Below, piece after piece: positions 1 through 64,000 of a stretch of DNA of 64,000 nucleotides (positions within the stretch are counted from its first letter, which is position 1; every line of letters starts with the position of its first letter). The position numbers and the translations under genes are program-made. The notes beneath the pieces were generated by a model, which did not search any database, was not told where the DNA came from, and saw only the letters and a program-made list of their open reading frames with translations. The stretch is from the IMG/VR virus record IMGVR_UViG_3300025120_014916, positions 62,001-126,000 of that record. The stretch is one strand, 5' to 3'. The DNA comes from a virus.

Positions 1-754
1 ACGTTTGCTTTGACAACGGATCGTCTGATGTTTGCGCAATTTCAGGTGGGACGTCAGATCTTGCAAAGCTCATTCCTTCGGGCTGCATATTTGTCATTGC
101 TTCTAAAATAAGTTTTTTTGAATTACCTGAAAGACCACCCGATTCGCGAAGTTCTTTTTCTAGTTTTGAGGCTGCTGACGCTGGAGAATCTTTTCCTGTA
201 ACTGTATCTATAAAAGTAAAAGAACCAGAAAGCATTCTATATATTGTTTTTTCTATATTTGTATCAAGTAATTCTACTCCCGTGTGGAACTTAGAAGAGC
301 CGGCACCTTCTATTAATAGCTTATCTAGATTGTCTCTAATTATTGTGGCAGAATTTGTTGCCAAAGATTTTGCGTAAGGATCAAGGGCAGGCTGAAAAGA
401 AAACTTAACATATCTGGGTAGTTTGTCATTTTTAACTTGATAAAATATATCGCTTGTATTGTCTGCATCTAAATTAACTAGCTGTTCATCAGGAGAGAGT
501 AATTTTCTTACTCTTTCGTCTCTAGTAAAATAATTATATACAAATTCAGCCCGGAGCGATTTTACCTCTGGCACATCATAAGAGAAAACTGCTCTAGATA
601 AAAAAGATCTGGCCGGGAGTGTCTCACCAAAAAAAGCTTTTTCGACATCACTGTTTATTGAACTTGACTCGATATCCCTAGAAGTTGATCTAACATCTGG
701 CATCATTTCGCTTTTCATAGGTATTATTTGTAAATTTTTTTTATTATTTATCAT
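1..754 (-). CDS. Unrecognised virion-module protein, 3' end cut by window edge
   Basis: Open frame of 251 codons from an ATG at 754 to the left edge without a stop, so the C-terminus is missing. A purine-rich AAGAG a few bases upstream can serve as ribosome binding site. The visible part is soluble, mixed alpha/beta, and begins MINNKKNLQIIPMKSEMM; I see no signal peptide, membrane segment or known motif. It lies 27 bases downstream of the 1,674-residue gene in the same leftward series as the baseplate genes, so a structural or assembly role is likely by context only. No family recognised. Confidence 0.75.
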   Translation of the reverse strand, partial: MINNKKNLQIIPMKSEMMPDVRSTSRDIESSSINSDVEKAFFGETLPARSFLSRAVFSYDVPEVKSLRAEFVYNYFTRDERVRKLLSPDEQLVNLDADNTSDIFYQVKNDKLPRYVKFSFQPALDPYAKSLATNSATIIRDNLDKLLIEGAGSSKFHTGVELLDTNIEKTIYRMLSGSFTFIDTVTGKDSPASAASKLEKELRESGGLSGNSKKLILEAMTNMQPEGMSFARSDVPPEIAQTSDDPLSKQT

Positions 755-781
755 TTTGCATCTCTTATAACCTTATTGATA

Positions 782-3700
782 CTAATCTATTTTAGACGAT
801 TTTAAAATTGCAACTTCAATAACAAAAGAAGATACATCTGTCTTGTTACTGTCTAGACCTTTTTTAAATTCCAATATTTTCTTTGCAGGACTATAATTGA
901 ACATTTCATTAAAAGATGATTTACGCTGTACCTCATCCATCCCTGTTACAGTACTGAGCTTATTAGCACTTATCATTTTTTTATTTGTTAGTGTGAGAAC
1001 GGGTATAGATTCAGGCTTGTATAGAACTGTTGTGTCCATATTATCTTCTGATGTTTTAAGTACAAAGTCTCTTTCTGAAACAGGAATACTGAATATTCTT
1101 TGAAAACATTGCGTTGCTAAACAGCTTTTAAGTCGCGATTCTGATGAAAAGTACAACGTATTCCTTATTGATTTAAAAACTCTATAAAATTTTTGTGCTT
1201 CTTCCGGAATTATGTTTGCTGCTGGGTATCTATTAATAACTTCTCTTGCCAATTCCTCGTAATTTAATTTGGCCGCATCATCAACTGTTCCTTCAAATAA
1301 TACATCTCTATCGATGGGAAATAAAGTTTCAGATATATCAATTCCTGTTGTTGAATGTGTATAAAGTTTTAAATAGTGATCATAAATAAGATTTTCGAGA
1401 ATTGATTCGTATACGTCTTCATCGTATTCTGACTCTTTTTTAGCTGCTGTACTAGCATTCTCAGGCAAATCTACATCTTCGATTATTGTGATTCCGTTTA
1501 AACCAATCCCGTATCCTGGCTTAATGCTACCTGCAGTTAATATTTCAATATTTTCTTTAATATTTTTAATTGACCAATTATCATCATACTTTTCTAGGTG
1601 GTTTCCAAGCGTAAATTTACCTGGCGCTGATACCGTCTTGTAACTTTCAGAAGTTTTAAAAGAAGCTACATGCTTTGCCATATTAAATACGTAAGTTCTA
1701 GATTGATATTTTATTTGTGGATCTAGATCATTCTTTTTTGTTATATGAATAGCTATGTTGTTACTATTATAATATTCTATCTCACCTGTCTTATTATACG
1801 CCTCGTTTTGAAGTGCCTTTAGCATGCCATGAGGAATACCAATATGGAAAATGCTTTTTCTGCCAAGTAAATCATCTGTATCAGAAGTTAAACCTCTACC
1901 TTTTTCAGAAAATAACTTTGCCATAATTTTTAATTCTCTTATGTCATAGCTCTCTAGCTTAAAGTAAGGATAAACTGATATGCCTTCTGGATTTGCTAGC
2001 TCATCTTCGTCTGATCTAAAGTCTAATAAATAATTTTTTTGATAATTTTTTAATAATACGCCTGCTGTACCACTATTTAAAAAAGCAAAACCTGTTTTAA
2101 CAAACCCAACCTTTCTTAAATATTCTAAAGCGATTATTTCACCAGGTGATATTTCAGAAGACGTTCCTGCCAGTACAGACTCTGCTCTTCGAATAGCCTC
2201 ACGTATTTCGACTGTATTTTGTTTAAGATACGCTAAATTTCTCAATATAGCACTGCGCCTATACATCATGGAATTTCTTACTTGTGAGATCATAGTAATA
2301 GCACTCGAATATGAGTGATCATACACGCTTTTAAGCTCTGAATATTTTCCATTTGTATCATAGTCACTATTTTTACTTTTTCTTTCTAATGCATCTGCCA
2401 TAGCAATCCAGCATGTCGGGTAATGCTTTATGATCATATGTTTACCTTTTCCACCGTATCTTACTACCAAGCTTTTGTACATAATTCTAGAAAAGAATAG
2501 CGAAAATAAAGCATATCGAGAGGCGGTGTTTGTTTTAAATATCCCACCATACTCTCCTGCTTTTTCATTCCAGTCAAATTGATATGGCTCATAATAGCTC
2601 TCATTTTCTCCTATGAGAGCATCACCTAGTTGATCATCATTGTCATCGCTAAACCAATTTGATGGGTTGAGCGCGCTTAAAAATTCAGCAAATTTATCAA
2701 TTAGATCAACAAGATGCCACGCTTTAAACGTACCATTTCCAGGTTTTGCCTTGATCATATAATTTTGTCCAGATTGGTTGCCAAAGCACAAAGACATGAT
2801 CTTTGACATAATTGATGGATCATTTAGCTCTGTTGATGTTTTCGGTTTAGCTGAGTCTGGTATTAGCGCAGCATTTGATAGTAGAATTGTTTCAAATGTT
2901 CCTGATTTTGAAAAACCTATGCCTGCCGGACGTCCTTCCGATGCAGGCATAGTACCCTGATTGGAAATTAAGACTGCAGTACCTGCTGCCGTTGCTGATA
3001 CAGCTAATACAGCTACCCCTAGTGAGCTAAATATTGCTGCGCTAGCTGCACCGATCAGTGTTGTCGTTAATAATGGACCGGTGACGACCACACCACTAGC
3101 TGTTGTTGTGGATACAATGCCCAGTGCGCCGGCACCTAAGAATGTTGAACCGTATGAAGCTGCTATCGCTACGCCGGCGATTGAGATTGCGCCAAGTCCT
3201 ACAATAGCTACTGCTGCTATAAGTAATACATCCCATGCCTCGAGACCCGAATCGATGTTTAACCTCTCGCCTAATTTGACGTCTGTGTCATTTTGGTGAA
3301 TTTTAGTATAGCTATAGTCGTCGTGTACGTTGTCTATTCTTCCTGCTCTGCCAAAGTCAATTCCGACAAACGTGTCATTGTCATCATCATCTTTTGAATC
3401 ATTAAACGATGCTGATCCGTTACCAAACCCGTTATAAATGATGCTTTTGTACTTTTTTGATTTGTCTGCTGGGTATTTTGCATCATCTTTTATTTTTACA
3501 GAATCGGAAGAACCATCCTTAAGAATACTTTTCATGTTGACTGTAAAGAGTTTGCACCATATTCTGTCTTCTGTATAATATGATCTTTCTGCTCCAAAAA
3601 TAACTGCTGCTTCTTCGGATGCCCACTTAGCGTTTTTAATGTTTGGATCTAGATCTGGATTAGCATTTACTAACATGTGTTGGTTTGTGGCGTTTGAGAC

Positions 3701-5806
3701 ACTTGCAAAGAAAGATGCTTTAATTGCATCTGCTGTGAATTCTAGACTGCTAAACGAGCCGGCTTGTATTAAAGGAACAGCTAGCTCTACACCGCCTTCT
3801 AAGTCATTTGCTGTTCTTCTCGCTTCTTTGCCTAAAGCATCACACATTGAATTAAAGTAAGATAATGGGTTTTGATCATCTGAAAACCCGTTAATATTGC
3901 CAACATCCGGATTGCCCTCAGCATCAAAATCAAGTCCCATTATTGCAGATATGTCGTGTGTTATAATATCAATTTCACGAGTGATTTCGTTAGCTTGCGC
4001 GCGAAGTTGATTAAAATTTAATTTTTCAGACGTTACTGCCTTGTTGAAAAAATAGTCTGGTCCATTAACAAATATATCATCAGTATAAACATTGTCTTCA
4101 TATGAATGTTCGTTAGGTATATACTTTGTACCTTCATCTGTTGCTGGGGAGAATCTAGACTTGAAATAAGCGCCTAACATATTTTCGTCTTTTGCAATGT
4201 TGCTGTAATCAAATGAATTAACTCCGCTTGATGCTAATTGGTCCCAATCCCCTCCTAATTTAAAAAATATTTTTTCAAAGTACTCTATTAAAAGATTATC
4301 TAAGGAAGAAAAATCATTAATATTGAATTTACCCGGTGCTAGCAATTTACTTCCAGAGCCTAAAATATTTGCCCCTGCGACCTGGTCATAACAAACTGCT
4401 GAAACTAGTTCAACTAATGCCTCGTCGCGATCAGAGGAGACTGCTGAGAGCATATCTGATATTTTTGTACCATCTAATCTTTCACTGGCTGTTGGTATCT
4501 TTAAAACTGTATGCCCAGATGCCATTGACTTGGGCGTAATTGACCTTAGTATACTCAAGCCTTTTGCTAAATTTTTTTCTCCTGACGTAAACGATATCTT
4601 TGATTTATTAACGGTATTCTTAATCTCTGCTGTCTTAGATAACGTTTGCATAAATGTCATGGTTTTTAATAAGCTAGAAAATAAATTTGCATACATATGC
4701 TTATTTGATCCAAACATTTCTTCTGTTTTGTCAGCAGACACGTCAGCATTTATAACACTTACTAAATTATGCTTACTGTCTTTTGAAAAACCGTCTGGCC
4801 CTTCGTTTCCCGACATACCCCATCTTGATAATAGGGATTTGGCAGCAAGAATCCTATCATCATTTACGACATCAATTAGACCTAATCCATTCTGTATAAG
4901 TCTCACACTATCTATATCTCGAGTTAATTTGCTTATATTTCCAAAGGGAGTTGCTACAACTATTTTCTGTGCATGATCTTCTGGGGGCGGTAATGCTGTG
5001 GAAGCAATAGAAATTGACTCCCTGAGCAGACTTTTTAGATCGTTTATTCTGGTAATAAAAGCAATTGATTTTTGCGCGACATAATTTAGCAAAACGTATC
5101 TTGCAATTGATCTTAAGTACTCAGATTTGTCACTATTATTAATAGTTTCTATTGATTTAAATAACACTTTTACTGATCTTCGACTTCCGTATTTAGATTT
5201 TCCTATAAAAGTGTCTGGTGTTGAGCTGAGTTTTATGATTAAGTCGATCATTTTTTCAGTATCAGAGCCAAATTCTGCTAATTTTTTACTTTTACTCTTA
5301 ACAATCTCATGCATAATCGAAATTATTTTTTTCTGCTTAATATTGTCAATGCCAATGTAATCTTCGACTAAGTCTCCAGATTCTTTTAAAATATACTTTC
5401 TAATCACTCTTTGCAAATCTATGAGGCGCATCACCTGATTTACTTTTAAGTTCGCCCCTTCACCATAGTTTATATTGATTGATGCTGTATCTTGATTATC
5501 TGCTTCTACCTCTCCGGGGCTAATTGGAGCTAGCTCGTTTATGAATATAATTTCTGCTCTTAAGGGGTTGATACCTCTTTTGTGTAAGTCTTCAAAAGCT
5601 TTTGAAACATGTCTGTTTTCCAAAGCAGAAACTGTTTCTTTTGATAAACTATCTTCTTTTTTAAGATTATTGACGATCGAAATTATATTTGAATCTACTG
5701 CAACGACTCCGGTAGGCTGAGCAATTGATGACTGCGTTTGGCCAAAATTATCTTTTGGTTGTATGTTGATTTTAAATTTTGATGCTTTTGTTATTTTAAA
5801 TGCCAT
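782..5806 (-). CDS. Giant virion-associated protein with central hydrophobic segment (1,674 aa)
   Basis: Largest protein of the left virion module. Residues about 1-840 are charged and mixed alpha/beta. Residues about 855-945 form a long Ala/Gly/Val/Ile-rich stretch able to make two to four membrane-spanning helices. Residues 950-1674 are again soluble, with an Asp-rich patch just after the hydrophobic part. The start ATG at 5806 follows the upstream stop by one base. No catalytic motif is visible. Central hydrophobic helices in a very long virion protein are known for tape-measure and ejected pilot proteins, so a DNA-ejection or tail-tube role is a fair guess; a baseplate protein is the alternative. 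I do not recognise a named family. Confidence 0.7.
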   Translation of the reverse strand: MAFKITKASKFKINIQPKDNFGQTQSSIAQPTGVVAVDSNIISIVNNLKKEDSLSKETVSALENRHVSKAFEDLHKRGINPLRAEIIFINELAPISPGEVEADNQDTASININYGEGANLKVNQVMRLIDLQRVIRKYILKESGDLVEDYIGIDNIKQKKIISIMHEIVKSKSKKLAEFGSDTEKMIDLIIKLSSTPDTFIGKSKYGSRRSVKVLFKSIETINNSDKSEYLRSIARYVLLNYVAQKSIAFITRINDLKSLLRESISIASTALPPPEDHAQKIVVATPFGNISKLTRDIDSVRLIQNGLGLIDVVNDDRILAAKSLLSRWGMSGNEGPDGFSKDSKHNLVSVINADVSADKTEEMFGSNKHMYANLFSSLLKTMTFMQTLSKTAEIKNTVNKSKISFTSGEKNLAKGLSILRSITPKSMASGHTVLKIPTASERLDGTKISDMLSAVSSDRDEALVELVSAVCYDQVAGANILGSGSKLLAPGKFNINDFSSLDNLLIEYFEKIFFKLGGDWDQLASSGVNSFDYSNIAKDENMLGAYFKSRFSPATDEGTKYIPNEHSYEDNVYTDDIFVNGPDYFFNKAVTSEKLNFNQLRAQANEITREIDIITHDISAIMGLDFDAEGNPDVGNINGFSDDQNPLSYFNSMCDALGKEARRTANDLEGGVELAVPLIQAGSFSSLEFTADAIKASFFASVSNATNQHMLVNANPDLDPNIKNAKWASEEAAVIFGAERSYYTEDRIWCKLFTVNMKSILKDGSSDSVKIKDDAKYPADKSKKYKSIIYNGFGNGSASFNDSKDDDDNDTFVGIDFGRAGRIDNVHDDYSYTKIHQNDTDVKLGERLNIDSGLEAWDVLLIAAVAIVGLGAISIAGVAIAASYGSTFLGAGALGIVSTTTASGVVVTGPLLTTTLIGAASAAIFSSLGVAVLAVSATAAGTAVLISNQGTMPASEGRPAGIGFSKSGTFETILLSNAALIPDSAKPKTSTELNDPSIMSKIMSLCFGNQSGQNYMIKAKPGNGTFKAWHLVDLIDKFAEFLSALNPSNWFSDDNDDQLGDALIGENESYYEPYQFDWNEKAGEYGGIFKTNTASRYALFSLFFSRIMYKSLVVRYGGKGKHMIIKHYPTCWIAMADALERKSKNSDYDTNGKYSELKSVYDHSYSSAITMISQVRNSMMYRRSAILRNLAYLKQNTVEIREAIRRAESVLAGTSSEISPGEIIALEYLRKVGFVKTGFAFLNSGTAGVLLKNYQKNYLLDFRSDEDELANPEGISVYPYFKLESYDIRELKIMAKLFSEKGRGLTSDTDDLLGRKSIFHIGIPHGMLKALQNEAYNKTGEIEYYNSNNIAIHITKKNDLDPQIKYQSRTYVFNMAKHVASFKTSESYKTVSAPGKFTLGNHLEKYDDNWSIKNIKENIEILTAGSIKPGYGIGLNGITIIEDVDLPENASTAAKKESEYDEDVYESILENLIYDHYLKLYTHSTTGIDISETLFPIDRDVLFEGTVDDAAKLNYEELAREVINRYPAANIIPEEAQKFYRVFKSIRNTLYFSSESRLKSCLATQCFQRIFSIPVSERDFVLKTSEDNMDTTVLYKPESIPVLTLTNKKMISANKLSTVTGMDEVQRKSSFNEMFNYSPAKKILEFKKGLDSNKTDVSSFVIEVAILKSSKID

Positions 5807-5807
5807 G

Positions 5808-8624
5808 CTAGACCGCCTTGATTTTTTTCGAAGTACACAAAAGATTTGTTATGTTATTTGGCTCTAAAAATGTACCATCTTTTAAAATATTTACACAATA
5901 AATTTCAACAACACCGACAGTTTCTCTCAGGTCTATAAAAAAGTTATATTGATTTTTTTTAAACTTTTCTGGGCTTATCATACCTAAAAAAGACAAAGCC
6001 CCGTTTGTTCTTGCATATATCGCATAAAAACTAGTTAATAATGATGAAGCAGATGATGTCATACCTAGAATACCCATTTTTCTATAAGCTTTTTGATTTC
6101 CATGAATTTTTTGTGAATGTGACATGTCTAAAAAGTTTGAAAACAGCAAAGATGACACTTTTTCTAAAGAGTCCGGGCTATATAGCTTATAAGTAAAGTT
6201 ATCGCCTGTTGTCCCTTCAAAGTAAAAATCATCTTTTTCTTTATTGTATTTTGTGATCGGATCAAGTATTAAACCAAAAAATCTTACACTTTTTCCCGTG
6301 TATTTGTCAACAGGTACACTAGATATAACCGTACCTGTTTTTCTTTTTTTATTTTTTCTAGCAGCTAATGTTCTTAAAAAAGAAGATATCGGTAAACTAT
6401 TTTGCTGTAAAGGGAGCTTTTCTATTTTATTTAACAAGTTTTCAACAACATAAGATATAGATGCTATCCTGGGTGTGATAACAACAATATATTCAGACAG
6501 CACATCTTCTATATCAATGGTCATAGAAACTGTTCTTGTTTTTTCTGGTACAATAAAGTTGCCAATATTTGTCTTTTCTCCCGTTCTGGTGTTGATCAGC
6601 GTTGCATTGCAAGAAATATTCTTCTTTAAAGATTCCTTGATTTCATTAAACTCAGCAGCAAATAGATCATATGAGTTTCTGTCTAGAGAATCAAAGAGTT
6701 TGTCTATCGAATCTTTTTTAACAGATACAGAAAAGCTTATAGGCAAAGAAAACTTATCTTGCATTTGATTGTTTTGACTATCAATAGCTTTTTTAGATCT
6801 AATCTTGACGTCAATAATATTTCTTCTTTTTTCATAAATTATCTCATATGAGTTAACTGAGAGCTCTGTTTCGCCGTTATCCTTGTAGACCATGGCCTTA
6901 TATTCGTATGCGTCACCTTCTTCTATGTCATTATCAATAAAAACAAATTCGTTGTCGTTGTTTTGCTTTTTTAAAAAAATTGTTTTCTGCGTTTTTAATT
7001 CTAAAATGTTTAAAGATTTTTCTTTTTGCAAGTTTGTGTCTTCTTGGTCAAAGTTTTGAATTATGTTAAACTTTTTTTCTTTTTTAGTAATATTTCTTTT
7101 AACGACATTTATTGCGCGGCAATCAAAAGGAATGTTTTTAATATATATACTTACCTCTTCTTGCTTTTTTACATTTGCCTTATTGGCATCGTTGATGCAG
7201 GTAATGCTAACGTAAGGACCGGTCTTCTTTTGATTTTTGCTTTTCATTATTATGTTATCAAAGAAGGTGTTGTCAAATGAGTATTCTGGATAGCTTACTT
7301 TCATTCTATAAAAATAGCTTTTTTGGTTTGAAATATTAGGCGCATTACCTCCTTTGAAAAAGTAGTGCGAGTTTTTTGACTCAATTTTCGCGATACCTAT
7401 ATGATTAAAAAAATAATTATTTTTAATATTTTTTGCATTAAAATCTGCTTGCATAATTCTGTATGAAGCATTGTGACTTGTATTATTTTGTATTTTAAGT
7501 ATTGGTTTTCCGGCCGGAGATCTTTGACACATCAACCCGTGATTTGAAAGGTGTAAGCTTTGTTCACGAAGATTTTTCTTGTTTATAAGCTTGTCTAAAT
7601 CTATCTTTGTTATGTAATAATCAATAATTCTTCTTTTTTTGTCTTTTGCATACACGATTATGTCAAATGTGTTTGATCCAAATTCCTTTATAAGCCTGCT
7701 AGAAATTTCAAGCTTTACTTCAATAACTTCATGCGTTTTTTCTATCTTTATTTTTTTTATTGAAAAATTGTTCTCGAGTTGAGGTATTGACGCTTCTACT
7801 AGCTTATGAAACTTGTTTTCAAATTTTGTCATATCCTGCCTAGACTTTATATTTTTCTGAAGCCGTCCTTTCAACATTTCATCTAGTGACTGGCTGGAAT
7901 AAAAAGATTTTGATATAATGCTAGCAGGATCAATTCCTGACATAAGATACTTATTAAAATCTTTTTTAAAATTTAGTTTTGATATTGATTCTTTTGATAT
8001 TGCTTGTAGCCTAGTATTTTCAATTATTTTAAAATTTTCTATTTCTCCTGTTTTTGAATTTGAAGACCTTAGTGAAAACAAATCAGCGCGGTGTTTGTTT
8101 TTGGAAAGATGATCATGAGGTTTTTTGATTTTTTGTAACTCAATTATATTTTCATAACCGAATATATCAATATAAGGTTTCTTTTTTTCAATAACATCAA
8201 TTATTTTTATTCCGGGAAAAAGCCTCGAAGCTATATCTACACCAAAAACCTGTGTCTGGTAAGCCTTTTCCATCTTGCTTTTAAAAGAGTCTCTGGCTAG
8301 TTGCTCTTTGTTTGCTATTGCAAAGTTAACATCTCTTGCGCTGCTTTTATTAAACCCTGACAGCAGATTATTTCGTGTTCTAAGATGACTTATATCACGG
8401 CATACATAACCTTCTAGTGCTGATGATTGATTTTTAATAGCAGAAACTTTATCAATAGGCACTTTTAACAAGATTATATGCTTTTCAATCAATTCTTTAT
8501 TTTTTAGATTTTCGTCTTTAGCTGTTACTGTGGCTAAGTATTCCGCCTCTAGATCTAAAGCAAACTTTTGGATATCTCTATACTTTGAAAATATATTCTT
8601 TTTTTTATTTGTTTTTATTAACAT
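5808..8624 (-). CDS. Large tail/baseplate protein with fibronectin-III-like segment (938 aa)
   Basis: Lys/Asn-rich 938-residue protein. The first ~250 residues look helical. Residues about 500-598 contain beta-strands ending in a stretch (GDAYEYKAMVYKDNGET) that resembles the last strands of a fibronectin type III domain. The C-terminal 250 residues are beta-rich and may be a second all-beta module. No signal peptide or enzyme motif is present. It is separated by one base from the gene downstream and two from the gene upstream, inside the leftward virion operon. Fn3-like domains are common in phage tail tip and baseplate proteins; the specific role is not determinable here. Confidence 0.65.
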   Translation of the reverse strand: MLIKTNKKKNIFSKYRDIQKFALDLEAEYLATVTAKDENLKNKELIEKHIILLKVPIDKVSAIKNQSSALEGYVCRDISHLRTRNNLLSGFNKSSARDVNFAIANKEQLARDSFKSKMEKAYQTQVFGVDIASRLFPGIKIIDVIEKKKPYIDIFGYENIIELQKIKKPHDHLSKNKHRADLFSLRSSNSKTGEIENFKIIENTRLQAISKESISKLNFKKDFNKYLMSGIDPASIISKSFYSSQSLDEMLKGRLQKNIKSRQDMTKFENKFHKLVEASIPQLENNFSIKKIKIEKTHEVIEVKLEISSRLIKEFGSNTFDIIVYAKDKKRRIIDYYITKIDLDKLINKKNLREQSLHLSNHGLMCQRSPAGKPILKIQNNTSHNASYRIMQADFNAKNIKNNYFFNHIGIAKIESKNSHYFFKGGNAPNISNQKSYFYRMKVSYPEYSFDNTFFDNIIMKSKNQKKTGPYVSITCINDANKANVKKQEEVSIYIKNIPFDCRAINVVKRNITKKEKKFNIIQNFDQEDTNLQKEKSLNILELKTQKTIFLKKQNNDNEFVFIDNDIEEGDAYEYKAMVYKDNGETELSVNSYEIIYEKRRNIIDVKIRSKKAIDSQNNQMQDKFSLPISFSVSVKKDSIDKLFDSLDRNSYDLFAAEFNEIKESLKKNISCNATLINTRTGEKTNIGNFIVPEKTRTVSMTIDIEDVLSEYIVVITPRIASISYVVENLLNKIEKLPLQQNSLPISSFLRTLAARKNKKRKTGTVISSVPVDKYTGKSVRFFGLILDPITKYNKEKDDFYFEGTTGDNFTYKLYSPDSLEKVSSLLFSNFLDMSHSQKIHGNQKAYRKMGILGMTSSASSLLTSFYAIYARTNGALSFLGMISPEKFKKNQYNFFIDLRETVGVVEIYCVNILKDGTFLEPNNITNLLCTSKKIKAV

Positions 8625-8626
8625 TT

Positions 8627-9691
8627 TTAATCCATTATAATCGTAAACATGCTAATGAATGTTGGCGTGTTAAACGTGTCAAGGTATATTTTACCTACAT
8701 AAAAAACTCTTTTTTCATATTTTAAATTTACGTCTTCTTCTTCGTAGAAAACGCCGGCGTCGACAATATCAAGTTTTTTTAGTTTAGATCTAGACTCATC
8801 AATTTCAAATAGTTGCATTATTAAATTATTATCGTTTGATGTTTTTTTAAATCTAACAACTTTATATTCTTTAACTAATTCTGTGTCTACGGGCAAAAGA
8901 CTCTTTCTATTAACTACCTTAAAATCACCCGACTTGTCAATTCGCATGTCATCGTTTTCTTCTGCAAAATCTGTTATTTCTTCAAAATGCTTAAATCCTA
9001 AACTGTGTTTTATATCTTCCCATGTCTCTTTGTTTAGATTTCTCATATCTGTATAATTACCGTAATTGCTACCATCTATGTTAACAGGCGGTAAATAAGC
9101 AAAACTAGGTAGGTGCGTGAGTTTCGGATCTAGTAAAAAAGGCTCAGCATTATCAACATTAATCACCTCTTTGTTAGGTCCGGTTTCAAAAGGAACAGAG
9201 TTTGATATTGCAAAATTTAACTCATTAGTAGACAACTCAAATTCTTCTATTTCGTTAAAAGATTTTGTTCCTACAAACTGGTTTGCAACAAAATGTTTTA
9301 AAAATGATGAAGGTAGCGATTTAGATAGTGATGCAAACTGGTTGCCTTTTGTAAGTTTCAGCTTGTGCAAGTCCTCAGGTATGGCTTCTTTATCTTTTGA
9401 AAATATGTTTTCGCCGACTATACTTCCTGTCGGCGAAAAATCAAAATCAACAAGCTTGCCGCTATCATCCTTTTCTAAAACTATTGTATTATTAGGGCTT
9501 TCCATAGCTTCAAAATATATTCTTTTTCTTACTTCTTCAGTTTTTTCATTTGAAGTGTAATACACAGAAGCATCTGTTAATGAAGCGTACTCAGCTCTTA
9601 AATTGCCACTAGCAATTTGTCTTTTACCTTCTTTTGTTATAACTAAATCTATAAATCTAGTTCGCTTATTAAGAATTCCAGCCATAACCAT
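8627..9691 (-). CDS. Conserved-looking phage structural protein, 354 aa, function unknown
   Basis: Predicted soluble protein whose N-terminus (MAGILNKRTRFIDLVITKEG, after an optional MV) is reminiscent of a hypothetical protein found with baseplate genes in marine T4-like phages; this is a recollection, not a search. Two ATGs (9691 and 9685) are possible starts, and neither has a clear Shine-Dalgarno. A promoter-like TATAAT box sits about 25 bases upstream, suggesting this gene heads a transcript that continues into the two giant genes downstream. No catalytic motif, membrane segment or repeat seen. Confidence 0.65.
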   Translation of the reverse strand: MVMAGILNKRTRFIDLVITKEGKRQIASGNLRAEYASLTDASVYYTSNEKTEEVRKRIYFEAMESPNNTIVLEKDDSGKLVDFDFSPTGSIVGENIFSKDKEAIPEDLHKLKLTKGNQFASLSKSLPSSFLKHFVANQFVGTKSFNEIEEFELSTNELNFAISNSVPFETGPNKEVINVDNAEPFLLDPKLTHLPSFAYLPPVNIDGSNYGNYTDMRNLNKETWEDIKHSLGFKHFEEITDFAEENDDMRIDKSGDFKVVNRKSLLPVDTELVKEYKVVRFKKTSNDNNLIMQLFEIDESRSKLKKLDIVDAGVFYEEEDVNLKYEKRVFYVGKIYLDTFNTPTFISMFTIIMD

Positions 9692-9713
9692 CCAATTACG
9701 TATTGTACCTATA

Positions 9714-9722
9714 ATTATACAT
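9714..9722 (-). promoter_or_regulatory. Promoter-like box ATGTATAAT
   Basis: On the minus strand the 73-base gap upstream of the 354-aa gene carries ATGTATAATTATAG, with TATAAT at 9719-9714. No convincing -35 is seen. Expected transcript start is near 9707, giving a leader of about 15 bases. The same box recurs in other gaps of this window. Confidence 0.45.
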
Positions 9723-9764
9723 ACAACAAGTATTTCTATAAAATTTTAATGCTACTTTAAAGTG

Positions 9765-12700
9765 TCAGTATCCATCGCGATACGAAGCTGTTATTTCACC
9801 ATTTGTTGTTGTATTATATGAATTTGTTGCGTTTTGATTAATTATTGTATGATACTCTAACGTGTTATTATCTAGATTGATTGCACCTGTGACAAATTGT
9901 GCAATTATGGGTGAATTTTTAAAAAAGCCTGATTTAAACTTTGAATCTCTTGATACTTCTAATAAATCAGAATAGTGACCGAAGTGATCATGAGAAAATA
10001 TATACTTCTCTCTTGATATAATTTGTTGATTTTTCCCTAGCACACTTAATGTATCTGGCGTTTGTAATTCGCCTTCGTCAAAATATCTTCTTGACTTATT
10101 AAAATGAGATGTAAACGGAAATACAAAAGTTTGTCTGCCTACATGTTTTGATCCATCTGGATTATTTAAAAAATTTGTTTCTGAATAAGTTCCTGCAAAA
10201 CTCTGATTAATTGAACTTATATAACTTCCTGTAAATCCATGTGGTACGTTTAACGATGAAAAACTACTACTGGCAACTTGATAAGTATGATAATGGTGAA
10301 CTTTACTTCCTTGAAGATATCCAATTCGATCTGCAGGTGTTGGGGTGTTTTTTCCAAATATTCTTTTTATGCCTGCGCCGTCATTTCTGTTTTCAAAACT
10401 ATAAACTATTCTATCAGAGTAACTTCCACCACCTAGTGACTCCGGCCTTGCAAATGACGCATTCATAGGTATCTTGTCTAAGTATGATCCAAAGTATTCG
10501 TCTTTTGTTGAGATATTAAATTTATCTACAACAGCTTCACTACCTATAGGTTCATTTATCTGTACAGACGTCAGCGATTGATTCATATTTTCATGATACT
10601 CTTTATTTTCTTTGACAAGCGAACCGTAAAGGTGTAATTTTAGATTTTTGCCTATTGTCATTTTATTAAATGAAGTGTCAGTATTTCCGGGTACGCCCTC
10701 AATCCCCCCAAGTGGGAGTGGATAATGAAACGTTAATGTTACTTTATCTTCTGGTAGAAGAATATAAGGCGAGATGTTAATATTCGAGCCCTGAATATTT
10801 CCGGAGGTTTTTATCTTATAGGGTAATTTGTCTGAATAGAAAGCATTTATATCATATTCTTTAACGTTACTTTTATCAATTGAATAATTGTTGTTTATTA
10901 TTCCTCTTGCTGTCTTGGTAAAAGTTGTTACACTTTGATTTGTTTCTAGTTTATCTGACAGGGTAAAACCTCGGCCTCCGGTTGGATTACCTGAGTATAC
11001 TGCAAACAGTTCCCCTGTATCCACGCCTTTAAGATAGATTCTTTGCGTTTCAGAAACAATTGGCATATTCCTAACAGGTGCTTCAATAGTAAAACTACCT
11101 GTGATGGGATTTAATCCCACATCGGCCCAATTTAATGGTTGACTGCTTATATTAGATATTTCATGAGTTCTGTCTCTAGACAACCCATCGTTTAAAAGTT
11201 TTTCTACATCTATTTTTGAATTTGATGACGTTGCATATAGGGTCATCTGTCCGTATGTTATTAATTCTGCTGTATGACGTGGGTACCCAAAAATATTATC
11301 TGACGTTGAATCTAAAATATCTCTTCTTTCAAGCGTGCCATCATTTTTTTCTATTTTGAAGTTTTGGGAATACAACTTTCCTGAATTCTTGTTGAGACGT
11401 AATAATGAAAAAGATGGAATCATTACTAGCGATGAATCAGACATCTTTTTTGAAGGTTTGTTTTCTGATGTATTGTTGTAACTATATGAAAGTTTATATG
11501 CATCCCTAGAACCTGTATTAACACTATTCGCAAATTCAAATTTTGAATCAAATTCTAAAACTACTTTTTCTAGCAAGAATGGTTTTGAAATATAGTTTTT
11601 AAGACTTATACCTACATCATGGTTACCCCAGAATCTCGAATCGGCTGGAAACCCAAAAGATGTTGTGGGTTGTGCAAATGATGACAAGGCTTCCCTAGAT
11701 CTGTTTTTTAAGTTGGTTTGAGAAGTTGAAGCTGATGCCACTGTATCTATTGTTGTAAATGCTTGTCCGTTTTTATTTAAAAATAATTCAAAGTCCCCAG
11801 CATTTTGGTATGTTACTGCGCGCCATGGGAATACTGAGGGTGAGAATTTTTTTTGAGTTTCATCCCAATAGACATTTATATTTTGGGCAATATTCGGATC
11901 GTTTACTGCTGTATATACAGAGTTTCCAGATGTTGAATTTAAATTATTTGAATAATTCTCAGTAATTCCTATTACTTGCTCGAAATTACTGTTTAAATCA
12001 ATTGTAAATGAAGTTTTATCTTTTAATGGTGAAGTAAAACCATCTATAATGTTACTATCTACACCTTCGTCAAAAAATGATCTTCCAGTGAAAGGCAACA
12101 TTACGTTGTCTTTAAATGCAGTTATTTTCTGGTTTTCATCTGTAAAATATAATGAAGCATCTGAAATACCGGATACAGTACGTGCTGTTGTTGTTATATC
12201 TGATCGCGTGTGTGGGGTTGCAATAAAGTTTTGATCAATATACTTTCCTGCAAAAGATTCATGATCTATTAATATTGGATATCTTATTTCCTGGTTTGCA
12301 GAAAGAATCTCAATTCTGCCAATCCCCCAACAAGTATCTAAAGATCTAAATCTGATTCGGTATGGATTTCTGGAAAATACCATGCCAGACTTATCAATAT
12401 CTTTAAAGTGAATTGTAAAAGATCTTCTAAACTGGTGCTGCTTAGGTGTCAATATTATTCCGTTTGAGTATTGAGGACTATAAAACTCTTCCAAGCTAGT
12501 TTCATCTGTTGCTGTATGTGTTTTTATTACTTTCCAAGGTGCCCCGGGTAAAGTCTGTATTTCAACAAACAAACTTGATCCTGGACTAGTAAGCGGTTTA
12601 GAAAGATTCAAATGACCCGATTTTTGATTATAGGGACCAAGTATTAAATCATAATATATTATTGCGTTGTTGACGTAGTCTTTTGTTTGTATCCAAGACT

Positions 12701-14315
12701 CGCCTGGCTGAGAAAAAGAAAGTGCTTTATCATATACTTTGCCAGAAACACCAATCTTTTGTTCTCTTTTTATAGATGCTAATGAAACAATCCACAAATT
12801 GTCGTCAGGTATTATACCTAATTTTGGAATATTAAAAAGTCTTTCGCTATCTGTTATATTAGAACTTAAAAATCTGTGCCTTCCTTTTTTAAACTCATCT
12901 ATTATTTTACTACCAAAAAACAATGTGTGTTTATCATCAAAAGGAGCCCTATCCTTAACACGACGGTCACTTCTATCACCTGTTCTATTAATTACTGACA
13001 AACTGTTTTGCTTTTGATCTCTAATTTTTTGCATAATTTTAGGAGATAAGTTTATATAGCCGCTATCTCTTCCAAATACATTAGAGTTTTCAAGTATGCA
13101 ATTTCTTGTTGAATCGCAAACAGCGCCTACGTCCTCAGCTGATAAAGCAGAAGACCAAATTGCAATGTCGAATAGAAGACTGTTAGGAAGCTGGGTTCCT
13201 CTTACATAAATCATATTTGTTTTACTAAGGCTGGTCATTGAGCTAGCATTAGCAGGAATTGCAGTTGAAGCGAATATTAAAGGGGTAGTATAGGTATGCA
13301 TTGCTGCATAGTCTGCCGGGGTTTCTCCTTCTCCTGCTGAACCCAAAACATCACTCATGAATGCTTGATGTGTTGATACCCAAGTATTTTTATCAGCACC
13401 TGAAAAAGAACGCGAACGACTAGCGACAACGCTTGGTACATCAGACGTGTTTGTGGAATCAACGCAATTAACGTATATCTTCATTCCGGCTCTAGTTCCT
13501 GATCCGTCATATGTCACACAAATATGATTCCATTCTCCTGGTTTTAAAATATTAGCTGATGATCTAACTGACAAAGTAGAACTAGTTCCTGAATATGAAT
13601 ATGTTGTACCGGTCAAACCTGATGTGATGTTAACATCAAACAATGTAAATTCTAGTTTTCCACACTCCTTTATAAACAAACCGTATTGAAATGTTTTATG
13701 AAATATGGCAGGTGAATTAAGTCTTAAAGTGCCGCCTCTATCGTATACTCTTTGCGGATTTTGCGTCGAATCAACTGGGTGGTACCATATGCTTATGGTA
13801 AACGGTGTATCTTGTGTTGCGCCGGCGTTGGCAAAATTAATATTTGAAATATTGTCAATAAATAACTTGTCATCACCTATATTTGTAGCCAAACAATTAT
13901 TATCTTTTGATGGTGCACTTATCATTGTTGTGTTTAACCAATAACAATTATCTCCGCATAGTGACATATTTTCCATACTAAAATATGATCTTAGCTTTCT
14001 AGGAAGTAGACTAGTTAAATATGAAAATTTTGCACTGTCTGATTGTTGGAATACTTGAGTTTTTGCAATTTTTGATGTAAATAAAGAAATATCTGATGAA
14101 TTCAAACTTCTGTCGTCTGCTACCTTAATAAATGTATCATCACCTAGTGCTTGAATAGAACCGGTTTTGTCTCCGCAAAAGTTAGACCAAAATACTAAAT
14201 TTTCTTTTTGAGTATACACTTTTTCTGAATTTTGAGATATGTAATTTTGATTATGATCATAATAGTCTGTGGCTATCAATTCAGTTGTTCTAGTTTTATT
14301 ATTAAGTCTTGGCAT
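9765..14315 (-). CDS. Giant LamG-domain tail/baseplate protein (1,516 aa)
   Basis: Residues about 165-400 read as a concanavalin A-like/LamG (jelly-roll) domain: FTISIWYHP, then GEWNHICVTYDG, then a closing strand near LLFDIAIWSSAL. This order is typical of LamG domains that bind glycans or pack on the virion surface. The remaining ~1,100 residues are beta-rich and Ser/Thr/Asn-rich, without membrane segments or an enzyme signature, as in baseplate-anchored fibre or spike proteins. The gene follows the 393-aa gene by four bases in the leftward virion operon. Carbohydrate binding is inferred from the fold only. Confidence 0.75.
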   Translation of the reverse strand: MPRLNNKTRTTELIATDYYDHNQNYISQNSEKVYTQKENLVFWSNFCGDKTGSIQALGDDTFIKVADDRSLNSSDISLFTSKIAKTQVFQQSDSAKFSYLTSLLPRKLRSYFSMENMSLCGDNCYWLNTTMISAPSKDNNCLATNIGDDKLFIDNISNINFANAGATQDTPFTISIWYHPVDSTQNPQRVYDRGGTLRLNSPAIFHKTFQYGLFIKECGKLEFTLFDVNITSGLTGTTYSYSGTSSTLSVRSSANILKPGEWNHICVTYDGSGTRAGMKIYVNCVDSTNTSDVPSVVASRSRSFSGADKNTWVSTHQAFMSDVLGSAGEGETPADYAAMHTYTTPLIFASTAIPANASSMTSLSKTNMIYVRGTQLPNSLLFDIAIWSSALSAEDVGAVCDSTRNCILENSNVFGRDSGYINLSPKIMQKIRDQKQNSLSVINRTGDRSDRRVKDRAPFDDKHTLFFGSKIIDEFKKGRHRFLSSNITDSERLFNIPKLGIIPDDNLWIVSLASIKREQKIGVSGKVYDKALSFSQPGESWIQTKDYVNNAIIYYDLILGPYNQKSGHLNLSKPLTSPGSSLFVEIQTLPGAPWKVIKTHTATDETSLEEFYSPQYSNGIILTPKQHQFRRSFTIHFKDIDKSGMVFSRNPYRIRFRSLDTCWGIGRIEILSANQEIRYPILIDHESFAGKYIDQNFIATPHTRSDITTTARTVSGISDASLYFTDENQKITAFKDNVMLPFTGRSFFDEGVDSNIIDGFTSPLKDKTSFTIDLNSNFEQVIGITENYSNNLNSTSGNSVYTAVNDPNIAQNINVYWDETQKKFSPSVFPWRAVTYQNAGDFELFLNKNGQAFTTIDTVASASTSQTNLKNRSREALSSFAQPTTSFGFPADSRFWGNHDVGISLKNYISKPFLLEKVVLEFDSKFEFANSVNTGSRDAYKLSYSYNNTSENKPSKKMSDSSLVMIPSFSLLRLNKNSGKLYSQNFKIEKNDGTLERRDILDSTSDNIFGYPRHTAELITYGQMTLYATSSNSKIDVEKLLNDGLSRDRTHEISNISSQPLNWADVGLNPITGSFTIEAPVRNMPIVSETQRIYLKGVDTGELFAVYSGNPTGGRGFTLSDKLETNQSVTTFTKTARGIINNNYSIDKSNVKEYDINAFYSDKLPYKIKTSGNIQGSNINISPYILLPEDKVTLTFHYPLPLGGIEGVPGNTDTSFNKMTIGKNLKLHLYGSLVKENKEYHENMNQSLTSVQINEPIGSEAVVDKFNISTKDEYFGSYLDKIPMNASFARPESLGGGSYSDRIVYSFENRNDGAGIKRIFGKNTPTPADRIGYLQGSKVHHYHTYQVASSSFSSLNVPHGFTGSYISSINQSFAGTYSETNFLNNPDGSKHVGRQTFVFPFTSHFNKSRRYFDEGELQTPDTLSVLGKNQQIISREKYIFSHDHFGHYSDLLEVSRDSKFKSGFFKNSPIIAQFVTGAINLDNNTLEYHTIINQNATNSYNTTTNGEITASYRDGY

Positions 14316-14319
14316 TATT

Positions 14320-15501
14320 TTATTCCCTTAAAAGGCCGGCAAAAGCTATTGAGTCTGTGCCCAGGATGGTCTGTATTACATTTTCATACTTAGGTCTTAG
14401 TATACTACCGTTACCACTACTTTTAAACCTCGTACCTACGTCCGAAACGTCTCTTGTTGATTCACTGCTTAATATTGCATTTTGCAATTTTTCGTTTTTT
14501 ATACTAGTATATCTCGCTTCGTAAGCCCTGTCTTTTGCTATCTTGTCAATGTAAGGTGGACTCATATACTTTCCAGTAGACACATAGCCATCCAAACTAT
14601 ACTGATATCCTGACGTTGTGGTGTTTCCTAGCTTAGTATACGTAAATTTACTGTCTGCAAATACCAAATCTTGACAATCTTCAAAAAAATCATACTTGTA
14701 AGATTCAAAATCAGTTTTATTCTGTATTTGGCTGGTTCCTTTTCTCAACTCAGTTGTACTGCCGGCCGGTAAATCCCACGGTCCAGAACAAAAAGATGCT
14801 CTGATTCCTCTTACTTGAATATCAGCTGCAGATGTATTTGCTTTTTTACTTCTAACTTCAAGTACGTCAATGGCACCGTCATAAATGGCTTCTTCAGGTT
14901 CAGTATAATGCAAATAATCTTCAACGTTGTTATTGATGATCATATAAGCTCTATAGTATTTTCCTCTTCTAATATATTCCACTGGGTCCAGGCGTCCCGG
15001 ATAATCATAAAAAGGATTAAACTTTTTTTCTATTCCGTCATTTATAACATTAAAATTATAAGAGTACAATTGACCAAATGTTGTTTCTTCATATGTATTA
15101 ACAACATTACCAAATTCATCAACAACCTCGGGTGAGTTAATTGTTAAATGTGGTAGCATGGAACAAACTTTATCGTTTAAGTGATTGACATTGTGACCTT
15201 GTTTAAAGTCTGAAAGACTGTGCGAAGAAACAGAGTCTCCTAAAATCGACACCCTACCTATTCTTTTAACACCTAAGGTATCATCCTCAATTACTACTTT
15301 GACTTCAGACTGTTTTCTTTCAACAGTTATCTGGCCTATTCTAACTGTGGCAGCTGTGGAAACTGACTGTGCTGCTTCGTCGACATTCTTTAATGTATCT
15401 GAAGGAAGCCCAGCAGCTTTGTCAGAAAAAAATGTTGTCATGTGCTTTCTTAATCTATTATTAAGTCTGGCCTTGACTATGTGTGATGTAACTGATGCCA
15501 T
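14320..15501 (-). CDS. Unrecognised baseplate-region structural protein (393 aa)
   Basis: Soluble 393-residue protein starting MASVTSHIVKARLNNRLRKH, basic at the N-terminus and followed by mixed alpha/beta sequence with several Tyr-rich stretches (for example FNPFYDYPGRLDPVEYIRRG). No signal peptide, repeat or catalytic motif. It is translated between the gpI/LamG-like gene (10 bases upstream) and the 1,516-aa LamG protein (4 bases downstream), so it is probably a connector or accessory subunit of the tail baseplate. This is inferred from position only. Confidence 0.65.
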   Translation of the reverse strand: MASVTSHIVKARLNNRLRKHMTTFFSDKAAGLPSDTLKNVDEAAQSVSTAATVRIGQITVERKQSEVKVVIEDDTLGVKRIGRVSILGDSVSSHSLSDFKQGHNVNHLNDKVCSMLPHLTINSPEVVDEFGNVVNTYEETTFGQLYSYNFNVINDGIEKKFNPFYDYPGRLDPVEYIRRGKYYRAYMIINNNVEDYLHYTEPEEAIYDGAIDVLEVRSKKANTSAADIQVRGIRASFCSGPWDLPAGSTTELRKGTSQIQNKTDFESYKYDFFEDCQDLVFADSKFTYTKLGNTTTSGYQYSLDGYVSTGKYMSPPYIDKIAKDRAYEARYTSIKNEKLQNAILSSESTRDVSDVGTRFKSSGNGSILRPKYENVIQTILGTDSIAFAGLLRE

Positions 15502-15511
15502 AATAATTCTC

Positions 15512-18500
15512 TTAAAATTTACAAATTTTGGTAGTTAGTTGTGATAAAAGTAGTGTTCCACGGTTCGGATCTCTAGGTAGTGATTTTAAATAAATCTCAT
15601 CAAAAAGATATTTAAATCTATTTCTTTCTAAAACATGCGATTCATATACAAAATTAATACCCATAAATGTTGTTGTTCTAGGTATGAGAGAATAAACTAA
15701 GTCTGTATAAGAATTATCAATCCATTTAAAAATATTTCTATATCTTCCCAAATCTAGATCTTCTATGACATTATGAAAGTAAACATTACTAAAAGACCTG
15801 ATGTCACGATATTCCTCTGCGAACAATGAATTTGGTTGACCTAATGCATTTTCAATGGGCTGAAAGTCTGGAAATATCGTCATAATATTTTCATTAAGCC
15901 CTTTCATAACTGACATGTCTATTGAAAACCTAGTATCGTCTACAGTTTCTTCAAGTAGAGGTGTTTCATAAACAGGTGAAATTAAAGCAAACTTATTATC
16001 TTTTAAAAAGCTAGAATTCTGTAGAGATCTTATACGGATTTTTTCTTTTGTGCTGTTTAAGTCAAAATTTTCAGATAGTATTTCGTATATGTGATGATTT
16101 GGTGTCATAACAATTTTTAGCGGTTCAAAATTTTCCCCTTGCAAATGCAAGTTATTTTGTGAAAAGTCAAAAAATTTAATTTTTCCATCTACTTTTGAGC
16201 TAGTTGTTGCTTGTTTTCCGTAGGTTTGAAGTCTCAATCTTTCAAAGCTACCGGTCTCACTTAAAGAAAAGTTATAATTAATTTCAGGATTGTTTGTGCC
16301 AACTGAGTTTGGATTTTTTGCATAACTTAAAAATTCATTTTCTTTTTTAAATGATGACCAAAAATTTAAATAAGATACTTCACCAGAAAATATTGTTGAC
16401 TTATATTTTTCGTCACTACTTTTATTGATAAACTTTGCTGATGATTCTATACTTTGTGAACCTATTATTAAAAAAGACCCAGAAGAATTATACTGTGGTG
16501 ACCAATTGGTGACAACTGAATCGCTTTTTTTAGATATGAAAGAAGAAGTATAATGATACTCTTGCTGCTTACCACCTAAATATTTTGCTGCTCTTAAGAA
16601 ATATTCGTCACTATAAGTATTACTTGAATTAATTCCATTGTTTTTCGAAAAGTTAATTGACCATATGTCGCCGTCTAAAATATTAACATTTTTTATTTCA
16701 ATTGAATTAATTAAATTGTTAGAAACTCCGTCGCTTATATGCGCGTTTATTGCTGTGTCGGTTGCAACAAGATTAATTACTGTACCTTCTTTATTTGTGC
16801 TAGCATCTGATCCCGTTACATTCACCCTAAACAAGCTTTGTGTTGACGGGTGATTTAATCTCTTGTCAAAGGTATAATAACCTTGTATCGTAAAAGAAGA
16901 CGTTGTGAAAAGGCCATCAGATTTATCGTTACTTTGACCGTTTACGTATGAACCTTTTATTATGGGTATACCCATTTCGCTTCTAGTGCCGGACAAATAA
17001 GGAGATTTTAAAGATGGGGTAGATGAGCTTCGACCCTCATTGTTTAAAGCAGTAATATTTAAATTAGAAATACTTCCTGAAAAATTTAAAAAATTAATAA
17101 TATCTTTTTTTAACTCTACAGATGTTGACAAGTCTTTGGTTTTTGAGCCGCCATATTCACGAAAATTAAATATATTTTCAGCTTCAATACCTGAAGAACG
17201 AAATATAGACCTAATTGCGTCCATATGTCCTTTTGTTTGCTTGATATTTGCAATATCTGATAGTATTCTGCGCCATATTAGGTTTTGTAACTCTTGAAGG
17301 CCTCTTACAGCTAGTTCAGGATTGCTTTTGATGTCGTAACCAGATATTAACTGGTCTACATTTGCATTTGAAAAAAGGCTTGGCAGGTTGAGCCCTAAGT
17401 GAGTACCTAGCCTACTAAGAAACTTATTTGAAACTGTTTCGTATTCATCGTATTCTACAAAATTAATTTTTGAAAAATGATCTAGATATATCTTGATCTC
17501 ATCGAATATTTTTGCCCAACTTAAAAGAAGTTTAACTAATAGTTGAATTGATGTTCTTGTATTTTGCGTTGACTGAATTGATGACTTTTCGCTTAGCGCG
17601 TTTTCTAAATTGCCGAGTGTTTTTTGAAGATTATCTTGCTCATTTCCTAGTTCTAAGTAGTGGGGTGGCACCAATTTTGTAATTAAGTTTGGATTTACAT
17701 TATCATATTCAACTGCTTCATCTAACAAACTTGTGTTTAATGCTACGACCGGTGCATAGCCCGGAAACAATACGGGTGAATCTGACATTTTTTCCAGTTT
17801 AACAGGCTGTGTTGTGTGACTACCTGTATTTCTTGTATACGCTGCGAGATAATTTTTTATTGTTGAATTTAGACTATTTCCTGACGCGTCTAATACAATG
17901 TTGTTGCCGGCATACACACCAAAAGGTTCATTAAACTTATAATACAGTGCTAGATTGTCATGACCTGACACAGATCGATACATATATTTTTTAATTTCTT
18001 TTTTAGATATTGCCCTATGAAATATTCTTAATTCATCGATCGATCCTGTCAAAGTTTCTTCAAGGGTAAATATACTCTTGTCATCTCTTACATTGAACCC
18101 TCTACCTATTGACATGTCACCTGTTGGAGATATGCTATTAAAATATACTTTGTTACTAGAGGTTGCATATGTATGATCCTGTATACTGTCAGACATAAGC
18201 ATTAAAGAGCTGAACTGGTTGCAATCATGGTATTCAGCTGTAACATGAACAAATTCACCCTTAGGTAGTGTTGCTGATGCTTTAATTGATCTAGATCCTG
18301 AATTAATTAAAAAATCAATTTTGCAATTATTAACATCACTTGATGCGCTTAGGTATACACCAAAATTATAAGCAAGTGATTGATGTTTTTGAATGATCGC
18401 CTGATTGTCATTTGATTGTTTTGGTAAGTTTATAAAAAATTGTACATTTAAAGGTAATGAACCCGGGTTTATTTTGCTTTCTGCCTTTTTGTTTTTAGAT

Positions 18501-18994
18501 ATATCTTTATATTCAATACCTGAAAAGTCTTTAACGTCGATGTAAGTTCCGTTTAGTTGACTTTCTCCCTTTTTTGTTCCTGATAAAATTAAATAGCCTA
18601 GGTTTCTAGGATATATGTCATAAACATGTTTTTCATAGCCAGTTAGGCTATCTTCAAAAGATTCGATATCTTTATTTGTTCCTTCGTACGGAAACTTATT
18701 TAGTATTAAGTCAAAAGATTCATTAACTTTTGCAACAGCTGAATGGAAGAATGTATGATTAATAAAGTTGCTGTAATCAGTATTTATTTCTTGTGTGGAC
18801 ACTACGGCTTCTTTATCACCGTATCTGTAAGAAGCTGTACTAAAAATATTTGTATTTTTAAAAGATTCAAAAGAAATATTTTTATCTTGAGCTCGATTAA
18901 GATAATCAGATGATTGCCTGGTACTTTTTCTCATTTTAGGTTTAAATAACTTACTAGGTTGTCGCTGCCTAGATATTGTTTTTCTTTTTGACAT
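15512..18994 (-). CDS. Baseplate protein with gpI-like core flanked by LamG-like domains (1,160 aa)
   Basis: Three parts are visible. Residues about 175-355 form a LamG-like jelly roll (strands around FGVYLSASS, GEFVHVTAEYHD, GSIDELRIFHRAI). Residues about 505-620 match the pattern of the phage P2 gpI/T4-type baseplate tail-fibre attachment family: IWRRILSDIANIKQTKG followed by FREYGG is the hallmark 'build on a list of coils' region. Residues about 700-900 look like a second LamG-like domain (FTIQGYYTFDKR, SYLNFWSSF). Such proteins sit at the baseplate periphery and anchor fibres. It lies 8 bases after the DNRLRE-like gene. The gpI relationship is by motif memory and would need a profile search. 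Confidence 0.7.
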   Translation of the reverse strand: MSKRKTISRQRQPSKLFKPKMRKSTRQSSDYLNRAQDKNISFESFKNTNIFSTASYRYGDKEAVVSTQEINTDYSNFINHTFFHSAVAKVNESFDLILNKFPYEGTNKDIESFEDSLTGYEKHVYDIYPRNLGYLILSGTKKGESQLNGTYIDVKDFSGIEYKDISKNKKAESKINPGSLPLNVQFFINLPKQSNDNQAIIQKHQSLAYNFGVYLSASSDVNNCKIDFLINSGSRSIKASATLPKGEFVHVTAEYHDCNQFSSLMLMSDSIQDHTYATSSNKVYFNSISPTGDMSIGRGFNVRDDKSIFTLEETLTGSIDELRIFHRAISKKEIKKYMYRSVSGHDNLALYYKFNEPFGVYAGNNIVLDASGNSLNSTIKNYLAAYTRNTGSHTTQPVKLEKMSDSPVLFPGYAPVVALNTSLLDEAVEYDNVNPNLITKLVPPHYLELGNEQDNLQKTLGNLENALSEKSSIQSTQNTRTSIQLLVKLLLSWAKIFDEIKIYLDHFSKINFVEYDEYETVSNKFLSRLGTHLGLNLPSLFSNANVDQLISGYDIKSNPELAVRGLQELQNLIWRRILSDIANIKQTKGHMDAIRSIFRSSGIEAENIFNFREYGGSKTKDLSTSVELKKDIINFLNFSGSISNLNITALNNEGRSSSTPSLKSPYLSGTRSEMGIPIIKGSYVNGQSNDKSDGLFTTSSFTIQGYYTFDKRLNHPSTQSLFRVNVTGSDASTNKEGTVINLVATDTAINAHISDGVSNNLINSIEIKNVNILDGDIWSINFSKNNGINSSNTYSDEYFLRAAKYLGGKQQEYHYTSSFISKKSDSVVTNWSPQYNSSGSFLIIGSQSIESSAKFINKSSDEKYKSTIFSGEVSYLNFWSSFKKENEFLSYAKNPNSVGTNNPEINYNFSLSETGSFERLRLQTYGKQATTSSKVDGKIKFFDFSQNNLHLQGENFEPLKIVMTPNHHIYEILSENFDLNSTKEKIRIRSLQNSSFLKDNKFALISPVYETPLLEETVDDTRFSIDMSVMKGLNENIMTIFPDFQPIENALGQPNSLFAEEYRDIRSFSNVYFHNVIEDLDLGRYRNIFKWIDNSYTDLVYSLIPRTTTFMGINFVYESHVLERNRFKYLFDEIYLKSLPRDPNRGTLLLSQLTTKICKF

Positions 18995-19002
18995 TTTTAC
19001 AC

Positions 19003-20517
19003 CTACTCAACTATGAACTTTGAAGCAGCGTCTGTTATATAAGTATTTATGCTGCCTTGTTTGACTAAATATTCAAAAACATATGATCTACCTCGAGGCA
19101 AACTTGACATGTAAAAGTCATAATACATACCATCAGAATCTGTAGATAATTTTGTTGAATTGTTTTTTATATCAAAAGGTATAAGCATCTTACCGTTGAT
19201 AGCGTCTCTTACTGAATAGTGTACGTTTTCAAATATCTCGCTTGGCTTATCTATAGGGCCTTTTGTAAAAACAACTTCTCGGTCTGCGTTTTCAATAAAC
19301 AAGCGTATCCTTACATAGTCTGTTTCTTTATATCTGTCATTTAAATTTAATGTGGTTGCCAAAAGCCTTCTTTCTCTATACTTTAAACTAGTCCTTAAGT
19401 TCTTTTTTACTTTTAAAGATGAAGACAAGTATGTAATTGTTTCATCATTAGAAGACCAAATTGCATCAAACTCTAATTCTTTTTTTGTCTTAAGCGCTGT
19501 GTTTAAGCCGGTATCGTAACTTGAAAGAGCAAAAGAAGCAGAGTATAATCCAACTATTCTATTTTCGCTTCTAATGGCTTGTGACACATTGAAGTTTTTA
19601 GAAAAAGATCCGGATCGGATTTTTAGTATCATCGCCCCTGTTGGCGCGATATCTGTATTATCAGAATTTTTAATATTGCTGGGTGCAGATCTAGAAAAGT
19701 TATTTAGATACAATGAACCTGAATAATCAAAAACATAATTTCCATGATTATCAGTAATACTGTCATTATATTTAATAACTAACTTTGGCCTCAATGCAGA
19801 ATTTGCTGTATTTCTTGATGCAAACCTTTTAACAAAGTAAGAGCGATCATCTTTTTCATATGATCCGGATAGCGCAACAAGTAGACCATTATTTGTTATT
19901 AAGTTCTTAACTGACGCTGACACAAAACTGGTCACATCAATATTTAAGTTTTCCTCTCCTGTTGAAAAGAATTGTTCAGAGCAAAGAGGGATTGCAGAAG
20001 CCTGCCCTGCCAGTGTTCCACTTACTATGACGTCAATATTTGATTCTCCTAAGCTTCCTGATTTACTTGCCCCGGGTAATTGCCACGCTGTCAATACACC
20101 GTTTTTATACGATGCAGTTATCCAGTTTGTTGCTCCTAAATCTTTGTATTCAGTTATATCGTAACCTGAACCCTCATCAAAGTCTTTTGCTAAAGGAAAG
20201 ACTATTACATTGAAGTTTGAAGGTGTGGTTTGGCCGCCGTATACATCGTGTAGAACTAAGCTTGCTTTAAAACTAGCATCGCCTACATTTATAGATCCGT
20301 TATTGTGCATATCTTTGATGTCGCTTAAACCAAACTTTAAAAGAAGTCTAGAGTTTTCAATTGGCTTGGTTTCTCCGGAGATCGATGATTCATTATATAA
20401 CTTAAACAAGTCAAGAGTTCCCGCCTGGCCTACATTCGCATCAGTTGCTCTGAATCTGTTGTTTATTATTTTATTGGTAATGTAGCCGTCTTTACTAGCT
20501 GATAAAACTCTTTGCAT
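19003..20517 (-). CDS. DNRLRE-like beta-domain virion protein (504 aa)
   Basis: The N-terminal ~250 residues resemble the DNRLRE/CBM-like domains of secreted adhesins: a start-to-fold pattern of ASKDGYITN, then SRLLLKFGLSDI, then SFKASLVLHDVYGG and finally ALRPKLVIKY. The C-terminal half is beta-rich and carries another repeated-looking strand pattern. The start ATG at 20517 shares its base with the last base of the gp6-like gene, a translationally coupled arrangement. Context places it on the baseplate periphery, perhaps replacing T4 gp7/gp8-type wedge proteins. No enzyme motif. Confidence 0.65.
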   Translation of the reverse strand: MQRVLSASKDGYITNKIINNRFRATDANVGQAGTLDLFKLYNESSISGETKPIENSRLLLKFGLSDIKDMHNNGSINVGDASFKASLVLHDVYGGQTTPSNFNVIVFPLAKDFDEGSGYDITEYKDLGATNWITASYKNGVLTAWQLPGASKSGSLGESNIDVIVSGTLAGQASAIPLCSEQFFSTGEENLNIDVTSFVSASVKNLITNNGLLVALSGSYEKDDRSYFVKRFASRNTANSALRPKLVIKYNDSITDNHGNYVFDYSGSLYLNNFSRSAPSNIKNSDNTDIAPTGAMILKIRSGSFSKNFNVSQAIRSENRIVGLYSASFALSSYDTGLNTALKTKKELEFDAIWSSNDETITYLSSSLKVKKNLRTSLKYRERRLLATTLNLNDRYKETDYVRIRLFIENADREVVFTKGPIDKPSEIFENVHYSVRDAINGKMLIPFDIKNNSTKLSTDSDGMYYDFYMSSLPRGRSYVFEYLVKQGSINTYITDAASKFIVE

Positions 20518-22364
20518 TAGTTAATCCTTCCAATTATGTCATCATTGGGATGTCTAAACTCAAATATTCCGCCTCGCGGCGGGAAAAGCATGCCTCTGTC
20601 TAGATTTCTTGCGGGGCTATAAGTTTCAGGTGAGTATTGCCTATTTTCAAAAGTTCCGAACCTGTTTAAAAATCTTAAGCTTCCTATTGACAATACGCCT
20701 CGCGTATTTAAAATCATGTTTTCTATATCACCTGTTATGATCGGTTGATCGATTTGAAAATTTTCAATTTTAAAATAGCTTTTAAGGCTACTATTAATTG
20801 ACTGAATTACTACTTCTGGATTTGATTTAACATCAATGTTTACAGAATATTTTAACGAAAGATTAATTACTTGTGCGTCTAATACATCAACAGCATCTGA
20901 TATTAGTCTATACTGACTTAAGTAAAGTCCTAGATTTTCTTTTAACACATCCGGAGATAGGATTAATTTTCCAGAACTATCTCTTGAAATAATGTGCAGC
21001 TGCGCGGAAAGAGGATTTGACGGATTATCTCTAACAGATACTCTAAAAACTCTTCCAAAGTTAGAAGGCATACTGTAAACTCTTGCAATTAAGTCTTCTC
21101 TAGTAACAACACGTCCTTGTGACGTCTTTGCAAAAAGTGCTGTCGTTCTTAATTCTTCCAGAGAAGGTTCGTTTTCACCGCCGGCTGCCGGCAGTCTGTT
21201 AGTAACAGACAGTGTGCTTCTAATTTCTGAAACTTGACTACTAGGTACGCTTGAATTAAATTTTGTCAATAATTTTTTAACGCCTTGTATTTCTCCAGCA
21301 GAAACATTATTGTCTAATCCGCCGCCATGGCGGTAAACTATTGTCAAGACAGTATTTTTAGGGCTAACGCCTAGTGTACTTGTTCCTAATAGAGCATTTG
21401 GATCAATTGCTATTTTTGAAAACGTTTTTCTATCACCAAATAATTTGATTGCATGATCTGATGGATCTGGTATAATGTCTTCATCAAATTTTTCTTCATT
21501 ACCTGAACCAAACCTAAGAGTTGTCACCCCGGATGTCCTGGATCTAAACTTTATAAATCTTTTAGGCGCAGGAATTACGCGTATTCTTTGTTGAACTAGT
21601 TCTGGATTGTTTCTTGTATTTTCCATTCTTTCGTATACAGTATCTTGGGTTAGAGACTCAACTTCATAATAGTCATCTTCTGAGGCATCTTTGACAGAAA
21701 TAATTTCAGTAACATTTGTTTTTTCTAAATTAACTTTTCTAAATGGCACAAAAGTATCAGGTATTGACAATTGCTGTGTGTATGTTTTCGCACTCGTGCA
21801 AACACCAGGTAGTGTCATAGTTACTTCTGTAACTTCATTCTGACTGTTTGTGGTAAATATTTCAATGTCTGCAACATAATTTCCTAACTCATCTTTTTTT
21901 GCAAAGTCAATTGTATCTAAAAGCGTAAATGTTGTTCCGCCCTGACTAGTAAACATTGATTCGTTTAAGACTTTTGGTATAAAGATAGAATCAGGAATGT
22001 AATCAGCGCCTGACAGTTTTGCTGGGACTTTTATTCTTACTAATAATTCTACAATTGAAGGTGATGGACCGGATATTTCTATTCCTGTCTGTCTTATATG
22101 CTGTTCAATATTTGCTTGTTCAACAGCAGTTTCTAGGGATAGTTCATTAAATTGATGATCCATATAAAATGACATACTATCACCAACATAAGCTGCTATG
22201 TCTATGAGCATTCCTGCAAGAGATCCTTCTGAAAGATCGACAATTTTATCACCGTAGTGTTGTCTAGAGAAAGATTCTAATTGACTTCTAAAAGATTGAA
22301 AGTCTTTTTGAAGATATGAAACCTCTTTGTGTTTTTTTACTTCTTTTTTAATATTTCTTGCCAT
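20517..22364 (-). CDS. Baseplate wedge protein, gp6/J-like
   Basis: 615 residues, close to T4 gp6 (about 660). The N-terminal region has the family pattern in which the chain runs through a membrane-free helix YVGDSMSFYMDHQFNE and then ANIEQHIRQTGIEISGP, as in J/gp6 wedge proteins. The C-terminal region contains TTALFAKTSQGRVVTREDL and an ordered series of short beta-alpha units ending in RGVLSIGSLRFLNR, as in Baseplate_J. In myophages this protein forms the ring that holds the wedges together around the hub. It is coupled to the gp25-like gene (16-base gap) as in other contractile-tail clusters. Assignment is strong from both motif and neighbourhood. Confidence 0.85.
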   Translation of the reverse strand: MARNIKKEVKKHKEVSYLQKDFQSFRSQLESFSRQHYGDKIVDLSEGSLAGMLIDIAAYVGDSMSFYMDHQFNELSLETAVEQANIEQHIRQTGIEISGPSPSIVELLVRIKVPAKLSGADYIPDSIFIPKVLNESMFTSQGGTTFTLLDTIDFAKKDELGNYVADIEIFTTNSQNEVTEVTMTLPGVCTSAKTYTQQLSIPDTFVPFRKVNLEKTNVTEIISVKDASEDDYYEVESLTQDTVYERMENTRNNPELVQQRIRVIPAPKRFIKFRSRTSGVTTLRFGSGNEEKFDEDIIPDPSDHAIKLFGDRKTFSKIAIDPNALLGTSTLGVSPKNTVLTIVYRHGGGLDNNVSAGEIQGVKKLLTKFNSSVPSSQVSEIRSTLSVTNRLPAAGGENEPSLEELRTTALFAKTSQGRVVTREDLIARVYSMPSNFGRVFRVSVRDNPSNPLSAQLHIISRDSSGKLILSPDVLKENLGLYLSQYRLISDAVDVLDAQVINLSLKYSVNIDVKSNPEVVIQSINSSLKSYFKIENFQIDQPIITGDIENMILNTRGVLSIGSLRFLNRFGTFENRQYSPETYSPARNLDRGMLFPPRGGIFEFRHPNDDIIGRIN

Positions 22365-22380
22365 ATAAGCCCTCTTTGAT

Positions 22381-22929
22381 TTATCCTGCGACAGTAAGTG
22401 TTACTTCTATAGCTTGATTTACTGTTTGTAACCTAGGTATGTTATACTTTACAAAAACAACAATTCCAAATAATCCGGCTGAGTTTCCTGCATGCTGATA
22501 GTCGTTATAAGTATTTGTTGATTTAACATCTTTGCTATTCGAATCTAGCCCTAATGAATTTATTTCGATATTTGTAATTTCTACAATTGGTATGTATTTG
22601 TTTGCTGTGACAGTGATTCTTCTAATCACTTCGGATTCAATCGACTCTAGGCTAGACGCATCGTATAACAAACCTTTAAGATTTGCACCTAGACCGGCAT
22701 TACATAGACGTTCTCCGAAATTTGTAAGCAAAAGATTTCTAAAATTGTCTTTAATCTGTGCTGCAGCATCAAAGTGCATTTTGTACATATCTTCGCCTGT
22801 TACCCCTTTGCCGAACTCTAGAGGGGTTTTTATTCCGATCGGTGGGTTAATGACAACGATGTTTTCTGTTAGTTCCCTAGCAGTTACTAACTTTCCTGAA
22901 CTTTTAAAACTAAATTTCTTTCTGGCCAT
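22381..22929 (-). CDS. Baseplate wedge protein, gp25/GpW-like
   Basis: 182 residues, slightly longer than T4 gp25 (132). The core pattern IKDNFRNLLLTNFGERL is the signature of the GPW/gp25 family, followed by a segment of the type IRRITVTANKYIPIVEITNIEI. In contractile tails this lysozyme-like small wedge protein contacts the sheath and the gp6 ring. It lies directly upstream of the gp6-like gene, the conserved order in myophages. A 73-base gap with promoter-like boxes precedes it. Confidence 0.87.
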   Translation of the reverse strand: MARKKFSFKSSGKLVTARELTENIVVINPPIGIKTPLEFGKGVTGEDMYKMHFDAAAQIKDNFRNLLLTNFGERLCNAGLGANLKGLLYDASSLESIESEVIRRITVTANKYIPIVEITNIEINSLGLDSNSKDVKSTNTYNDYQHAGNSAGLFGIVVFVKYNIPRLQTVNQAIEVTLTVAG

Positions 22930-22939
22930 GACATTCCTT

Positions 22940-22963
22940 GTTATACATTAGATATATATTCTT
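22940..22963 (-). promoter_or_regulatory. Promoter-like boxes upstream of gp25-like gene
   Basis: On the minus strand the gap contains ATGTATAAC at 22948-22940, preceded by AAGAATATATATCTAAT at 22963-22947. The first matches the recurring GTATAA box. The second recurs almost exactly in the gap upstream of the 231-aa oxygenase gene (42484-42470). No -35 is recognisable. Confidence 0.4.
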
Positions 22964-23002
22964 TTGTTTAAATTTGTTGTCATGTTAATTTAAAAGTTTA
23001 TT

Positions 23003-24682
23003 TTATTCGCCAAAGATTTTTTCTGACTTGATATTAATATCAATAACATTAATAGCTTCTTCCTGAATGTTGTCTTGTGTAATGTTATTGCCTGCTGCTT
23101 CTAATGAAATTGAACTCGGTATTGGCGGTGTTGCCGGTGAGGTTTCATTACCCTCTTCATCAAATACAGCTGAAGTTGCAGGAATTTCAAAAGATTCAGA
23201 TTGTTGCGCTGATGCGCCGCTGTCTCTTAAATCTCTAGCAGCATTTAACGCTTCAACAATAGGGCTTAAAATCGGAGCTATAGGAGGAACTTTTGCTAAT
23301 GCCTGAAGGAGTGTATCTAAAATAAAATTTGCATATGCAGCATCGCCTGACAGCTTTTTAAGTAGCGGCGCTAATTCGCTATGCAAAATATAGGGCTCAG
23401 TTGGCGATTCATTATCTTCTCTAACTGCTAGTTCTATTTTTGTTTTACCCTGTAATCTTACTTTACCTTCTGAGTCCATGTCAAGAAAAGACTGTCCTAA
23501 CCTATTAGTAAGTCTCAAAGATTCATCTGCGACTACCCTGTTATGGTCAGCATACGTTACAATACTAGAGCCTCCCAGTGTCGGTAAATCACTAATAGCT
23601 GAACCAAATGTTTCATCAATCGCACAATTATTACTTAAATAAAGCCTAGCACCACAATTTGTTGCCTCAAAATCTGTTGACAAACCCGAGAAAAACTCTC
23701 TATTTTTATCTAAAAGATTTCCTATTTTATCTATTTCATAATTTTCTAGTTCAGAATACAGCGAGCCTCTTTCTGCTTTTACTATTCTTACCTCGCCGGC
23801 TTGTGCTTTGTCTGTGGTTGTGTTTTTTAGTTGATCGAGTTCTAATTTTTTTCTGCCCACGCAGAGGTCGATGGCCGGCGAAAAAGGGTATCTACCTTCA
23901 ATGTTGGGCTCCGTCAGCAAACCAGTAAAATCTTTTCTATTAAGTGTATTTGTTTTAAATTTTTCTGTTGTCAAGTGAACAAGCGAATTGTTTGAACCTA
24001 GTATTAGTGTATCTCCGCACTTTCTTCTGACAGGAGGCACGGGTTCTGCTGTAAATTCACGCTTATAAGAAAAAGAACTATCTGCCAACATGCTGGTACT
24101 AATATCTCTGGGTAGATTAGACTGGGATTTGTTGTCAAAGCTTGTATACGCAGATTCATCTATTTTCGATACAGATTCATCATCAAATAAATTTGTTTTT
24201 TCTTTTTTATTGTTTGGATTGTTTTCATTTAATTTTGATTCTATTAAACTAAATCTTTCAGCATGGGTGTAGTTTAGATCATCAGTTTGTTTAATTCCTG
24301 TCTTTCTAGAAAGCCAATAATACACGTCCCGACCATGAAATTCTTCTTTTAGCAGCCAAACGTGCTCACCTACTTTTATAGGTAAAGACATGTGAGGAAA
24401 AAAGGGATAGCATATAACAGGCAGGCCGCTGATATCAACGAGATATGCGATCAAACAATTCTTTGTCATTATTTCATAGTCGCCGCCATTTGAAACTCGA
24501 GGAAGTTTTCCTTTTCTTACTTTAAGATAAACATCTGGCTCGCCAATGAACTCCTTAACGATTCCTGTTTGATAAAAATATCCTGTTCCAGACCCAAATA
24601 AATTTTTACGATCTTCTGTTAGTCTGGTCGGATCTTTGTCACCAACATTCTTTTTTAAACTTGTTGCTAAATATTTTGTCAT
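23003..24682 (-). CDS. Baseplate hub/spike protein, gp5-like (no lysozyme domain seen)
   Basis: 559 residues. The segment around residues 60-115 (LIAYLVDISGLPVICYPFFP then VGEHVWLLKEE) fits the OB-fold N-terminal domain of the gp5/VgrG-type hub proteins. A later stretch (SFLDMDSEGKVRLQGKTKIEL) is spike-like, but I see no lysozyme catalytic motif and no long run of eight-residue spike repeats, so the membrane-puncturing tip may be a separate protein. The C-terminus is Ala/Ser/Pro-rich. It is followed two bases later (in genome order) by the 121-aa gene that precedes it in transcription, and lies just upstream of the gp25-like gene. The gp5 relation is moderate. Confidence 0.65.
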   Translation of the reverse strand: MTKYLATSLKKNVGDKDPTRLTEDRKNLFGSGTGYFYQTGIVKEFIGEPDVYLKVRKGKLPRVSNGGDYEIMTKNCLIAYLVDISGLPVICYPFFPHMSLPIKVGEHVWLLKEEFHGRDVYYWLSRKTGIKQTDDLNYTHAERFSLIESKLNENNPNNKKEKTNLFDDESVSKIDESAYTSFDNKSQSNLPRDISTSMLADSSFSYKREFTAEPVPPVRRKCGDTLILGSNNSLVHLTTEKFKTNTLNRKDFTGLLTEPNIEGRYPFSPAIDLCVGRKKLELDQLKNTTTDKAQAGEVRIVKAERGSLYSELENYEIDKIGNLLDKNREFFSGLSTDFEATNCGARLYLSNNCAIDETFGSAISDLPTLGGSSIVTYADHNRVVADESLRLTNRLGQSFLDMDSEGKVRLQGKTKIELAVREDNESPTEPYILHSELAPLLKKLSGDAAYANFILDTLLQALAKVPPIAPILSPIVEALNAARDLRDSGASAQQSESFEIPATSAVFDEEGNETSPATPPIPSSISLEAAGNNITQDNIQEEAINVIDINIKSEKIFGE

Positions 24683-24684
24683 TT

Positions 24685-25050
24685 TTAATCCGATATTTTA
24701 TTAAATATATCATCATCAGATATCATGCTTGTATTTTCTTCTTCTTTTGCTATTAACTCAGCTAACTTAAGTATTTGGTCATTTGACTTGCTCATTCTTT
24801 CCAGATATTTGGTCATCAAAGTCCCGAACTGAATGTGATTTGTTGAATTGCCGTGAGTCTGCAAAACTAAATCTGTTAATAGAAGTCCTGCTGTTTCTCT
24901 ATCGTCAACAGCATTTTGGTATGATTCTTTCCACAAAAGCTTTTTTTTATCTTCAGTATTTTCCAAAGAATCTAAAAGATCTGAAAATTCTTTTATTTTT
25001 TCTTCTTTTTTGTCGTTAACATCGCTTATAATTTCTTTTGATTTCGTCAT
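24685..25050 (-). CDS. Small acidic helical protein beside late sigma factor (121 aa)
   Basis: Acidic, predicted almost entirely helical, no Cys and no membrane segment. It lies two bases downstream of the gp55-like sigma gene and two bases upstream of the gp5-like gene. A gp33-like transcription co-activator partner for the sigma factor would fit the size (T4 gp33 is about 112 residues) and location, but I see no sequence resemblance that would support the name. A structural or packaging accessory protein is equally possible. Confidence 0.6.
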   Translation of the reverse strand: MTKSKEIISDVNDKKEEKIKEFSDLLDSLENTEDKKKLLWKESYQNAVDDRETAGLLLTDLVLQTHGNSTNHIQFGTLMTKYLERMSKSNDQILKLAELIAKEEENTSMISDDDIFNKISD

Positions 25051-25052
25051 TG

Positions 25053-25808
25053 TTATCTCTTAAAAAGAACGTACTCATCATTGTTTTTTGCCAATTCTCT
25101 ATACTGTTTTCTAATTCCTGACATTGCAACTGATAATTGTTTTGGGTTTAGCCCTGATATTTCTCTTAAATATACAAATACAGCTCGCTTGTTTAAAAAG
25201 TCTAAGTCTTCTATGCTATTAAAGAGTGTAATGATTGCATCTATGCAAAGTTTTTCATTTGAATTTGTAATTTTATCTTTTAGTTTTTCATTAACGATAT
25301 GAATTGTTGCAATTTCTTCTTTTAGTATGAAACTATCTTCTGGTGAGGGGGATATCTGGTGTGACTCTATATACGACTTGTCTCTAAAGCTTAAGTTTTC
25401 ATCATGTATACTAACATGCCTATTTCTATTTTTGACACGTTTTTTGCTTTGAATTATTAAAAAGTTTTTTGCACACACATTAAAATAAGAAAAAGCTTTA
25501 GAACCTTTCGCCGGATCAAATTTTTCCAGTATTTCAAATAAAAAGCTAACACAATCATTTTTTAGTTGTACAAAATGATTTTGACTGTATGAGAAGCCAT
25601 GAATAAAAATTAGATTTTCTGCTAACTTTTCAAATGAAGGCTTAATATCAGCAGTGTAGATTTTATTTTTTACATTCCTACAATCTGCATCTTGATAGCG
25701 AACAACAGCATTGTGTGCGTCTTTTCCAAAATAAGGTCTTTTTTTAGTCTTTTTTTGATTTTTTGATTTTATATTACTTGACTTGACGGTCTTCTTCTTT
25801 AATTTCAC
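25053..25808 (-). CDS. Late-transcription sigma factor, gp55-like
   Basis: 251 residues, larger than T4 gp55 (185). The central part (VSFLFEILEKFDPAKGSKAF, then SYFNVCAKNFLIIQSKKRV) corresponds to sigma-70 region 2: the 'FDP..GSKAFSYF' pattern is typical of gp55-type phage sigmas. The N-terminus is a Lys-rich tail. A full region 4 helix-turn-helix is not evident, as in T4 gp55. It would direct host RNA polymerase to late phage promoters. The start is a GTG with a GGGA element upstream; no earlier in-frame ATG exists. The first 35 bases overlap the upstream 108-aa gene. Confidence 0.8.
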   Translation of the reverse strand: MKLKKKTVKSSNIKSKNQKKTKKRPYFGKDAHNAVVRYQDADCRNVKNKIYTADIKPSFEKLAENLIFIHGFSYSQNHFVQLKNDCVSFLFEILEKFDPAKGSKAFSYFNVCAKNFLIIQSKKRVKNRNRHVSIHDENLSFRDKSYIESHQISPSPEDSFILKEEIATIHIVNEKLKDKITNSNEKLCIDAIITLFNSIEDLDFLNKRAVFVYLREISGLNPKQLSVAMSGIRKQYRELAKNNDEYVLFKR

Positions 25809-26100
25809 TTTGCATCCCAGAATCAGAAGTTAGCTTATTAGCGATTTTTAAAATAGCAAAGTGACACTGTTTAATGTCGTTCATAACTTGTCTTACTTCA
25901 ATAGAATCAAAAAAGACAGGTTTCTGAATGACTTCATTCATTTTGCCATAGTGATGGTTTAACAAGTCTAAGCTTTCTTCAATTGATTCTTCTACGTTAA
26001 GAATTATAACTGAAAATGTATATAGCTTTTTTGCAGCAATACACAAGCATGCAAATAGAAGAATAATAATAGAGATATAAAAATATTCTGGTAAAAACAC
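25774..26100 (-). CDS. Small single-pass membrane protein (108 aa)
   Basis: Residues about 7-28 (YFYISIIILLFACLCIAA) form one strong hydrophobic helix, followed by a soluble helical domain rich in Glu/Lys. A GTG start shares one base with the TAG stop of the upstream glycosyltransferase, and a GGAAG element lies eight bases before it. The C-terminus overlaps the sigma gene by 35 bases, showing tight coupling. Function unknown; spanin or holin roles cannot be excluded, but no lysis genes are nearby. Confidence 0.65.
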   Translation of the reverse strand: MFLPEYFYISIIILLFACLCIAAKKLYTFSVIILNVEESIEESLDLLNHHYGKMNEVIQKPVFFDSIEVRQVMNDIKQCHFAILKIANKLTSDSGMQSEIKEEDRQVK

Positions 26101-27269
26101 TACAGTACTTCCGCAAATAACTTATTATACTTTTTAATAATTGCATTTTTTGAAAAGTTCTTACAAATGTGTGTAGAAACTTCCAAAGCATTACTTTTAT
26201 GGTATTCATAATTATAATACACGTCATTTAACTTTGTAAAATAAGATTCTTTTGATGGTTCAGCCCACCTTGTATCTTTTACAAATATTCGATCATCTAT
26301 TTTTTCCTTAGGTATGTCTACCATATTATAGTCTATAGGTAGAAATTTTTGACCTTTTAGAAATTGTAAGTGACCAGAATAGTTTGTCACGATTATCGGC
26401 AGGCCTGCAGCAGCAGCTTCTACTAGCGGTAATCCATATCCTTCTGCCCTAGTTAGGGATACATAACATTTTATATTTTTACTTCTATATAGCGCTGCAA
26501 TCTCTTTTTTTGTCATATCACCATGCAAAAGATATATCTTTGGATAAATAGAATCTCCTTTTGCAGCTTTTGCTATCTGGCTAAAATATTCCTTTGTTTT
26601 CTTTCTATCAAAAGAAGAATTCTTACCTAAACATGTTTTTACAACAATACCTACATCTTTATTGTTTTTAAATTTTTCACACAAATGCGATATTGTATTG
26701 AATATATTTTTCCTATCTTGCTTAGGATCAGTATGAGTTAACATACCTACAGTTAAAAAATTAAAAGATGTGCTAAGATTTAGGTTTATTTCTTCTAGGG
26801 TATTGTCTTCAATTGTTTCATGAAACCACTCAGGAACAACGTCTATTTGCTTTAATAGGATTCCAGATCGCTTTAAAACGTTTTTTGTGAATACTGACGG
26901 GACAATTATGCGATCCATTTTGTTGCAACATTCTAGCCATTCTTGATTACACTTGTCAGACTCTACAGCAGCTGTTATCCCTACGTTAAATTTACCTAAT
27001 GCTGGATTCCATTCGTCGGGTAACTGAATTTGGAAAGTTATATCATACGGTGCAGATAAAGGTTTTGATCTTTGCATTATTTCTTTTATCAAACCTGATT
27101 CTTTTTCTTCACTTACAATCCAAGAACAGTTTCCCCAGTTTAGACACTCAACGTCTATTTCAAAATTTCTTTTTTTACTTTCAGCTAGCAGCCAACTAAA
27201 GACTTGCCTTGAATGGACTCCATATCCACTATTTGTTAATAGTGGAGCTCTTACTAAAACTTTTTTCAT
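26100..27269 (-). CDS. Glycosyltransferase, GT-B fold, GT4-like (389 aa)
   Basis: Two Rossmann-like halves of a GT-B enzyme. The N-terminus is KKVLVRAPLLTNSGYGVHSR. The C-terminal half has RAEGYGLPLVEAAAAGLPII, the E(x7)E motif of family 4 enzymes that binds the nucleotide-sugar. Likely donor and acceptor are unknown. I prefer the ATG at 27269, which has AAGG five bases upstream, over the GTG at 27275. It is the last gene of the glycan island and runs straight into the small membrane protein gene. Confidence 0.85.
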   Translation of the reverse strand: MKKVLVRAPLLTNSGYGVHSRQVFSWLLAESKKRNFEIDVECLNWGNCSWIVSEEKESGLIKEIMQRSKPLSAPYDITFQIQLPDEWNPALGKFNVGITAAVESDKCNQEWLECCNKMDRIIVPSVFTKNVLKRSGILLKQIDVVPEWFHETIEDNTLEEINLNLSTSFNFLTVGMLTHTDPKQDRKNIFNTISHLCEKFKNNKDVGIVVKTCLGKNSSFDRKKTKEYFSQIAKAAKGDSIYPKIYLLHGDMTKKEIAALYRSKNIKCYVSLTRAEGYGLPLVEAAAAGLPIIVTNYSGHLQFLKGQKFLPIDYNMVDIPKEKIDDRIFVKDTRWAEPSKESYFTKLNDVYYNYEYHKSNALEVSTHICKNFSKNAIIKKYNKLFAEVL

Positions 27270-27288
27270 TTGCACCTTGCCTTATTTG

Positions 27289-28554
27289 CTAATAGTCAAA
27301 AACTTGCCAAGAAGTCTTGCTTTTGTTTTCTTTAAAATTTTTAATTGCATCAAACATTGAATTGTCCCATAAGTCAACAACCTTTTGATGTGAAAATTCT
27401 GTTCTTGCGTAATTCAAAACCTTCTTTCTTAGCTTTTTGTATTCGTAAGGTTTTCTTTTCCACATTTTATAAAGTTTCATTATACCAAACGAAGTGTTTT
27501 TATTCGTAACATAGTCTTCATATATATACGGTACATTTTGACTCCCAACTAGTGTTTTAAGGTCTATGTTAAGTGCTACGCCATTCTCCCTTCCCGTCTT
27601 ATGATCAATAACTTGCCTAGTTAGTCCGCCTGTTTTGGCTGCAATTATAGGTGATCCTGTCATCATCGCTTCAAGTGTTGATAGGCCAAATCCTTCAGCA
27701 AAAGATATATTAATACAAAAGTCTGTTATATTATATAGTACATTTATTTTTTCAAATTCTAAGCGTTCTCTAGAGAAAAATACATTTTGCTGAATTCCTA
27801 ATTCATTGGCAGTCGCAAACAGATTAGGACCTTCCGCGTCTGTTGGCTCAGTATGCATTATTAACGTTGCTTTTCTATGCCCTTCTCTCTTTTCTAACAT
27901 GTCTAAAAACAATTTCCATGATTCAAGTACATCATTTGGTCTTTTTCTTTTTGCATTCCTGTTAACCCATATACCTACAAAATGATCGGAACGGTCTACA
28001 CCTAACAAGTTAATCTTGTGTTTTCTTTTTTCTTCATCTGGTAACGGAAAAAATAAATTTTCAGGCAATGCGTGAGGGATAAAATGTGTTTTTTCTGGGT
28101 AGTACTTTTTTAACATTGTATACGTCATATGAGAATGACAGTTTATAACATCTGTGCCTTCATAGTAAGGCTCGTTAAACTTTGGAAAAGGATAATTATC
28201 CCAGACATGCCACCATACTATTGGACATACCTGATGAACCTCATCTTCCATATCAAAGAGCCACGTAAAAAATCTAGGGTCTGTAAAGATAAACAAAAGG
28301 TCGGGTTTTTCTGTGGCTAGCGTAATTCTTAACAGCTCTGGTGTTCCAAACCCATCTATTGGCTTGATTATAAAATCATCGTTAACAACAACAGTGCGAT
28401 AATCACTATGTTTCATCGCAGCTCCAAATTGTCTAAAAGTCCACCTATTTTTCTTTATAAGCCCTTCAATAAGGTGTCTTGTTTGTGTTCCAACTCCGCT
28501 GGTAGAAAGTGCATGATCTGAAAGTACTAGTACCTTAAGTTTTTTATTGTTCAT
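27289..28554 (-). CDS. Glycosyltransferase, GT-B fold, GT4-like (421 aa)
   Basis: GT-B enzyme beginning LKVLVLSDHALSTSGVGTQT (glycine-rich loop of the acceptor domain) with a C-terminal donor-site motif SFAEGFGLSTLEAMMTGSPI (E(x7)E). No signal peptide or membrane segment. A 92-base gap with a promoter-like box lies upstream and a 19-base gap downstream, so it and the next glycosyltransferase probably share a transcript. Substrate unknown. Confidence 0.87.
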   Translation of the reverse strand: MNNKKLKVLVLSDHALSTSGVGTQTRHLIEGLIKKNRWTFRQFGAAMKHSDYRTVVVNDDFIIKPIDGFGTPELLRITLATEKPDLLFIFTDPRFFTWLFDMEDEVHQVCPIVWWHVWDNYPFPKFNEPYYEGTDVINCHSHMTYTMLKKYYPEKTHFIPHALPENLFFPLPDEEKRKHKINLLGVDRSDHFVGIWVNRNAKRKRPNDVLESWKLFLDMLEKREGHRKATLIMHTEPTDAEGPNLFATANELGIQQNVFFSRERLEFEKINVLYNITDFCINISFAEGFGLSTLEAMMTGSPIIAAKTGGLTRQVIDHKTGRENGVALNIDLKTLVGSQNVPYIYEDYVTNKNTSFGIMKLYKMWKRKPYEYKKLRKKVLNYARTEFSHQKVVDLWDNSMFDAIKNFKENKSKTSWQVFDY

Positions 28555-28584
28555 AAGTTTAAAATCCTCTCCAAATATATACTA

Positions 28585-28595
28585 ATTTTATACTT
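28585..28595 (-). promoter_or_regulatory. Promoter-like box AAGTATAAAAT
   Basis: Minus-strand box in the 92-base gap between the nuclease-like gene and the 421-aa glycosyltransferase, about 30 bases before the start codon; a GGAGAGG ribosome binding site lies between. It matches the GTATAA core seen in other gaps. Confidence 0.4.
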
Positions 28596-28646
28596 CTGTC
28601 ATTAAAAGTAAACTTTTTTATAGCAGAATTAGTATACAGGCTTAAC

Positions 28647-29489
28647 TTATTTACAGTGTTCTGTGTTTAAATAGGGACAAAATTTGCAACTATGCCTATT
28701 TTTTAAAAACATTCCTTTTCTAACAGACTTAATCATGTTTCTCATTAGCTTGACACCCTTTGCGTGAGTTTTAGGTCCTACACCTACATTTACAATATCA
28801 CAAAGCTTGCCTGGCTTAGCACCTCTCTTAAGTAAAATAAAAGCGCAACGTACGTCTTTCAAGGGAATGTTGTGTTTCTTTGACCAAAAATGCTTATATA
28901 GAATAAGTTGTGCTGTCATACCTAAATCTTGCTTTTTATCTCTTCGCCATCCGTATGCTCCGGCTGTCTTCCAATCAACGATCCAGTATTCGTGACCTTT
29001 GCCTCTTTTTTTAGGAACTTTAAAAACAGCATCAATAAAGCCTTTAAAAGAAAGATCTTTGTCTAAGTTTTCTATTTCTTCATATAGCTGTTCTTCAGCT
29101 TTAAAACATTCCCAACCTGGAAGCTGTGTATCTAAAAAACCTAACACTTCATCCCACATATTATTTGCCCAACTTTCCCATTCTTCAACAGGTTGGTGTT
29201 TATACCAGCCGGGCTGCTTAGAATACCATGTTGGGTCCTCGAAACCAGCTTTCTGCCAACTTTCTTTCATGACACCTAGTATTTTATCACGGTCAACTTT
29301 TCCTGTCTCTATAAGCGTTTCACAGCCTTCGTGGACTGCAGTTCCAAAATGAAGATAGGGACTGTCTTGAAACATATCTATCTTGTCAATGTACGTTAAC
29401 TTATGACGGTAGCTACATTCTTTCCATTGTTTTATTTCAGAAAAAGATATGTGTGGTTTTCCTGTCGGAAATAATTCCTGTGTACTCAT
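28647..29489 (-). CDS. PD-(D/E)XK nuclease with Fe-S-type cysteines (Cas4/RecB-like)
   Basis: 280 residues. Motifs in order: Cys25 (KECSYRH), HFGTAVHEGCE with His53-Glu54, Asp153 in FKGFIDAVF, and the catalytic Asp172-x-Lys174 in WIVDWKTAG. The C-terminus has Cys268, Cys271 and Cys279, so together with Cys25 there are four cysteines able to hold a 4Fe-4S cluster as in Cas4, AddB and Dna2. Such enzymes process DNA ends. In phages they can act in recombination, host DNA degradation or defence. It stands alone between two promoter-containing gaps, not among the replication genes. Confidence 0.82.
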   Translation of the reverse strand: MSTQELFPTGKPHISFSEIKQWKECSYRHKLTYIDKIDMFQDSPYLHFGTAVHEGCETLIETGKVDRDKILGVMKESWQKAGFEDPTWYSKQPGWYKHQPVEEWESWANNMWDEVLGFLDTQLPGWECFKAEEQLYEEIENLDKDLSFKGFIDAVFKVPKKRGKGHEYWIVDWKTAGAYGWRRDKKQDLGMTAQLILYKHFWSKKHNIPLKDVRCAFILLKRGAKPGKLCDIVNVGVGPKTHAKGVKLMRNMIKSVRKGMFLKNRHSCKFCPYLNTEHCK

Positions 29490-29537
29490 TTTTCACCATA
29501 TTATTAGAGATATATCAAAACTGTATCAGCTATGTTA

Positions 29538-29547
29538 AGATATACTA
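29538..29547 (-). promoter_or_regulatory. Promoter-like box TAGTATATCT
   Basis: Minus-strand box 49-58 bases before the nuclease start, in the 81-base gap downstream of the broken SET gene. It matches the recurring GTATA core imperfectly. A second AT-rich ATATATCTCTAAT-type element lies closer to the gene. Confidence 0.3.
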
Positions 29548-29570
29548 AGTTTACACAAAATATATTAGAT

Positions 29571-29883
29571 TTACACAACTAGTTCTGGGTCGTACAAAGT
29601 ATACTTTGCAGTTAATTCTTCGTTGGGCTGTATGTCTTTTATTGTTACTAGAAATAAATAGTCATCATCCTTTAGTATTTTACAGTTTGGCTTATTTGGA
29701 TTGTGATTAAAAAACCCGCCCAGTGGAGTTCTTATGTAATTATTTATTATTTTCAAAGAGCGGGTTAAAAATATGGGTTAATCCTAAATTTGTATTTTTT
29801 TTAATACTTGCTGTTGCAAACAGACCTAATCCGTGGACTTTCGATTCTTTGATTGTTAAAGACGCTGGCAAGGGTTTAAACAT
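29571..29883 (-). pseudogene. SET-domain protein gene broken by a 7-bp tandem duplication
   Basis: Two overlapping frames give the two halves of one small SET domain. Frame A (29883-29740, ATG start directly after the stop of the epimerase gene) encodes 47 residues with ESKVHGLGLFATASIKKNT, the typical SET N-terminal motif. It stops at a TAA lying in the second copy of an AAATAAT tandem repeat (29739-29752). Frame B (29756-29571, only a TTG start) encodes RTPLGGFFNHNPNKPNC and IQPNEELTAKYT, the catalytic NHxxxPNC and GEExxxxY parts. Removing one repeat copy fuses them into a 101-residue protein with the join E-N-N-Y. SET proteins methylate lysines. Either the gene is a fresh pseudogene, a phase-variable gene, or a population/assembly variant. 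Confidence 0.85.
29739..29752 (-). repeat. 7-bp perfect tandem repeat (AAATAAT x2) that breaks the SET frame
   Basis: Minus strand reads AAATAAT twice in a row, preceded by GA and followed by TAC. The extra 7 bases shift the frame and supply the TAA stop. A slipped-strand event is the simplest explanation. Confidence 0.9.
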
Positions 29884-30774
29884 TTAATAACTCATTATTT
29901 TTTCTGATAGTGTGTATTTGGGTGACCATCCTAAATCTTTTATAGTCTCGCTTATATCTGCAAGTGTTTCTTGAACTTCTGCCGGCCGTAAAGGAATTAT
30001 ATCTGTTTTCCCTCCAATCATCTCTGCTATTTCCCACATTGAATGATTTTTTCCTGTTCCGACGTTATAGACGTTAAATGGGATATCAACAGTTGATGAT
30101 CTCATTGCAAGAATATTTGCTTCCACTACATCTTCGATATATGTAAAATCTCTTCTTTGTGTCCCGGGTGCAACTATGGTCATAAATTTATTATTCTTGC
30201 TTTGACGTTTAAATAAACCAATTACTGGAGCGTATTCTCCCTTGATAGGCTCTCTCGGCCCGTATACATTAAAGTATCTTAAAGTTATGCTTGGTACCCC
30301 GTAAAGCTGGTTATAAAGTTTACAAATTTGTTCACCCATCCATTTTGACATTGAATATGGGTTGAGGCAGTCTGCAGGCATATTGGGTGCAAACGGAATT
30401 GAATTCTGGTGACCATAAAGTGAAGAGGTACCTGAATATATTACTCTTTTTACAGAATGCAATCTGGACCATTCTAGGACCCTCTGCGTGCCTACTACGT
30501 TAACCTCGAAACACTCATTAGGCGCACCAATAGTTGGTTGGATGCGGCTTCTTGCTGCTAGATGAAAGACATAATCAACTGACTTGAAAATGTCGTTGCA
30601 GTCATCTTTAGATATATCTTTTTGCCAATATGTTACTTGATCATTATAATAAAATCTCTCATTTTCTTGTGCAGACAAGTCATCTATCACAACTACCTCG
30701 CAACCAATCAAAATAAGCTTATCTACTATATGGCTACCTATAAATCCGCAACCGCCTGTTACTAAACATTTCAT
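29884..30774 (-). CDS. NAD-dependent nucleotide-sugar epimerase/dehydratase (extended SDR)
   Basis: 296 residues with the Rossmann glycine motif G7-x-x-G10-x-x-G13 (TGGCGFIGSH), the acidic D31-D32 that selects NAD, the active-site SGTSSLYG and catalytic Tyr140-x3-Lys144 (NPYSMSK). This is the UDP-glucose 4-epimerase/UDP-GlcNAc epimerase/dehydratase group; exact substrate cannot be read. It would supply an activated sugar for the glycosyltransferases nearby. It lies 28 bases after the UDP-sugar dehydrogenase gene and ends immediately before the broken SET gene. Confidence 0.9.
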   Translation of the reverse strand: MKCLVTGGCGFIGSHIVDKLILIGCEVVVIDDLSAQENERFYYNDQVTYWQKDISKDDCNDIFKSVDYVFHLAARSRIQPTIGAPNECFEVNVVGTQRVLEWSRLHSVKRVIYSGTSSLYGHQNSIPFAPNMPADCLNPYSMSKWMGEQICKLYNQLYGVPSITLRYFNVYGPREPIKGEYAPVIGLFKRQSKNNKFMTIVAPGTQRRDFTYIEDVVEANILAMRSSTVDIPFNVYNVGTGKNHSMWEIAEMIGGKTDIIPLRPAEVQETLADISETIKDLGWSPKYTLSEKIMSY

Positions 30775-30802
30775 AATTAACCTACCTGCTATAATCTAAT
30801 TT

Positions 30803-31660
30803 TTATTTTTTATTTGTACTCACTGCACCCGGGATGTCATACCAGTCTAGATCCTGTCTAACCTGTTTATTCTTTTCCCAAGCACCTTTCATAACATCAG
30901 GTGAAACGCCAAGCTCTTCTGCCTTTTTAATCATTGCATTTAGATCTTTAGGGAAGCATTTACCACCAAAGCCAAAGTCACCATCATGGCCCGGGACATC
31001 AATATGAGAGTTCCCAATTCTACCATCTGTTATAAATCCTTCAAGCGCTTTATCCCAGTCTCCACTAATAGCTTTACAAACTTGGTACATTTCATTCATA
31101 AAAGAAACTTTCGTGGCAAAAAAACAATTTGCCATGTATTTAATTAACTGTGCAGTTCCAAAATCTGTTTTTATGATGTTTGTATGTGGGAACCTTAATC
31201 TATATAAGTCTTCAACTTTTTGCAAAGATTTTTTATTATTACTGCCTAAAACAATTCTTGCAGTATTTATAAAGTCTAGTCTTGCTTTTCGCTCAGTTAG
31301 AAATTCAGGATTGAAGACAAAATTCATGTCCGGGTATTTCGCTGCTAAACGTTCAGTCGTTCCAGGAACGACTGTTGATTTGATTACTAGTACTTGATCT
31401 TTACGCCTATGCGTAAGCGGATAGTTGTTCATTATTTCATCAACAACACCCTCGACAATTGAAAGATCGCATTCTCCTGACTCGAACATCGGTGTTGGTA
31501 CGCAAATAAATACAACGTCTGAGTGTAAAATCAATTCACATAAGCTATGTGTAGACCGCTTTGGGTCTTTGTCATGTATCATTATATCATCTGAATGGAG
31601 CATGAAGCCGTGTATTATTGCGGAGCCTACAAACCCGTTACCTATTATTCCAATTTTCAT
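30803..31660 (-). CDS. UDP-glucose/GDP-mannose dehydrogenase family, short form
   Basis: 285 residues. N-terminal NAD-binding G7-x-G9-x-x-G12 (GIIGNGFVGSAI), the family motif CVPTP, then TVVPGTTERLA, NPEFLTERKA and the catalytic cysteine loop GFGGKCFPKDLNAM with Cys235. These enzymes oxidise the C6 hydroxyl of a UDP- or GDP-sugar to a uronic acid. Bacterial members are about 390-450 residues; the C-terminal UDP-binding domain is missing here, ending in a Lys-rich tail. This short form could have altered substrate binding. It sits beside the epimerase gene, so the pair may make a uronic acid donor. Confidence 0.88.
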   Translation of the reverse strand: MKIGIIGNGFVGSAIIHGFMLHSDDIMIHDKDPKRSTHSLCELILHSDVVFICVPTPMFESGECDLSIVEGVVDEIMNNYPLTHRRKDQVLVIKSTVVPGTTERLAAKYPDMNFVFNPEFLTERKARLDFINTARIVLGSNNKKSLQKVEDLYRLRFPHTNIIKTDFGTAQLIKYMANCFFATKVSFMNEMYQVCKAISGDWDKALEGFITDGRIGNSHIDVPGHDGDFGFGGKCFPKDLNAMIKKAEELGVSPDVMKGAWEKNKQVRQDLDWYDIPGAVSTNKK

Positions 31661-31673
31661 AATCTAACCTTTT

Positions 31674-32267
31674 TTATTTTTGAGCAATTATTGTACTGTT
31701 GACATAGTAAGCATTTTCTGATATTACGTTTCCGCTAAAGATAGATTTAACCATGTCATTAGGTAGGTATTGAATCTTTTTAAACTCTTCACTTCTTCTA
31801 TCAGTTGGATTGTTGATCATGTGTATCATCATCTTATAATTACCTGTTTTTTCTTTTAACAGTATTTTTGAAAATTTTTCAACTAAAACTGCTAAACCCT
31901 CTGTTGTAAATCGCCAAAAGTCGGTAGGGTGTGGGTGTTCTTGGTAGAAAAAGGGTGAAGTTATTATAATTATACCACCCGGCTTAAGCACACGATAAGC
32001 TTCGTCTACGCATATCCATGGCTTTCTAACATGTTCTAAAACCTGGTCAAAAGCAACACAATCGTATTCGTCGTCTTTATACGGTAGTTTATGAGCATCA
32101 ACTTCAGGATAATCAGCTCTTGTTACGTTTTTATAGAAATTTGACCAATGAGGTGTATGACCACTAATTTCTAAAATTTTTTCATTTTTAATCGTACTGT
32201 CGCTTGCAATAATATTGCTTAAAAATTGCTGCGTTTTTACAAGATACTCTATTCTTGTGCATTTCAT
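31674..32267 (-). CDS. Class I SAM-dependent methyltransferase (197 aa)
   Basis: Methyltransf_11 pattern: motif I region near EKILEISGHTPHW is degenerate, while the later strands DEYDCVAFDQVLEHV and YRVLKPGGIIIITSPF are canonical. A PHPTDFWRFT segment follows, seen in sugar and small-molecule methyltransferases of polysaccharide loci. Likely methylates a sugar or glycan in the pathway encoded around it. It is coupled in the same operon as the UDP-sugar dehydrogenase. Confidence 0.8.
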   Translation of the reverse strand: MKCTRIEYLVKTQQFLSNIIASDSTIKNEKILEISGHTPHWSNFYKNVTRADYPEVDAHKLPYKDDEYDCVAFDQVLEHVRKPWICVDEAYRVLKPGGIIIITSPFFYQEHPHPTDFWRFTTEGLAVLVEKFSKILLKEKTGNYKMMIHMINNPTDRRSEEFKKIQYLPNDMVKSIFSGNVISENAYYVNSTIIAQK

Positions 32268-32281
32268 TACATTTCCTTTTT

Positions 32282-33040
32282 TTAAATTTTTGCTTTTTCA
32301 ATCTCACCAAATACGCTTAGATATTTTGTGTGGAAAAATTGTAAATTTTCTATCGGCATTGTTTTATCATCTAGAAATCTAAAATCATTGTATTTAAAAC
32401 AATCATCATTACCCATATTGTTCATTTTTTCATTGTTATAAAAATTAATTGCGTAAGCTGCTATTTTGCGTATATCATCATCATTAAAATTAAATAAATT
32501 TGCATGACCCCTGTTGATCCTGTTTATGATAACATTACAAATTTTACTCGGGTATTGCTCAAAATCATGAAGATTTGTTACAACATCATACGTTTTCCAT
32601 GAAGCATCCTTTCTTTTGTTTGTGAATAAAGAAATAAAATCAGACTCAGGTTTTTTTGAGTTCGGTACAACGATATTCTTAAAAGCGTCTACTAATTCTT
32701 TTTTGTATATAACGGGTGTTCCGCCTCTATATTTTTTCATTAAACAGTCATAGTATAACCCTTCAGAGCATAAAACATGTTTATCATTAATTGTTAAATC
32801 GACTAATGTATCGAGTCCTTTATAGACTAATCGATCAGCGTCAGATCTAATTACAAGATCATAGTTTTCTAAATTTTCAATACAGTATTTTCTAAACTTA
32901 TCTAATTTTTGATAAAAAGAAATACTTTCGTTATCAACAACAATGTCATTGTAGCCTAACTTTTCAAAACAGTATCTTGACAATTCTTTTGTTCTTTCAT
33001 CTAGTGATGTTATATAAATCAAGCATTTCTTTTTATTCAT
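32282..33040 (-). CDS. Probable GT-A type glycosyltransferase or sugar-processing enzyme (252 aa)
   Basis: No exact family recognised. The stretch YDLVIRSDADRLVYKGLDTL contains an acidic D-x-D pair after a hydrophobic strand, as in GT-A glycosyltransferases that bind a metal and a nucleotide-sugar. It overlaps the neighbouring methyltransferase gene by 8 bases and lies inside the glycan island, which supports but does not prove a role in glycan assembly. Confidence 0.6.
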   Translation of the reverse strand: MNKKKCLIYITSLDERTKELSRYCFEKLGYNDIVVDNESISFYQKLDKFRKYCIENLENYDLVIRSDADRLVYKGLDTLVDLTINDKHVLCSEGLYYDCLMKKYRGGTPVIYKKELVDAFKNIVVPNSKKPESDFISLFTNKRKDASWKTYDVVTNLHDFEQYPSKICNVIINRINRGHANLFNFNDDDIRKIAAYAINFYNNEKMNNMGNDDCFKYNDFRFLDDKTMPIENLQFFHTKYLSVFGEIEKAKI

Positions 33041-33947
33041 TTGACAACCTCATAATTAAAGTGTCACACATCCCAAGCGAAGCCAGCTTATTACCGTATG
33101 CCTCATTTAGATTATCACTGTTTAAAAAGTCGTAAACTTTGTGACCATTTGGTTTGTTTTTTTGTAGCCAATGTATGTGATTTGATGGTGGAAATCTTTG
33201 GATTTGTTTTACATAGTCGACTTTGTAACCTGCTTTTTCTCCAATAACTCTTAAACTTTTCTGACTGTAATAATACAGATGGCACGTCCAAAAATACCAG
33301 TCTCTAAAATCTTGAATGTCATATAAATCAAGTAGTGCGTCATTAATGTTGGGCACTTCAATAATTATTTTACCACAATCTTTTAAATTTTTTTTAAGCT
33401 TTTTCAATTCTGATATTGGGTCTTTAATGTGTTCCATAACATGAAAACATGTTATGAAATCAAATTTTTTACTCACCCTGTCTAGACTATGATGAATCGG
33501 TATGTCAAGATCTACAAAGCTATTTTTTAAGTAGTGTATTAGATGAGTGTCAGGTTCAACCCCCACTACTGAGTTACAAAATTGATTAATCTTATTTATA
33601 AAGCCACCAGCGCCGCAACCGTAGTCCAATACAGACTTGTTTGCGACACTATTGACGAGCATGTTTTTTCTTCGTTCGTCGTCAAAATTTGCATTCTTTT
33701 TCCAAGATTCGAATTTTTCAAAATTAGTAATTTGTTGCTTGCTTAAAAACCTATCATTTTTTAGCATTTTTGAGTTTTCGTAAAAGTCGCCCTCAATAAT
33801 GTGATCGTGGTGTGACAAGAATACAAAATCGCAATCATTACATTTTAAAATTTTAAAGTCTAATTCGGGTTTTACATCGACGTCTCTTATTTTAGTTGGA
33901 ATGCACGCAATGTTCATTGATTCACACAAATAACATTTTTTAATCAT
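33033..33947 (-). CDS. SAM-dependent methyltransferase with N-terminal zinc-binding site (304 aa)
   Basis: N-terminus carries two Cys pairs (CYLCES and CNDC) like the zinc-binding part of sugar C-methyltransferase-related proteins. The SAM motif I is VLDYGCGAGGFI, followed by VVGVEPD, and the later FDFITCFHVMEHIKDP and IIIEVPN strands complete a class I fold. No C-terminal transferase domain as in full C-methyltransferases is apparent. It is translationally coupled to both neighbours by 8-base overlaps, placing it in the CMP-sugar pathway operon. Likely modifies a sugar or its nucleotide derivative. Confidence 0.82.
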   Translation of the reverse strand: MIKKCYLCESMNIACIPTKIRDVDVKPELDFKILKCNDCDFVFLSHHDHIIEGDFYENSKMLKNDRFLSKQQITNFEKFESWKKNANFDDERRKNMLVNSVANKSVLDYGCGAGGFINKINQFCNSVVGVEPDTHLIHYLKNSFVDLDIPIHHSLDRVSKKFDFITCFHVMEHIKDPISELKKLKKNLKDCGKIIIEVPNINDALLDLYDIQDFRDWYFWTCHLYYYSQKSLRVIGEKAGYKVDYVKQIQRFPPSNHIHWLQKNKPNGHKVYDFLNSDNLNEAYGNKLASLGMCDTLIMRLSNE

Positions 33948-34611
33948 TTCTATTTTCCTTTCTGTTTAAAGATTGACGTAACAACATTTCAGCATACTCA
34001 AAATCATCTTTATCGTCGATATCGATTGACTCGAAATTATTTAGTATAATTGTCTTACAATTGTCTGATGTTCTTGCGTTAGAATCTAATACACAGTTCT
34101 TGTAACCGTATATTCCGGATGTTTCAACAAGCACAGGTAAAAGATCCTGTGTCTTAGGTCTAGGTAAAGAAAAATTGATTTTTTCATCATTGAACCAGCA
34201 AAAAGTTTTAATTTTACTCACAGAAGCTACTGATTCGAAGTTATCTTTACACAGAAAGTCTATTGAGCGTTGGTAACTTGAGAGTTTTATAAACGGAGAC
34301 GTGCAGTGAGTTAAAATGTAATTATCAGCAGGAATAATTTTTCTAAACTCCTTGTATATCTGGATTCCTAAAACATCATCATGATCAAATCTTTTATCTC
34401 TGTCTAAAAAAAATATATTTTTACTGTCAAAGTCTATCTTTTTCTTAAGAAGTTCACAATCGCTTGAGAAAACATAAACAGGAACATCTAATTTGTCAAG
34501 TGTTTCCAAGCTCCAGCAAAATAATGGTCGACCTAATAAATTTTTAATGCTTTTATTCTTAAGCCTAGTTGAGTTTATTTTTATTGGCATTAAAAATACT
34601 AGATCTTTCAT
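33940..34611 (-). CDS. CMP-sugar synthetase (NeuA/KdsB-type cytidylyltransferase)
   Basis: 223 residues. N-terminal nucleotide-binding motif MPIKINSTRLKNKSIKNL matches the I-P-x-R-x-x-S-x-R-x-x-x-K-N signature in spacing. HCTSPF corresponds to the QPTSP loop, and FESIDIDDKDDFEYAE is the conserved C-terminal helix motif of CMP-sialate synthetases. The reaction couples CTP to a 3-deoxy-ulosonic acid. Because the neighbouring genes make Kdo-8-phosphate, the substrate is most likely Kdo or a close relative, although the sequence resembles the sialic acid branch more than KdsB. It overlaps the isomerase gene by 4 bases. Confidence 0.82.
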   Translation of the reverse strand: MKDLVFLMPIKINSTRLKNKSIKNLLGRPLFCWSLETLDKLDVPVYVFSSDCELLKKKIDFDSKNIFFLDRDKRFDHDDVLGIQIYKEFRKIIPADNYILTHCTSPFIKLSSYQRSIDFLCKDNFESVASVSKIKTFCWFNDEKINFSLPRPKTQDLLPVLVETSGIYGYKNCVLDSNARTSDNCKTIILNNFESIDIDDKDDFEYAEMLLRQSLNRKENRND

Positions 34612-35183
34612 TTATTCCGCTCCCTATCCTTAATAATTTTTTTACCAATTGAACCTGCAGGGTGGTTTCTTTGGTAGTCTTGTATTGAACATTTTCTTCT
34701 TATAACTGTCTCGCATAATATACCGTGTAAGCATATCATGTACAATGTAGTTGACATCATGGGCGCGTATCCAAACGGTGAAGATTCTCTTTCTACAGGG
34801 ATGTGAATATTGTTTTTACACATCTTTGTTAAAGAAGACTTTTCATCGCTCGTAACAGATACAGTTTCCCATTTTTTGAAATATTTAGCGACGTCGATTG
34901 TTTCTTTTGTTTCTCCTGACTTAGAAACAAAAACAAGTAAGTCACCTTCTTTGATCAACCCAGCATCTCCGTGAAAAGCATGACACACGTCTAAATCATG
35001 CCAGTCTAGGCTGTAAGATCTAGCTGTGTATACTATTTTTCTGCATGCAAAAGCACTTTTACCCATCGTGCAGAATATTACTCTGCTATAATTACAAAAT
35101 ATATCAATTGAACTTTTAATTTCACGATAACTAGGGATATTACTTACTGAGTGTATTGCCTCGCTTAAATGTTGATCGTACAT
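34608..35183 (-). CDS. kdsD: Arabinose-5-phosphate isomerase (KdsD-like, SIS domain only)
   Basis: 191 residues with the SIS core: GKSAFACRK at the N-terminal phosphosugar loop, VCHAFHGDAG matching the KdsD/KpsF HGDxG site, SKSGET (residues 87-92) and HPAGSIGKK at the C-terminus, equivalent to HPGGxLGxx. It would interconvert ribulose-5-phosphate and arabinose-5-phosphate, the entry step of Kdo synthesis. Typical bacterial KdsD is about 325 residues with a tandem CBS pair; both CBS domains are absent here. It overlaps the CMP-sugar synthetase gene by four bases and follows KdsA by one base. Confidence 0.85.
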   Translation of the reverse strand: MYDQHLSEAIHSVSNIPSYREIKSSIDIFCNYSRVIFCTMGKSAFACRKIVYTARSYSLDWHDLDVCHAFHGDAGLIKEGDLLVFVSKSGETKETIDVAKYFKKWETVSVTSDEKSSLTKMCKNNIHIPVERESSPFGYAPMMSTTLYMICLHGILCETVIRRKCSIQDYQRNHPAGSIGKKIIKDRERNK

Positions 35184-35184
35184 T

Positions 35185-35970
35185 TTAGTTCACCGCTTTT
35201 TTTATCTTTACACATTTTTTAATTATTTTTTCAATATTTGACATGTCAAGCATAGACATGCTATCGCTTAATGCTGAATTGGGGTCTGGGTGTGTTTCTA
35301 TGAAAAGACCATCTGCACCTGCTGCAATTGCTGCATAACACATTGTCGATATTAACTCAGGATCGCCACCGGTGATACCATCGCTTCTATTTGGCTTCTG
35401 CAAACTATGTGTGCAATCAACAATAACATTGCTACAATATTTTTTAATTTTCGGTATGTTTGTAACGTCAACAATTAAGTCTGAGTAGCCAAACGTATTA
35501 CCTCTTTCTGTTATGAAAATCTTGTCTTTACCTGCTTTTTTTACTTTTTCATAGGCATACTTCATTGTTATGTGAGAAGCAAATTGACCTTTTTTTATAT
35601 TAATTGATAAACCTGAATTTGCTGCTGCTAATAACAATTCTGTCTGTCTGCATAAAAATGCAGGAATCTGGACGTGACTGACATAGTCTTTGACAATATC
35701 TACATCTTTGCATTCGTGTATATCAGTGATGACAGGCAAATCAAATTTTCCGCTTACTTCTTTTAGAATATTAAGCGCTTCTTCATCACCTATACCCGTA
35801 AATGAATTAATTTTTGTCCTATTTGCTTTTTTATATGAAGCCTTAAAGATTAATTCAATATTATTTTCATTGCAAATTCTTTTTAAGTGTTCTGCTATTT
35901 TAAAGACAGTGTTTTTGCTTTCAATAACGCACGGGCCGGCAATTAGTTTAAAGTTGTACTTATTTTTCAT
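35185..35970 (-). CDS. kdsA: 3-deoxy-8-phosphooctulonate synthase (KdsA)
   Basis: 261 residues, close to family size (about 270-280). Landmarks in order: LIAGPCVIES, KASYKKANRTKI, FLCRQTELL, KKGQFASH, ITERGNTFGY, VDCTHSLQKPN and ETHPDPNSALSD. These are Kdo-8-P synthase rather than NeuB hallmarks. The Cys in AGPC (residue 14) is the position used by metal-dependent class II enzymes (E. coli has Asn). It condenses phosphoenolpyruvate with arabinose-5-phosphate. It is in an operon with the isomerase, a HAD phosphatase and a CMP-sugar synthetase. Confidence 0.93.
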   Translation of the reverse strand: MKNKYNFKLIAGPCVIESKNTVFKIAEHLKRICNENNIELIFKASYKKANRTKINSFTGIGDEEALNILKEVSGKFDLPVITDIHECKDVDIVKDYVSHVQIPAFLCRQTELLLAAANSGLSINIKKGQFASHITMKYAYEKVKKAGKDKIFITERGNTFGYSDLIVDVTNIPKIKKYCSNVIVDCTHSLQKPNRSDGITGGDPELISTMCYAAIAAGADGLFIETHPDPNSALSDSMSMLDMSNIEKIIKKCVKIKKAVN

Positions 35971-35973
35971 CTT

Positions 35974-36294
35974 TTATAAATCCTTTATTAGTGCTAATAA
36001 ATCTTTATTTTTTCCTTTTTCCCATCTAAAGCCTCTATCATCAACAAACAAATCGCAGTTAATCTTATTCATAACCAAACCAGTATAATTCAAACCGGCT
36101 TCTTTAAGAAAATTATCTGTGTATTTAAAGTGTTTAAAGTGTCTGGCAGTAAAAATGTATATTTCATGACCTTTTTCATATAAGTCATTTACCAAATTAA
36201 TCATATCAGGGTACAGAAAAGAATCTTTGTAATTCTTTTCCGGAGAACCTTGTGATGCTAACGTATTATCTAAATCAAAAGCTATTCTTATCAT
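35974..36294 (-). CDS. Small HAD-family phosphatase (candidate Kdo-8-P phosphatase)
   Basis: 106 residues. HAD motifs are all visible: Asp7-x-Asp9 (AFDLDNT), Thr49 in IFTARH, Lys77, and Asp85-Asp86 in DLFVDDRGFRW. At this size it lacks a cap domain and could be compared with KdsC, which is about 170-190 residues. Sequence alone does not say KdsC; it resembles other cap-less HAD enzymes of capsule loci. Its place three bases before kdsA in the transcript makes dephosphorylation of Kdo-8-phosphate the obvious hypothesis. Confidence 0.75.
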   Translation of the reverse strand: MIRIAFDLDNTLASQGSPEKNYKDSFLYPDMINLVNDLYEKGHEIYIFTARHFKHFKYTDNFLKEAGLNYTGLVMNKINCDLFVDDRGFRWEKGKNKDLLALIKDL

Positions 36295-36300
36295 GTTAAC

Positions 36301-36309
36301 ATTATACTT
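36301..36309 (-). promoter_or_regulatory. Promoter-like box AAGTATAAT
   Basis: Minus-strand box in the 39-base gap upstream of the HAD gene. The last base of the TATAAT lies only seven bases before the ATG, so a transcript would start at or next to the start codon (leaderless) unless the box acts otherwise. Same core as in other gaps. Confidence 0.35.
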
Positions 36310-36333
36310 TTCTTTATCTAAATGTACATTAAT

Positions 36334-37452
36334 TTAAATTATTTTATTTTCTACCAAGTAGTTTATAATATTTTTATCAGCTTCTATTTCTATTTTGTGC
36401 TTATAGTCTTTATTCTTGCTAGGTCTATCTTTAATTGATGTTATTTTTTCTTTTATTTCATCAATTCCACTAGTTACAATTGTTACTTTTCCGGAAAGCT
36501 CTTGTTTAAGCGTATCAATTGCAAACTTATTGTGATTATTTGATTGGTCTGAGTTGTATACGATTATGTTTTCTGCGTTTTTTATGTAAGCACTGTCAAC
36601 AAAAGAAGATGTTATACCTAAAAGTAAAATTAAATGTGATTCTTTAAACATTGTCATCATAGCACTGGGGAAAAATAGATCTCTTTCTATTACTATGTCA
36701 GGTTTTGCATCGATAGCAAGCTTGTGAAGTACTGTATGACTTTCGTTGAACGGGTATCCTTTTTCTCTTCTTTTCCAAACTACTGTATATCCCGCTTGTT
36801 TTAAAAAAATTATAATCTCTTGAATGTTATTTACAAGAGTACTTTCATCTTCTTCTTTCCTGAACCATCTTTCAGGTATAAAACATACTTTTTTACTACT
36901 GATATCTTTTATTAGCTTTTCTGTATTGCTATTATTGTTATATTTAAACTGACTAAGCCTAGTATTGCCCAAGTATAAACAGTTTTGCACTTTATTTTTA
37001 AACAAGAAGTCTTCATCAATCTTATAACGTGCAATATTTAAAATAATTTTATTTTTATATGGGCTTCTATGAAAAGTTTGTATTGCATCGTAACTCCAAG
37101 TAAAATGTATTATTTTATCAGGAACCTTAGGTATCCAAGTAGGATATTTATGCCAAACACCTTGAATAAATGCCACGTTAGGTTTTCTTTTGTCAAAAAT
37201 ATTTTCAAATTTTATTTTATCATTTTGACCAAAAAAATCAATATCAGATTCGGGTATTACTATATTATTTTTAGCAAGTGTATCTTTGATGAAATTAATT
37301 ATTTCATTTTTTTCATAATAATAGAATTGTCTTTTTTTACTTAAACAATCAAAAATGCATATCCAGGGTTTATATCCCTTATTTATTGATTCTATTAATG
37401 TTGTAAACATATCTTGGAAATCAACGATTCCTGTGAAGTAAAATGCTATCAT
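36334..37452 (-). CDS. Putative GT-B type glycosyltransferase (372 aa)
   Basis: No confident family. The chain has an N-terminal segment starting MIAFYFTGIVDFQDMFTTLI and a C-terminal half with KPDIVIERDLFFPSAMMTMF and then SHLILLLGITSSFVDSAY, the layout of CDP-glycerol/UDP-sugar-using GT-B enzymes in which a late strand is followed by a serine-rich loop. It is the first gene upstream of the Kdo operon (39-base gap), overlapping the methyltransferase gene by 4 bases. A role as transferase for the CMP-Kdo made next door is possible but speculative. Confidence 0.55.
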   Translation of the reverse strand: MIAFYFTGIVDFQDMFTTLIESINKGYKPWICIFDCLSKKRQFYYYEKNEIINFIKDTLAKNNIVIPESDIDFFGQNDKIKFENIFDKRKPNVAFIQGVWHKYPTWIPKVPDKIIHFTWSYDAIQTFHRSPYKNKIILNIARYKIDEDFLFKNKVQNCLYLGNTRLSQFKYNNNSNTEKLIKDISSKKVCFIPERWFRKEEDESTLVNNIQEIIIFLKQAGYTVVWKRREKGYPFNESHTVLHKLAIDAKPDIVIERDLFFPSAMMTMFKESHLILLLGITSSFVDSAYIKNAENIIVYNSDQSNNHNKFAIDTLKQELSGKVTIVTSGIDEIKEKITSIKDRPSKNKDYKHKIEIEADKNIINYLVENKII

Positions 37453-38108
37453 TTTTTTGTTCCTTGCAAAATAATATAAAGTTGTGGGTTGTCATCCCAC
37501 AGAGGCATACAGAAGACAGATATGTTTTTAAACATTTCTTCAACATCGTTTAAATTTATAATTGTGGGTACTTCGCTTTGTATAGCATTTTCCAAATCAT
37601 CATAACCATATTTTTTAATTCTGTCAGAAAATACTTTGACGCCTTCTTGATTCAGAAAGCTTTTATCCCAAAGGCATGAAGCTATATAGTTACCTTCAAA
37701 ATAACATTGTTCTTTTTCATTTTCATCTTGGAATCCCACTCTAAACTTTTTATATCTTAAGTGATCGCCTAAACCCCAGTCAACAAATATTCTACCACCA
37801 GGATTTAAAAAATTATTAATTTCAGAAATAAACTTTTTTGGATTATTAGAAAAGTAAGGACATCTTGTGCACACAATTAAGTCAAACTTCTTATCAAATT
37901 TGTATGGGAAGCTATTTATATTCCAGTTTTCCATGCTTATGTCGTAAAATTCTCTAATTTCAGACTTTATTTGCTTTGTAAATGTATTTTCTTTATCTTG
38001 CCCTAAAAAACAAATAGACTTTACATTATTTTTAATATTAAATTGAGTGGTATAAAAATTAAAAAAATTCTCATATACATCAAAAACATAAGGGTCTGAT
38101 TTTCCCAT
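37449..38108 (-). CDS. SAM-dependent methyltransferase-like protein (219 aa)
   Basis: Class I methyltransferase-like pattern: VKSICFLGQDKEN at the motif I strand (weak, no GxGxG), FDLIVCTRCPYFS for motif III/IV, and NPGGRIFVDWGLGDH for motif V. Because motif I is eroded, SAM binding is uncertain. Overlaps the upstream deacetylase gene region closely (one-base gap) and the next gene by four bases. In the glycan island; probably modifies a sugar or a glycan end. Confidence 0.65.
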   Translation of the reverse strand: MGKSDPYVFDVYENFFNFYTTQFNIKNNVKSICFLGQDKENTFTKQIKSEIREFYDISMENWNINSFPYKFDKKFDLIVCTRCPYFSNNPKKFISEINNFLNPGGRIFVDWGLGDHLRYKKFRVGFQDENEKEQCYFEGNYIASCLWDKSFLNQEGVKVFSDRIKKYGYDDLENAIQSEVPTIINLNDVEEMFKNISVFCMPLWDDNPQLYIILQGTKK

Positions 38109-38109
38109 T

Positions 38110-38814
38110 TTATAATTCCCTTAAGAAACAAAATTGCTTTTCTTTTTGTTGTTTTAAAAAGCTTATAAGCTTATTTGATAGATTAGTTGATAAATAATTT
38201 TTGTCCCATTCACAAGCATGATATACTATTTCTGTCTTTTCATATAACTTTAGTTCATCAAATGGCGGATTTACATTATAATAAACAACATTTTTAAAAT
38301 CTTCATCTTTTTTGCAATAAGTTTTTTTTGCGTACTCTTTGGGCGACAAAGCTAACAATTCAATCCCTATATCTGATGCTGCCTGTATTGCTTCTGGCGA
38401 CATTCGCCACGCAGGTGGCCTAAAAATATTTTTAAATTCGTTTTTTAAATTAGCTAACTTGACAACTTCAAACATTGCTTTGAATGTCTGAACAGACTGA
38501 TCGTAATTTAAATTATTAAATTCGTCATTGTCACTTTTTCCCGGTATTCCGTGATAAAATCCGTGATAGCATATTTCAAAATTTAATTTAGGTAAGTTTC
38601 TAAGCTCATTACAGAATTCTGGAAATTTATTAATCTGTAACGGTATCGACGTGGTTGTCCCGGGTTTGATTGTCCGCCAGTAAGATAATGGTACAAATAA
38701 TGAAAATTTTACTTTAGGAAACTCACTAATGACTTCAAAGCAACGATCCAAAACCTTAGTGGAAGACATTGGGTGTGGCGATATGTCATCAATACTAATG
38801 TTAACTTTATACAT
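38110..38814 (-). CDS. Polysaccharide deacetylase-like protein (NodB/DUF2334 type)
   Basis: 234 residues from the ATG at 38814, preferred because GGAG lies six bases upstream; longer reading frames starting at a TTG (38841) exist. Metal-site motifs in order: Asp9-Asp10 with SPHP, His84 and His88 (CYHGFYHG) and FRPPAW (residues 131-136) with the Arg-Pro-Pro-Ala-Trp loop. These enzymes remove acetyl groups from N-acetylated sugars. It overlaps the glycosyltransferase gene by 8 bases. Cytoplasmic (no signal peptide), so it would act on sugar precursors or a lipid-linked glycan. Confidence 0.78.
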   Translation of the reverse strand: MYKVNISIDDISPHPMSSTKVLDRCFEVISEFPKVKFSLFVPLSYWRTIKPGTTTSIPLQINKFPEFCNELRNLPKLNFEICYHGFYHGIPGKSDNDEFNNLNYDQSVQTFKAMFEVVKLANLKNEFKNIFRPPAWRMSPEAIQAASDIGIELLALSPKEYAKKTYCKKDEDFKNVVYYNVNPPFDELKLYEKTEIVYHACEWDKNYLSTNLSNKLISFLKQQKEKQFCFLREL

Positions 38815-39757
38815 AGGACTCTCCATTTTTAATATTTTCAATACACTTGATGTACATCATGATTGACGTATTTATTCTTTCATTGTATTTTAATACATTT
38901 GACTTAAATTTACCAAAATTGTCTATTATTGTTTCAGCTGATTGTATAAAACCATTAATGTCATTATAACTTAAACCGTAGTCTTTACAGTATTCGTTTA
39001 TTGAGCCACCCTTATCATGATATATTACAGGCAAACCTGCCGCCATTGCCTCTAATACATGATTTGCTCCGGCTTCCTCTACTGATGCTGTCAAGTATAT
39101 GTCATACGTTGGTAGCATTTCAGATAAAATTATTTCGTCTACTGGTTCTATTAAGTTCCAGCCTTCATTGCTGAAGTCTTTGTTGTATCTGCCGATATAA
39201 GTTAATTCAAAATCTTTTTTAGAAAGCTTTCCAAGTTTTGAATAAATACCTACTTTATTATAAAAATCAAACCCTTTTTTTTCATTTGTCGACCAATGAT
39301 GTGTAACAATCTTTATTTTTTTACCTATTTTTGAATTAATTCTTTTATTGTAAAATATATCCAAAGGTTTGTTTTCAATAATTTTAAAGTTATTTCCTTT
39401 ATAACTCAAGTATTCTCTTGACCAATTACTTGGAAAAATAAATAAATCTGTATAACCTGCGTCTATGATCGCTTTTAAAAGATATGTTAACTCAGGTTTT
39501 GAGTGTGTACCAACGTCACCCACTCTTTGGATTATAACTGTATTTGGATTGTTACGTTTATAGTTGACAAAATGTTCATACCATATACTACTTTGGTTTG
39601 GTCTAGGGTCATAACAAAAAATTACATCAATATTCTTTTCTAGTTCAAAGACTACTTTATGATTTCGTGACATCAATGCTTTGCAAAGCTCTGTTAATGT
39701 TTTGTTTCCTCCGCCCCAGGGTCCAATTGTGGGTTTTCTATTAATATATATTTTCAT
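38807..39757 (-). CDS. Glycosyltransferase, GT-B fold (316 aa)
   Basis: N-terminal half has a glycine-rich loop (IGPWGGGNKTLTEL) and the C-terminal half has TASVEEAGANHVLEAMAAGL, an E(x7)E motif. It is at the short end for GT4 enzymes. Fully coupled to the radical SAM gene (4-base overlap) and the deacetylase gene (8-base overlap). Substrate unknown. Confidence 0.83.
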   Translation of the reverse strand: MKIYINRKPTIGPWGGGNKTLTELCKALMSRNHKVVFELEKNIDVIFCYDPRPNQSSIWYEHFVNYKRNNPNTVIIQRVGDVGTHSKPELTYLLKAIIDAGYTDLFIFPSNWSREYLSYKGNNFKIIENKPLDIFYNKRINSKIGKKIKIVTHHWSTNEKKGFDFYNKVGIYSKLGKLSKKDFELTYIGRYNKDFSNEGWNLIEPVDEIILSEMLPTYDIYLTASVEEAGANHVLEAMAAGLPVIYHDKGGSINEYCKDYGLSYNDINGFIQSAETIIDNFGKFKSNVLKYNERINTSIMMYIKCIENIKNGESYV

Positions 39758-40809
39758 AAAAAATCTTTATGCCTTGATATCTTTATTTTATCCAAAAACT
39801 CATTTAAATTATCTCCTACACATAAGTGTGGGCATTTCTTTACGTCGAGTTTATTTAAAACTTCTTTTCTTTTTTTACCATGCCATATCTCATAAAAACT
39901 TTTAAATTTTATATTACCTAAGTAGCCTTCACTCTTACCAGTTAGAGAACAACATATATATAGATCGCCTGTTGCAGTAATTGTTGTCGACTTAAAAGAT
40001 TGTGCATGACAAACATTATAGCTTCTACATGTTCCTTGACCAGACAATATTTTTTTATATTTACCTTCATCAATTATTACCTTGAACTTATCATCTTCGT
40101 ATGTCATAGCATCACAAAATATTCTATTTAATTCTTCAGAGTCTACAGACTTGTAATCGTATAAAAACCCGAAGCTAGGTCTTAACTGAGCATAGTCTAA
40201 ACCACATATTTTGCATAACTTGATAAATTTATATAATTCTCTATCCATTTCAGGATATTGATTTGTTATATAGCCTGCGCCTAATGTCACAGAAAGATTT
40301 TGTTTTGTTTTGATTCTAGCAAGAAGCTTCATGTTTCTTACTGTTAATGCAAAATTTGCTGTCTTTCCATGTGTTTTCTTATGTGTTTCAATGCTAAATG
40401 CATCAAGCGATATTCTAATCCACTCAAACATGCATAATAATTCTTCCATAGGCCATTTATCAAATCTAGATCCGTTACATATAAGACCTATTTTAAAACC
40501 TTTTTCATGTGTTAGTCTAATTATTTTATCAAATTGCTTATGTGTCGTTGGTTCCCCACCGCCCGTATAATTAATACCTTTTACACCACATTTCTTAAGA
40601 CTGTCTAATAAACCTTCGAATAGGTCGAAGCTTAAACTATTGTTATCGTTGTGGATCAATTCATAATCAATGCACCCTGGACAGTCATGATTACAAACGT
40701 TTGTTAGATCGATTTTAATATTAACCGGACCGGATGTGTCTCCATGCGCGTACCATTCAGCGTACTTAGCTGGATGATTTAACACCTTATTACCTTTTAA
40801 AAAACTCAT
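39754..40809 (-). CDS. Radical SAM enzyme with SPASM-type C-terminus
   Basis: From the ATG at 40809, 351 residues. Cys39-x3-Cys43-x2-Cys46 (NVCNHDCPGC) binds the 4Fe-4S cluster and cleaves SAM. GGGEPTT (residues 83-89) is the SAM-binding strand of the family. The C-terminus has Cys-rich stretches (CRSYNVCHAQ, ICCSLTG, KKCPHLC), typical of auxiliary-cluster SPASM domains. A longer version from a GTG at 40824 is possible. Such enzymes modify peptides or carbohydrates by radical chemistry, including sugar epimerisation. Its location among glycosyltransferases points to a carbohydrate substrate. Confidence 0.88.
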   Translation of the reverse strand: MSFLKGNKVLNHPAKYAEWYAHGDTSGPVNIKIDLTNVCNHDCPGCIDYELIHNDNNSLSFDLFEGLLDSLKKCGVKGINYTGGGEPTTHKQFDKIIRLTHEKGFKIGLICNGSRFDKWPMEELLCMFEWIRISLDAFSIETHKKTHGKTANFALTVRNMKLLARIKTKQNLSVTLGAGYITNQYPEMDRELYKFIKLCKICGLDYAQLRPSFGFLYDYKSVDSEELNRIFCDAMTYEDDKFKVIIDEGKYKKILSGQGTCRSYNVCHAQSFKSTTITATGDLYICCSLTGKSEGYLGNIKFKSFYEIWHGKKRKEVLNKLDVKKCPHLCVGDNLNEFLDKIKISRHKDFL

Positions 40810-40813
40810 TTTA

Positions 40814-41746
40814 TTAATACACACTCTTTAAATATTTAACAATTGCTTTAGGCGTCCAAAAATTTTCATAATACTCTCTACAATTATTACCATGATGTTT
40901 ATAGTTTTTTATAACTGAGCCCAGCCTTTCAATCCAGTCATCATCATTTAAATTTATTTCCGGTATGTGATTTTTCCAAGTCAAACCGTTATCGTATGAA
41001 TTCTTTCTTAGTACTATACAGTTACCTAGGTAACATTGATCAACCATCCTAGACGTATATTCTCCAATACCAGGAGGATTAATTACAACCTTGCAGTTTA
41101 AACTGGCTTTTATATATTCCTTATAGGGTAAACCAGCATGTAAAACTCTAAAATTTGTTTTCTTAAGACGGTTTATGATGTCTAATCTAGAATTATTAAT
41201 ATATTCTCCCATGTTTTTACTATCACCTGTTAAATTAAATTTTTTATGATCTGACCATGCTATTAAAGGGTCAGATTCGCTAGGTCTCGGGTAGTTGTAT
41301 GGCTTCTCTTGGAAAAACACCCCTATGTCATATTCTTTTTCTACGACGTCGTACTTTTTGATTATTTCGTTTCTATTATTATAAAGTATGTCATAAAAAT
41401 TTTTATTAAATGACCACTTAAAAAATGGAAAAACCTTTCCATTGTTAGCTTCTGCTATATCTTTTATGTTTTTTGACCACTTGTTTGAATAAGCAGACTT
41501 AAAAAATATAAAGGGTTTACCACTACTGTCTTTGATAACTCTCTTTATTCTTCCACAATATTCTTGTATGTTTATATCCTCATTGACACCATCAGAAGTG
41601 TCAATGAAGAAATTAATATCTTTCCCTTTAAAAACTGCAGTCTTAGGTATTAGCGTCTGATTTTTGTACGTGCTAACTAAACCTGATTTTAATAGTTCAT
41701 TGTGTAAGAATCTAAATCTTTCCCTATCGTAATATGCATCAAACAA
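40814..41746 (-). CDS. Probable GT-B glycosyltransferase (310 aa)
   Basis: Start is a TTG, supported by a strong AAGGAGG six bases upstream; no internal ATG fits. The C-terminal part (CKVVINPPGIGEYTSRMVDQ then YLGNCIVLR) resembles the late donor domain of glycosyltransferases of the Glyco_trans_1_2 type. It is tightly coupled to the radical SAM gene and to the oxygenase gene (2-base gap). Sugar specificity unknown. Confidence 0.65.
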   Translation of the reverse strand: MFDAYYDRERFRFLHNELLKSGLVSTYKNQTLIPKTAVFKGKDINFFIDTSDGVNEDINIQEYCGRIKRVIKDSSGKPFIFFKSAYSNKWSKNIKDIAEANNGKVFPFFKWSFNKNFYDILYNNRNEIIKKYDVVEKEYDIGVFFQEKPYNYPRPSESDPLIAWSDHKKFNLTGDSKNMGEYINNSRLDIINRLKKTNFRVLHAGLPYKEYIKASLNCKVVINPPGIGEYTSRMVDQCYLGNCIVLRKNSYDNGLTWKNHIPEINLNDDDWIERLGSVIKNYKHHGNNCREYYENFWTPKAIVKYLKSVY

Positions 41747-41748
41747 TT

Positions 41749-42444
41749 TTAGCCTCCTTTAAGAAAATCTTCATACAATCTAGAGGTTTTCTGGTGTATG
41801 TTTTCTGGGTCTTTTGATATATTATCAATTTGTTCTTTTTCTAGAAAACTATAGATTAATCTTATCGATTTTTTATCTTTATTTTCTGGAATGACAGCAT
41901 GCAAACCCGATGTATCAAAAAGTATCGCTTTACCTTTACTGGGTTTTACTATCCGTTGTTTTAAAAGTCCAAATATCTGCCTATCATATGTATTATCCGG
42001 AAAGATCAGCCTATTCGATCCTTCCAAGTAAGCTAGCCTACCATGATCTTTTTCACTCTCATCAAATATAGGATAATATATTATTTTAACACCTGCAGGT
42101 GCATGCCCTATCAAGTTTCCCTTTTGATTATAATACGTATCCCTATGCCAATTCATATAGCTATTTTCATCTTCAACAATTCTGATCTGGATGTGAAACA
42201 AAGTTAAGTCTCTTAGCGTAGCCTTTCTAATTGTTGATTTTATATCGTTTTTCTTCAAAACGTTTAAAAAACAAGGATCATATGAAATTACATTCGGTCT
42301 TAAATCATAAGTTTTGTTATACTTTGATTTAAGAAAATAATCATCTTTTACTTTAAGCTCTAAAATTTCACTTAGGATATCTTCTAGTAATTCATCTTGG
42401 AAGTCGACATCAGTTATACCACTTTTATAAAATGACTTGTACAT
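41749..42444 (-). CDS. Phytanoyl-CoA dioxygenase-like 2OG-Fe(II) oxygenase (231 aa)
   Basis: Jelly-roll with the iron triad His100, Asp102 (NWHRD) and His182 (GLHAV), plus Arg195 placed to bind the 2-oxoglutarate carboxylate. These oxygenases hydroxylate small molecules, and phage or bacterial members are found in sugar and antibiotic pathways. Inserted between glycosyltransferases, it likely tailors a sugar or its lipid carrier. A 127-base gap with an AT-rich element lies upstream. Confidence 0.8.
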   Translation of the reverse strand: MYKSFYKSGITDVDFQDELLEDILSEILELKVKDDYFLKSKYNKTYDLRPNVISYDPCFLNVLKKNDIKSTIRKATLRDLTLFHIQIRIVEDENSYMNWHRDTYYNQKGNLIGHAPAGVKIIYYPIFDESEKDHGRLAYLEGSNRLIFPDNTYDRQIFGLLKQRIVKPSKGKAILFDTSGLHAVIPENKDKKSIRLIYSFLEKEQIDNISKDPENIHQKTSRLYEDFLKGG

Positions 42445-42469
42445 TTAAACACTCTTTTTTCTAATAACG

Positions 42470-42484
42470 ATTAGATATATTCTT
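42470..42484 (-). promoter_or_regulatory. AAGAATATATCTAAT element, possible promoter
   Basis: Minus-strand element 26 bases before the oxygenase start. It is nearly identical to the one upstream of the gp25-like gene (22963-22947). The remaining part of the 127-base gap (42445-42571) is very AT-rich; I see no gene or clear hairpin in it. Confidence 0.3.
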
Positions 42485-42571
42485 AAAAATATATATTTCT
42501 AAGTAACCGTGCTGATTTTTATTAGTTTTTAGATTTCTTTTATTAAAAATTTTAGTTAGTTTTTTCACTTT

Positions 42572-43288
42572 TTACGCCTTATTATACTTTGATACTAAAA
42601 CTTGACCGTAGTCTATTTGATCGTCAGGAATCCTTCTATCATCAAAAAATATTCTTCTGTCCATGATTATTAATTCTTTTTTATAGTCTTTGATATCATC
42701 AATAACTCTTGAACACTCAATATCTTTTTGATTTTTTGTCGGCATATGATAGTCATCAAATAGAACAAATTTTTTAAAATGTGTTTTTGCATATTCCCAA
42801 TCATTTTTTACTGCTTCGTACTTGTGATCACCATCAATATATACAAAGTCGAATAATTTATCTGGATTTGATTTATAATATTCATCTCCTGTGCTTTTTA
42901 CAAAATTAATTTTTTCGAACCATTCACGTGGAAATATTTTAGTGAGTTGTTGTAGAAATTCTTCGTTTAAATTGGGATCAACTGTTGTGATTTGGCCTGC
43001 AATACCGTGATCACACATTGCTTTTGCCATACACATTGTCGCATATCCTCTACCAAAACCTATTTCTAGTACAGATTCGAACTCTAACTTTCTTAAAAGG
43101 TGATACATTAATATTCCTCTTTCATAGTTAGGCCTAAAAAAACAACCTGCGTTTTTATATTGCGCTTTGTCAGGTGTTCGGTTTTTTTTTGCTGTGTACT
43201 CGCCAATAACATCAAAGTCACCTAATGAAATGTCTTCTAAGAAAACTCCCATATTTTTTAACTTTTTCTGGATCATGATTTGTTTCAT
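42572..43288 (-). CDS. Class I SAM methyltransferase, CmcI/Methyltransf_24-like (238 aa)
   Basis: Motif I FESVLEIGFGRGYATMCMAK, then ITTVDPN and FDFVYIDGDHKYEAVKND with the metal-linked Asp residues, and FKKFVLFDDYHMP, the order found in cephalosporin hydroxylase CmcI and sugar O-methyltransferases. Start ATG at 43288 overlaps the glycosyltransferase gene by 4 bases. Probably an O-methyltransferase acting on a sugar residue. Confidence 0.82.
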   Translation of the reverse strand: MKQIMIQKKLKNMGVFLEDISLGDFDVIGEYTAKKNRTPDKAQYKNAGCFFRPNYERGILMYHLLRKLEFESVLEIGFGRGYATMCMAKAMCDHGIAGQITTVDPNLNEEFLQQLTKIFPREWFEKINFVKSTGDEYYKSNPDKLFDFVYIDGDHKYEAVKNDWEYAKTHFKKFVLFDDYHMPTKNQKDIECSRVIDDIKDYKKELIIMDRRIFFDDRRIPDDQIDYGQVLVSKYNKA

Positions 43289-44220
43289 TTTATTATCTCC
43301 TTAAAATATTCATCGTAGCTGTTAATATGCAATGTGTCAATCAGGTGTTTGACATTGTTAAAATTTTCATTTACACTATCAGCGACAATATTTAATTTTT
43401 TGTTAGTGATTTTATCTTCTTTATTATACACAGTGTTTGCAGATAGTAAATTATATTGGCCGACTGGGGTTGTGATGATTGGTTTTTTAAGATAGGCACA
43501 CTCAAATATTGCCTGTGGGCCGCCTTCGCATCTTGAACTTACAATGTACAAATCTAAAGCATTATATAATTGATTTACCTTTTCATTATCAGGTAATTCA
43601 AAATATGTGTATGGTATTCCTCGTTTCTCCAACTCAACAATCACATATTGCCTTCGCCATCCTGCTAAAATAACATGAACATTCTTGAATTTAGATATAT
43701 CAGATACTTTGTCAACAAAAATATCCGGCCCCTTTTCAAGCTTAGGTGTTTTTAAATCTGACCCTTCTGTATCTCTTTGAAAACTACCGATCAAGTATTT
43801 GTCTTGTGGTAATCTTAATAATTTTTTAATTAAATTAGTGTCAATCTCTTTCCATATATCAGTATTAATCCAGTGAGGAATAATCTTGACAGGCTTTTTA
43901 GAAAGAGACTGTATTAGCTTTTTAGTCCCTTCATTGTAGGTTAAATAATGGTCTACAATCTTGTCTCTTATTAAAAAATTTGCTTTTCTTTCCTTATCAA
44001 ATTTCCATGGTACTTCATGGTGAATTGTACAAACAACTGTATTTTTTTGGAGAACATGTACAGGTATTTGATTCCAACACCAGCTACCTAGAAGCCATAT
44101 TATTTTTGTATCGGAGTCAATAGTATCAAAACTAACATCAAAGCTTGACGTTGACTTAAACTCGTGACCCATCCTGTCAACAATCCAGCCTTCACGTGGT
44201 ACATGACAAAATAATTTCAT
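43285..44220 (-). CDS. Glycosyltransferase, GT4-like (311 aa)
   Basis: The donor half contains IVSSRCEGGPQAIFECAYLK, an E(x7)E motif, and an earlier HVILAGWRRQY strand. The acceptor half is short. It has 4-base overlaps on both sides with the neighbouring glycosyltransferase and methyltransferase genes. No membrane segment. Acceptor and donor unknown. Confidence 0.8.
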   Translation of the reverse strand: MKLFCHVPREGWIVDRMGHEFKSTSSFDVSFDTIDSDTKIIWLLGSWCWNQIPVHVLQKNTVVCTIHHEVPWKFDKERKANFLIRDKIVDHYLTYNEGTKKLIQSLSKKPVKIIPHWINTDIWKEIDTNLIKKLLRLPQDKYLIGSFQRDTEGSDLKTPKLEKGPDIFVDKVSDISKFKNVHVILAGWRRQYVIVELEKRGIPYTYFELPDNEKVNQLYNALDLYIVSSRCEGGPQAIFECAYLKKPIITTPVGQYNLLSANTVYNKEDKITNKKLNIVADSVNENFNNVKHLIDTLHINSYDEYFKEIIK

Positions 44221-45173
44221 AATATATCTCCCATAACATCACAATAAGCATTAATGCACTGTTCGAAACTTGTTGCTCTTTTATTTGTTTCTTTATCTTT
44301 AAAGTCACTACGAATTACTACTTCTTTTGTCTTGCTAAATTCCATTTGTGGCGGATTATACAATTCGCAAGGTTTAAAATCCCACTCAGCTTCTAAAATA
44401 ATAATTCCATTATCAACAACTTCATGAGTCCCACCCGTAGAAGAACATATTATTTTGCAACCTGCAGCTTGGGCATCAACTACAACGTTTGGGCAATGAT
44501 CAAGATATGCTAAGTGAACAAACGTTGTTGATCTGTGGTATAAGCAGATTAACTGTGGGTAATTTAACTTTCCTAAGTAATGTATTCTAGCACCTAGACT
44601 GGTATAGTACTCTGATTTGTCACCTCCTAAATCTCCCGCTATAGCAAAAACAGCATTGTCAGGGGCATGATCTAAAAAATAACGAACATTGTCTTTTAAT
44701 CTTTTATGAGGTCGCCAGGATGCAGCGCAAGACCAAACTTCTTTATCTTTTGGCCATGGCCAATCTATTTTCTTACTTAACTTCAGCACATCGGGATGAC
44801 TAATTATTTGAGGATCTGCCGCGTTATGTATTACATGTCCGTTTTCATGAGGACCAAACCAAGATTCAGTTAATTTTTTGTTAAAATTAGATTGAAATAT
44901 CACAGCATCTGCATTTTCATATGCAAACTTAATTGGTGCATTCTGTCTATTATAGTCTTGATCAGAATTAAACCATATACCATCCAAACGAAGAACCATA
45001 GGTTTAACCTTATGCACTTGCTGTTGAATTAAACAGAATTCAACGTCAGCATCCGATTGATTATTTGTAATGCTTACATCTTTGTTTTTAATGAGTGAAT
45101 TAAATAATGTTCTAGAAAACTTATTAGGACCGCTATTAGATTCAGGATTAAAGTTGTGCGTAAAAACTTTCAT
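44217..45173 (-). CDS. Glycosyltransferase, GT4-like (318 aa)
   Basis: Begins MKVFTHNFNPESNSGPNKFS, a typical N-terminal loop. The C-terminal half has HLAYLDHCPNVVVDAQAAGC and CSSTGGTHEVVD, where the first Glu of the usual E(x7)E is replaced by Asp. Overlaps both neighbouring genes by four bases. Cytoplasmic enzyme of the same island. Confidence 0.8.
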   Translation of the reverse strand: MKVFTHNFNPESNSGPNKFSRTLFNSLIKNKDVSITNNQSDADVEFCLIQQQVHKVKPMVLRLDGIWFNSDQDYNRQNAPIKFAYENADAVIFQSNFNKKLTESWFGPHENGHVIHNAADPQIISHPDVLKLSKKIDWPWPKDKEVWSCAASWRPHKRLKDNVRYFLDHAPDNAVFAIAGDLGGDKSEYYTSLGARIHYLGKLNYPQLICLYHRSTTFVHLAYLDHCPNVVVDAQAAGCKIICSSTGGTHEVVDNGIIILEAEWDFKPCELYNPPQMEFSKTKEVVIRSDFKDKETNKRATSFEQCINAYCDVMGDIL

Positions 45174-45511
45174 CTTTCATAATCATCCGCTAATCTAACT
45201 ACATCTTCTAATTCTGGTGTGCTAACTTCTAAAAGTCTGGTTGGCTGATTGCCTCTTGGAGCTCCAAATCTATGAACCTGCCCTGGTTTGACGTGATAAA
45301 CTGTGCCTTTATTGAAAATAAATTTACCAGTTTCGTCGTCAGACACCCATACTATTAGTTTTCCTTCTAGAACATATATAGTTTCTTCTTTTTTTTCATG
45401 ATACTGTAGACTTAGCCTGTGGTTCGGCAGTATTGTTAGGATTTTACCTACATATTTATCTGTTTCTGCCCATATTTCTTCGTATCCCCACGGTTTCTCA
45501 ATTTTTCTCAT
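45170..45511 (-). CDS. Cupin, mannose-6-phosphate isomerase type II-like (113 aa)
   Basis: Starts RKIEKPWGYEEIWAE and continues SLQYHEKKEETIYVLEG with His38 and Glu residues for metal binding, and KPGQVHRFGA for the third ligand. This is the cupin found as the C-terminal domain of ManC-type GDP-mannose pyrophosphorylase/isomerases or as a free-standing protein in capsule loci. It could isomerise mannose-6-phosphate/fructose-6-phosphate or a related sugar. Four-base overlaps on both sides. Confidence 0.82.
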   Translation of the reverse strand: MRKIEKPWGYEEIWAETDKYVGKILTILPNHRLSLQYHEKKEETIYVLEGKLIVWVSDDETGKFIFNKGTVYHVKPGQVHRFGAPRGNQPTRLLEVSTPELEDVVRLADDYER

Positions 45512-46218
45512 TTAATAAAACCTCTTGCTCTTACTAGCCTAACTGTGTCCATCTGTTCTTTTTCGCTTAATAGTCTTACCGGTATACTTTTTGAATTAAT
45601 TCTATAAAGGTAGCATATTTCATTAATAAATTTTCTTTTACTACTTACACTTAGAAGCGGTAAATAAAGAGCCTGGTCGTATCCTCGCTTAAACCATTTT
45701 CCGTCTAGATCTTTAAAATTATCATCACTAATATTGGCTAATATGTCTGCCCGCCATGTTTTTAAATGAGAACTACACCAAGAAAACTCATAAGGGTTGA
45801 TACCTTCAGGCAATCCTCTTGAAATATTCATTCCATTAATGTCCCAAGTATGAGAAGTCCAAGCTGTTCCTAGTTCGTCGTCTTTGTAAGTATTTAATAG
45901 AAGCTCAACTGTATTCTCGTTGCAAAGAGAATCATCACCGTCTATATTTGCTATTATTACATCAGAGGTAGTCTGATACTCTCTTGCTACTTTAATGACA
46001 TTTTTAAGGGCCCATCTTTTTTCTTGATTTTTTCTGATTTGAAAATGGTCATCATTTCGAGTTAACTCACAAGCAACATTAAAACTATTATCTGTCGACA
46101 TGTCATCAATTAATATATGATACCAGTTATCATTTGTTTGTTCTTTCATTGATTGAATTAGATCAGGAAGATGTTCTGATGCGTTATACATCGGTGTTAT
46201 AAATACAACTTTTTTCAT
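45508..46218 (-). CDS. Family 2 glycosyltransferase (236 aa)
   Basis: GT-A fold: KKVVFITPMYNASEHLPDLI (first strand), then LIDDMSTDNSF for the UDP-binding Asp pair and IIANIDGDDSL for the metal-binding D-x-D. Length is typical. It overlaps the 639-aa transferase gene by one base and the cupin gene by four. It likely transfers one sugar in the assembly line of the island. Confidence 0.9.
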   Translation of the reverse strand: MKKVVFITPMYNASEHLPDLIQSMKEQTNDNWYHILIDDMSTDNSFNVACELTRNDDHFQIRKNQEKRWALKNVIKVAREYQTTSDVIIANIDGDDSLCNENTVELLLNTYKDDELGTAWTSHTWDINGMNISRGLPEGINPYEFSWCSSHLKTWRADILANISDDNFKDLDGKWFKRGYDQALYLPLLSVSSKRKFINEICYLYRINSKSIPVRLLSEKEQMDTVRLVRARGFIK

Positions 46219-48137
46219 TATTCTACTCCTCTACTTGCCAGCCAGGCTTTCATTGCTTTAGGGTGATCTTTGTTTATTTTCAGCCATGGTGTAGGTTTGT
46301 TAAAATCTACTCTAGAATGGAAAATCCACCCACCTATTTCTGTTTCCATTCTTTCCGCGAGACTAGTGATATCTTTATCAGACACATCTGACCATTTTCT
46401 ATCAAAAAACATATTATTTTCTGGGATATCTTCTGTGATCTTATTGTAAAGACTGGTCCAGTGTTTGCTCCAGTAATTTTTATAAGTATGTACCTTTCTT
46501 TCAATATCAAACCACGAATAATGGTAGATTGTTGGTAGTTCTGTTATTGCTGAATTAATAAAATTTTCATAATGTGATAAATTATCTTTTCTAAATTCTA
46601 AGTTTTCCATGATTTCATGTCTAAACTTTGCATGATCAGGTGTATAGAAGTTCATATGAGGTATAGGTTCATAATTATCAGTGTGAATATAGTCACATCC
46701 GTCTGATCCTAATGAGAAAACATTTCCATTTTCATCATATTTTCTATGTTGTGCAGGTATCCCGTGAGTTATGTGGGTATCATTTCTAGAAAGCCTCCAT
46801 TTCCAAGGGTTGACATCAACTCGAACTTTTCCTTGCTTGCCCCAATAATCAATGATAGGTAAGCAAACAATTTTTACTGATTTAGGGATGGTTCTGGCTA
46901 GTCTGCTTACCTTTTCATAGTCATCTTCATGTATAACTTCGTCGATATCTTGTTGCCAACACCAGTCTTTAGTGCATAGTGTTCTTGCAATTGCCTTTTG
47001 CTGTCCGTCAAATACTGCAAATCTATGGTCGTTCCAGTCTCTTTCAAACTGGTATACTTTTAATTTGCCTTTATTTTCTTCTGCTAAGTAATTTAAAGCT
47101 TCCCAAGTTCCGTCTTTTGAACCTCCGTCAACAACGATAACTTCGTCACAAAATGCTAGCATTGATTCAATAGATGCTTGCCATGGATAATCAGACTCAA
47201 TTACATCTTTTGTTGTTGTGTAGCCGCTAATACTGACCGGTCGTTCTATATGTTCTGTTATTTTATTCCAAAATCTATTGTGTCCTTCTAAAAGATACAT
47301 TTCAATAAATTCTCTGTCTTTGTTAAACCACACTTCATTAGCATGTTGAACATTTTCATTAAGAATTAATTCTAGACCTAAAAGTTTTGCTTCAATGACT
47401 AGTCTAGGACACGTGTCATGACCAAGTGGCTGAGAAACCAAACCTTTGAACTCTGAGAGTCTTAGAAGTAAATCGCTATATGATAGTCCACCTAGTAACT
47501 CGTAAGCCTCTCCTCGATCATCTAGGTAGCTTTTAGATTCATCTACACCTTTGATCCATGAATTGCCATCAACAACAGCCCACTTATCATTATTTCCAAA
47601 AGCTTTTCTGGATCGATTGAGACCTTCTATTTGTTCTAGATCTTTAATATTAAAAACAGAGGATAAAACTGATGAGTTTTCTGATAAGAAAGGAAATCTT
47701 TCTAGATATAATTCACGTTGTTTTTTGGACATGTAAAATAAATGTTCAGCAGCTGTATAAAAAGCGGAAATAATTTTTCCTACTTGTTGCTGATGACAGT
47801 CACAATCGTTACCAGTCTCTCTTTTATGTAATTCCAAAGATCTGTATTGACAGAACTTATAGTCATATTCTACAACAAAGTAGTAGAGGTTCTGGACAAT
47901 GAAAGGAATAAGATTATGGTCCATTCCTCGAAAATTAAAGAAGACCCATGTTTTTTGGGCCCCTTGTTGAATCTGTTGCTGTGTTAGGTCACTTGATTTT
48001 ATGCAATGGGTTTTATATGGTGCTGTTTGGAGAAGTGCATCTGTTGTTAATTCTCCTCCTCCTGCATATTCCTCACGGAACATATCAGCTACAAAAATGA
48101 TCCCTGCCGCTTCAAATGAAGTCAAATTCTGTGTCAT
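46218..48137 (-). CDS. Two-domain glycosyltransferase with C-terminal GT2 domain (639 aa)
   Basis: N-terminal ~280 residues resemble a GT-B donor/acceptor half: AAGIIFVADMFREEYAGGGE, and a late LSYSDLLLRLSEFKGLVSQP followed by GHDTCPRLVIEAKLLGLEL that fits an E(x7)E-like site. Residues about 300-480 are a GT2 domain with VIVVDGGSKDGTWEAL and the WQQDIDEVIHEDD acidic triad. Hence two transferase activities, or one active and one accessory domain, in one chain. It is the first gene of the glycan island and has AGGAG before its ATG. Confidence 0.82.
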   Translation of the reverse strand: MTQNLTSFEAAGIIFVADMFREEYAGGGELTTDALLQTAPYKTHCIKSSDLTQQQIQQGAQKTWVFFNFRGMDHNLIPFIVQNLYYFVVEYDYKFCQYRSLELHKRETGNDCDCHQQQVGKIISAFYTAAEHLFYMSKKQRELYLERFPFLSENSSVLSSVFNIKDLEQIEGLNRSRKAFGNNDKWAVVDGNSWIKGVDESKSYLDDRGEAYELLGGLSYSDLLLRLSEFKGLVSQPLGHDTCPRLVIEAKLLGLELILNENVQHANEVWFNKDREFIEMYLLEGHNRFWNKITEHIERPVSISGYTTTKDVIESDYPWQASIESMLAFCDEVIVVDGGSKDGTWEALNYLAEENKGKLKVYQFERDWNDHRFAVFDGQQKAIARTLCTKDWCWQQDIDEVIHEDDYEKVSRLARTIPKSVKIVCLPIIDYWGKQGKVRVDVNPWKWRLSRNDTHITHGIPAQHRKYDENGNVFSLGSDGCDYIHTDNYEPIPHMNFYTPDHAKFRHEIMENLEFRKDNLSHYENFINSAITELPTIYHYSWFDIERKVHTYKNYWSKHWTSLYNKITEDIPENNMFFDRKWSDVSDKDITSLAERMETEIGGWIFHSRVDFNKPTPWLKINKDHPKAMKAWLASRGVE

Positions 48138-48158
48138 ATGTATACTCCTGTTTCTAGA

Positions 48159-48167
48159 AGTATACTA
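48159..48167 (-). promoter_or_regulatory. Promoter-like box TAGTATACT
   Basis: Minus-strand box 22-30 bases before the 639-aa transferase start, with AGGAG downstream. It is in the 69-base gap after the tail fibre gene and could drive the whole leftward glycan island. Confidence 0.4.
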
Positions 48168-48184
48168 TGATAAAAGATAATTTA

Positions 48185-48212
48185 TAATATCAAGTCAGTA
48201 TTAATATCAAGT
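48185..48212. repeat. Direct repeat of an 11-bp word at the tail-fibre stop codon
   Basis: TAATATCAAGT occurs at 48185-48195 and at 48202-48212 (plus strand), 17 bases apart, the second copy containing the TGA stop of the tail fibre gene. Probably a small slippage duplication; no function evident. Confidence 0.6.
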
Positions 48213-51200
48213 ACCGAACGTCTTAACACCGTAAAGTCTTACTAGCCATTTCCCTGCGCCGTAAGTTCCTGCGTCAGACGTACCACCGTTTCCATTAGCA
48301 AGATATAAATAATAGTTATGAAGTCCATTTGTATATGCAGGATCTGTTGATCCTGGAAATGGGCCAATTTGTTCTTTATACTTACTTACAATCCAGTCGC
48401 CATCTGCATCAATTAATTTTGCAAAATCTCCACCAACTCCGCCACCTTCTGGTTGAAGATCTGATTTTGCATAAAGGTCTAAGTCGGGTTCTCCTGTTGT
48501 TGGAGCTTCTACACAAATCATTTCTGCCTTATATATTAAACCGTTTACTCCTGAATTAAGCCTTGCGAAATATGCGTTAGCTGCACCGGAACTGTCGCCT
48601 ATTATTCTTGCACCTGATCCGGCTGTTGACACCATATTATCAATATTTATTTTAAACGTTGTAACAACTTCATTGTTTATTTCTTGAACGTCAGCAGTTG
48701 GAGCGCCGTCCTCTCCGCCATCGAAACCATTACCACCAGCTGTTGTTGTACCAGCGTTCATTGTTACAGCGCCGCCATGATTAATTTCTAGTTTTGCAGC
48801 AACACTTGTTGCGTCTTCAGACTTAGCTGTAAAAAACGCTAGTTTTGTTTGGTTGTTAGCTGAATCAAATTCAGCTTCTGCGATTGCCTGAATAGAAGCA
48901 CAAATCTCTTGTGCATCTGTTCCAGATTCACCAATTGCCTGAAAATCTATTTGACCAACAACTTCATCAGCAACTAATGCTGCCTCACTAGATAATAAAT
49001 TAAGCCTGACTGGACTGTTATCACCTGTTGGGATTCCTAAAATAGTGAATCCGGCTGCAGGTACGTGGGCTACAAGAGAATTTGATCCGTCTTCGTCATA
49101 TTCAATATAAGCATCTGAATCTGTTCCAAATAGTAACTTTTTATCGTCTTGTATTAACACATCCTTGAAGAATGTAACAAGCTCAGAGCCACCTGTTGTT
49201 GCAAACTTTGCATAAAGATTACTGCCTTCTTTGATTACTAGTGCATCAGCTTGATTATCCGGTACTAATATTGCATTTTCACCTGCTTTAGAAAACTCGA
49301 GGGTACCTCCTGCGATTTCCAAATCGGTTCCAATTGTTAAGGGAGATCCACCGTTAAGTGACCCAGAAATTACAACGTCGCCACCGAATACTGCAGTTCC
49401 TAAGGTTGCTGTACCTCTAGAGCCTATCGATCCCGACACGAAGAAGTTAGTATCTGCGTAGAGAGATTCATTAATAGAGTTTGGTGACCCGTTAACACCT
49501 GATAGAATCAATACTCTTTTTGATTCTTTTATTCTAAATGTTTCTTGGTAAGGGTTTACGGTATTGCCTGAGCCGGCTGCGAGCGCTGATTGAAATATAA
49601 TGTCGCCGCCCGAAGCACTACCTTTACCTCGGCCTGCATTTAGAAATAGATCACCACCACCAAGATTATTATTACCACCAGCGGTCGCATTACCTGCATC
49701 GATGATAAATTTTCTACCTGCAACGTTGTTTGCAACCGTCGCTGATTCTATTGTTGCATCATTTGTATTTATTGTATCACCCAATATAACTGTGGGTATT
49801 CCGCCTCCGTTAACAACCAGTTTACCGCCCACAAGCATTGAAGATTGAACATGAACTGAATCATCTGCAGAAGATCCGGAAAGAATAACTTTGGCTGTAT
49901 TTGATTTAATAGTAACGCCACCTGCTGTCGACTCAATTTTAATAGCGTCATCTGCATTTCCGGATGTATTTGTTAACGATATCTTTTCATTAGCCGCAGT
50001 TCCGTGTGGAGTAAACACCATTTCAGTGGCTGAGGTTGGTCCTATTTTTAATGTTTTTCCATTTATCAAATTAGGTGCTATAAGCATGTCACCAGCAGTA
50101 GCGTCTATCTTAATAGCATCAGTGCCAGTACCGGCTGCAGTAATAATAATTGATGAATCATTTGCACCAACTTGTGCAATTGTTAAATCTTCTCCTGCAG
50201 TAGAAGAAGTGACAGTCAAGTTTACATCATCTGTTCCGTCGATAGATATTGTGGTTCCATCAATTGTCACAGCACCGGAAGCATTTACATCAAAAGTCGT
50301 ACCATCCATCGTGAACGTTCCATCAATATCTACATTATCTAGATTTGAAACTCCATCAACAGCAAGATCAGTTGTAACTGTCAAATCACCTGCAATAGTT
50401 GTTGTTGAAGCTGCACCTGCTGCTATTGTGACATCAACTTGTCCATCTGTTGCGTGTTCACCTTCAAGCTTAAGACCTGTTGTCATTGCAGTATTTGTAC
50501 CGTCACTTTCTGCAACTTGTAATTCTAATGTTCCCGCCTCGTCTGTTTCATCAGATTCGCTAATAGAAGCAACAATTCCAGCAAACTGTGTGCTATTGTT
50601 TCCTTCGTCTTCACCAAAGAATGTAATCTTACCAAGTATTTCACCGTCCTCTGTGTCTGCTGCGTCCTTAAGAAATTGCAATTCACCAGAAGAGGCTGCT
50701 GTTGTATTTGTTGTTTTGATTGTTACAACAGGTTTTCCATCGGTTGCGGAATCAATTATAACTGCCGGACTAGTAACTGTCAATGATGTCGAAGCTGCAA
50801 TTGATTGTGTCGCTGCGGTTGTTGTCATTGAAGTTGCATCTAAAGTTGCTGCACCCGTTACATCAATATCTAGAATACCTGCATCAATTTGAACTTCAGA
50901 TGCCGAATCTGCGTCTGCATCTATATGAAATGCGACGCCGGCAGTATGCGCAGTCTTTAAAATAATGTTACCAGCAGCGTTAGTGGATTCAATATCAATT
51001 GGATGAGCGCCAGTTGAAGTGAAATCTAGACCACCAGCAGAAGTAATGCCAACTGCTGCTGCTGCAGTTCCTGCAGAATCGATTGTTATAGCAGTACCCG
51101 CATCAAGTTCAACAGTTGCTGCGTTAACGTCTACTTTTGTAGAAGTATCATGACCCACTGTTATTGTTTTTGCTTGACTGATATTACCAATTTCGATATT

Positions 51201-54038
51201 TGATGTATTAGCATCTGCTCCAATCTTTATAATTTCAGATGATCCGAGCTGGAGACCGGGAGCTGCGTCTTTAATAAAGTGCTCTTGCCCTGTACCAATT
51301 TTAAGTGATTTTTCATCAGCTATGTATATATCGCCCCATTCATTTGTTGTAGTTCCTAGGTCACTTCCGCCAGAAGCGCTTGGAGATAAGTTTTTATTGA
51401 CTTCAAATGAGTTGGTATCATTCTGCCACTGGAATGTTTTATCAGTAGTACCTTTAATAGTAATACCGCCGCCATCTGCTGTAGTATCTGATGCAGCTGC
51501 AACATTAAAAACCATTGAACCTGCTGAACTGTGATTGGCATCAAGTGTTATTTGAGTTGCACTATTAATTGCAGTAATTGTCCTTGTACCGCTATTTGCT
51601 GTATTGAAAGCACCGGTTCCGGAGGCTTTTACAACTGTTTGACCAATAATCATTCCGGTGGTCGATGCCACATTAACAGTTGCATTTCCCGTGGTTAGAT
51701 TAGATGTTGCACTTACACTAGAAATTGCTACAACTGATCCTAATTCTATATTTTTATCATCAACTATCAATGTTGAACTGTTAACAGTCGTTGTTGTGCC
51801 ATTAACTACTAGATCACCTGCTACTACAACTTCGCCAGTTGATGATATTGTAAGTCTGTCTGTATTGCTTCCTGCATCAAATCTGATTTTGTCAGTGCTA
51901 TGATCATAATAAATTTGTCCGGATGCTGCAGCTGCGTTATCGCCAAATTGAATCAAACCAATATTGTTCGCAGAGCCTACCAACTGAATAGCTGGCCTTG
52001 CGTCATCTTCACTAATTACTGTTGCTGTTGTTGAATATACACCTCCTGATGATTGGTCACGTTTTGCATGGACCTCAGCTTGTGCCTGTTCTGTTCCGGC
52101 GCCTAGGCGTTCAACACTAAGATTAGCTTTTGTAAATGTCAGGTCGCCAGTACTTGCTCCTGTTGCTGTTGTTGTCCCAAGAGCAAACTCATCACGAGAT
52201 TCATCCCAGATAAATGCGGCATTATCGCTAGAGCCTCTTTCAATTATAAAGCCGGCGTCACCTGAAGGTGTTCCGGTGGTTCCATTTGCTAATTCAATTA
52301 ATTTATCTGAAGTTTTGACGCTTCCATCGAAAATTGATGGGCCTACGACTGTAAATGTATTTGAACCTGATACTGTCATCGAACCGGTTACAGTCATTGA
52401 ACCTGATATGGAAAGGTTTGCACCTACATTAGATCCGGATGCTGCTACTATTTCTACGTTACCGGAGACTATTAATGCATCATTTGATCCAGAAGCACCT
52501 ATCTTAAGTGGTGATGATCCCCTGAGTTCACCTTTTACTACTTGGTCACCCTCAACTACGAAAGTAGTGGCTTCACCAAACCTTCTTACTGTTATAACTT
52601 CAATGTTTCTAGAATTAAATCCAACTCCATCAACAACACGAGTAGTCGCATTTCGATGATCCGGATCACTTAGTACAATTAATTCTTGCAAGTCTGTGGT
52701 TGTCGTTCCTTCTGGAACAAAGCAAGGTTTTTGGAATATTGTTCCGGAAACAACTAAGTCACCTGCAATTACAGTTACCCCTGATGTTGCAGGTAGTCTT
52801 CCTGTTGTACCACACGCCCCAGATATATAAGTACTGATATCTGATGGAAGGGCTGTTGTTGCAGCATTCAAACCGTAACTCTTAGTTGCAGCAACTCCGC
52901 CACCCTGAATAACAACTTGATTTGTGCTACCGTCAACTAAAATAGCACCTTGCTTTTTTACTGGTGCACCTGAAATAATAGAAGAGCCCTCAACACGGAA
53001 ATCTGCAGTTTTACCGTCTTCATTGAAAACTGCAATATTTGATGCAGCAACAATAAAGTTAGAACCTGAGATTATTGTTCTTTTAAGACCGCCGCCGGCG
53101 TAGGTTGAACCAAAACCAATTACAACTTCACCAGTATTTGAACTGGTTAGGCTTTGTCCTATTACAGTGCTATAGTTTTGTTCTGTTTTGTTAAATATTC
53201 CACCCATAACATTAGAGTACGATCCGGATACCTTATTATAAGCCCCACCAAATATTCCTGAAAAATCAGAGCCACCTGAAGCTAGATTAGTTGTTCCAGA
53301 TATGTGATTATCTCCGCCTCCAACAATTACACTTGCACTTGAACCTGAGATAAGATTGTTCTTTCCGCCGAATATTGCATTTTTTGTATTTGACGTCAAT
53401 TGTGTTGGCTTAGTTGCGTTACCAAAACCTCCAACAACAGCATCATGCTCTCCTGAACCGGTTACTTTATTACCAAATGCAATACTATTTGTCCCAGAAG
53501 CTAATGGGCCATCACCAATAGCAACTGAATGTGTACCTGCTGCTAGCGGGTCTAATGCTGGTGTACCATTATATTCGTCATAATAGTGAAGACCTTCAAG
53601 CACATCATTTGTTATTGTACTTTTAATTGTTAGCTGACCATTTGATGCAGAAGTAATTTGAATTCCTGCAGCTGCAACAAGATATGAAACACCGTCAGCT
53701 GTATGGTGAATGGATCCACTTATAGACCCACCGAAGTTGCGGCCGGCGTCTTTAACAACAAGGGATCCGGAAATATAAGTATCGCCTTGAAGTAATACTG
53801 CTCCACCGTTTGAGCCGTCCTTAGAAGTCTGTGAACCACTTATAAAAATTGATACATCATTTCCGATATCTGTATATGCAGGCGCAGCTGGATTACCTCC
53901 AAGCTCATTTGGCGCTACTGACTCACTATAAACAGAAAGTTCTAGTTTTTTATGAACTATACCGCCGGAAGGCGAGCTTCCTGTCATTATTACTTTAGCT
54001 GTTCTTATTTGATTAGCTGTAAAATCTCTAACTGCCAT
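48207..54038 (-). CDS. Long tail fibre/adhesin with YadA-head-like and repetitive beta domains (1,943 aa)
   Basis: The first ~200 residues include GTHSVAIGDGPLASGTNSIA, the SVAIG-type repeat of YadA-like trimeric adhesin heads. The following ~200 residues have repeated short G-rich strands (IFGGAYNKVSGSYSNVMGGI). Residues 550-1900 are Ser/Thr/Asp/Ala-rich with repeated patterns such as SGSMTVTGSMTVSGSN and AGDLTVTTDLAVDG, as in long beta-helical fibre shafts. The C-terminus (DNMVSTAGSGARIIGDSSGA) may form the receptor-binding tip. No signal peptide. It is the likely host-receptor fibre and sits directly upstream of the glycan island. Confidence 0.85.
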   Translation of the reverse strand: MAVRDFTANQIRTAKVIMTGSSPSGGIVHKKLELSVYSESVAPNELGGNPAAPAYTDIGNDVSIFISGSQTSKDGSNGGAVLLQGDTYISGSLVVKDAGRNFGGSISGSIHHTADGVSYLVAAAGIQITSASNGQLTIKSTITNDVLEGLHYYDEYNGTPALDPLAAGTHSVAIGDGPLASGTNSIAFGNKVTGSGEHDAVVGGFGNATKPTQLTSNTKNAIFGGKNNLISGSSASVIVGGGDNHISGTTNLASGGSDFSGIFGGAYNKVSGSYSNVMGGIFNKTEQNYSTVIGQSLTSSNTGEVVIGFGSTYAGGGLKRTIISGSNFIVAASNIAVFNEDGKTADFRVEGSSIISGAPVKKQGAILVDGSTNQVVIQGGGVAATKSYGLNAATTALPSDISTYISGACGTTGRLPATSGVTVIAGDLVVSGTIFQKPCFVPEGTTTTDLQELIVLSDPDHRNATTRVVDGVGFNSRNIEVITVRRFGEATTFVVEGDQVVKGELRGSSPLKIGASGSNDALIVSGNVEIVAASGSNVGANLSISGSMTVTGSMTVSGSNTFTVVGPSIFDGSVKTSDKLIELANGTTGTPSGDAGFIIERGSSDNAAFIWDESRDEFALGTTTATGASTGDLTFTKANLSVERLGAGTEQAQAEVHAKRDQSSGGVYSTTATVISEDDARPAIQLVGSANNIGLIQFGDNAAAASGQIYYDHSTDKIRFDAGSNTDRLTISSTGEVVVAGDLVVNGTTTTVNSSTLIVDDKNIELGSVVAISSVSATSNLTTGNATVNVASTTGMIIGQTVVKASGTGAFNTANSGTRTITAINSATQITLDANHSSAGSMVFNVAAASDTTADGGGITIKGTTDKTFQWQNDTNSFEVNKNLSPSASGGSDLGTTTNEWGDIYIADEKSLKIGTGQEHFIKDAAPGLQLGSSEIIKIGADANTSNIEIGNISQAKTITVGHDTSTKVDVNAATVELDAGTAITIDSAGTAAAAVGITSAGGLDFTSTGAHPIDIESTNAAGNIILKTAHTAGVAFHIDADADSASEVQIDAGILDIDVTGAATLDATSMTTTAATQSIAASTSLTVTSPAVIIDSATDGKPVVTIKTTNTTAASSGELQFLKDAADTEDGEILGKITFFGEDEGNNSTQFAGIVASISESDETDEAGTLELQVAESDGTNTAMTTGLKLEGEHATDGQVDVTIAAGAASTTTIAGDLTVTTDLAVDGVSNLDNVDIDGTFTMDGTTFDVNASGAVTIDGTTISIDGTDDVNLTVTSSTAGEDLTIAQVGANDSSIIITAAGTGTDAIKIDATAGDMLIAPNLINGKTLKIGPTSATEMVFTPHGTAANEKISLTNTSGNADDAIKIESTAGGVTIKSNTAKVILSGSSADDSVHVQSSMLVGGKLVVNGGGIPTVILGDTINTNDATIESATVANNVAGRKFIIDAGNATAGGNNNLGGGDLFLNAGRGKGSASGGDIIFQSALAAGSGNTVNPYQETFRIKESKRVLILSGVNGSPNSINESLYADTNFFVSGSIGSRGTATLGTAVFGGDVVISGSLNGGSPLTIGTDLEIAGGTLEFSKAGENAILVPDNQADALVIKEGSNLYAKFATTGGSELVTFFKDVLIQDDKKLLFGTDSDAYIEYDEDGSNSLVAHVPAAGFTILGIPTGDNSPVRLNLLSSEAALVADEVVGQIDFQAIGESGTDAQEICASIQAIAEAEFDSANNQTKLAFFTAKSEDATSVAAKLEINHGGAVTMNAGTTTAGGNGFDGGEDGAPTADVQEINNEVVTTFKINIDNMVSTAGSGARIIGDSSGAANAYFARLNSGVNGLIYKAEMICVEAPTTGEPDLDLYAKSDLQPEGGGVGGDFAKLIDADGDWIVSKYKEQIGPFPGSTDPAYTNGLHNYYLYLANGNGGTSDAGTYGAGKWLVRLYGVKTFGT

Positions 54039-54041
54039 TTT

Positions 54042-54665
54042 TTAACATCCTCTTTCGATTGCTTGCATATAAACTTTTCCTTTATAGCCGGCTTTTGATA
54101 CTTCTATTGTTACTGCTGTTGTTGATATTGCTGTAACAAATGCATTCACATCTTCATCTGCTGATACTGTAACGATTGGTGTACAACTAAATGCTGCTTG
54201 AAATGTATAGGTATATTGATCTTGACCAGACACTTTTGGAAATTGCAGTGTTGCTACTTCTAATTCTTTTCCGATATTTGGCATTTCATATACTCCGTCT
54301 TCTAATGCTTGATAGTATACATATCCTGTATAATATCCACTAGTTCTAAATATGCACTGAGAAGTTGTTATATCCGTAATAAAAACATTAAAGTTAGGAT
54401 TGTTTATTGTGGCATCGTCTGTTGTTCTTGCAAGTGTTGTTGCTATTACTGCTGGAGGTGTATCAAAACAGCATGGAAATTCATGCACTAGTTCAGACTG
54501 GTTGTCAAAATATTCCCAATATGCGCCCCATGTAAACGTTGATACGTTTTTAAGATCATCACACAATAGCGGTCTTGGCTTCTTTCTTATATAACGATAT
54601 ATTTTCCTATATCTATTTTGGTCTCTTACAAGAACCTTTTTGTCGTCTTTTATGAAAGTTGCCAT
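54042..54665 (-). CDS. Small repeat-containing tail protein, lectin-like (207 aa)
   Basis: Two related beta domains are seen: the first ends in SGYYTGYVYYQALEDG and the second in AGYKGKVYMQAIERG, both preceded by a hydrophobic strand (PPAVIATTL versus TPIVTVSA). The pattern recalls H-type-lectin-like domains found in tail-tip proteins. N-terminal 40 residues are very basic. The gene lies three bases before the long fibre gene, so a fibre-attachment or tip role is likely. Exact family not established. Confidence 0.65.
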   Translation of the reverse strand: MATFIKDDKKVLVRDQNRYRKIYRYIRKKPRPLLCDDLKNVSTFTWGAYWEYFDNQSELVHEFPCCFDTPPAVIATTLARTTDDATINNPNFNVFITDITTSQCIFRTSGYYTGYVYYQALEDGVYEMPNIGKELEVATLQFPKVSGQDQYTYTFQAAFSCTPIVTVSADEDVNAFVTAISTTAVTIEVSKAGYKGKVYMQAIERGC

Positions 54666-54682
54666 TTAAAACCCGCTCGTCG

Positions 54683-56041
54683 CTAAATTATTTCCGCTGC
54701 TATAGAAGATAAATATGACCTTTCTCCCTTTTTTAACTGTACATGGCCTGCAACTTTTTCATTTTTAAATTTTTCGCTAACAATAGTCAGACCATTAGAG
54801 TGTGAATCTATGTAAGGCGTATCAATTTGATCAACATCACCTAGTAAAACAATTTTACTATTTTCGCCAACTCTTGTAATTACTGTCTTTAATTCATGAA
54901 TAGTGCAGTTTTGTGCTTCATCCATAATTAAAAAAGTATCAGCAAATGTTCTTCCTCTCATGAAAGCTAGGGGTGCAATCTCAATATCCCCCTTATCTCT
55001 CATTGAACTAAAGTATGTAAGGTCATTATCTTTCAAACCTTGACGAAAGTTATCCATGATTGGTGCTATCCATGGAAGCATCTTATCATTCATATCGCCC
55101 GGTAAAAATCCTATATCCCTACCAACAGGCTGTACATTTCTAGTGATAACAATTCTTCTATATCTTCCTGCATGCAATCCTTCTATTCCTGCTAATAATG
55201 TTAAGTAAGTCTTTCCGCTGCCCGCTAGTCCGGTTATTGAAACAAGTGGAATAGAATCATCATTCAAAAGGTTAATTGCATAAAGCTGTTCTCTATTTCT
55301 TTCTTTTACCCAAGCTAGACCACTACTCATTTCTTCACTACTTTTTAGTTTTTTAATATTGCCTTCCGAGTAAAATCCTAAAAAGGATTGACTTCCTGAT
55401 TTTAAACAAATAAATTCGTTTTCTAGAAATTTTCTTCCTAAACTCTTTTCTGCTGCAGTTAAAATGGTCTTATTATGTGAATGCAGATCAGAATAGCACA
55501 TATCTATAATATAATTGTCACTATCTTTTATTTCTATATCGACATAACCTCTATAGAATTCTTCATCTGCTAAATCTATTTTATCTTTAAGATAGTCTTG
55601 CGCAGTAATCCCCAGTGCATCACACTTAACTCTGAAGTTAATGTCTTTTGTTACCATTATGACAGGACATTTATTTTTTTGAGTTAATTCTAAAGCTAAT
55701 CCGATCATCTGATTGTCTGGGGAAGACGCGTCCAATCCTACTGGTACCTTGTATTTTGTTTTAATATCAACTTTTATTGTTTGATTACTTCTATTTTGTA
55801 TCTCTATGCCTGAATGTAAATTTCCAACCTTTCTTAAATTATCCAAATATCTGTTTACATATCTCGCATTTTCACCGATTATACCTTTTTTATCTTTAAA
55901 CCTATCTAATTCATCAAGTGCTACTAACGGTATAAGTACATCATTACCAGAAAAAGAATGAATTGAGCACCTATCGTAAAGCATCACGCTGGTATCTAAA
56001 ATAAATATTTTTCTATTTTTATCTGTTTTTAACTTAGACAT
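54683..56041 (-). CDS. PIN-PhoH fusion protein (PhoH2/YlaK type)
   Basis: I choose the ATG at 56041 (AAGGTG lies nine bases upstream); an in-frame GTG at 56053 would overlap that site. 452 residues. The N-terminus is a PIN nuclease domain with an Asp in IFILDTSVML and further acidic residues (LVALDELDRF). The C-terminal PhoH ATPase has Walker A TGLAGSGKTYLT and Walker B FLIMDEAQN. PIN-PhoH proteins are RNA-helicase/RNase-like and common in phages. It precedes the small fibre gene by 17 bases. Confidence 0.92.
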   Translation of the reverse strand: MSKLKTDKNRKIFILDTSVMLYDRCSIHSFSGNDVLIPLVALDELDRFKDKKGIIGENARYVNRYLDNLRKVGNLHSGIEIQNRSNQTIKVDIKTKYKVPVGLDASSPDNQMIGLALELTQKNKCPVIMVTKDINFRVKCDALGITAQDYLKDKIDLADEEFYRGYVDIEIKDSDNYIIDMCYSDLHSHNKTILTAAEKSLGRKFLENEFICLKSGSQSFLGFYSEGNIKKLKSSEEMSSGLAWVKERNREQLYAINLLNDDSIPLVSITGLAGSGKTYLTLLAGIEGLHAGRYRRIVITRNVQPVGRDIGFLPGDMNDKMLPWIAPIMDNFRQGLKDNDLTYFSSMRDKGDIEIAPLAFMRGRTFADTFLIMDEAQNCTIHELKTVITRVGENSKIVLLGDVDQIDTPYIDSHSNGLTIVSEKFKNEKVAGHVQLKKGERSYLSSIAAEII

Positions 56042-56092
56042 TATACATTTCACCTTTTTTTTGTTTTTTTTAAGTAGACCGGTTATTATTAT

Positions 56093-56101
56093 AAGTATAA
56101 C
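56093..56101. promoter_or_regulatory. Promoter-like box readable on both strands between PhoH and sigma-region-4 genes
   Basis: Plus strand reads AAGTATAAC and the minus strand GTTATACTT. The plus-strand reading could drive the 79-aa gene at 56124 (about 25 bases away), and the minus-strand reading could drive the PIN-PhoH gene. Divergent genes share the gap 56054-56123. Confidence 0.4.
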
Positions 56102-56123
56102 ACGTTAAAAGGTATAAATAAAT

Positions 56124-56363
56124 ATGAAACAAAAATGCTTTGAAAAATGCTCTTCAGAAAAAAAGAATTGTAGTGTTAATGCATGCAGATACTGGATAGA
56201 AGCTAAGGAATATAACAACTGCTGTATAGTTGGCGCAAACTCTAGTGAAAAAATTACATTACAGAATATAGGTGAAATATTTAAAGTAACTAGAATGAGA
56301 ATATGTCAAATAGAAAAAATAGCTGTTAAGAAGCTTAAAGAAAAAGTTGTTTCGATACTGTAG
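56124..56363 (+). CDS. Cys-rich small protein with sigma-70 region 4-like HTH (79 aa)
   Basis: Residues about 43-72 (ITLQNIGEIFKVTRMRICQI then EKIAVKKLKEK) match the helix-turn-helix of sigma-70 region 4, including the TxxxRxxQIExxAxxKL pattern that contacts the -35 element and beta-flap. The N-terminus has six Cys (5, 9, 16, 21, 33, 34), probably a zinc knuckle or disulfide cluster, followed by CRYWI. It is the only plus-strand gene in the middle of the window, has AAGG before its ATG, and ends at a strong terminator. It could be a late-transcription co-activator that completes the gp55-like sigma, or an independent regulator. Confidence 0.85.
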   Translation: MKQKCFEKCSSEKKNCSVNACRYWIEAKEYNNCCIVGANSSEKITLQNIGEIFKVTRMRICQIEKIAVKKLKEKVVSIL

Positions 56364-56390
56364 TGTTTTTCACTAATAAAATAAAAAATG

Positions 56391-56420
56391 AAAAGGGGAT
56401 CAAATATGATCCCCTTTTTT
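56391..56420. terminator. Bidirectional intrinsic terminator
   Basis: A perfect 12-bp stem (AAAAGGGGATCA pairing with TGATCCCCTTTT) with a 4-base AATA loop, followed by TTTTTT on the plus strand and by a T-rich stretch on the minus strand. It lies between two convergent genes (the plus-strand HTH gene and the minus-strand Hc1-like gene), so it can stop both transcripts. Confidence 0.9.
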
Positions 56421-56446
56421 AGCATAGTAAGAATGATTTAGATTAT

Positions 56447-56635
56447 CTATTCATTCTTATCATACGTCAAAGAACTTTTTACAAGATCAGCTGCAGCTTT
56501 TTTAACTTCGCGTAATGCTTTTCTTGCTCTAACACCTGCTGATTTATTACCTTGCGCATTTTTAAGTACATCTGTTTGAAGTGTTTCAACAAGTACTTTT
56601 AATTCTTCGTATTGTGTAACAATTGTTTCGTTCAT
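56447..56635 (-). CDS. Histone H1/Hc1-like small DNA-binding protein (62 aa)
   Basis: Sequence GNKSAGVRARKALREVKK matches the core of bacterial Hc1-like proteins (pattern NKxAGxRxRKxxxEVKK) known from Chlamydiae, Bacteroidetes and some proteobacterial genomes. The chain is helical, rich in Ala and Lys, with a Leu-rich N-terminal helix. GGAG lies seven bases before the ATG. Probably binds phage or host DNA to compact or protect it; could instead be an inhibitor of nucleoid proteins. The terminator lies just beyond its stop. Confidence 0.75.
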   Translation of the reverse strand: MNETIVTQYEELKVLVETLQTDVLKNAQGNKSAGVRARKALREVKKAAADLVKSSLTYDKNE

Positions 56636-56646
56636 GATTATCTCCT

Positions 56647-56907
56647 CTAGTTTAAAAGAATTTTATTTTTGTTGCTGTCTTTATCTATATTATTACTATT
56701 TTCTTCTGCGTTAAAATTTGAACCAAACTTTTTTAAAAAACTAGCTATTTTTTTCATATTTTCATTATCCTCTAATGACATTGCAAGGTTAAGCATTATT
56801 TCTATTTTTTGCTCATCTGTTACGCCAAATTCTAAGATTGTTTTACAGATTTTTCTTGCCTCTTTTTTTCTATTTAATAACTCAATAGCTTTCTTTTTTT
56901 CTGACAT
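56647..56907 (-). CDS. Small helical protein, unknown (86 aa)
   Basis: Acidic-basic alternating helical protein (SEKKKAIELLNRKKEARKIC) with no Cys cluster, membrane part or recognised domain. It sits 2 bases after the zinc-ribbon-like gene and 11 bases before the Hc1-like gene, probably in the same transcript from the PrkA region. Function unknown. Confidence 0.6.
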   Translation of the reverse strand: MSEKKKAIELLNRKKEARKICKTILEFGVTDEQKIEIMLNLAMSLEDNENMKKIASFLKKFGSNFNAEENSNNIDKDSNKNKILLN

Positions 56908-56909
56908 TT

Positions 56910-57377
56910 TTACTCCACAATATCAACAATTACATTGTTTTTAATTTTAAAAATATTAGACGATGATACTTCTATAGTTTTTACATGTTGTTTTTCATCT
57001 ATTATCTCTCTTCTTAACACAACGACTTCACCCCATCTTTCTTCTTCAAATATGTCTACTATTTGTTCCCAATTAGATATATCAGTTTCTATTTTTATAA
57101 GTGCGTTTGTCAGCCTTTCTGGTAGCATGTATCCTAATTCTTCTATAGAGACTGTTAAACTGCTTTGATCTTTTCCGCCTCTTATCTCTGATCTACATAT
57201 GTCTTTAACGTGGTGCATCGTATCACAGTTGTTGCACTTTACTAGTTTTGGAATTACATTTCCATTCTTATCAAACTTAGAATATACTGGAAATTTGTGA
57301 CTAGGCATTTCTTTTTTTACAGCCCTATATATTGCTAAAACACAGTGACACTCTATTAAATGCTTAATTCCCTGCAT
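56910..57377 (-). CDS. Unknown phage protein with a Cys motif (155 aa)
   Basis: A CNNCDTMHHVKDICRSE stretch suggests a small zinc-binding site (Cys-x2-Cys with His and Cys following). The rest is mixed alpha/beta; the C-terminus contains EERWGEVVVLRREII, a beta-strand region. N-terminal 14 bases overlap the chaperonin-like gene. No family recognised. Confidence 0.65.
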   Translation of the reverse strand: MQGIKHLIECHCVLAIYRAVKKEMPSHKFPVYSKFDKNGNVIPKLVKCNNCDTMHHVKDICRSEIRGGKDQSSLTVSIEELGYMLPERLTNALIKIETDISNWEQIVDIFEEERWGEVVVLRREIIDEKQHVKTIEVSSSNIFKIKNNVIVDIVE

Positions 57378-58614
57378 GTATGACCAGCCTATCTATTTGT
57401 GAATATATATTTTTTATACTGTTTACCTTTTTATTGACAAAATTTATCAAATTTTTTGGTAGATAATAGGCTGAACTATTAAGACTTACAACACAGAATA
57501 CTTTATTTGAATGACCGGTCAACCTCATCATATAATCAACTTCTCTTATAAAGTCATTATTAGAATATAAAATTTCAGGTATAAATAGTTTAATTGACTT
57601 ATTAGTAAACCTCTTTATCCTTTTAGATAATAGTTTTTTACTTTCTTCGTGCACTGTTATTTTATTTAATTTATTACTAAGAAAAGATCGATGAATTACT
57701 AGATCCGCTTCCGAAGCAACAGGTTTTATTTTAAAACCTTTTTTATGAAATGTTATTTCTCGACCTACCGATAAATTGCTTCGAACAGCTTGTGATATTG
57801 TCTCTCCCGTCCTACTAGAAACAATATTATCTTTATGCAGGACTGCTATATCATTTAGTACATTTATTGTATTTTCATCAAATGTTATGATAATAGGCAT
57901 AACTTCAAACTTGCTATGTGAATTATTATGTTTTATTACATGACTTACTTCATCTGACATTCCAAAACAAAAAATTACATGAGGTACTTTTGTTTTATTT
58001 GCCTGGTCAAGTAAATGGTGTATTTCGCCTATTGATTCTACATACCCGTCAATTATGATAAACTTGTAATCACTCATTGTGTGGAAGTCTTTACCTCCTA
58101 AAAATGATGTGTCGTAATCTAGATCAAAATTAAGAACGTTCTTTTTTTCAACATATATATCTGTTAACTTACTACTATGAATACTAACAGTGTACTCGCG
58201 CGAAGCATTTTCAATAATCCATTTAAAAATGGATTTTAACTCTTTAAATTTAAAGCTATCAATAAAGTATTTTGATGAATCTTTGCAAAATAGATGTTTA
58301 TCATAAATTTCTTTATTTTCTTTTGAAAAATACTTCTTAATAAAAAAGTCTCCCAAGTATGGGTATATCTTTTCACATTCAATAAATTCTTTTTTTAATA
58401 ATAACTTTAACTGTTCTTTGCACTCATTACCAGAAAAAGTATTTAAGTAGTTTAATGCTTGATCTGAAACTAAATTCATATCAGAGTAAAGACATTGCTG
58501 ACTATTCCTTAGATCATCGAACATTATATTGCTTTCATCTAAGAAATTATCAACTTCCTTTCTATTAAAAACTTTTTTCTTTTTAGGAATCACGCCATAA
58601 GTTGTTTGCTGCAT
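57364..58614 (-). CDS. Divergent chaperonin-like protein: GroEL apical domain without ATPase parts (416 aa)
   Basis: Residues about 175-295 align by eye with the GroEL apical domain: FIIIDGYVESIGEIHHLLDQ corresponds to the FILLADKKI...VLE helix pair, then PHVIFCFGMSD to PLLIIAED, then INVLNDIAVLHKDNIVSSRT to the LQDIATLTGG..IS strand and a later VGREITFHKKG. Further down, KLLSKRIKRFTNKSIKLFIP followed by FIREVDYMMRL resembles the intermediate-domain helices. The N-terminal 170 residues lack the GDGTT/DGTTT-type ATP motif, and the C-terminal equatorial half is missing. It may bind substrate or a host chaperonin without ATPase activity. It overlaps PrkA by 32 bases and is the next gene of that operon. 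Confidence 0.6.
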   Translation of the reverse strand: MQQTTYGVIPKKKKVFNRKEVDNFLDESNIMFDDLRNSQQCLYSDMNLVSDQALNYLNTFSGNECKEQLKLLLKKEFIECEKIYPYLGDFFIKKYFSKENKEIYDKHLFCKDSSKYFIDSFKFKELKSIFKWIIENASREYTVSIHSSKLTDIYVEKKNVLNFDLDYDTSFLGGKDFHTMSDYKFIIIDGYVESIGEIHHLLDQANKTKVPHVIFCFGMSDEVSHVIKHNNSHSKFEVMPIIITFDENTINVLNDIAVLHKDNIVSSRTGETISQAVRSNLSVGREITFHKKGFKIKPVASEADLVIHRSFLSNKLNKITVHEESKKLLSKRIKRFTNKSIKLFIPEILYSNNDFIREVDYMMRLTGHSNKVFCVVSLNSSAYYLPKNLINFVNKKVNSIKNIYSQIDRLVIHAGN

Positions 58615-60511
58615 ATGTCAATATCTCTTCAGCTGAATTCTCATTGTAACCATATTCTTCCATTAGAGTTACAAGCATCTCGCTGTATCTTTTCTTTTGG
58701 TTGTCATCTCTTGATTTTGATTTTGTAACAATCCTGGAAATGTCCTTTACAGATGTAATAAGGTATTGTTCTACTGCATCTTTTAGAGGCCCATAAGATT
58801 TATAATCAACTGTTTCTTTTCTTCGTAACTTAGAAAACATATAAGCAGTTACATCAGATCTAAAACCATCTCTAGCTGATCCGACCACACCAATCATCTC
58901 TTCAATAGATTTCATGAATTTTTCATCAGGTTGTCTTTCTTCTCTGGTTATTTTGTCTTTAAATCTAGTCTTAGTTGTATAAGCCTCTGCGTTATCTAGA
59001 TAAGAATCAAAAAGTGACTGCGCTTGTTCTTCGTAAGCTGTTATAAAAGCTTTCGCGATTTCTGTTTCTAGTATTCTTAAGTATTCTTCGCGAATAATCT
59101 TACCTAATATCTCTGTGTATCTACTTTTTGCTTCTTCGTCAATTATTTGTTCTTTTACTTGTCTAGACAGCGAGTCAATAACATTTATAGGAGTTATCAT
59201 GTTTTTATCAGAATCTGAAAGAGCTGCGTCCAATGCTTTCATGATAAATCTAGTTGAAATTCCTTCCATTCCTTCATGCTTAGCTTCGTCTTTTAAGTCT
59301 TTAATATCTACTTTTTTAACACGACCTTTTTCTATAATTGCTTCACCATTATAGATTTTCATTTTAGTAAGTAGATCGCACTTATTTGATGGCTTAAGTC
59401 TACTCATAACTGAAAACATGGAAGCTATTTTTAAAGCATGAGGTGCAATATGCGCTTTATTAAAGTCTGATTTTCTAATAACTTTTTCATAAATTTTCTG
59501 TTCTTGATCTAATTCTAAAACATAAGGTACTTCAATCTTTAACACCCTATCCAGAATAGCCTCGTTGGTGTGTTCAGATTTAAATCTGTTCCACTCTGAT
59601 TCGTTGCAATGTGATAATATTACGCCATCAAAGTAGATCATATCGTTCTTACCTGGGGAAGGTACACGCTTTTCTTGTGTTGCAGTTAACATTGTATGCA
59701 AGAATTCAATTTCATTTTTAAATACTTCAACAAATTCAACGATACCGCGGTTACCAACGTTAAACGCACCGTTAAGAGATAGGACTCTGGGATCATCTTC
59801 TGGATAAAGATCTAGTTTACTAATGTCTTCAGTTCCAATCAATACAGAGACATCCTGGGAGTTTGCATCCATAGGAGGCACCACAGCTATACCTCTGCGC
59901 CCTCTTTGAGAAAAAGTAGTCTGGGTGACTGGAAAATTTTCATATTTTCCATCAAATTCTGTCATAAGCCGGTGGCGACAAACTGGGCACAGATCACCTT
60001 CTAAATGTACACCCAGAATATCTTCAAATTCTGACCTTAGTCCTCGAGGAAGTAAGTGAAGTGGCTCTTCTTTGATTGGACAACCTTCCAAGTGATAAAA
60101 AGGCTGGGAGGACTCTAAGGACCTTTTTACAGCTTCTACTAACGCAGATTTTCCGGCACCAACTGGACCCATGAGCAAAAGTACTTGCCGGCTTTCTTCA
60201 CCTTTATGTGCTGCTGACTTTAAAAACCTCATCAGTTTGTTAATAACTGATTCCATTCCAAAAAACTCTTTTTCAAAATAGTCGTAAGTTCTAATCTTGT
60301 CACCATTAAATATGTCTCTATATTGGTCTGAATCAACATCAACAGTATCCATTCCAAACTTTAAGATGGCTTCGTAAAGTCTTTTATGGGCAAGTTTAAC
60401 TGTTTCCGGTTCTTCTTGTATGACTCTTAAGTAATCTAGAAAAGTTCCTTTAAACTTTTTATATTTTGAAGCTGATCTTTGTTTTTTGATCATATCTAAA
60501 AAATTGCTCAT
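58583..60511 (-). CDS. prkA: PrkA-family AAA+ serine protein kinase/protease-like protein
   Basis: 642 residues, same length as bacterial PrkA (E. coli YeaG 644). Walker A is GPVGAGKS (residues 115-122). Residues 171-183 (EGDLCPVCRHRLM) hold Cys175 and Cys178 as in Gram-positive PrkA. NESEWNRF and GISTRFIMKALD are further family motifs. The C-terminus ends with a kinase-like domain. In bacteria PrkA works with YeaH and SpoVR in stress and stationary phase; a Bacillus homologue has been reported as an ATP-dependent protease. Here it is the third gene of a transcript containing the same partners, with a promoter-like box of its own 33 bases upstream. Confidence 0.93.
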   Translation of the reverse strand: MSNFLDMIKKQRSASKYKKFKGTFLDYLRVIQEEPETVKLAHKRLYEAILKFGMDTVDVDSDQYRDIFNGDKIRTYDYFEKEFFGMESVINKLMRFLKSAAHKGEESRQVLLLMGPVGAGKSALVEAVKRSLESSQPFYHLEGCPIKEEPLHLLPRGLRSEFEDILGVHLEGDLCPVCRHRLMTEFDGKYENFPVTQTTFSQRGRRGIAVVPPMDANSQDVSVLIGTEDISKLDLYPEDDPRVLSLNGAFNVGNRGIVEFVEVFKNEIEFLHTMLTATQEKRVPSPGKNDMIYFDGVILSHCNESEWNRFKSEHTNEAILDRVLKIEVPYVLELDQEQKIYEKVIRKSDFNKAHIAPHALKIASMFSVMSRLKPSNKCDLLTKMKIYNGEAIIEKGRVKKVDIKDLKDEAKHEGMEGISTRFIMKALDAALSDSDKNMITPINVIDSLSRQVKEQIIDEEAKSRYTEILGKIIREEYLRILETEIAKAFITAYEEQAQSLFDSYLDNAEAYTTKTRFKDKITREERQPDEKFMKSIEEMIGVVGSARDGFRSDVTAYMFSKLRRKETVDYKSYGPLKDAVEQYLITSVKDISRIVTKSKSRDDNQKKRYSEMLVTLMEEYGYNENSAEEILTYAANNLWRDS

Positions 60512-60534
60512 TGTTTCCTCTTTTAATCTATGCT

Positions 60535-60558
60535 GTTATACATTTAGTATATTATACT
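60535..60558 (-). promoter_or_regulatory. Promoter-like boxes upstream of prkA
   Basis: The gap 60512-60574 has AGTATAAT (60558-60551) and ATGTATAAC (60543-60535) on the minus strand, with AGAGG before the prkA ATG. The pair gives prkA a possible promoter separate from the SpoVR-YeaH genes. Confidence 0.45.
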
Positions 60559-60574
60559 GTTGTTAATGAATTGT

Positions 60575-61906
60575 TTAAATTTCCCATACATCATTTTCAA
60601 TAATTGTAAATAATTTTACATCGCCTTCTTGCCATAAATGCCTTATGCTTTCCACTACATTGTCTGCATAGTCCAGATCTAGGTCGCGGCCATCATGTTC
60701 ATGCTTTAAAACCAAAGTTCCGTCTGAGTCGATTCTATCTACATAGATGTGTGGTATTGTATTGACGCCTGTATTTTTGATCATTTCGCTTCTTACTATT
60801 TGCCATTCCTCTTGATCTGATACTTCTGCTATGAATATATCGCCATTCTTCTTTCTTTCGTAAGCAAACATGTTTAATTCTCTAAAATCTTCTTCTTCTA
60901 GGAATAATCTAATTGCTGATACATCATCATGTATTTCTCTAACTTCAAAACATTTTTCTAATCCAAACTCTTTTTCAAGTTTTTGGAATATATAGAAACC
61001 TACGTGATAGGGGTTAACTCCCCCAATATGTGGCCGGACAACTGCATTGTGCATTTTAAGAAAAGGAACATGCATTCCATCATCTAGTTGAAGTTCATGT
61101 AGAATTTTGTAATGCCAAAAAGATGCCCAGCCTTCATTTAATATTTTTGTTTTTATCTGGGGCATAAAATAATGACTTTCATCTTTAACTATTTCAATTA
61201 AGTCTAATTGCCATTTTTCATAGCCGCGACTATACTCTAATAAAAAAGATAATAAATCATGATCTTGTTTAAGCAATCTTTTATTTAAAACATTGTAGTC
61301 TAATAATATTCCTTTTTCTTTATAAATGTTAAATCTATCAATCTCTGCTGTTTTAATTTCTGATTTTGATCTTCTGGGAATTCCGTACCTTTCTGTTTGA
61401 AACCTGACAGTGTGTAAACTATCTAAAAACTTTTCTACTTTCTCTTGACCTATATTAGGATCTTCGGTGTACTCTTGAATTCTACGTTTAGCATTTCTCA
61501 TTTTAGAAACTATGGTTTCCGGATCTGTTTTACTAAAACATCTATTATTTTTAAAAAAGTCACTATGACCTACGCAATGAGCCATAATCAAGACTTGCAA
61601 ATAAAAATCATTTTGTAGCATTAAATAAGCTATTGAAGGATTTGAGTTAATGATTAATTCATAAGGAAGACCACTTTGACCCATATTATACATAAAGTGT
61701 GTTTTTTCAAATGATTTACCATAAGACCAGTGATTATAGTGACTAGGCATTCCATGATATGCCATATGTCCAATCATTTCATAATAGTCACAAATTTCAT
61801 AATTAATAGGATACCAGTCTAGATCATATTTTTTTGCAATTTCGCATATCTTATCATCAAATACTTTAAGGTCTTCTATTTTATACTTATCTTTATTGAA
61901 CTTCAT
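60575..61906 (-). CDS. spoVR: SpoVR family protein
   Basis: From the ATG at 61906 (GGTGG lies a few bases upstream; upstream TTG/GTG codons in frame are less likely), 443 residues; bacterial YcgB/SpoVR is about 500. The diagnostic LNEGWASFWHYKI is present, as are YEMIGHMAYHGMPSHYNHWS and FLKMHNAVVRPHIGGVNPYH. SpoVR homologues are needed for spore cortex formation in Bacillus and are co-expressed with prkA/yeaH elsewhere. It overlaps the DUF444 gene by 14 bases. Confidence 0.94.
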   Translation of the reverse strand: MKFNKDKYKIEDLKVFDDKICEIAKKYDLDWYPINYEICDYYEMIGHMAYHGMPSHYNHWSYGKSFEKTHFMYNMGQSGLPYELIINSNPSIAYLMLQNDFYLQVLIMAHCVGHSDFFKNNRCFSKTDPETIVSKMRNAKRRIQEYTEDPNIGQEKVEKFLDSLHTVRFQTERYGIPRRSKSEIKTAEIDRFNIYKEKGILLDYNVLNKRLLKQDHDLLSFLLEYSRGYEKWQLDLIEIVKDESHYFMPQIKTKILNEGWASFWHYKILHELQLDDGMHVPFLKMHNAVVRPHIGGVNPYHVGFYIFQKLEKEFGLEKCFEVREIHDDVSAIRLFLEEEDFRELNMFAYERKKNGDIFIAEVSDQEEWQIVRSEMIKNTGVNTIPHIYVDRIDSDGTLVLKHEHDGRDLDLDYADNVVESIRHLWQEGDVKLFTIIENDVWEI

Positions 61907-63065
61907 ATTTACCACCAAGAAGTCTAGAAAACTCAGGCCAGATATCTTTTTTACCTGAGACTTTTACCACCTTAAAACTATCTGATGACAGTGGCTCGAA
62001 TACTTTTGCCATTTCTTCTCCCCACATAGATTCTTTCTGGCCTTTTATTTGAATATAACCAGATAATTGACTAAGATTAATTAATCTTTCCATATAATCT
62101 ACTGCTTTAACATTGTCTTCTTTCCAGTTTTCACCATCTGAGCAGTGGAAAGTATATATATTCCAAGCGCTTGGGGAATATCTTTCATTTACAATATCAT
62201 GTGCCATTTTAAGACCGGAGCTTATGTAAGTACCACCCGATGAACCTTTTTTAAAAAAATCATCTTCGTTAACTTCTTGAGCTTCTGTTGAGTGAGAAAT
62301 AAATACTGTTTCAATATTTTGATATCTATACCTTATAAACTGATATAGTAAGAAAAAGAACGATCTGGCCAAATATTTTTTAGTTTTTGTCATTGAACCT
62401 GACGTGTCCATTATGAAAAATATTACTGCACTAGTAACCGGTTTTTTAGTAACCTCTATGTGCTTATATTTCAAATCATCATCATGAAAAGTAAATCTTT
62501 CATCACCTTCCGGATCGTGTGTACCGTTTCTTATTGCAGCTTTTTTTCTTCTTATCTTATTTTTAAGTGTTTCTTTTTTTGAAAGTCTAGGTCTTATCCC
62601 TTTTGTTCTATATCCTTTTCTTTTTACTTTTTCAGAAAATATTTCTGCAGATTTCTTTTTAACTAGATCAGGCAAGTCTAAATCATCAAATAGATACTGG
62701 GCTAGTTCATCTAAAGATACTTCAACATCATAGTAGTCTTCGCCCTTTTCGTTTCCCGGCTTATCAGGGTCTCCTTTACCTTTTTGTTTTTGTCCTTCTT
62801 TTATCTTCTGACCCTTTTTAATATCAGATCCAGGTGCAGCACCTACCCCCTTAGATCCGTTTCCTTGATCGTAAATGAATCTGTATTCTTTCATACCTCT
62901 TACAGGTATCTTAATCTTCTTTTTTCCACTCTTTCCTATAATGCTTTCTTCAGCTATAATATCATGAATGCCTTCTTTGATAGCTTTATCTATTTTTTCT
63001 TTATGTCTTCTTCTATCTGATGCTGATCGATCAGCATTAGTATTGTGTTTTTTAAATATTGACAT
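61893..63065 (-). CDS. yeaH: YeaH/DUF444 (UPF0229) protein with VWA domain
   Basis: 390 residues, slightly shorter than E. coli YeaH (427). An N-terminal charged region (RSASDRRRHKEKIDKAIKEG) and IPVRGMKEYRF are family marks. The VWA MIDAS site is IMDTSGSM at about residue 218, and VFISHSTEAQEV and SDGENWKEDN complete it. First gene of the PrkA-SpoVR-YeaH operon here. Its GC-poor codon use is like its neighbours, so transfer is not recent. AGAGAGG precedes the ATG. Confidence 0.94.
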   Translation of the reverse strand: MSIFKKHNTNADRSASDRRRHKEKIDKAIKEGIHDIIAEESIIGKSGKKKIKIPVRGMKEYRFIYDQGNGSKGVGAAPGSDIKKGQKIKEGQKQKGKGDPDKPGNEKGEDYYDVEVSLDELAQYLFDDLDLPDLVKKKSAEIFSEKVKRKGYRTKGIRPRLSKKETLKNKIRRKKAAIRNGTHDPEGDERFTFHDDDLKYKHIEVTKKPVTSAVIFFIMDTSGSMTKTKKYLARSFFFLLYQFIRYRYQNIETVFISHSTEAQEVNEDDFFKKGSSGGTYISSGLKMAHDIVNERYSPSAWNIYTFHCSDGENWKEDNVKAVDYMERLINLSQLSGYIQIKGQKESMWGEEMAKVFEPLSSDSFKVVKVSGKKDIWPEFSRLLGGKYEVQ

Positions 63066-63090
63066 TAATAAATTACCTCTCTATGCTATA

Positions 63091-63098
63091 ATTATACC
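63091..63098 (-). promoter_or_regulatory. Promoter-like box GGTATAAT, leftward
   Basis: Minus-strand box about 30 bases before the YeaH ATG in the 178-base divergent gap 63066-63243. AGAGAGG follows as ribosome binding site. The gap otherwise contains only AT-rich sequence. Confidence 0.45.
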
Positions 63099-63144
63099 TA
63101 TAATTATTATGAGGTATATAGAAATTTATGAATAATGAATTATT

Positions 63145-63153
63145 ATGTATAAT
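63145..63153 (+). promoter_or_regulatory. Promoter-like box ATGTATAAT, rightward
   Basis: Plus-strand box about 90 bases before the ATG of the right-edge gene in the same divergent gap. Same core as the minus-strand boxes. Confidence 0.4.
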
Positions 63154-63243
63154 AAAAGTACATATGTACATTTATAAAAATACTTTAAAGAATAATTATA
63201 TTTAAATGTTAGGATAATAAAATTAATCTAGGAATAAGTTGAG

Positions 63244-64000
63244 ATGAAAGACATTAATATACTAAACACAATTTTAAAAGATTTACAAAAATTAAATGAA
63301 AAAAAGAAAAAATTATCAAAGAAGCAAATGAAAATTGCACAAGCTGCACCACCTCCTGACGAAATAACAGGAGCAGACTTTAAAGCACTTAATAAGAATG
63401 AAGATAGGGATCTAGATCCTGGATATAAGCCGGGCAGAAGCCCGGGTGAACAGGATAAATTAAAAAAGGCAACAGCTGCTTACAGAAAAGCTGTTAAGAC
63501 ACCCGGAAAAGCTGATGATAATAAAGCCATTAAAGCTCGAAATAAGGTTGCCGAAAGCAAAACTATAAAAATAGACCCAGATATTATTCGTGAGTATATT
63601 GAGGAGTTAATAGAAGAACAGAAACTATATGCTGCACTTGAAGAAGTTTATCAAATTGAAGACGCTGAGTCAGAAATAAGAGATCTTTTAGAATATTCAG
63701 AAATTAGTGACTTGGATGAAAAAAAGCGTCGCAAAAAAAGAAAGAAGCGCAAAAAAAGAAAATCAACAAAATCAGGTCGTACGCTTTCTAAGCCAACTAA
63801 AAAATCGCTTGATAAAAAGGCAGATCGTAGGTGTTTGACTAGAGGATCTGTTTATGCAGAATTTAGAGCAGGTTTGGGTGCTTATTACACCTCAGGTTCT
63901 AGAAAGGGAATGACTCCACAACAATGGGCCCATGCTAGAGTTAATTCTGCGAACCCAAATAAGTCATGGGCTAAAGTTAAAAAGCGTAAAAAGTGCCCTA
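63244..64000 (+). CDS. Basic unknown phage protein, 3' end cut by window edge
   Basis: Open from ATG at 63244 through the right edge (252 codons). It starts MKDINILNTILKDLQKLNEK, followed by an Ala/Lys-rich linker. Around residues 160-180 there is a very basic run of Lys/Arg codons. The visible end (KADRRCLTRGSVYAEFRAGL then GAYYTSGSRKGMTPQQWAHA) looks like a conserved small domain of phage virion proteins. It may bind nucleic acid or be a capsid-associated or maturation protein. I do not recognise the family. Divergently oriented from the YeaH gene. Confidence 0.8.
   Translation, partial: MKDINILNTILKDLQKLNEKKKKLSKKQMKIAQAAPPPDEITGADFKALNKNEDRDLDPGYKPGRSPGEQDKLKKATAAYRKAVKTPGKADDNKAIKARNKVAESKTIKIDPDIIREYIEELIEEQKLYAALEEVYQIEDAESEIRDLLEYSEISDLDEKKRRKKRKKRKKRKSTKSGRTLSKPTKKSLDKKADRRCLTRGSVYAEFRAGLGAYYTSGSRKGMTPQQWAHARVNSANPNKSWAKVKKRKKCP

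Follow-up and report, generated by a model that had tools for sequence, protein, structure and literature searches.

A YeaH-SpoVR-PrkA gene set conserved in a lineage of large, mostly marine phages

Introduction

What is a virus doing with PrkA, YeaH and SpoVR, three proteins whose biochemical job is unsettled in bacteria, where proposals for PrkA have included kinase, protease and other roles? A preliminary description of a 64,000-nt stretch of viral DNA (hereafter the window; positions 62001-126000 of an IMG/VR virus record that is 136,409 bp long) had reported all three genes as neighbours, and had proposed that they form a complete stress module encoded by a phage rather than a simple recent copy of a host operon, one that might let the phage govern host dormancy, the nitrogen or stress response, or protein turnover. 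Does the set belong to the phage, and if so, what might it do? The answer reaches beyond this one genome, as divergent phage versions of the trio could be used for reconstitution and complementation, giving a route to study the three bacterial proteins.

Gene arrangement

The three genes lie on the minus strand at 58583-63065. All are full length and collinear, and they are read in the transcript order YeaH, SpoVR, PrkA. With their downstream neighbours they are:

61893-63065, minus strand: YeaH/YhbH/DUF444, 390 aa, VWA domain with an intact MIDAS (PF04285)
60575-61918, minus strand: SpoVR, 447 aa from a TTG, probable start at the ATG at 61906 (PF04293, PF24755)
58583-60511, minus strand: PrkA AAA+ ATPase, 642 aa (PF08298, PF06798, PDB 9xip)
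57364-58614, minus strand: degenerate chaperonin (Cpn60/GroEL-like), 416 aa, its start overlapping the 3' end of PrkA
56910-57377, minus strand: conserved neighbour, 155 aa, lying downstream of PrkA in most of the clade loci covered
54683-56053, minus strand: PIN-PhoH (PhoH2-like; PF02562, E 2e-53; PF13638, E 1e-25), with conserved synteny in most of the loci covered

The overlap between YeaH and SpoVR measures 26 nt, or 14 nt with the ATG at 61906 as the SpoVR start. SpoVR and PrkA are separated by 63 nt, and PrkA overlaps the chaperonin-like gene by 32 nt. All three genes are thus linked on one strand, the linkage by which a PrkA-YeaH-SpoVR module is recognised. GC content is level across the region, and the surroundings are those of a phage, with baseplate-wedge matches, PhoH and exonuclease genes. 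The claim that a complete trio is phage-encoded is borne out, as the genes are intact, lie on a viral contig and are under selection (see below).

No promoter signature was common to the regions in front of YeaH, and a T4-type late promoter, TATAAATA, was not enriched there (3 of 100, against 3.8 in shuffles). A PADLOC search for a defence family gave no strong match to the trio, the only one being a weak P-loop match between PrkA and DolB (E 9.7e-6), and we rejected the idea that the trio is a known anti-phage defence system. Elsewhere on the minus strand, 48207-54038 encodes a GC-richer, repetitive protein of 1943 aa that is likely a tail or surface fibre. The stretch at 26100-48137, also on the minus strand, holds glycosyltransferase, epimerase and methyltransferase genes among many genes of similar size, which suggests a large sugar-decoration block.

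Features of the three proteins

Assignment of the proteins to PrkA, SpoVR and YeaH/DUF444 is secure, with Pfam scores far over the cut-offs, and the motifs named in the preliminary description are all exact: GPVGAGKS in PrkA (residues 115-122), EGWASFWH in SpoVR (262-269) and IMDTSGSM in YeaH (218-225). PrkA contains both family domains in order, PF08298 (E 5e-143, 476.9 bits) and the C-terminal PF06798 (residues 381-633; E 5.3e-75, 252.8 bits), each against a cut-off of 25, and it matches the solved structure PDB 9xip at E 1.5e-98. Its intact Walker A is at least 99% conserved among 101 proteins of the phage clade, except at A119. Against NCBIfam PRK15455, the E. coli-type YeaG equivalog, it scores 397.7 bits where the cut-off is 576; we class the predicted protein as a member of the family and not as a YeaG equivalog. 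Residues 175-178 read CPVC in the window, as in PrkA of Thermus phage and Alicyclobacillaceae; some members of the window's own phage clade have SPIA or SPVA instead, and E. coli has SPWA. The motif is possibly a zinc knuckle that comes and goes.

SpoVR matches PF04293 full-length and over the cut-off (residues 12-385; E 6.7e-111, 371.3 bits) as well as PF24755 (E 1.2e-6). Among 103 proteins, the residues of H114-x3-H118, E262-G-W-A and H269 show at least 99% conservation. This pattern invites comparison with zincin-like metallopeptidases (HxxxH...EGWA). We set that idea aside as unsupported, because an AlphaFold model (pLDDT 87.9) returned no significant fold match in the PDB, the protein had no peptidase match in Pfam, and the glutamate of HExxH is missing. 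YeaH matches PF04285 over the cut-off (E 1.9e-115, 386.8 bits), and scores 407.9 bits against the 468-bit cut-off of the NCBIfam spore_yhbH equivalog TIGR02877. Its MIDAS (DxSxS, T, D) comprises D220, S222, S224, T279 and D310, at least 99% conserved in 101 proteins.

A chaperonin relative beside PrkA

The gene overlapping the end of PrkA shows homology to the apical and intermediate domains of GroEL/Cpn60, both by profile against GroEL-type chaperonins in the PDB (E 4.6e-36) and by a Foldseek comparison of its model with GroEL (E 1.5e-18). It scores 25 bits against the 582-bit cut-off of TIGR02348, and in an alignment of the members inspected the nucleotide motif (GDGTTT) and the larger part of the C-terminal equatorial region are absent. 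It is a fast-evolving, truncated chaperonin homolog in a clade that also encodes full-length GroEL, and may be a pseudo-chaperonin partner or a decoy. Full-length GroEL, in open frames of 534-545 aa, was present in each of the nine related contigs that reach 235 kb or more (L355-L360 are among these records), with GDGTTT intact in six of the six inspected; no GroES partner was found in 12 records. The 155-aa neighbour at 56910-57377 had no match in Pfam, PHROG, PADLOC or NCBIfam.

Distribution in marine viruses

Scanning viral contigs with the window PrkA gave 28 loci. Profile scans gave 421 stretches for PrkA and 462 for SpoVR, and the best 80 of each were fetched. The order YeaH-SpoVR-PrkA was present in 177 of the 180 fetched IMG/VR loci of the clade, the other three being cut at a contig end. 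Because several loci share a contig, about 100 distinct complete copies per protein is the safer count. Identity to the window is 64-88% for PrkA and 50-78% for SpoVR and YeaH, and YeaH and SpoVR overlap or lie at most 20 nt apart in 87 of 90 loci. Contigs of the clade reach 293 kb, several exceeding 235 kb. These viruses, mostly marine and large bacterial ones, carry an intact and strictly conserved YeaH-SpoVR-PrkA set. The survey of viral genomes called for in the preliminary description turned up the same trio in the same order in about 100 distinct loci.

Compared with the nearest relative (L002), each of the three genes has a dN/dS of about 0.06 (PrkA 0.086/1.44, SpoVR 0.155/2.77, YeaH 0.138/2.06), with dS saturated. 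By these ratios the trio genes are under strong purifying selection.

The 180 loci had been chosen by their PrkA or SpoVR content, and independent sampling through a baseplate gene was added. Among contigs of at least 100 kb with this gene, four of five hold PrkA, the fifth being a fragment of 109 kb; three of the four were already in the PrkA-derived set. From these few independent contigs, the trio is likely present throughout the lineage. A scan with another window gene, 5808-8624, found no relatives.

Phylogeny and bacterial counterparts

Where did the set come from? We searched 200 Bacillota, 144 Bdellovibrionota and 200 Pseudomonadota genomes (phylum names after the named centre loci). 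About a dozen Bacillota have a second PrkA paralog, and this is the nearest bacterial PrkA sampled, 53-58% identical to that of the window; YeaH and SpoVR of the same locus are 44-50% and 40-45% identical, respectively. Several of these bacteria also hold a canonical PrkA, 34-40% identical to the window protein, and for canonical Bacillota PrkA the identity is mostly 37-42%. In all 11 covered loci that are not cut by a contig end, the second paralog lies within its own PrkA-YeaH-SpoVR locus, and the two loci checked had ordinary chromosomal surroundings. This second locus (L255-L266) is apparently unnamed and differs from the canonical trio of the Bacillus type, which several of these genomes also carry.

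The marine phage clade has a support of 100/98 in the PrkA tree, with three MAG contigs inside it, and joins the Bacillota paralogs at 99/97; one long-branch Bacillota row, L266, is unsurely placed inside the paralog group. The SpoVR tree is in weak agreement, the phage clade joining the Bacillota paralogs at an SH-aLRT of 83, and in the YeaH tree an E. coli/LR745206 pair is nearer to the phage clade (91, long branch). Among the sampled phyla, the best reading of the sequences is that PrkA shares ancestry with the Bacillota type, by transfer in either direction. SpoVR and YeaH likely share that ancestry, although for them it is not proven. The three MAG contigs (L040, L041 and L042, from GTDB) have been binned as Methylococcaceae, Halobacteriovorax and Legionellales. 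Their loci are very similar to that of the window (69-71% matches), and because they share the phage neighbours of the clade and branch inside it, they look like misbinned jumbo-phage contigs. One of the three MAGs also has another PrkA and SpoVR, separate from these and more distant.

The preliminary description had used gene order as an argument against a host copy, stating that bacteria normally have prkA-yeaH-spoVR. This is the commonest order in our sample, but it is not universal: ycgB is unlinked in E. coli, and one Bacillota genome (G071, locus L268) has YeaH-SpoVR-PrkA. Since the order of the window recurs in this bacterium and in Thermus phages, while the nearest bacterial relatives have the other one, gene order is weak evidence, and we rejected it as a sign of independent origin. 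The conclusion that the trio is not a recent host copy nevertheless stands, because it follows from sequence divergence: the phage proteins form a clade of their own, at a distance from the nearest bacterial PrkA. Nesting inside one host genus with pseudogene decay, which would have spoken for a recent copy, is contradicted by the PrkA tree and by purifying selection.

Possible function

We favour the reading that the trio is a working, phage-owned stress module, an AAA+/VWA/SpoVR remodelling unit that would sustain the infected cell under stress, and give this a probability of roughly 55%. Partnership between AAA+ and VWA proteins is known from MoxR-type pairs, and by analogy phage PrkA and YeaH may be such partners. 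PrkA would form an ATP-driven AAA+ ring, YeaH would act as its MIDAS-dependent VWA adaptor, and SpoVR could be the effector or client. Together they would remodel a protein target, probably one tied to a stressed envelope or translation state, and the infected cell would be kept productive through a slow, starved infection. Parsimony favours an ATP-driven remodelling complex, because an intact AAA+ protein and an intact VWA/MIDAS protein always have a conserved third protein beside them; the part played by SpoVR is a guess, as it has no significant relative of solved structure. Remodelling is preferred to phosphorylation or proteolysis because PrkA of Bacillus anthracis oligomerises with ATP but has no kinase and negligible protease activity; that bacterium requires it to survive osmotic stress, and it influences sporulation genes (PMC13001217). 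Also counted for the stress-module reading is that the trio occurs, together or almost so, in other phage groups. That the trio is intact in every covered locus, with related sets in those other groups, is strong natural evidence of one unit that matters in the infected cell. Counted against the stress-module reading are the lack of a common promoter signature in front of YeaH and the YeaH and SpoVR trees, which decide less than that of PrkA.

The trio might instead antagonise its host counterpart, its subunits entering host complexes and preventing the cell from going into stationary phase or dormancy. Phages commonly take over stress responses, and an identity of 53-58% at best to bacterial trios would allow mixed but altered complexes. 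However, a blocker needs one altered subunit only, while here the phage retains the three subunits with all their catalytic motifs, under strong purifying selection, which makes antagonism improbable. A machine for virion assembly or phage-protein maturation, acting with phage chaperonins, would suit the conserved neighbourhood with its chaperonin-like gene and the full-length GroEL elsewhere in all of the largest related contigs. Yet the trio also occurs in phage groups placed elsewhere in the PrkA tree. Moreover, the mini-chaperonin does not adjoin PrkA in some members, so that its functional tie to the trio is a possibility only, and we find an assembly role similarly hard to credit. More doubtful still is that the trio and the adjacent chaperonin, devoid of an ATP site, form one viral protein-quality machine, in which PrkA would give ATP-driven force and the inactive chaperonin would present substrates or cap the phage GroEL.

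We see next to no chance of a chimeric assembly, or of contamination by host DNA, in this region. The very similar loci in three marine bacterial MAGs might point that way, but those contigs carry phage neighbours and nest in the viral clade, and the distant PrkA and SpoVR of one MAG are separate from its phage-like locus. Level GC content and the recurrence of the same order in about 100 distinct viral loci also argue against a junction of phage and bacterial DNA at about 57-63 kb, which the preliminary description had named as fatal to its claim; synteny, MAG neighbours and tree placement together lead us to reject it. The phage-owned stress module remains our preferred reading.

Comparison with known systems

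The novelty implied for a phage trio was overstated, as cultured Thermus phages carry the trio and a Ralstonia phage is annotated with two of its genes. As far as could be found, what is new here is the spread and uniform conservation of the trio in a marine lineage; phage carriage of the genes was already known. The literature covered on PrkA and SpoVR in phages gave no account of the trio as a phage system, and the marine and jumbo phage literature covered did not mention it, but this is weak evidence, as subscription journals lay mostly outside the coverage.

All 11 records of the Thermus phages phiYS40, TMA, phiLo, MN1 and Lalka have PrkA and DUF444. In phiYS40 and MN1, SpoVR is annotated between them in the YeaH-SpoVR-PrkA order of the window, phiYS40 differing by an extra gene before PrkA. 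Thermus phage PrkA is only ~30-34% identical to the window protein and falls elsewhere in the tree. In the Ralstonia jumbo phage RsoM2USA, annotation places SpoVR (ORF28) and PrkA (ORF30) near each other, its SpoVR being 56% identical to a Vibrio protein according to the authors; by the text of that paper alone, YeaH is not named, unlike in the window (PMC8504454). The uncultured huge phages LR745206, LR756511, LR756504 and LR756502 have all three genes, as the window does, but three of them have the bacterial order PrkA-YeaH-SpoVR, and SpoVR is far off in LR756502. Among 80 loci from a second set of viral contigs, 74 follow the bacterial order and the others are without a part; some of these contigs may be host or prophage DNA. 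YeaG-YeaH of Enterobacter phage LAU1 was set aside, as it lies at the very end of the record beside prophage-type genes and looks like flanking host DNA.

The LR745206 PrkA falls together with E. coli YeaG, unlike that of the window, and the marine clade, the Thermus phages and LR745206 occupy three different places in the PrkA tree. These places suggest at least three acquisitions by phages, with caution for the long Thermus branches. Among bacteria, PrkA-YhbH-SpoVR of Bacillus comprises the same three families, as do YeaG-YeaH and YcgB of E. coli, which are ~30-32% identical to the window proteins and in which ycgB is unlinked from yeaGH. The second Bacillota locus is chromosomal in the two cases checked and has the order PrkA-YeaH-SpoVR, whereas the window has YeaH-SpoVR-PrkA in a phage.
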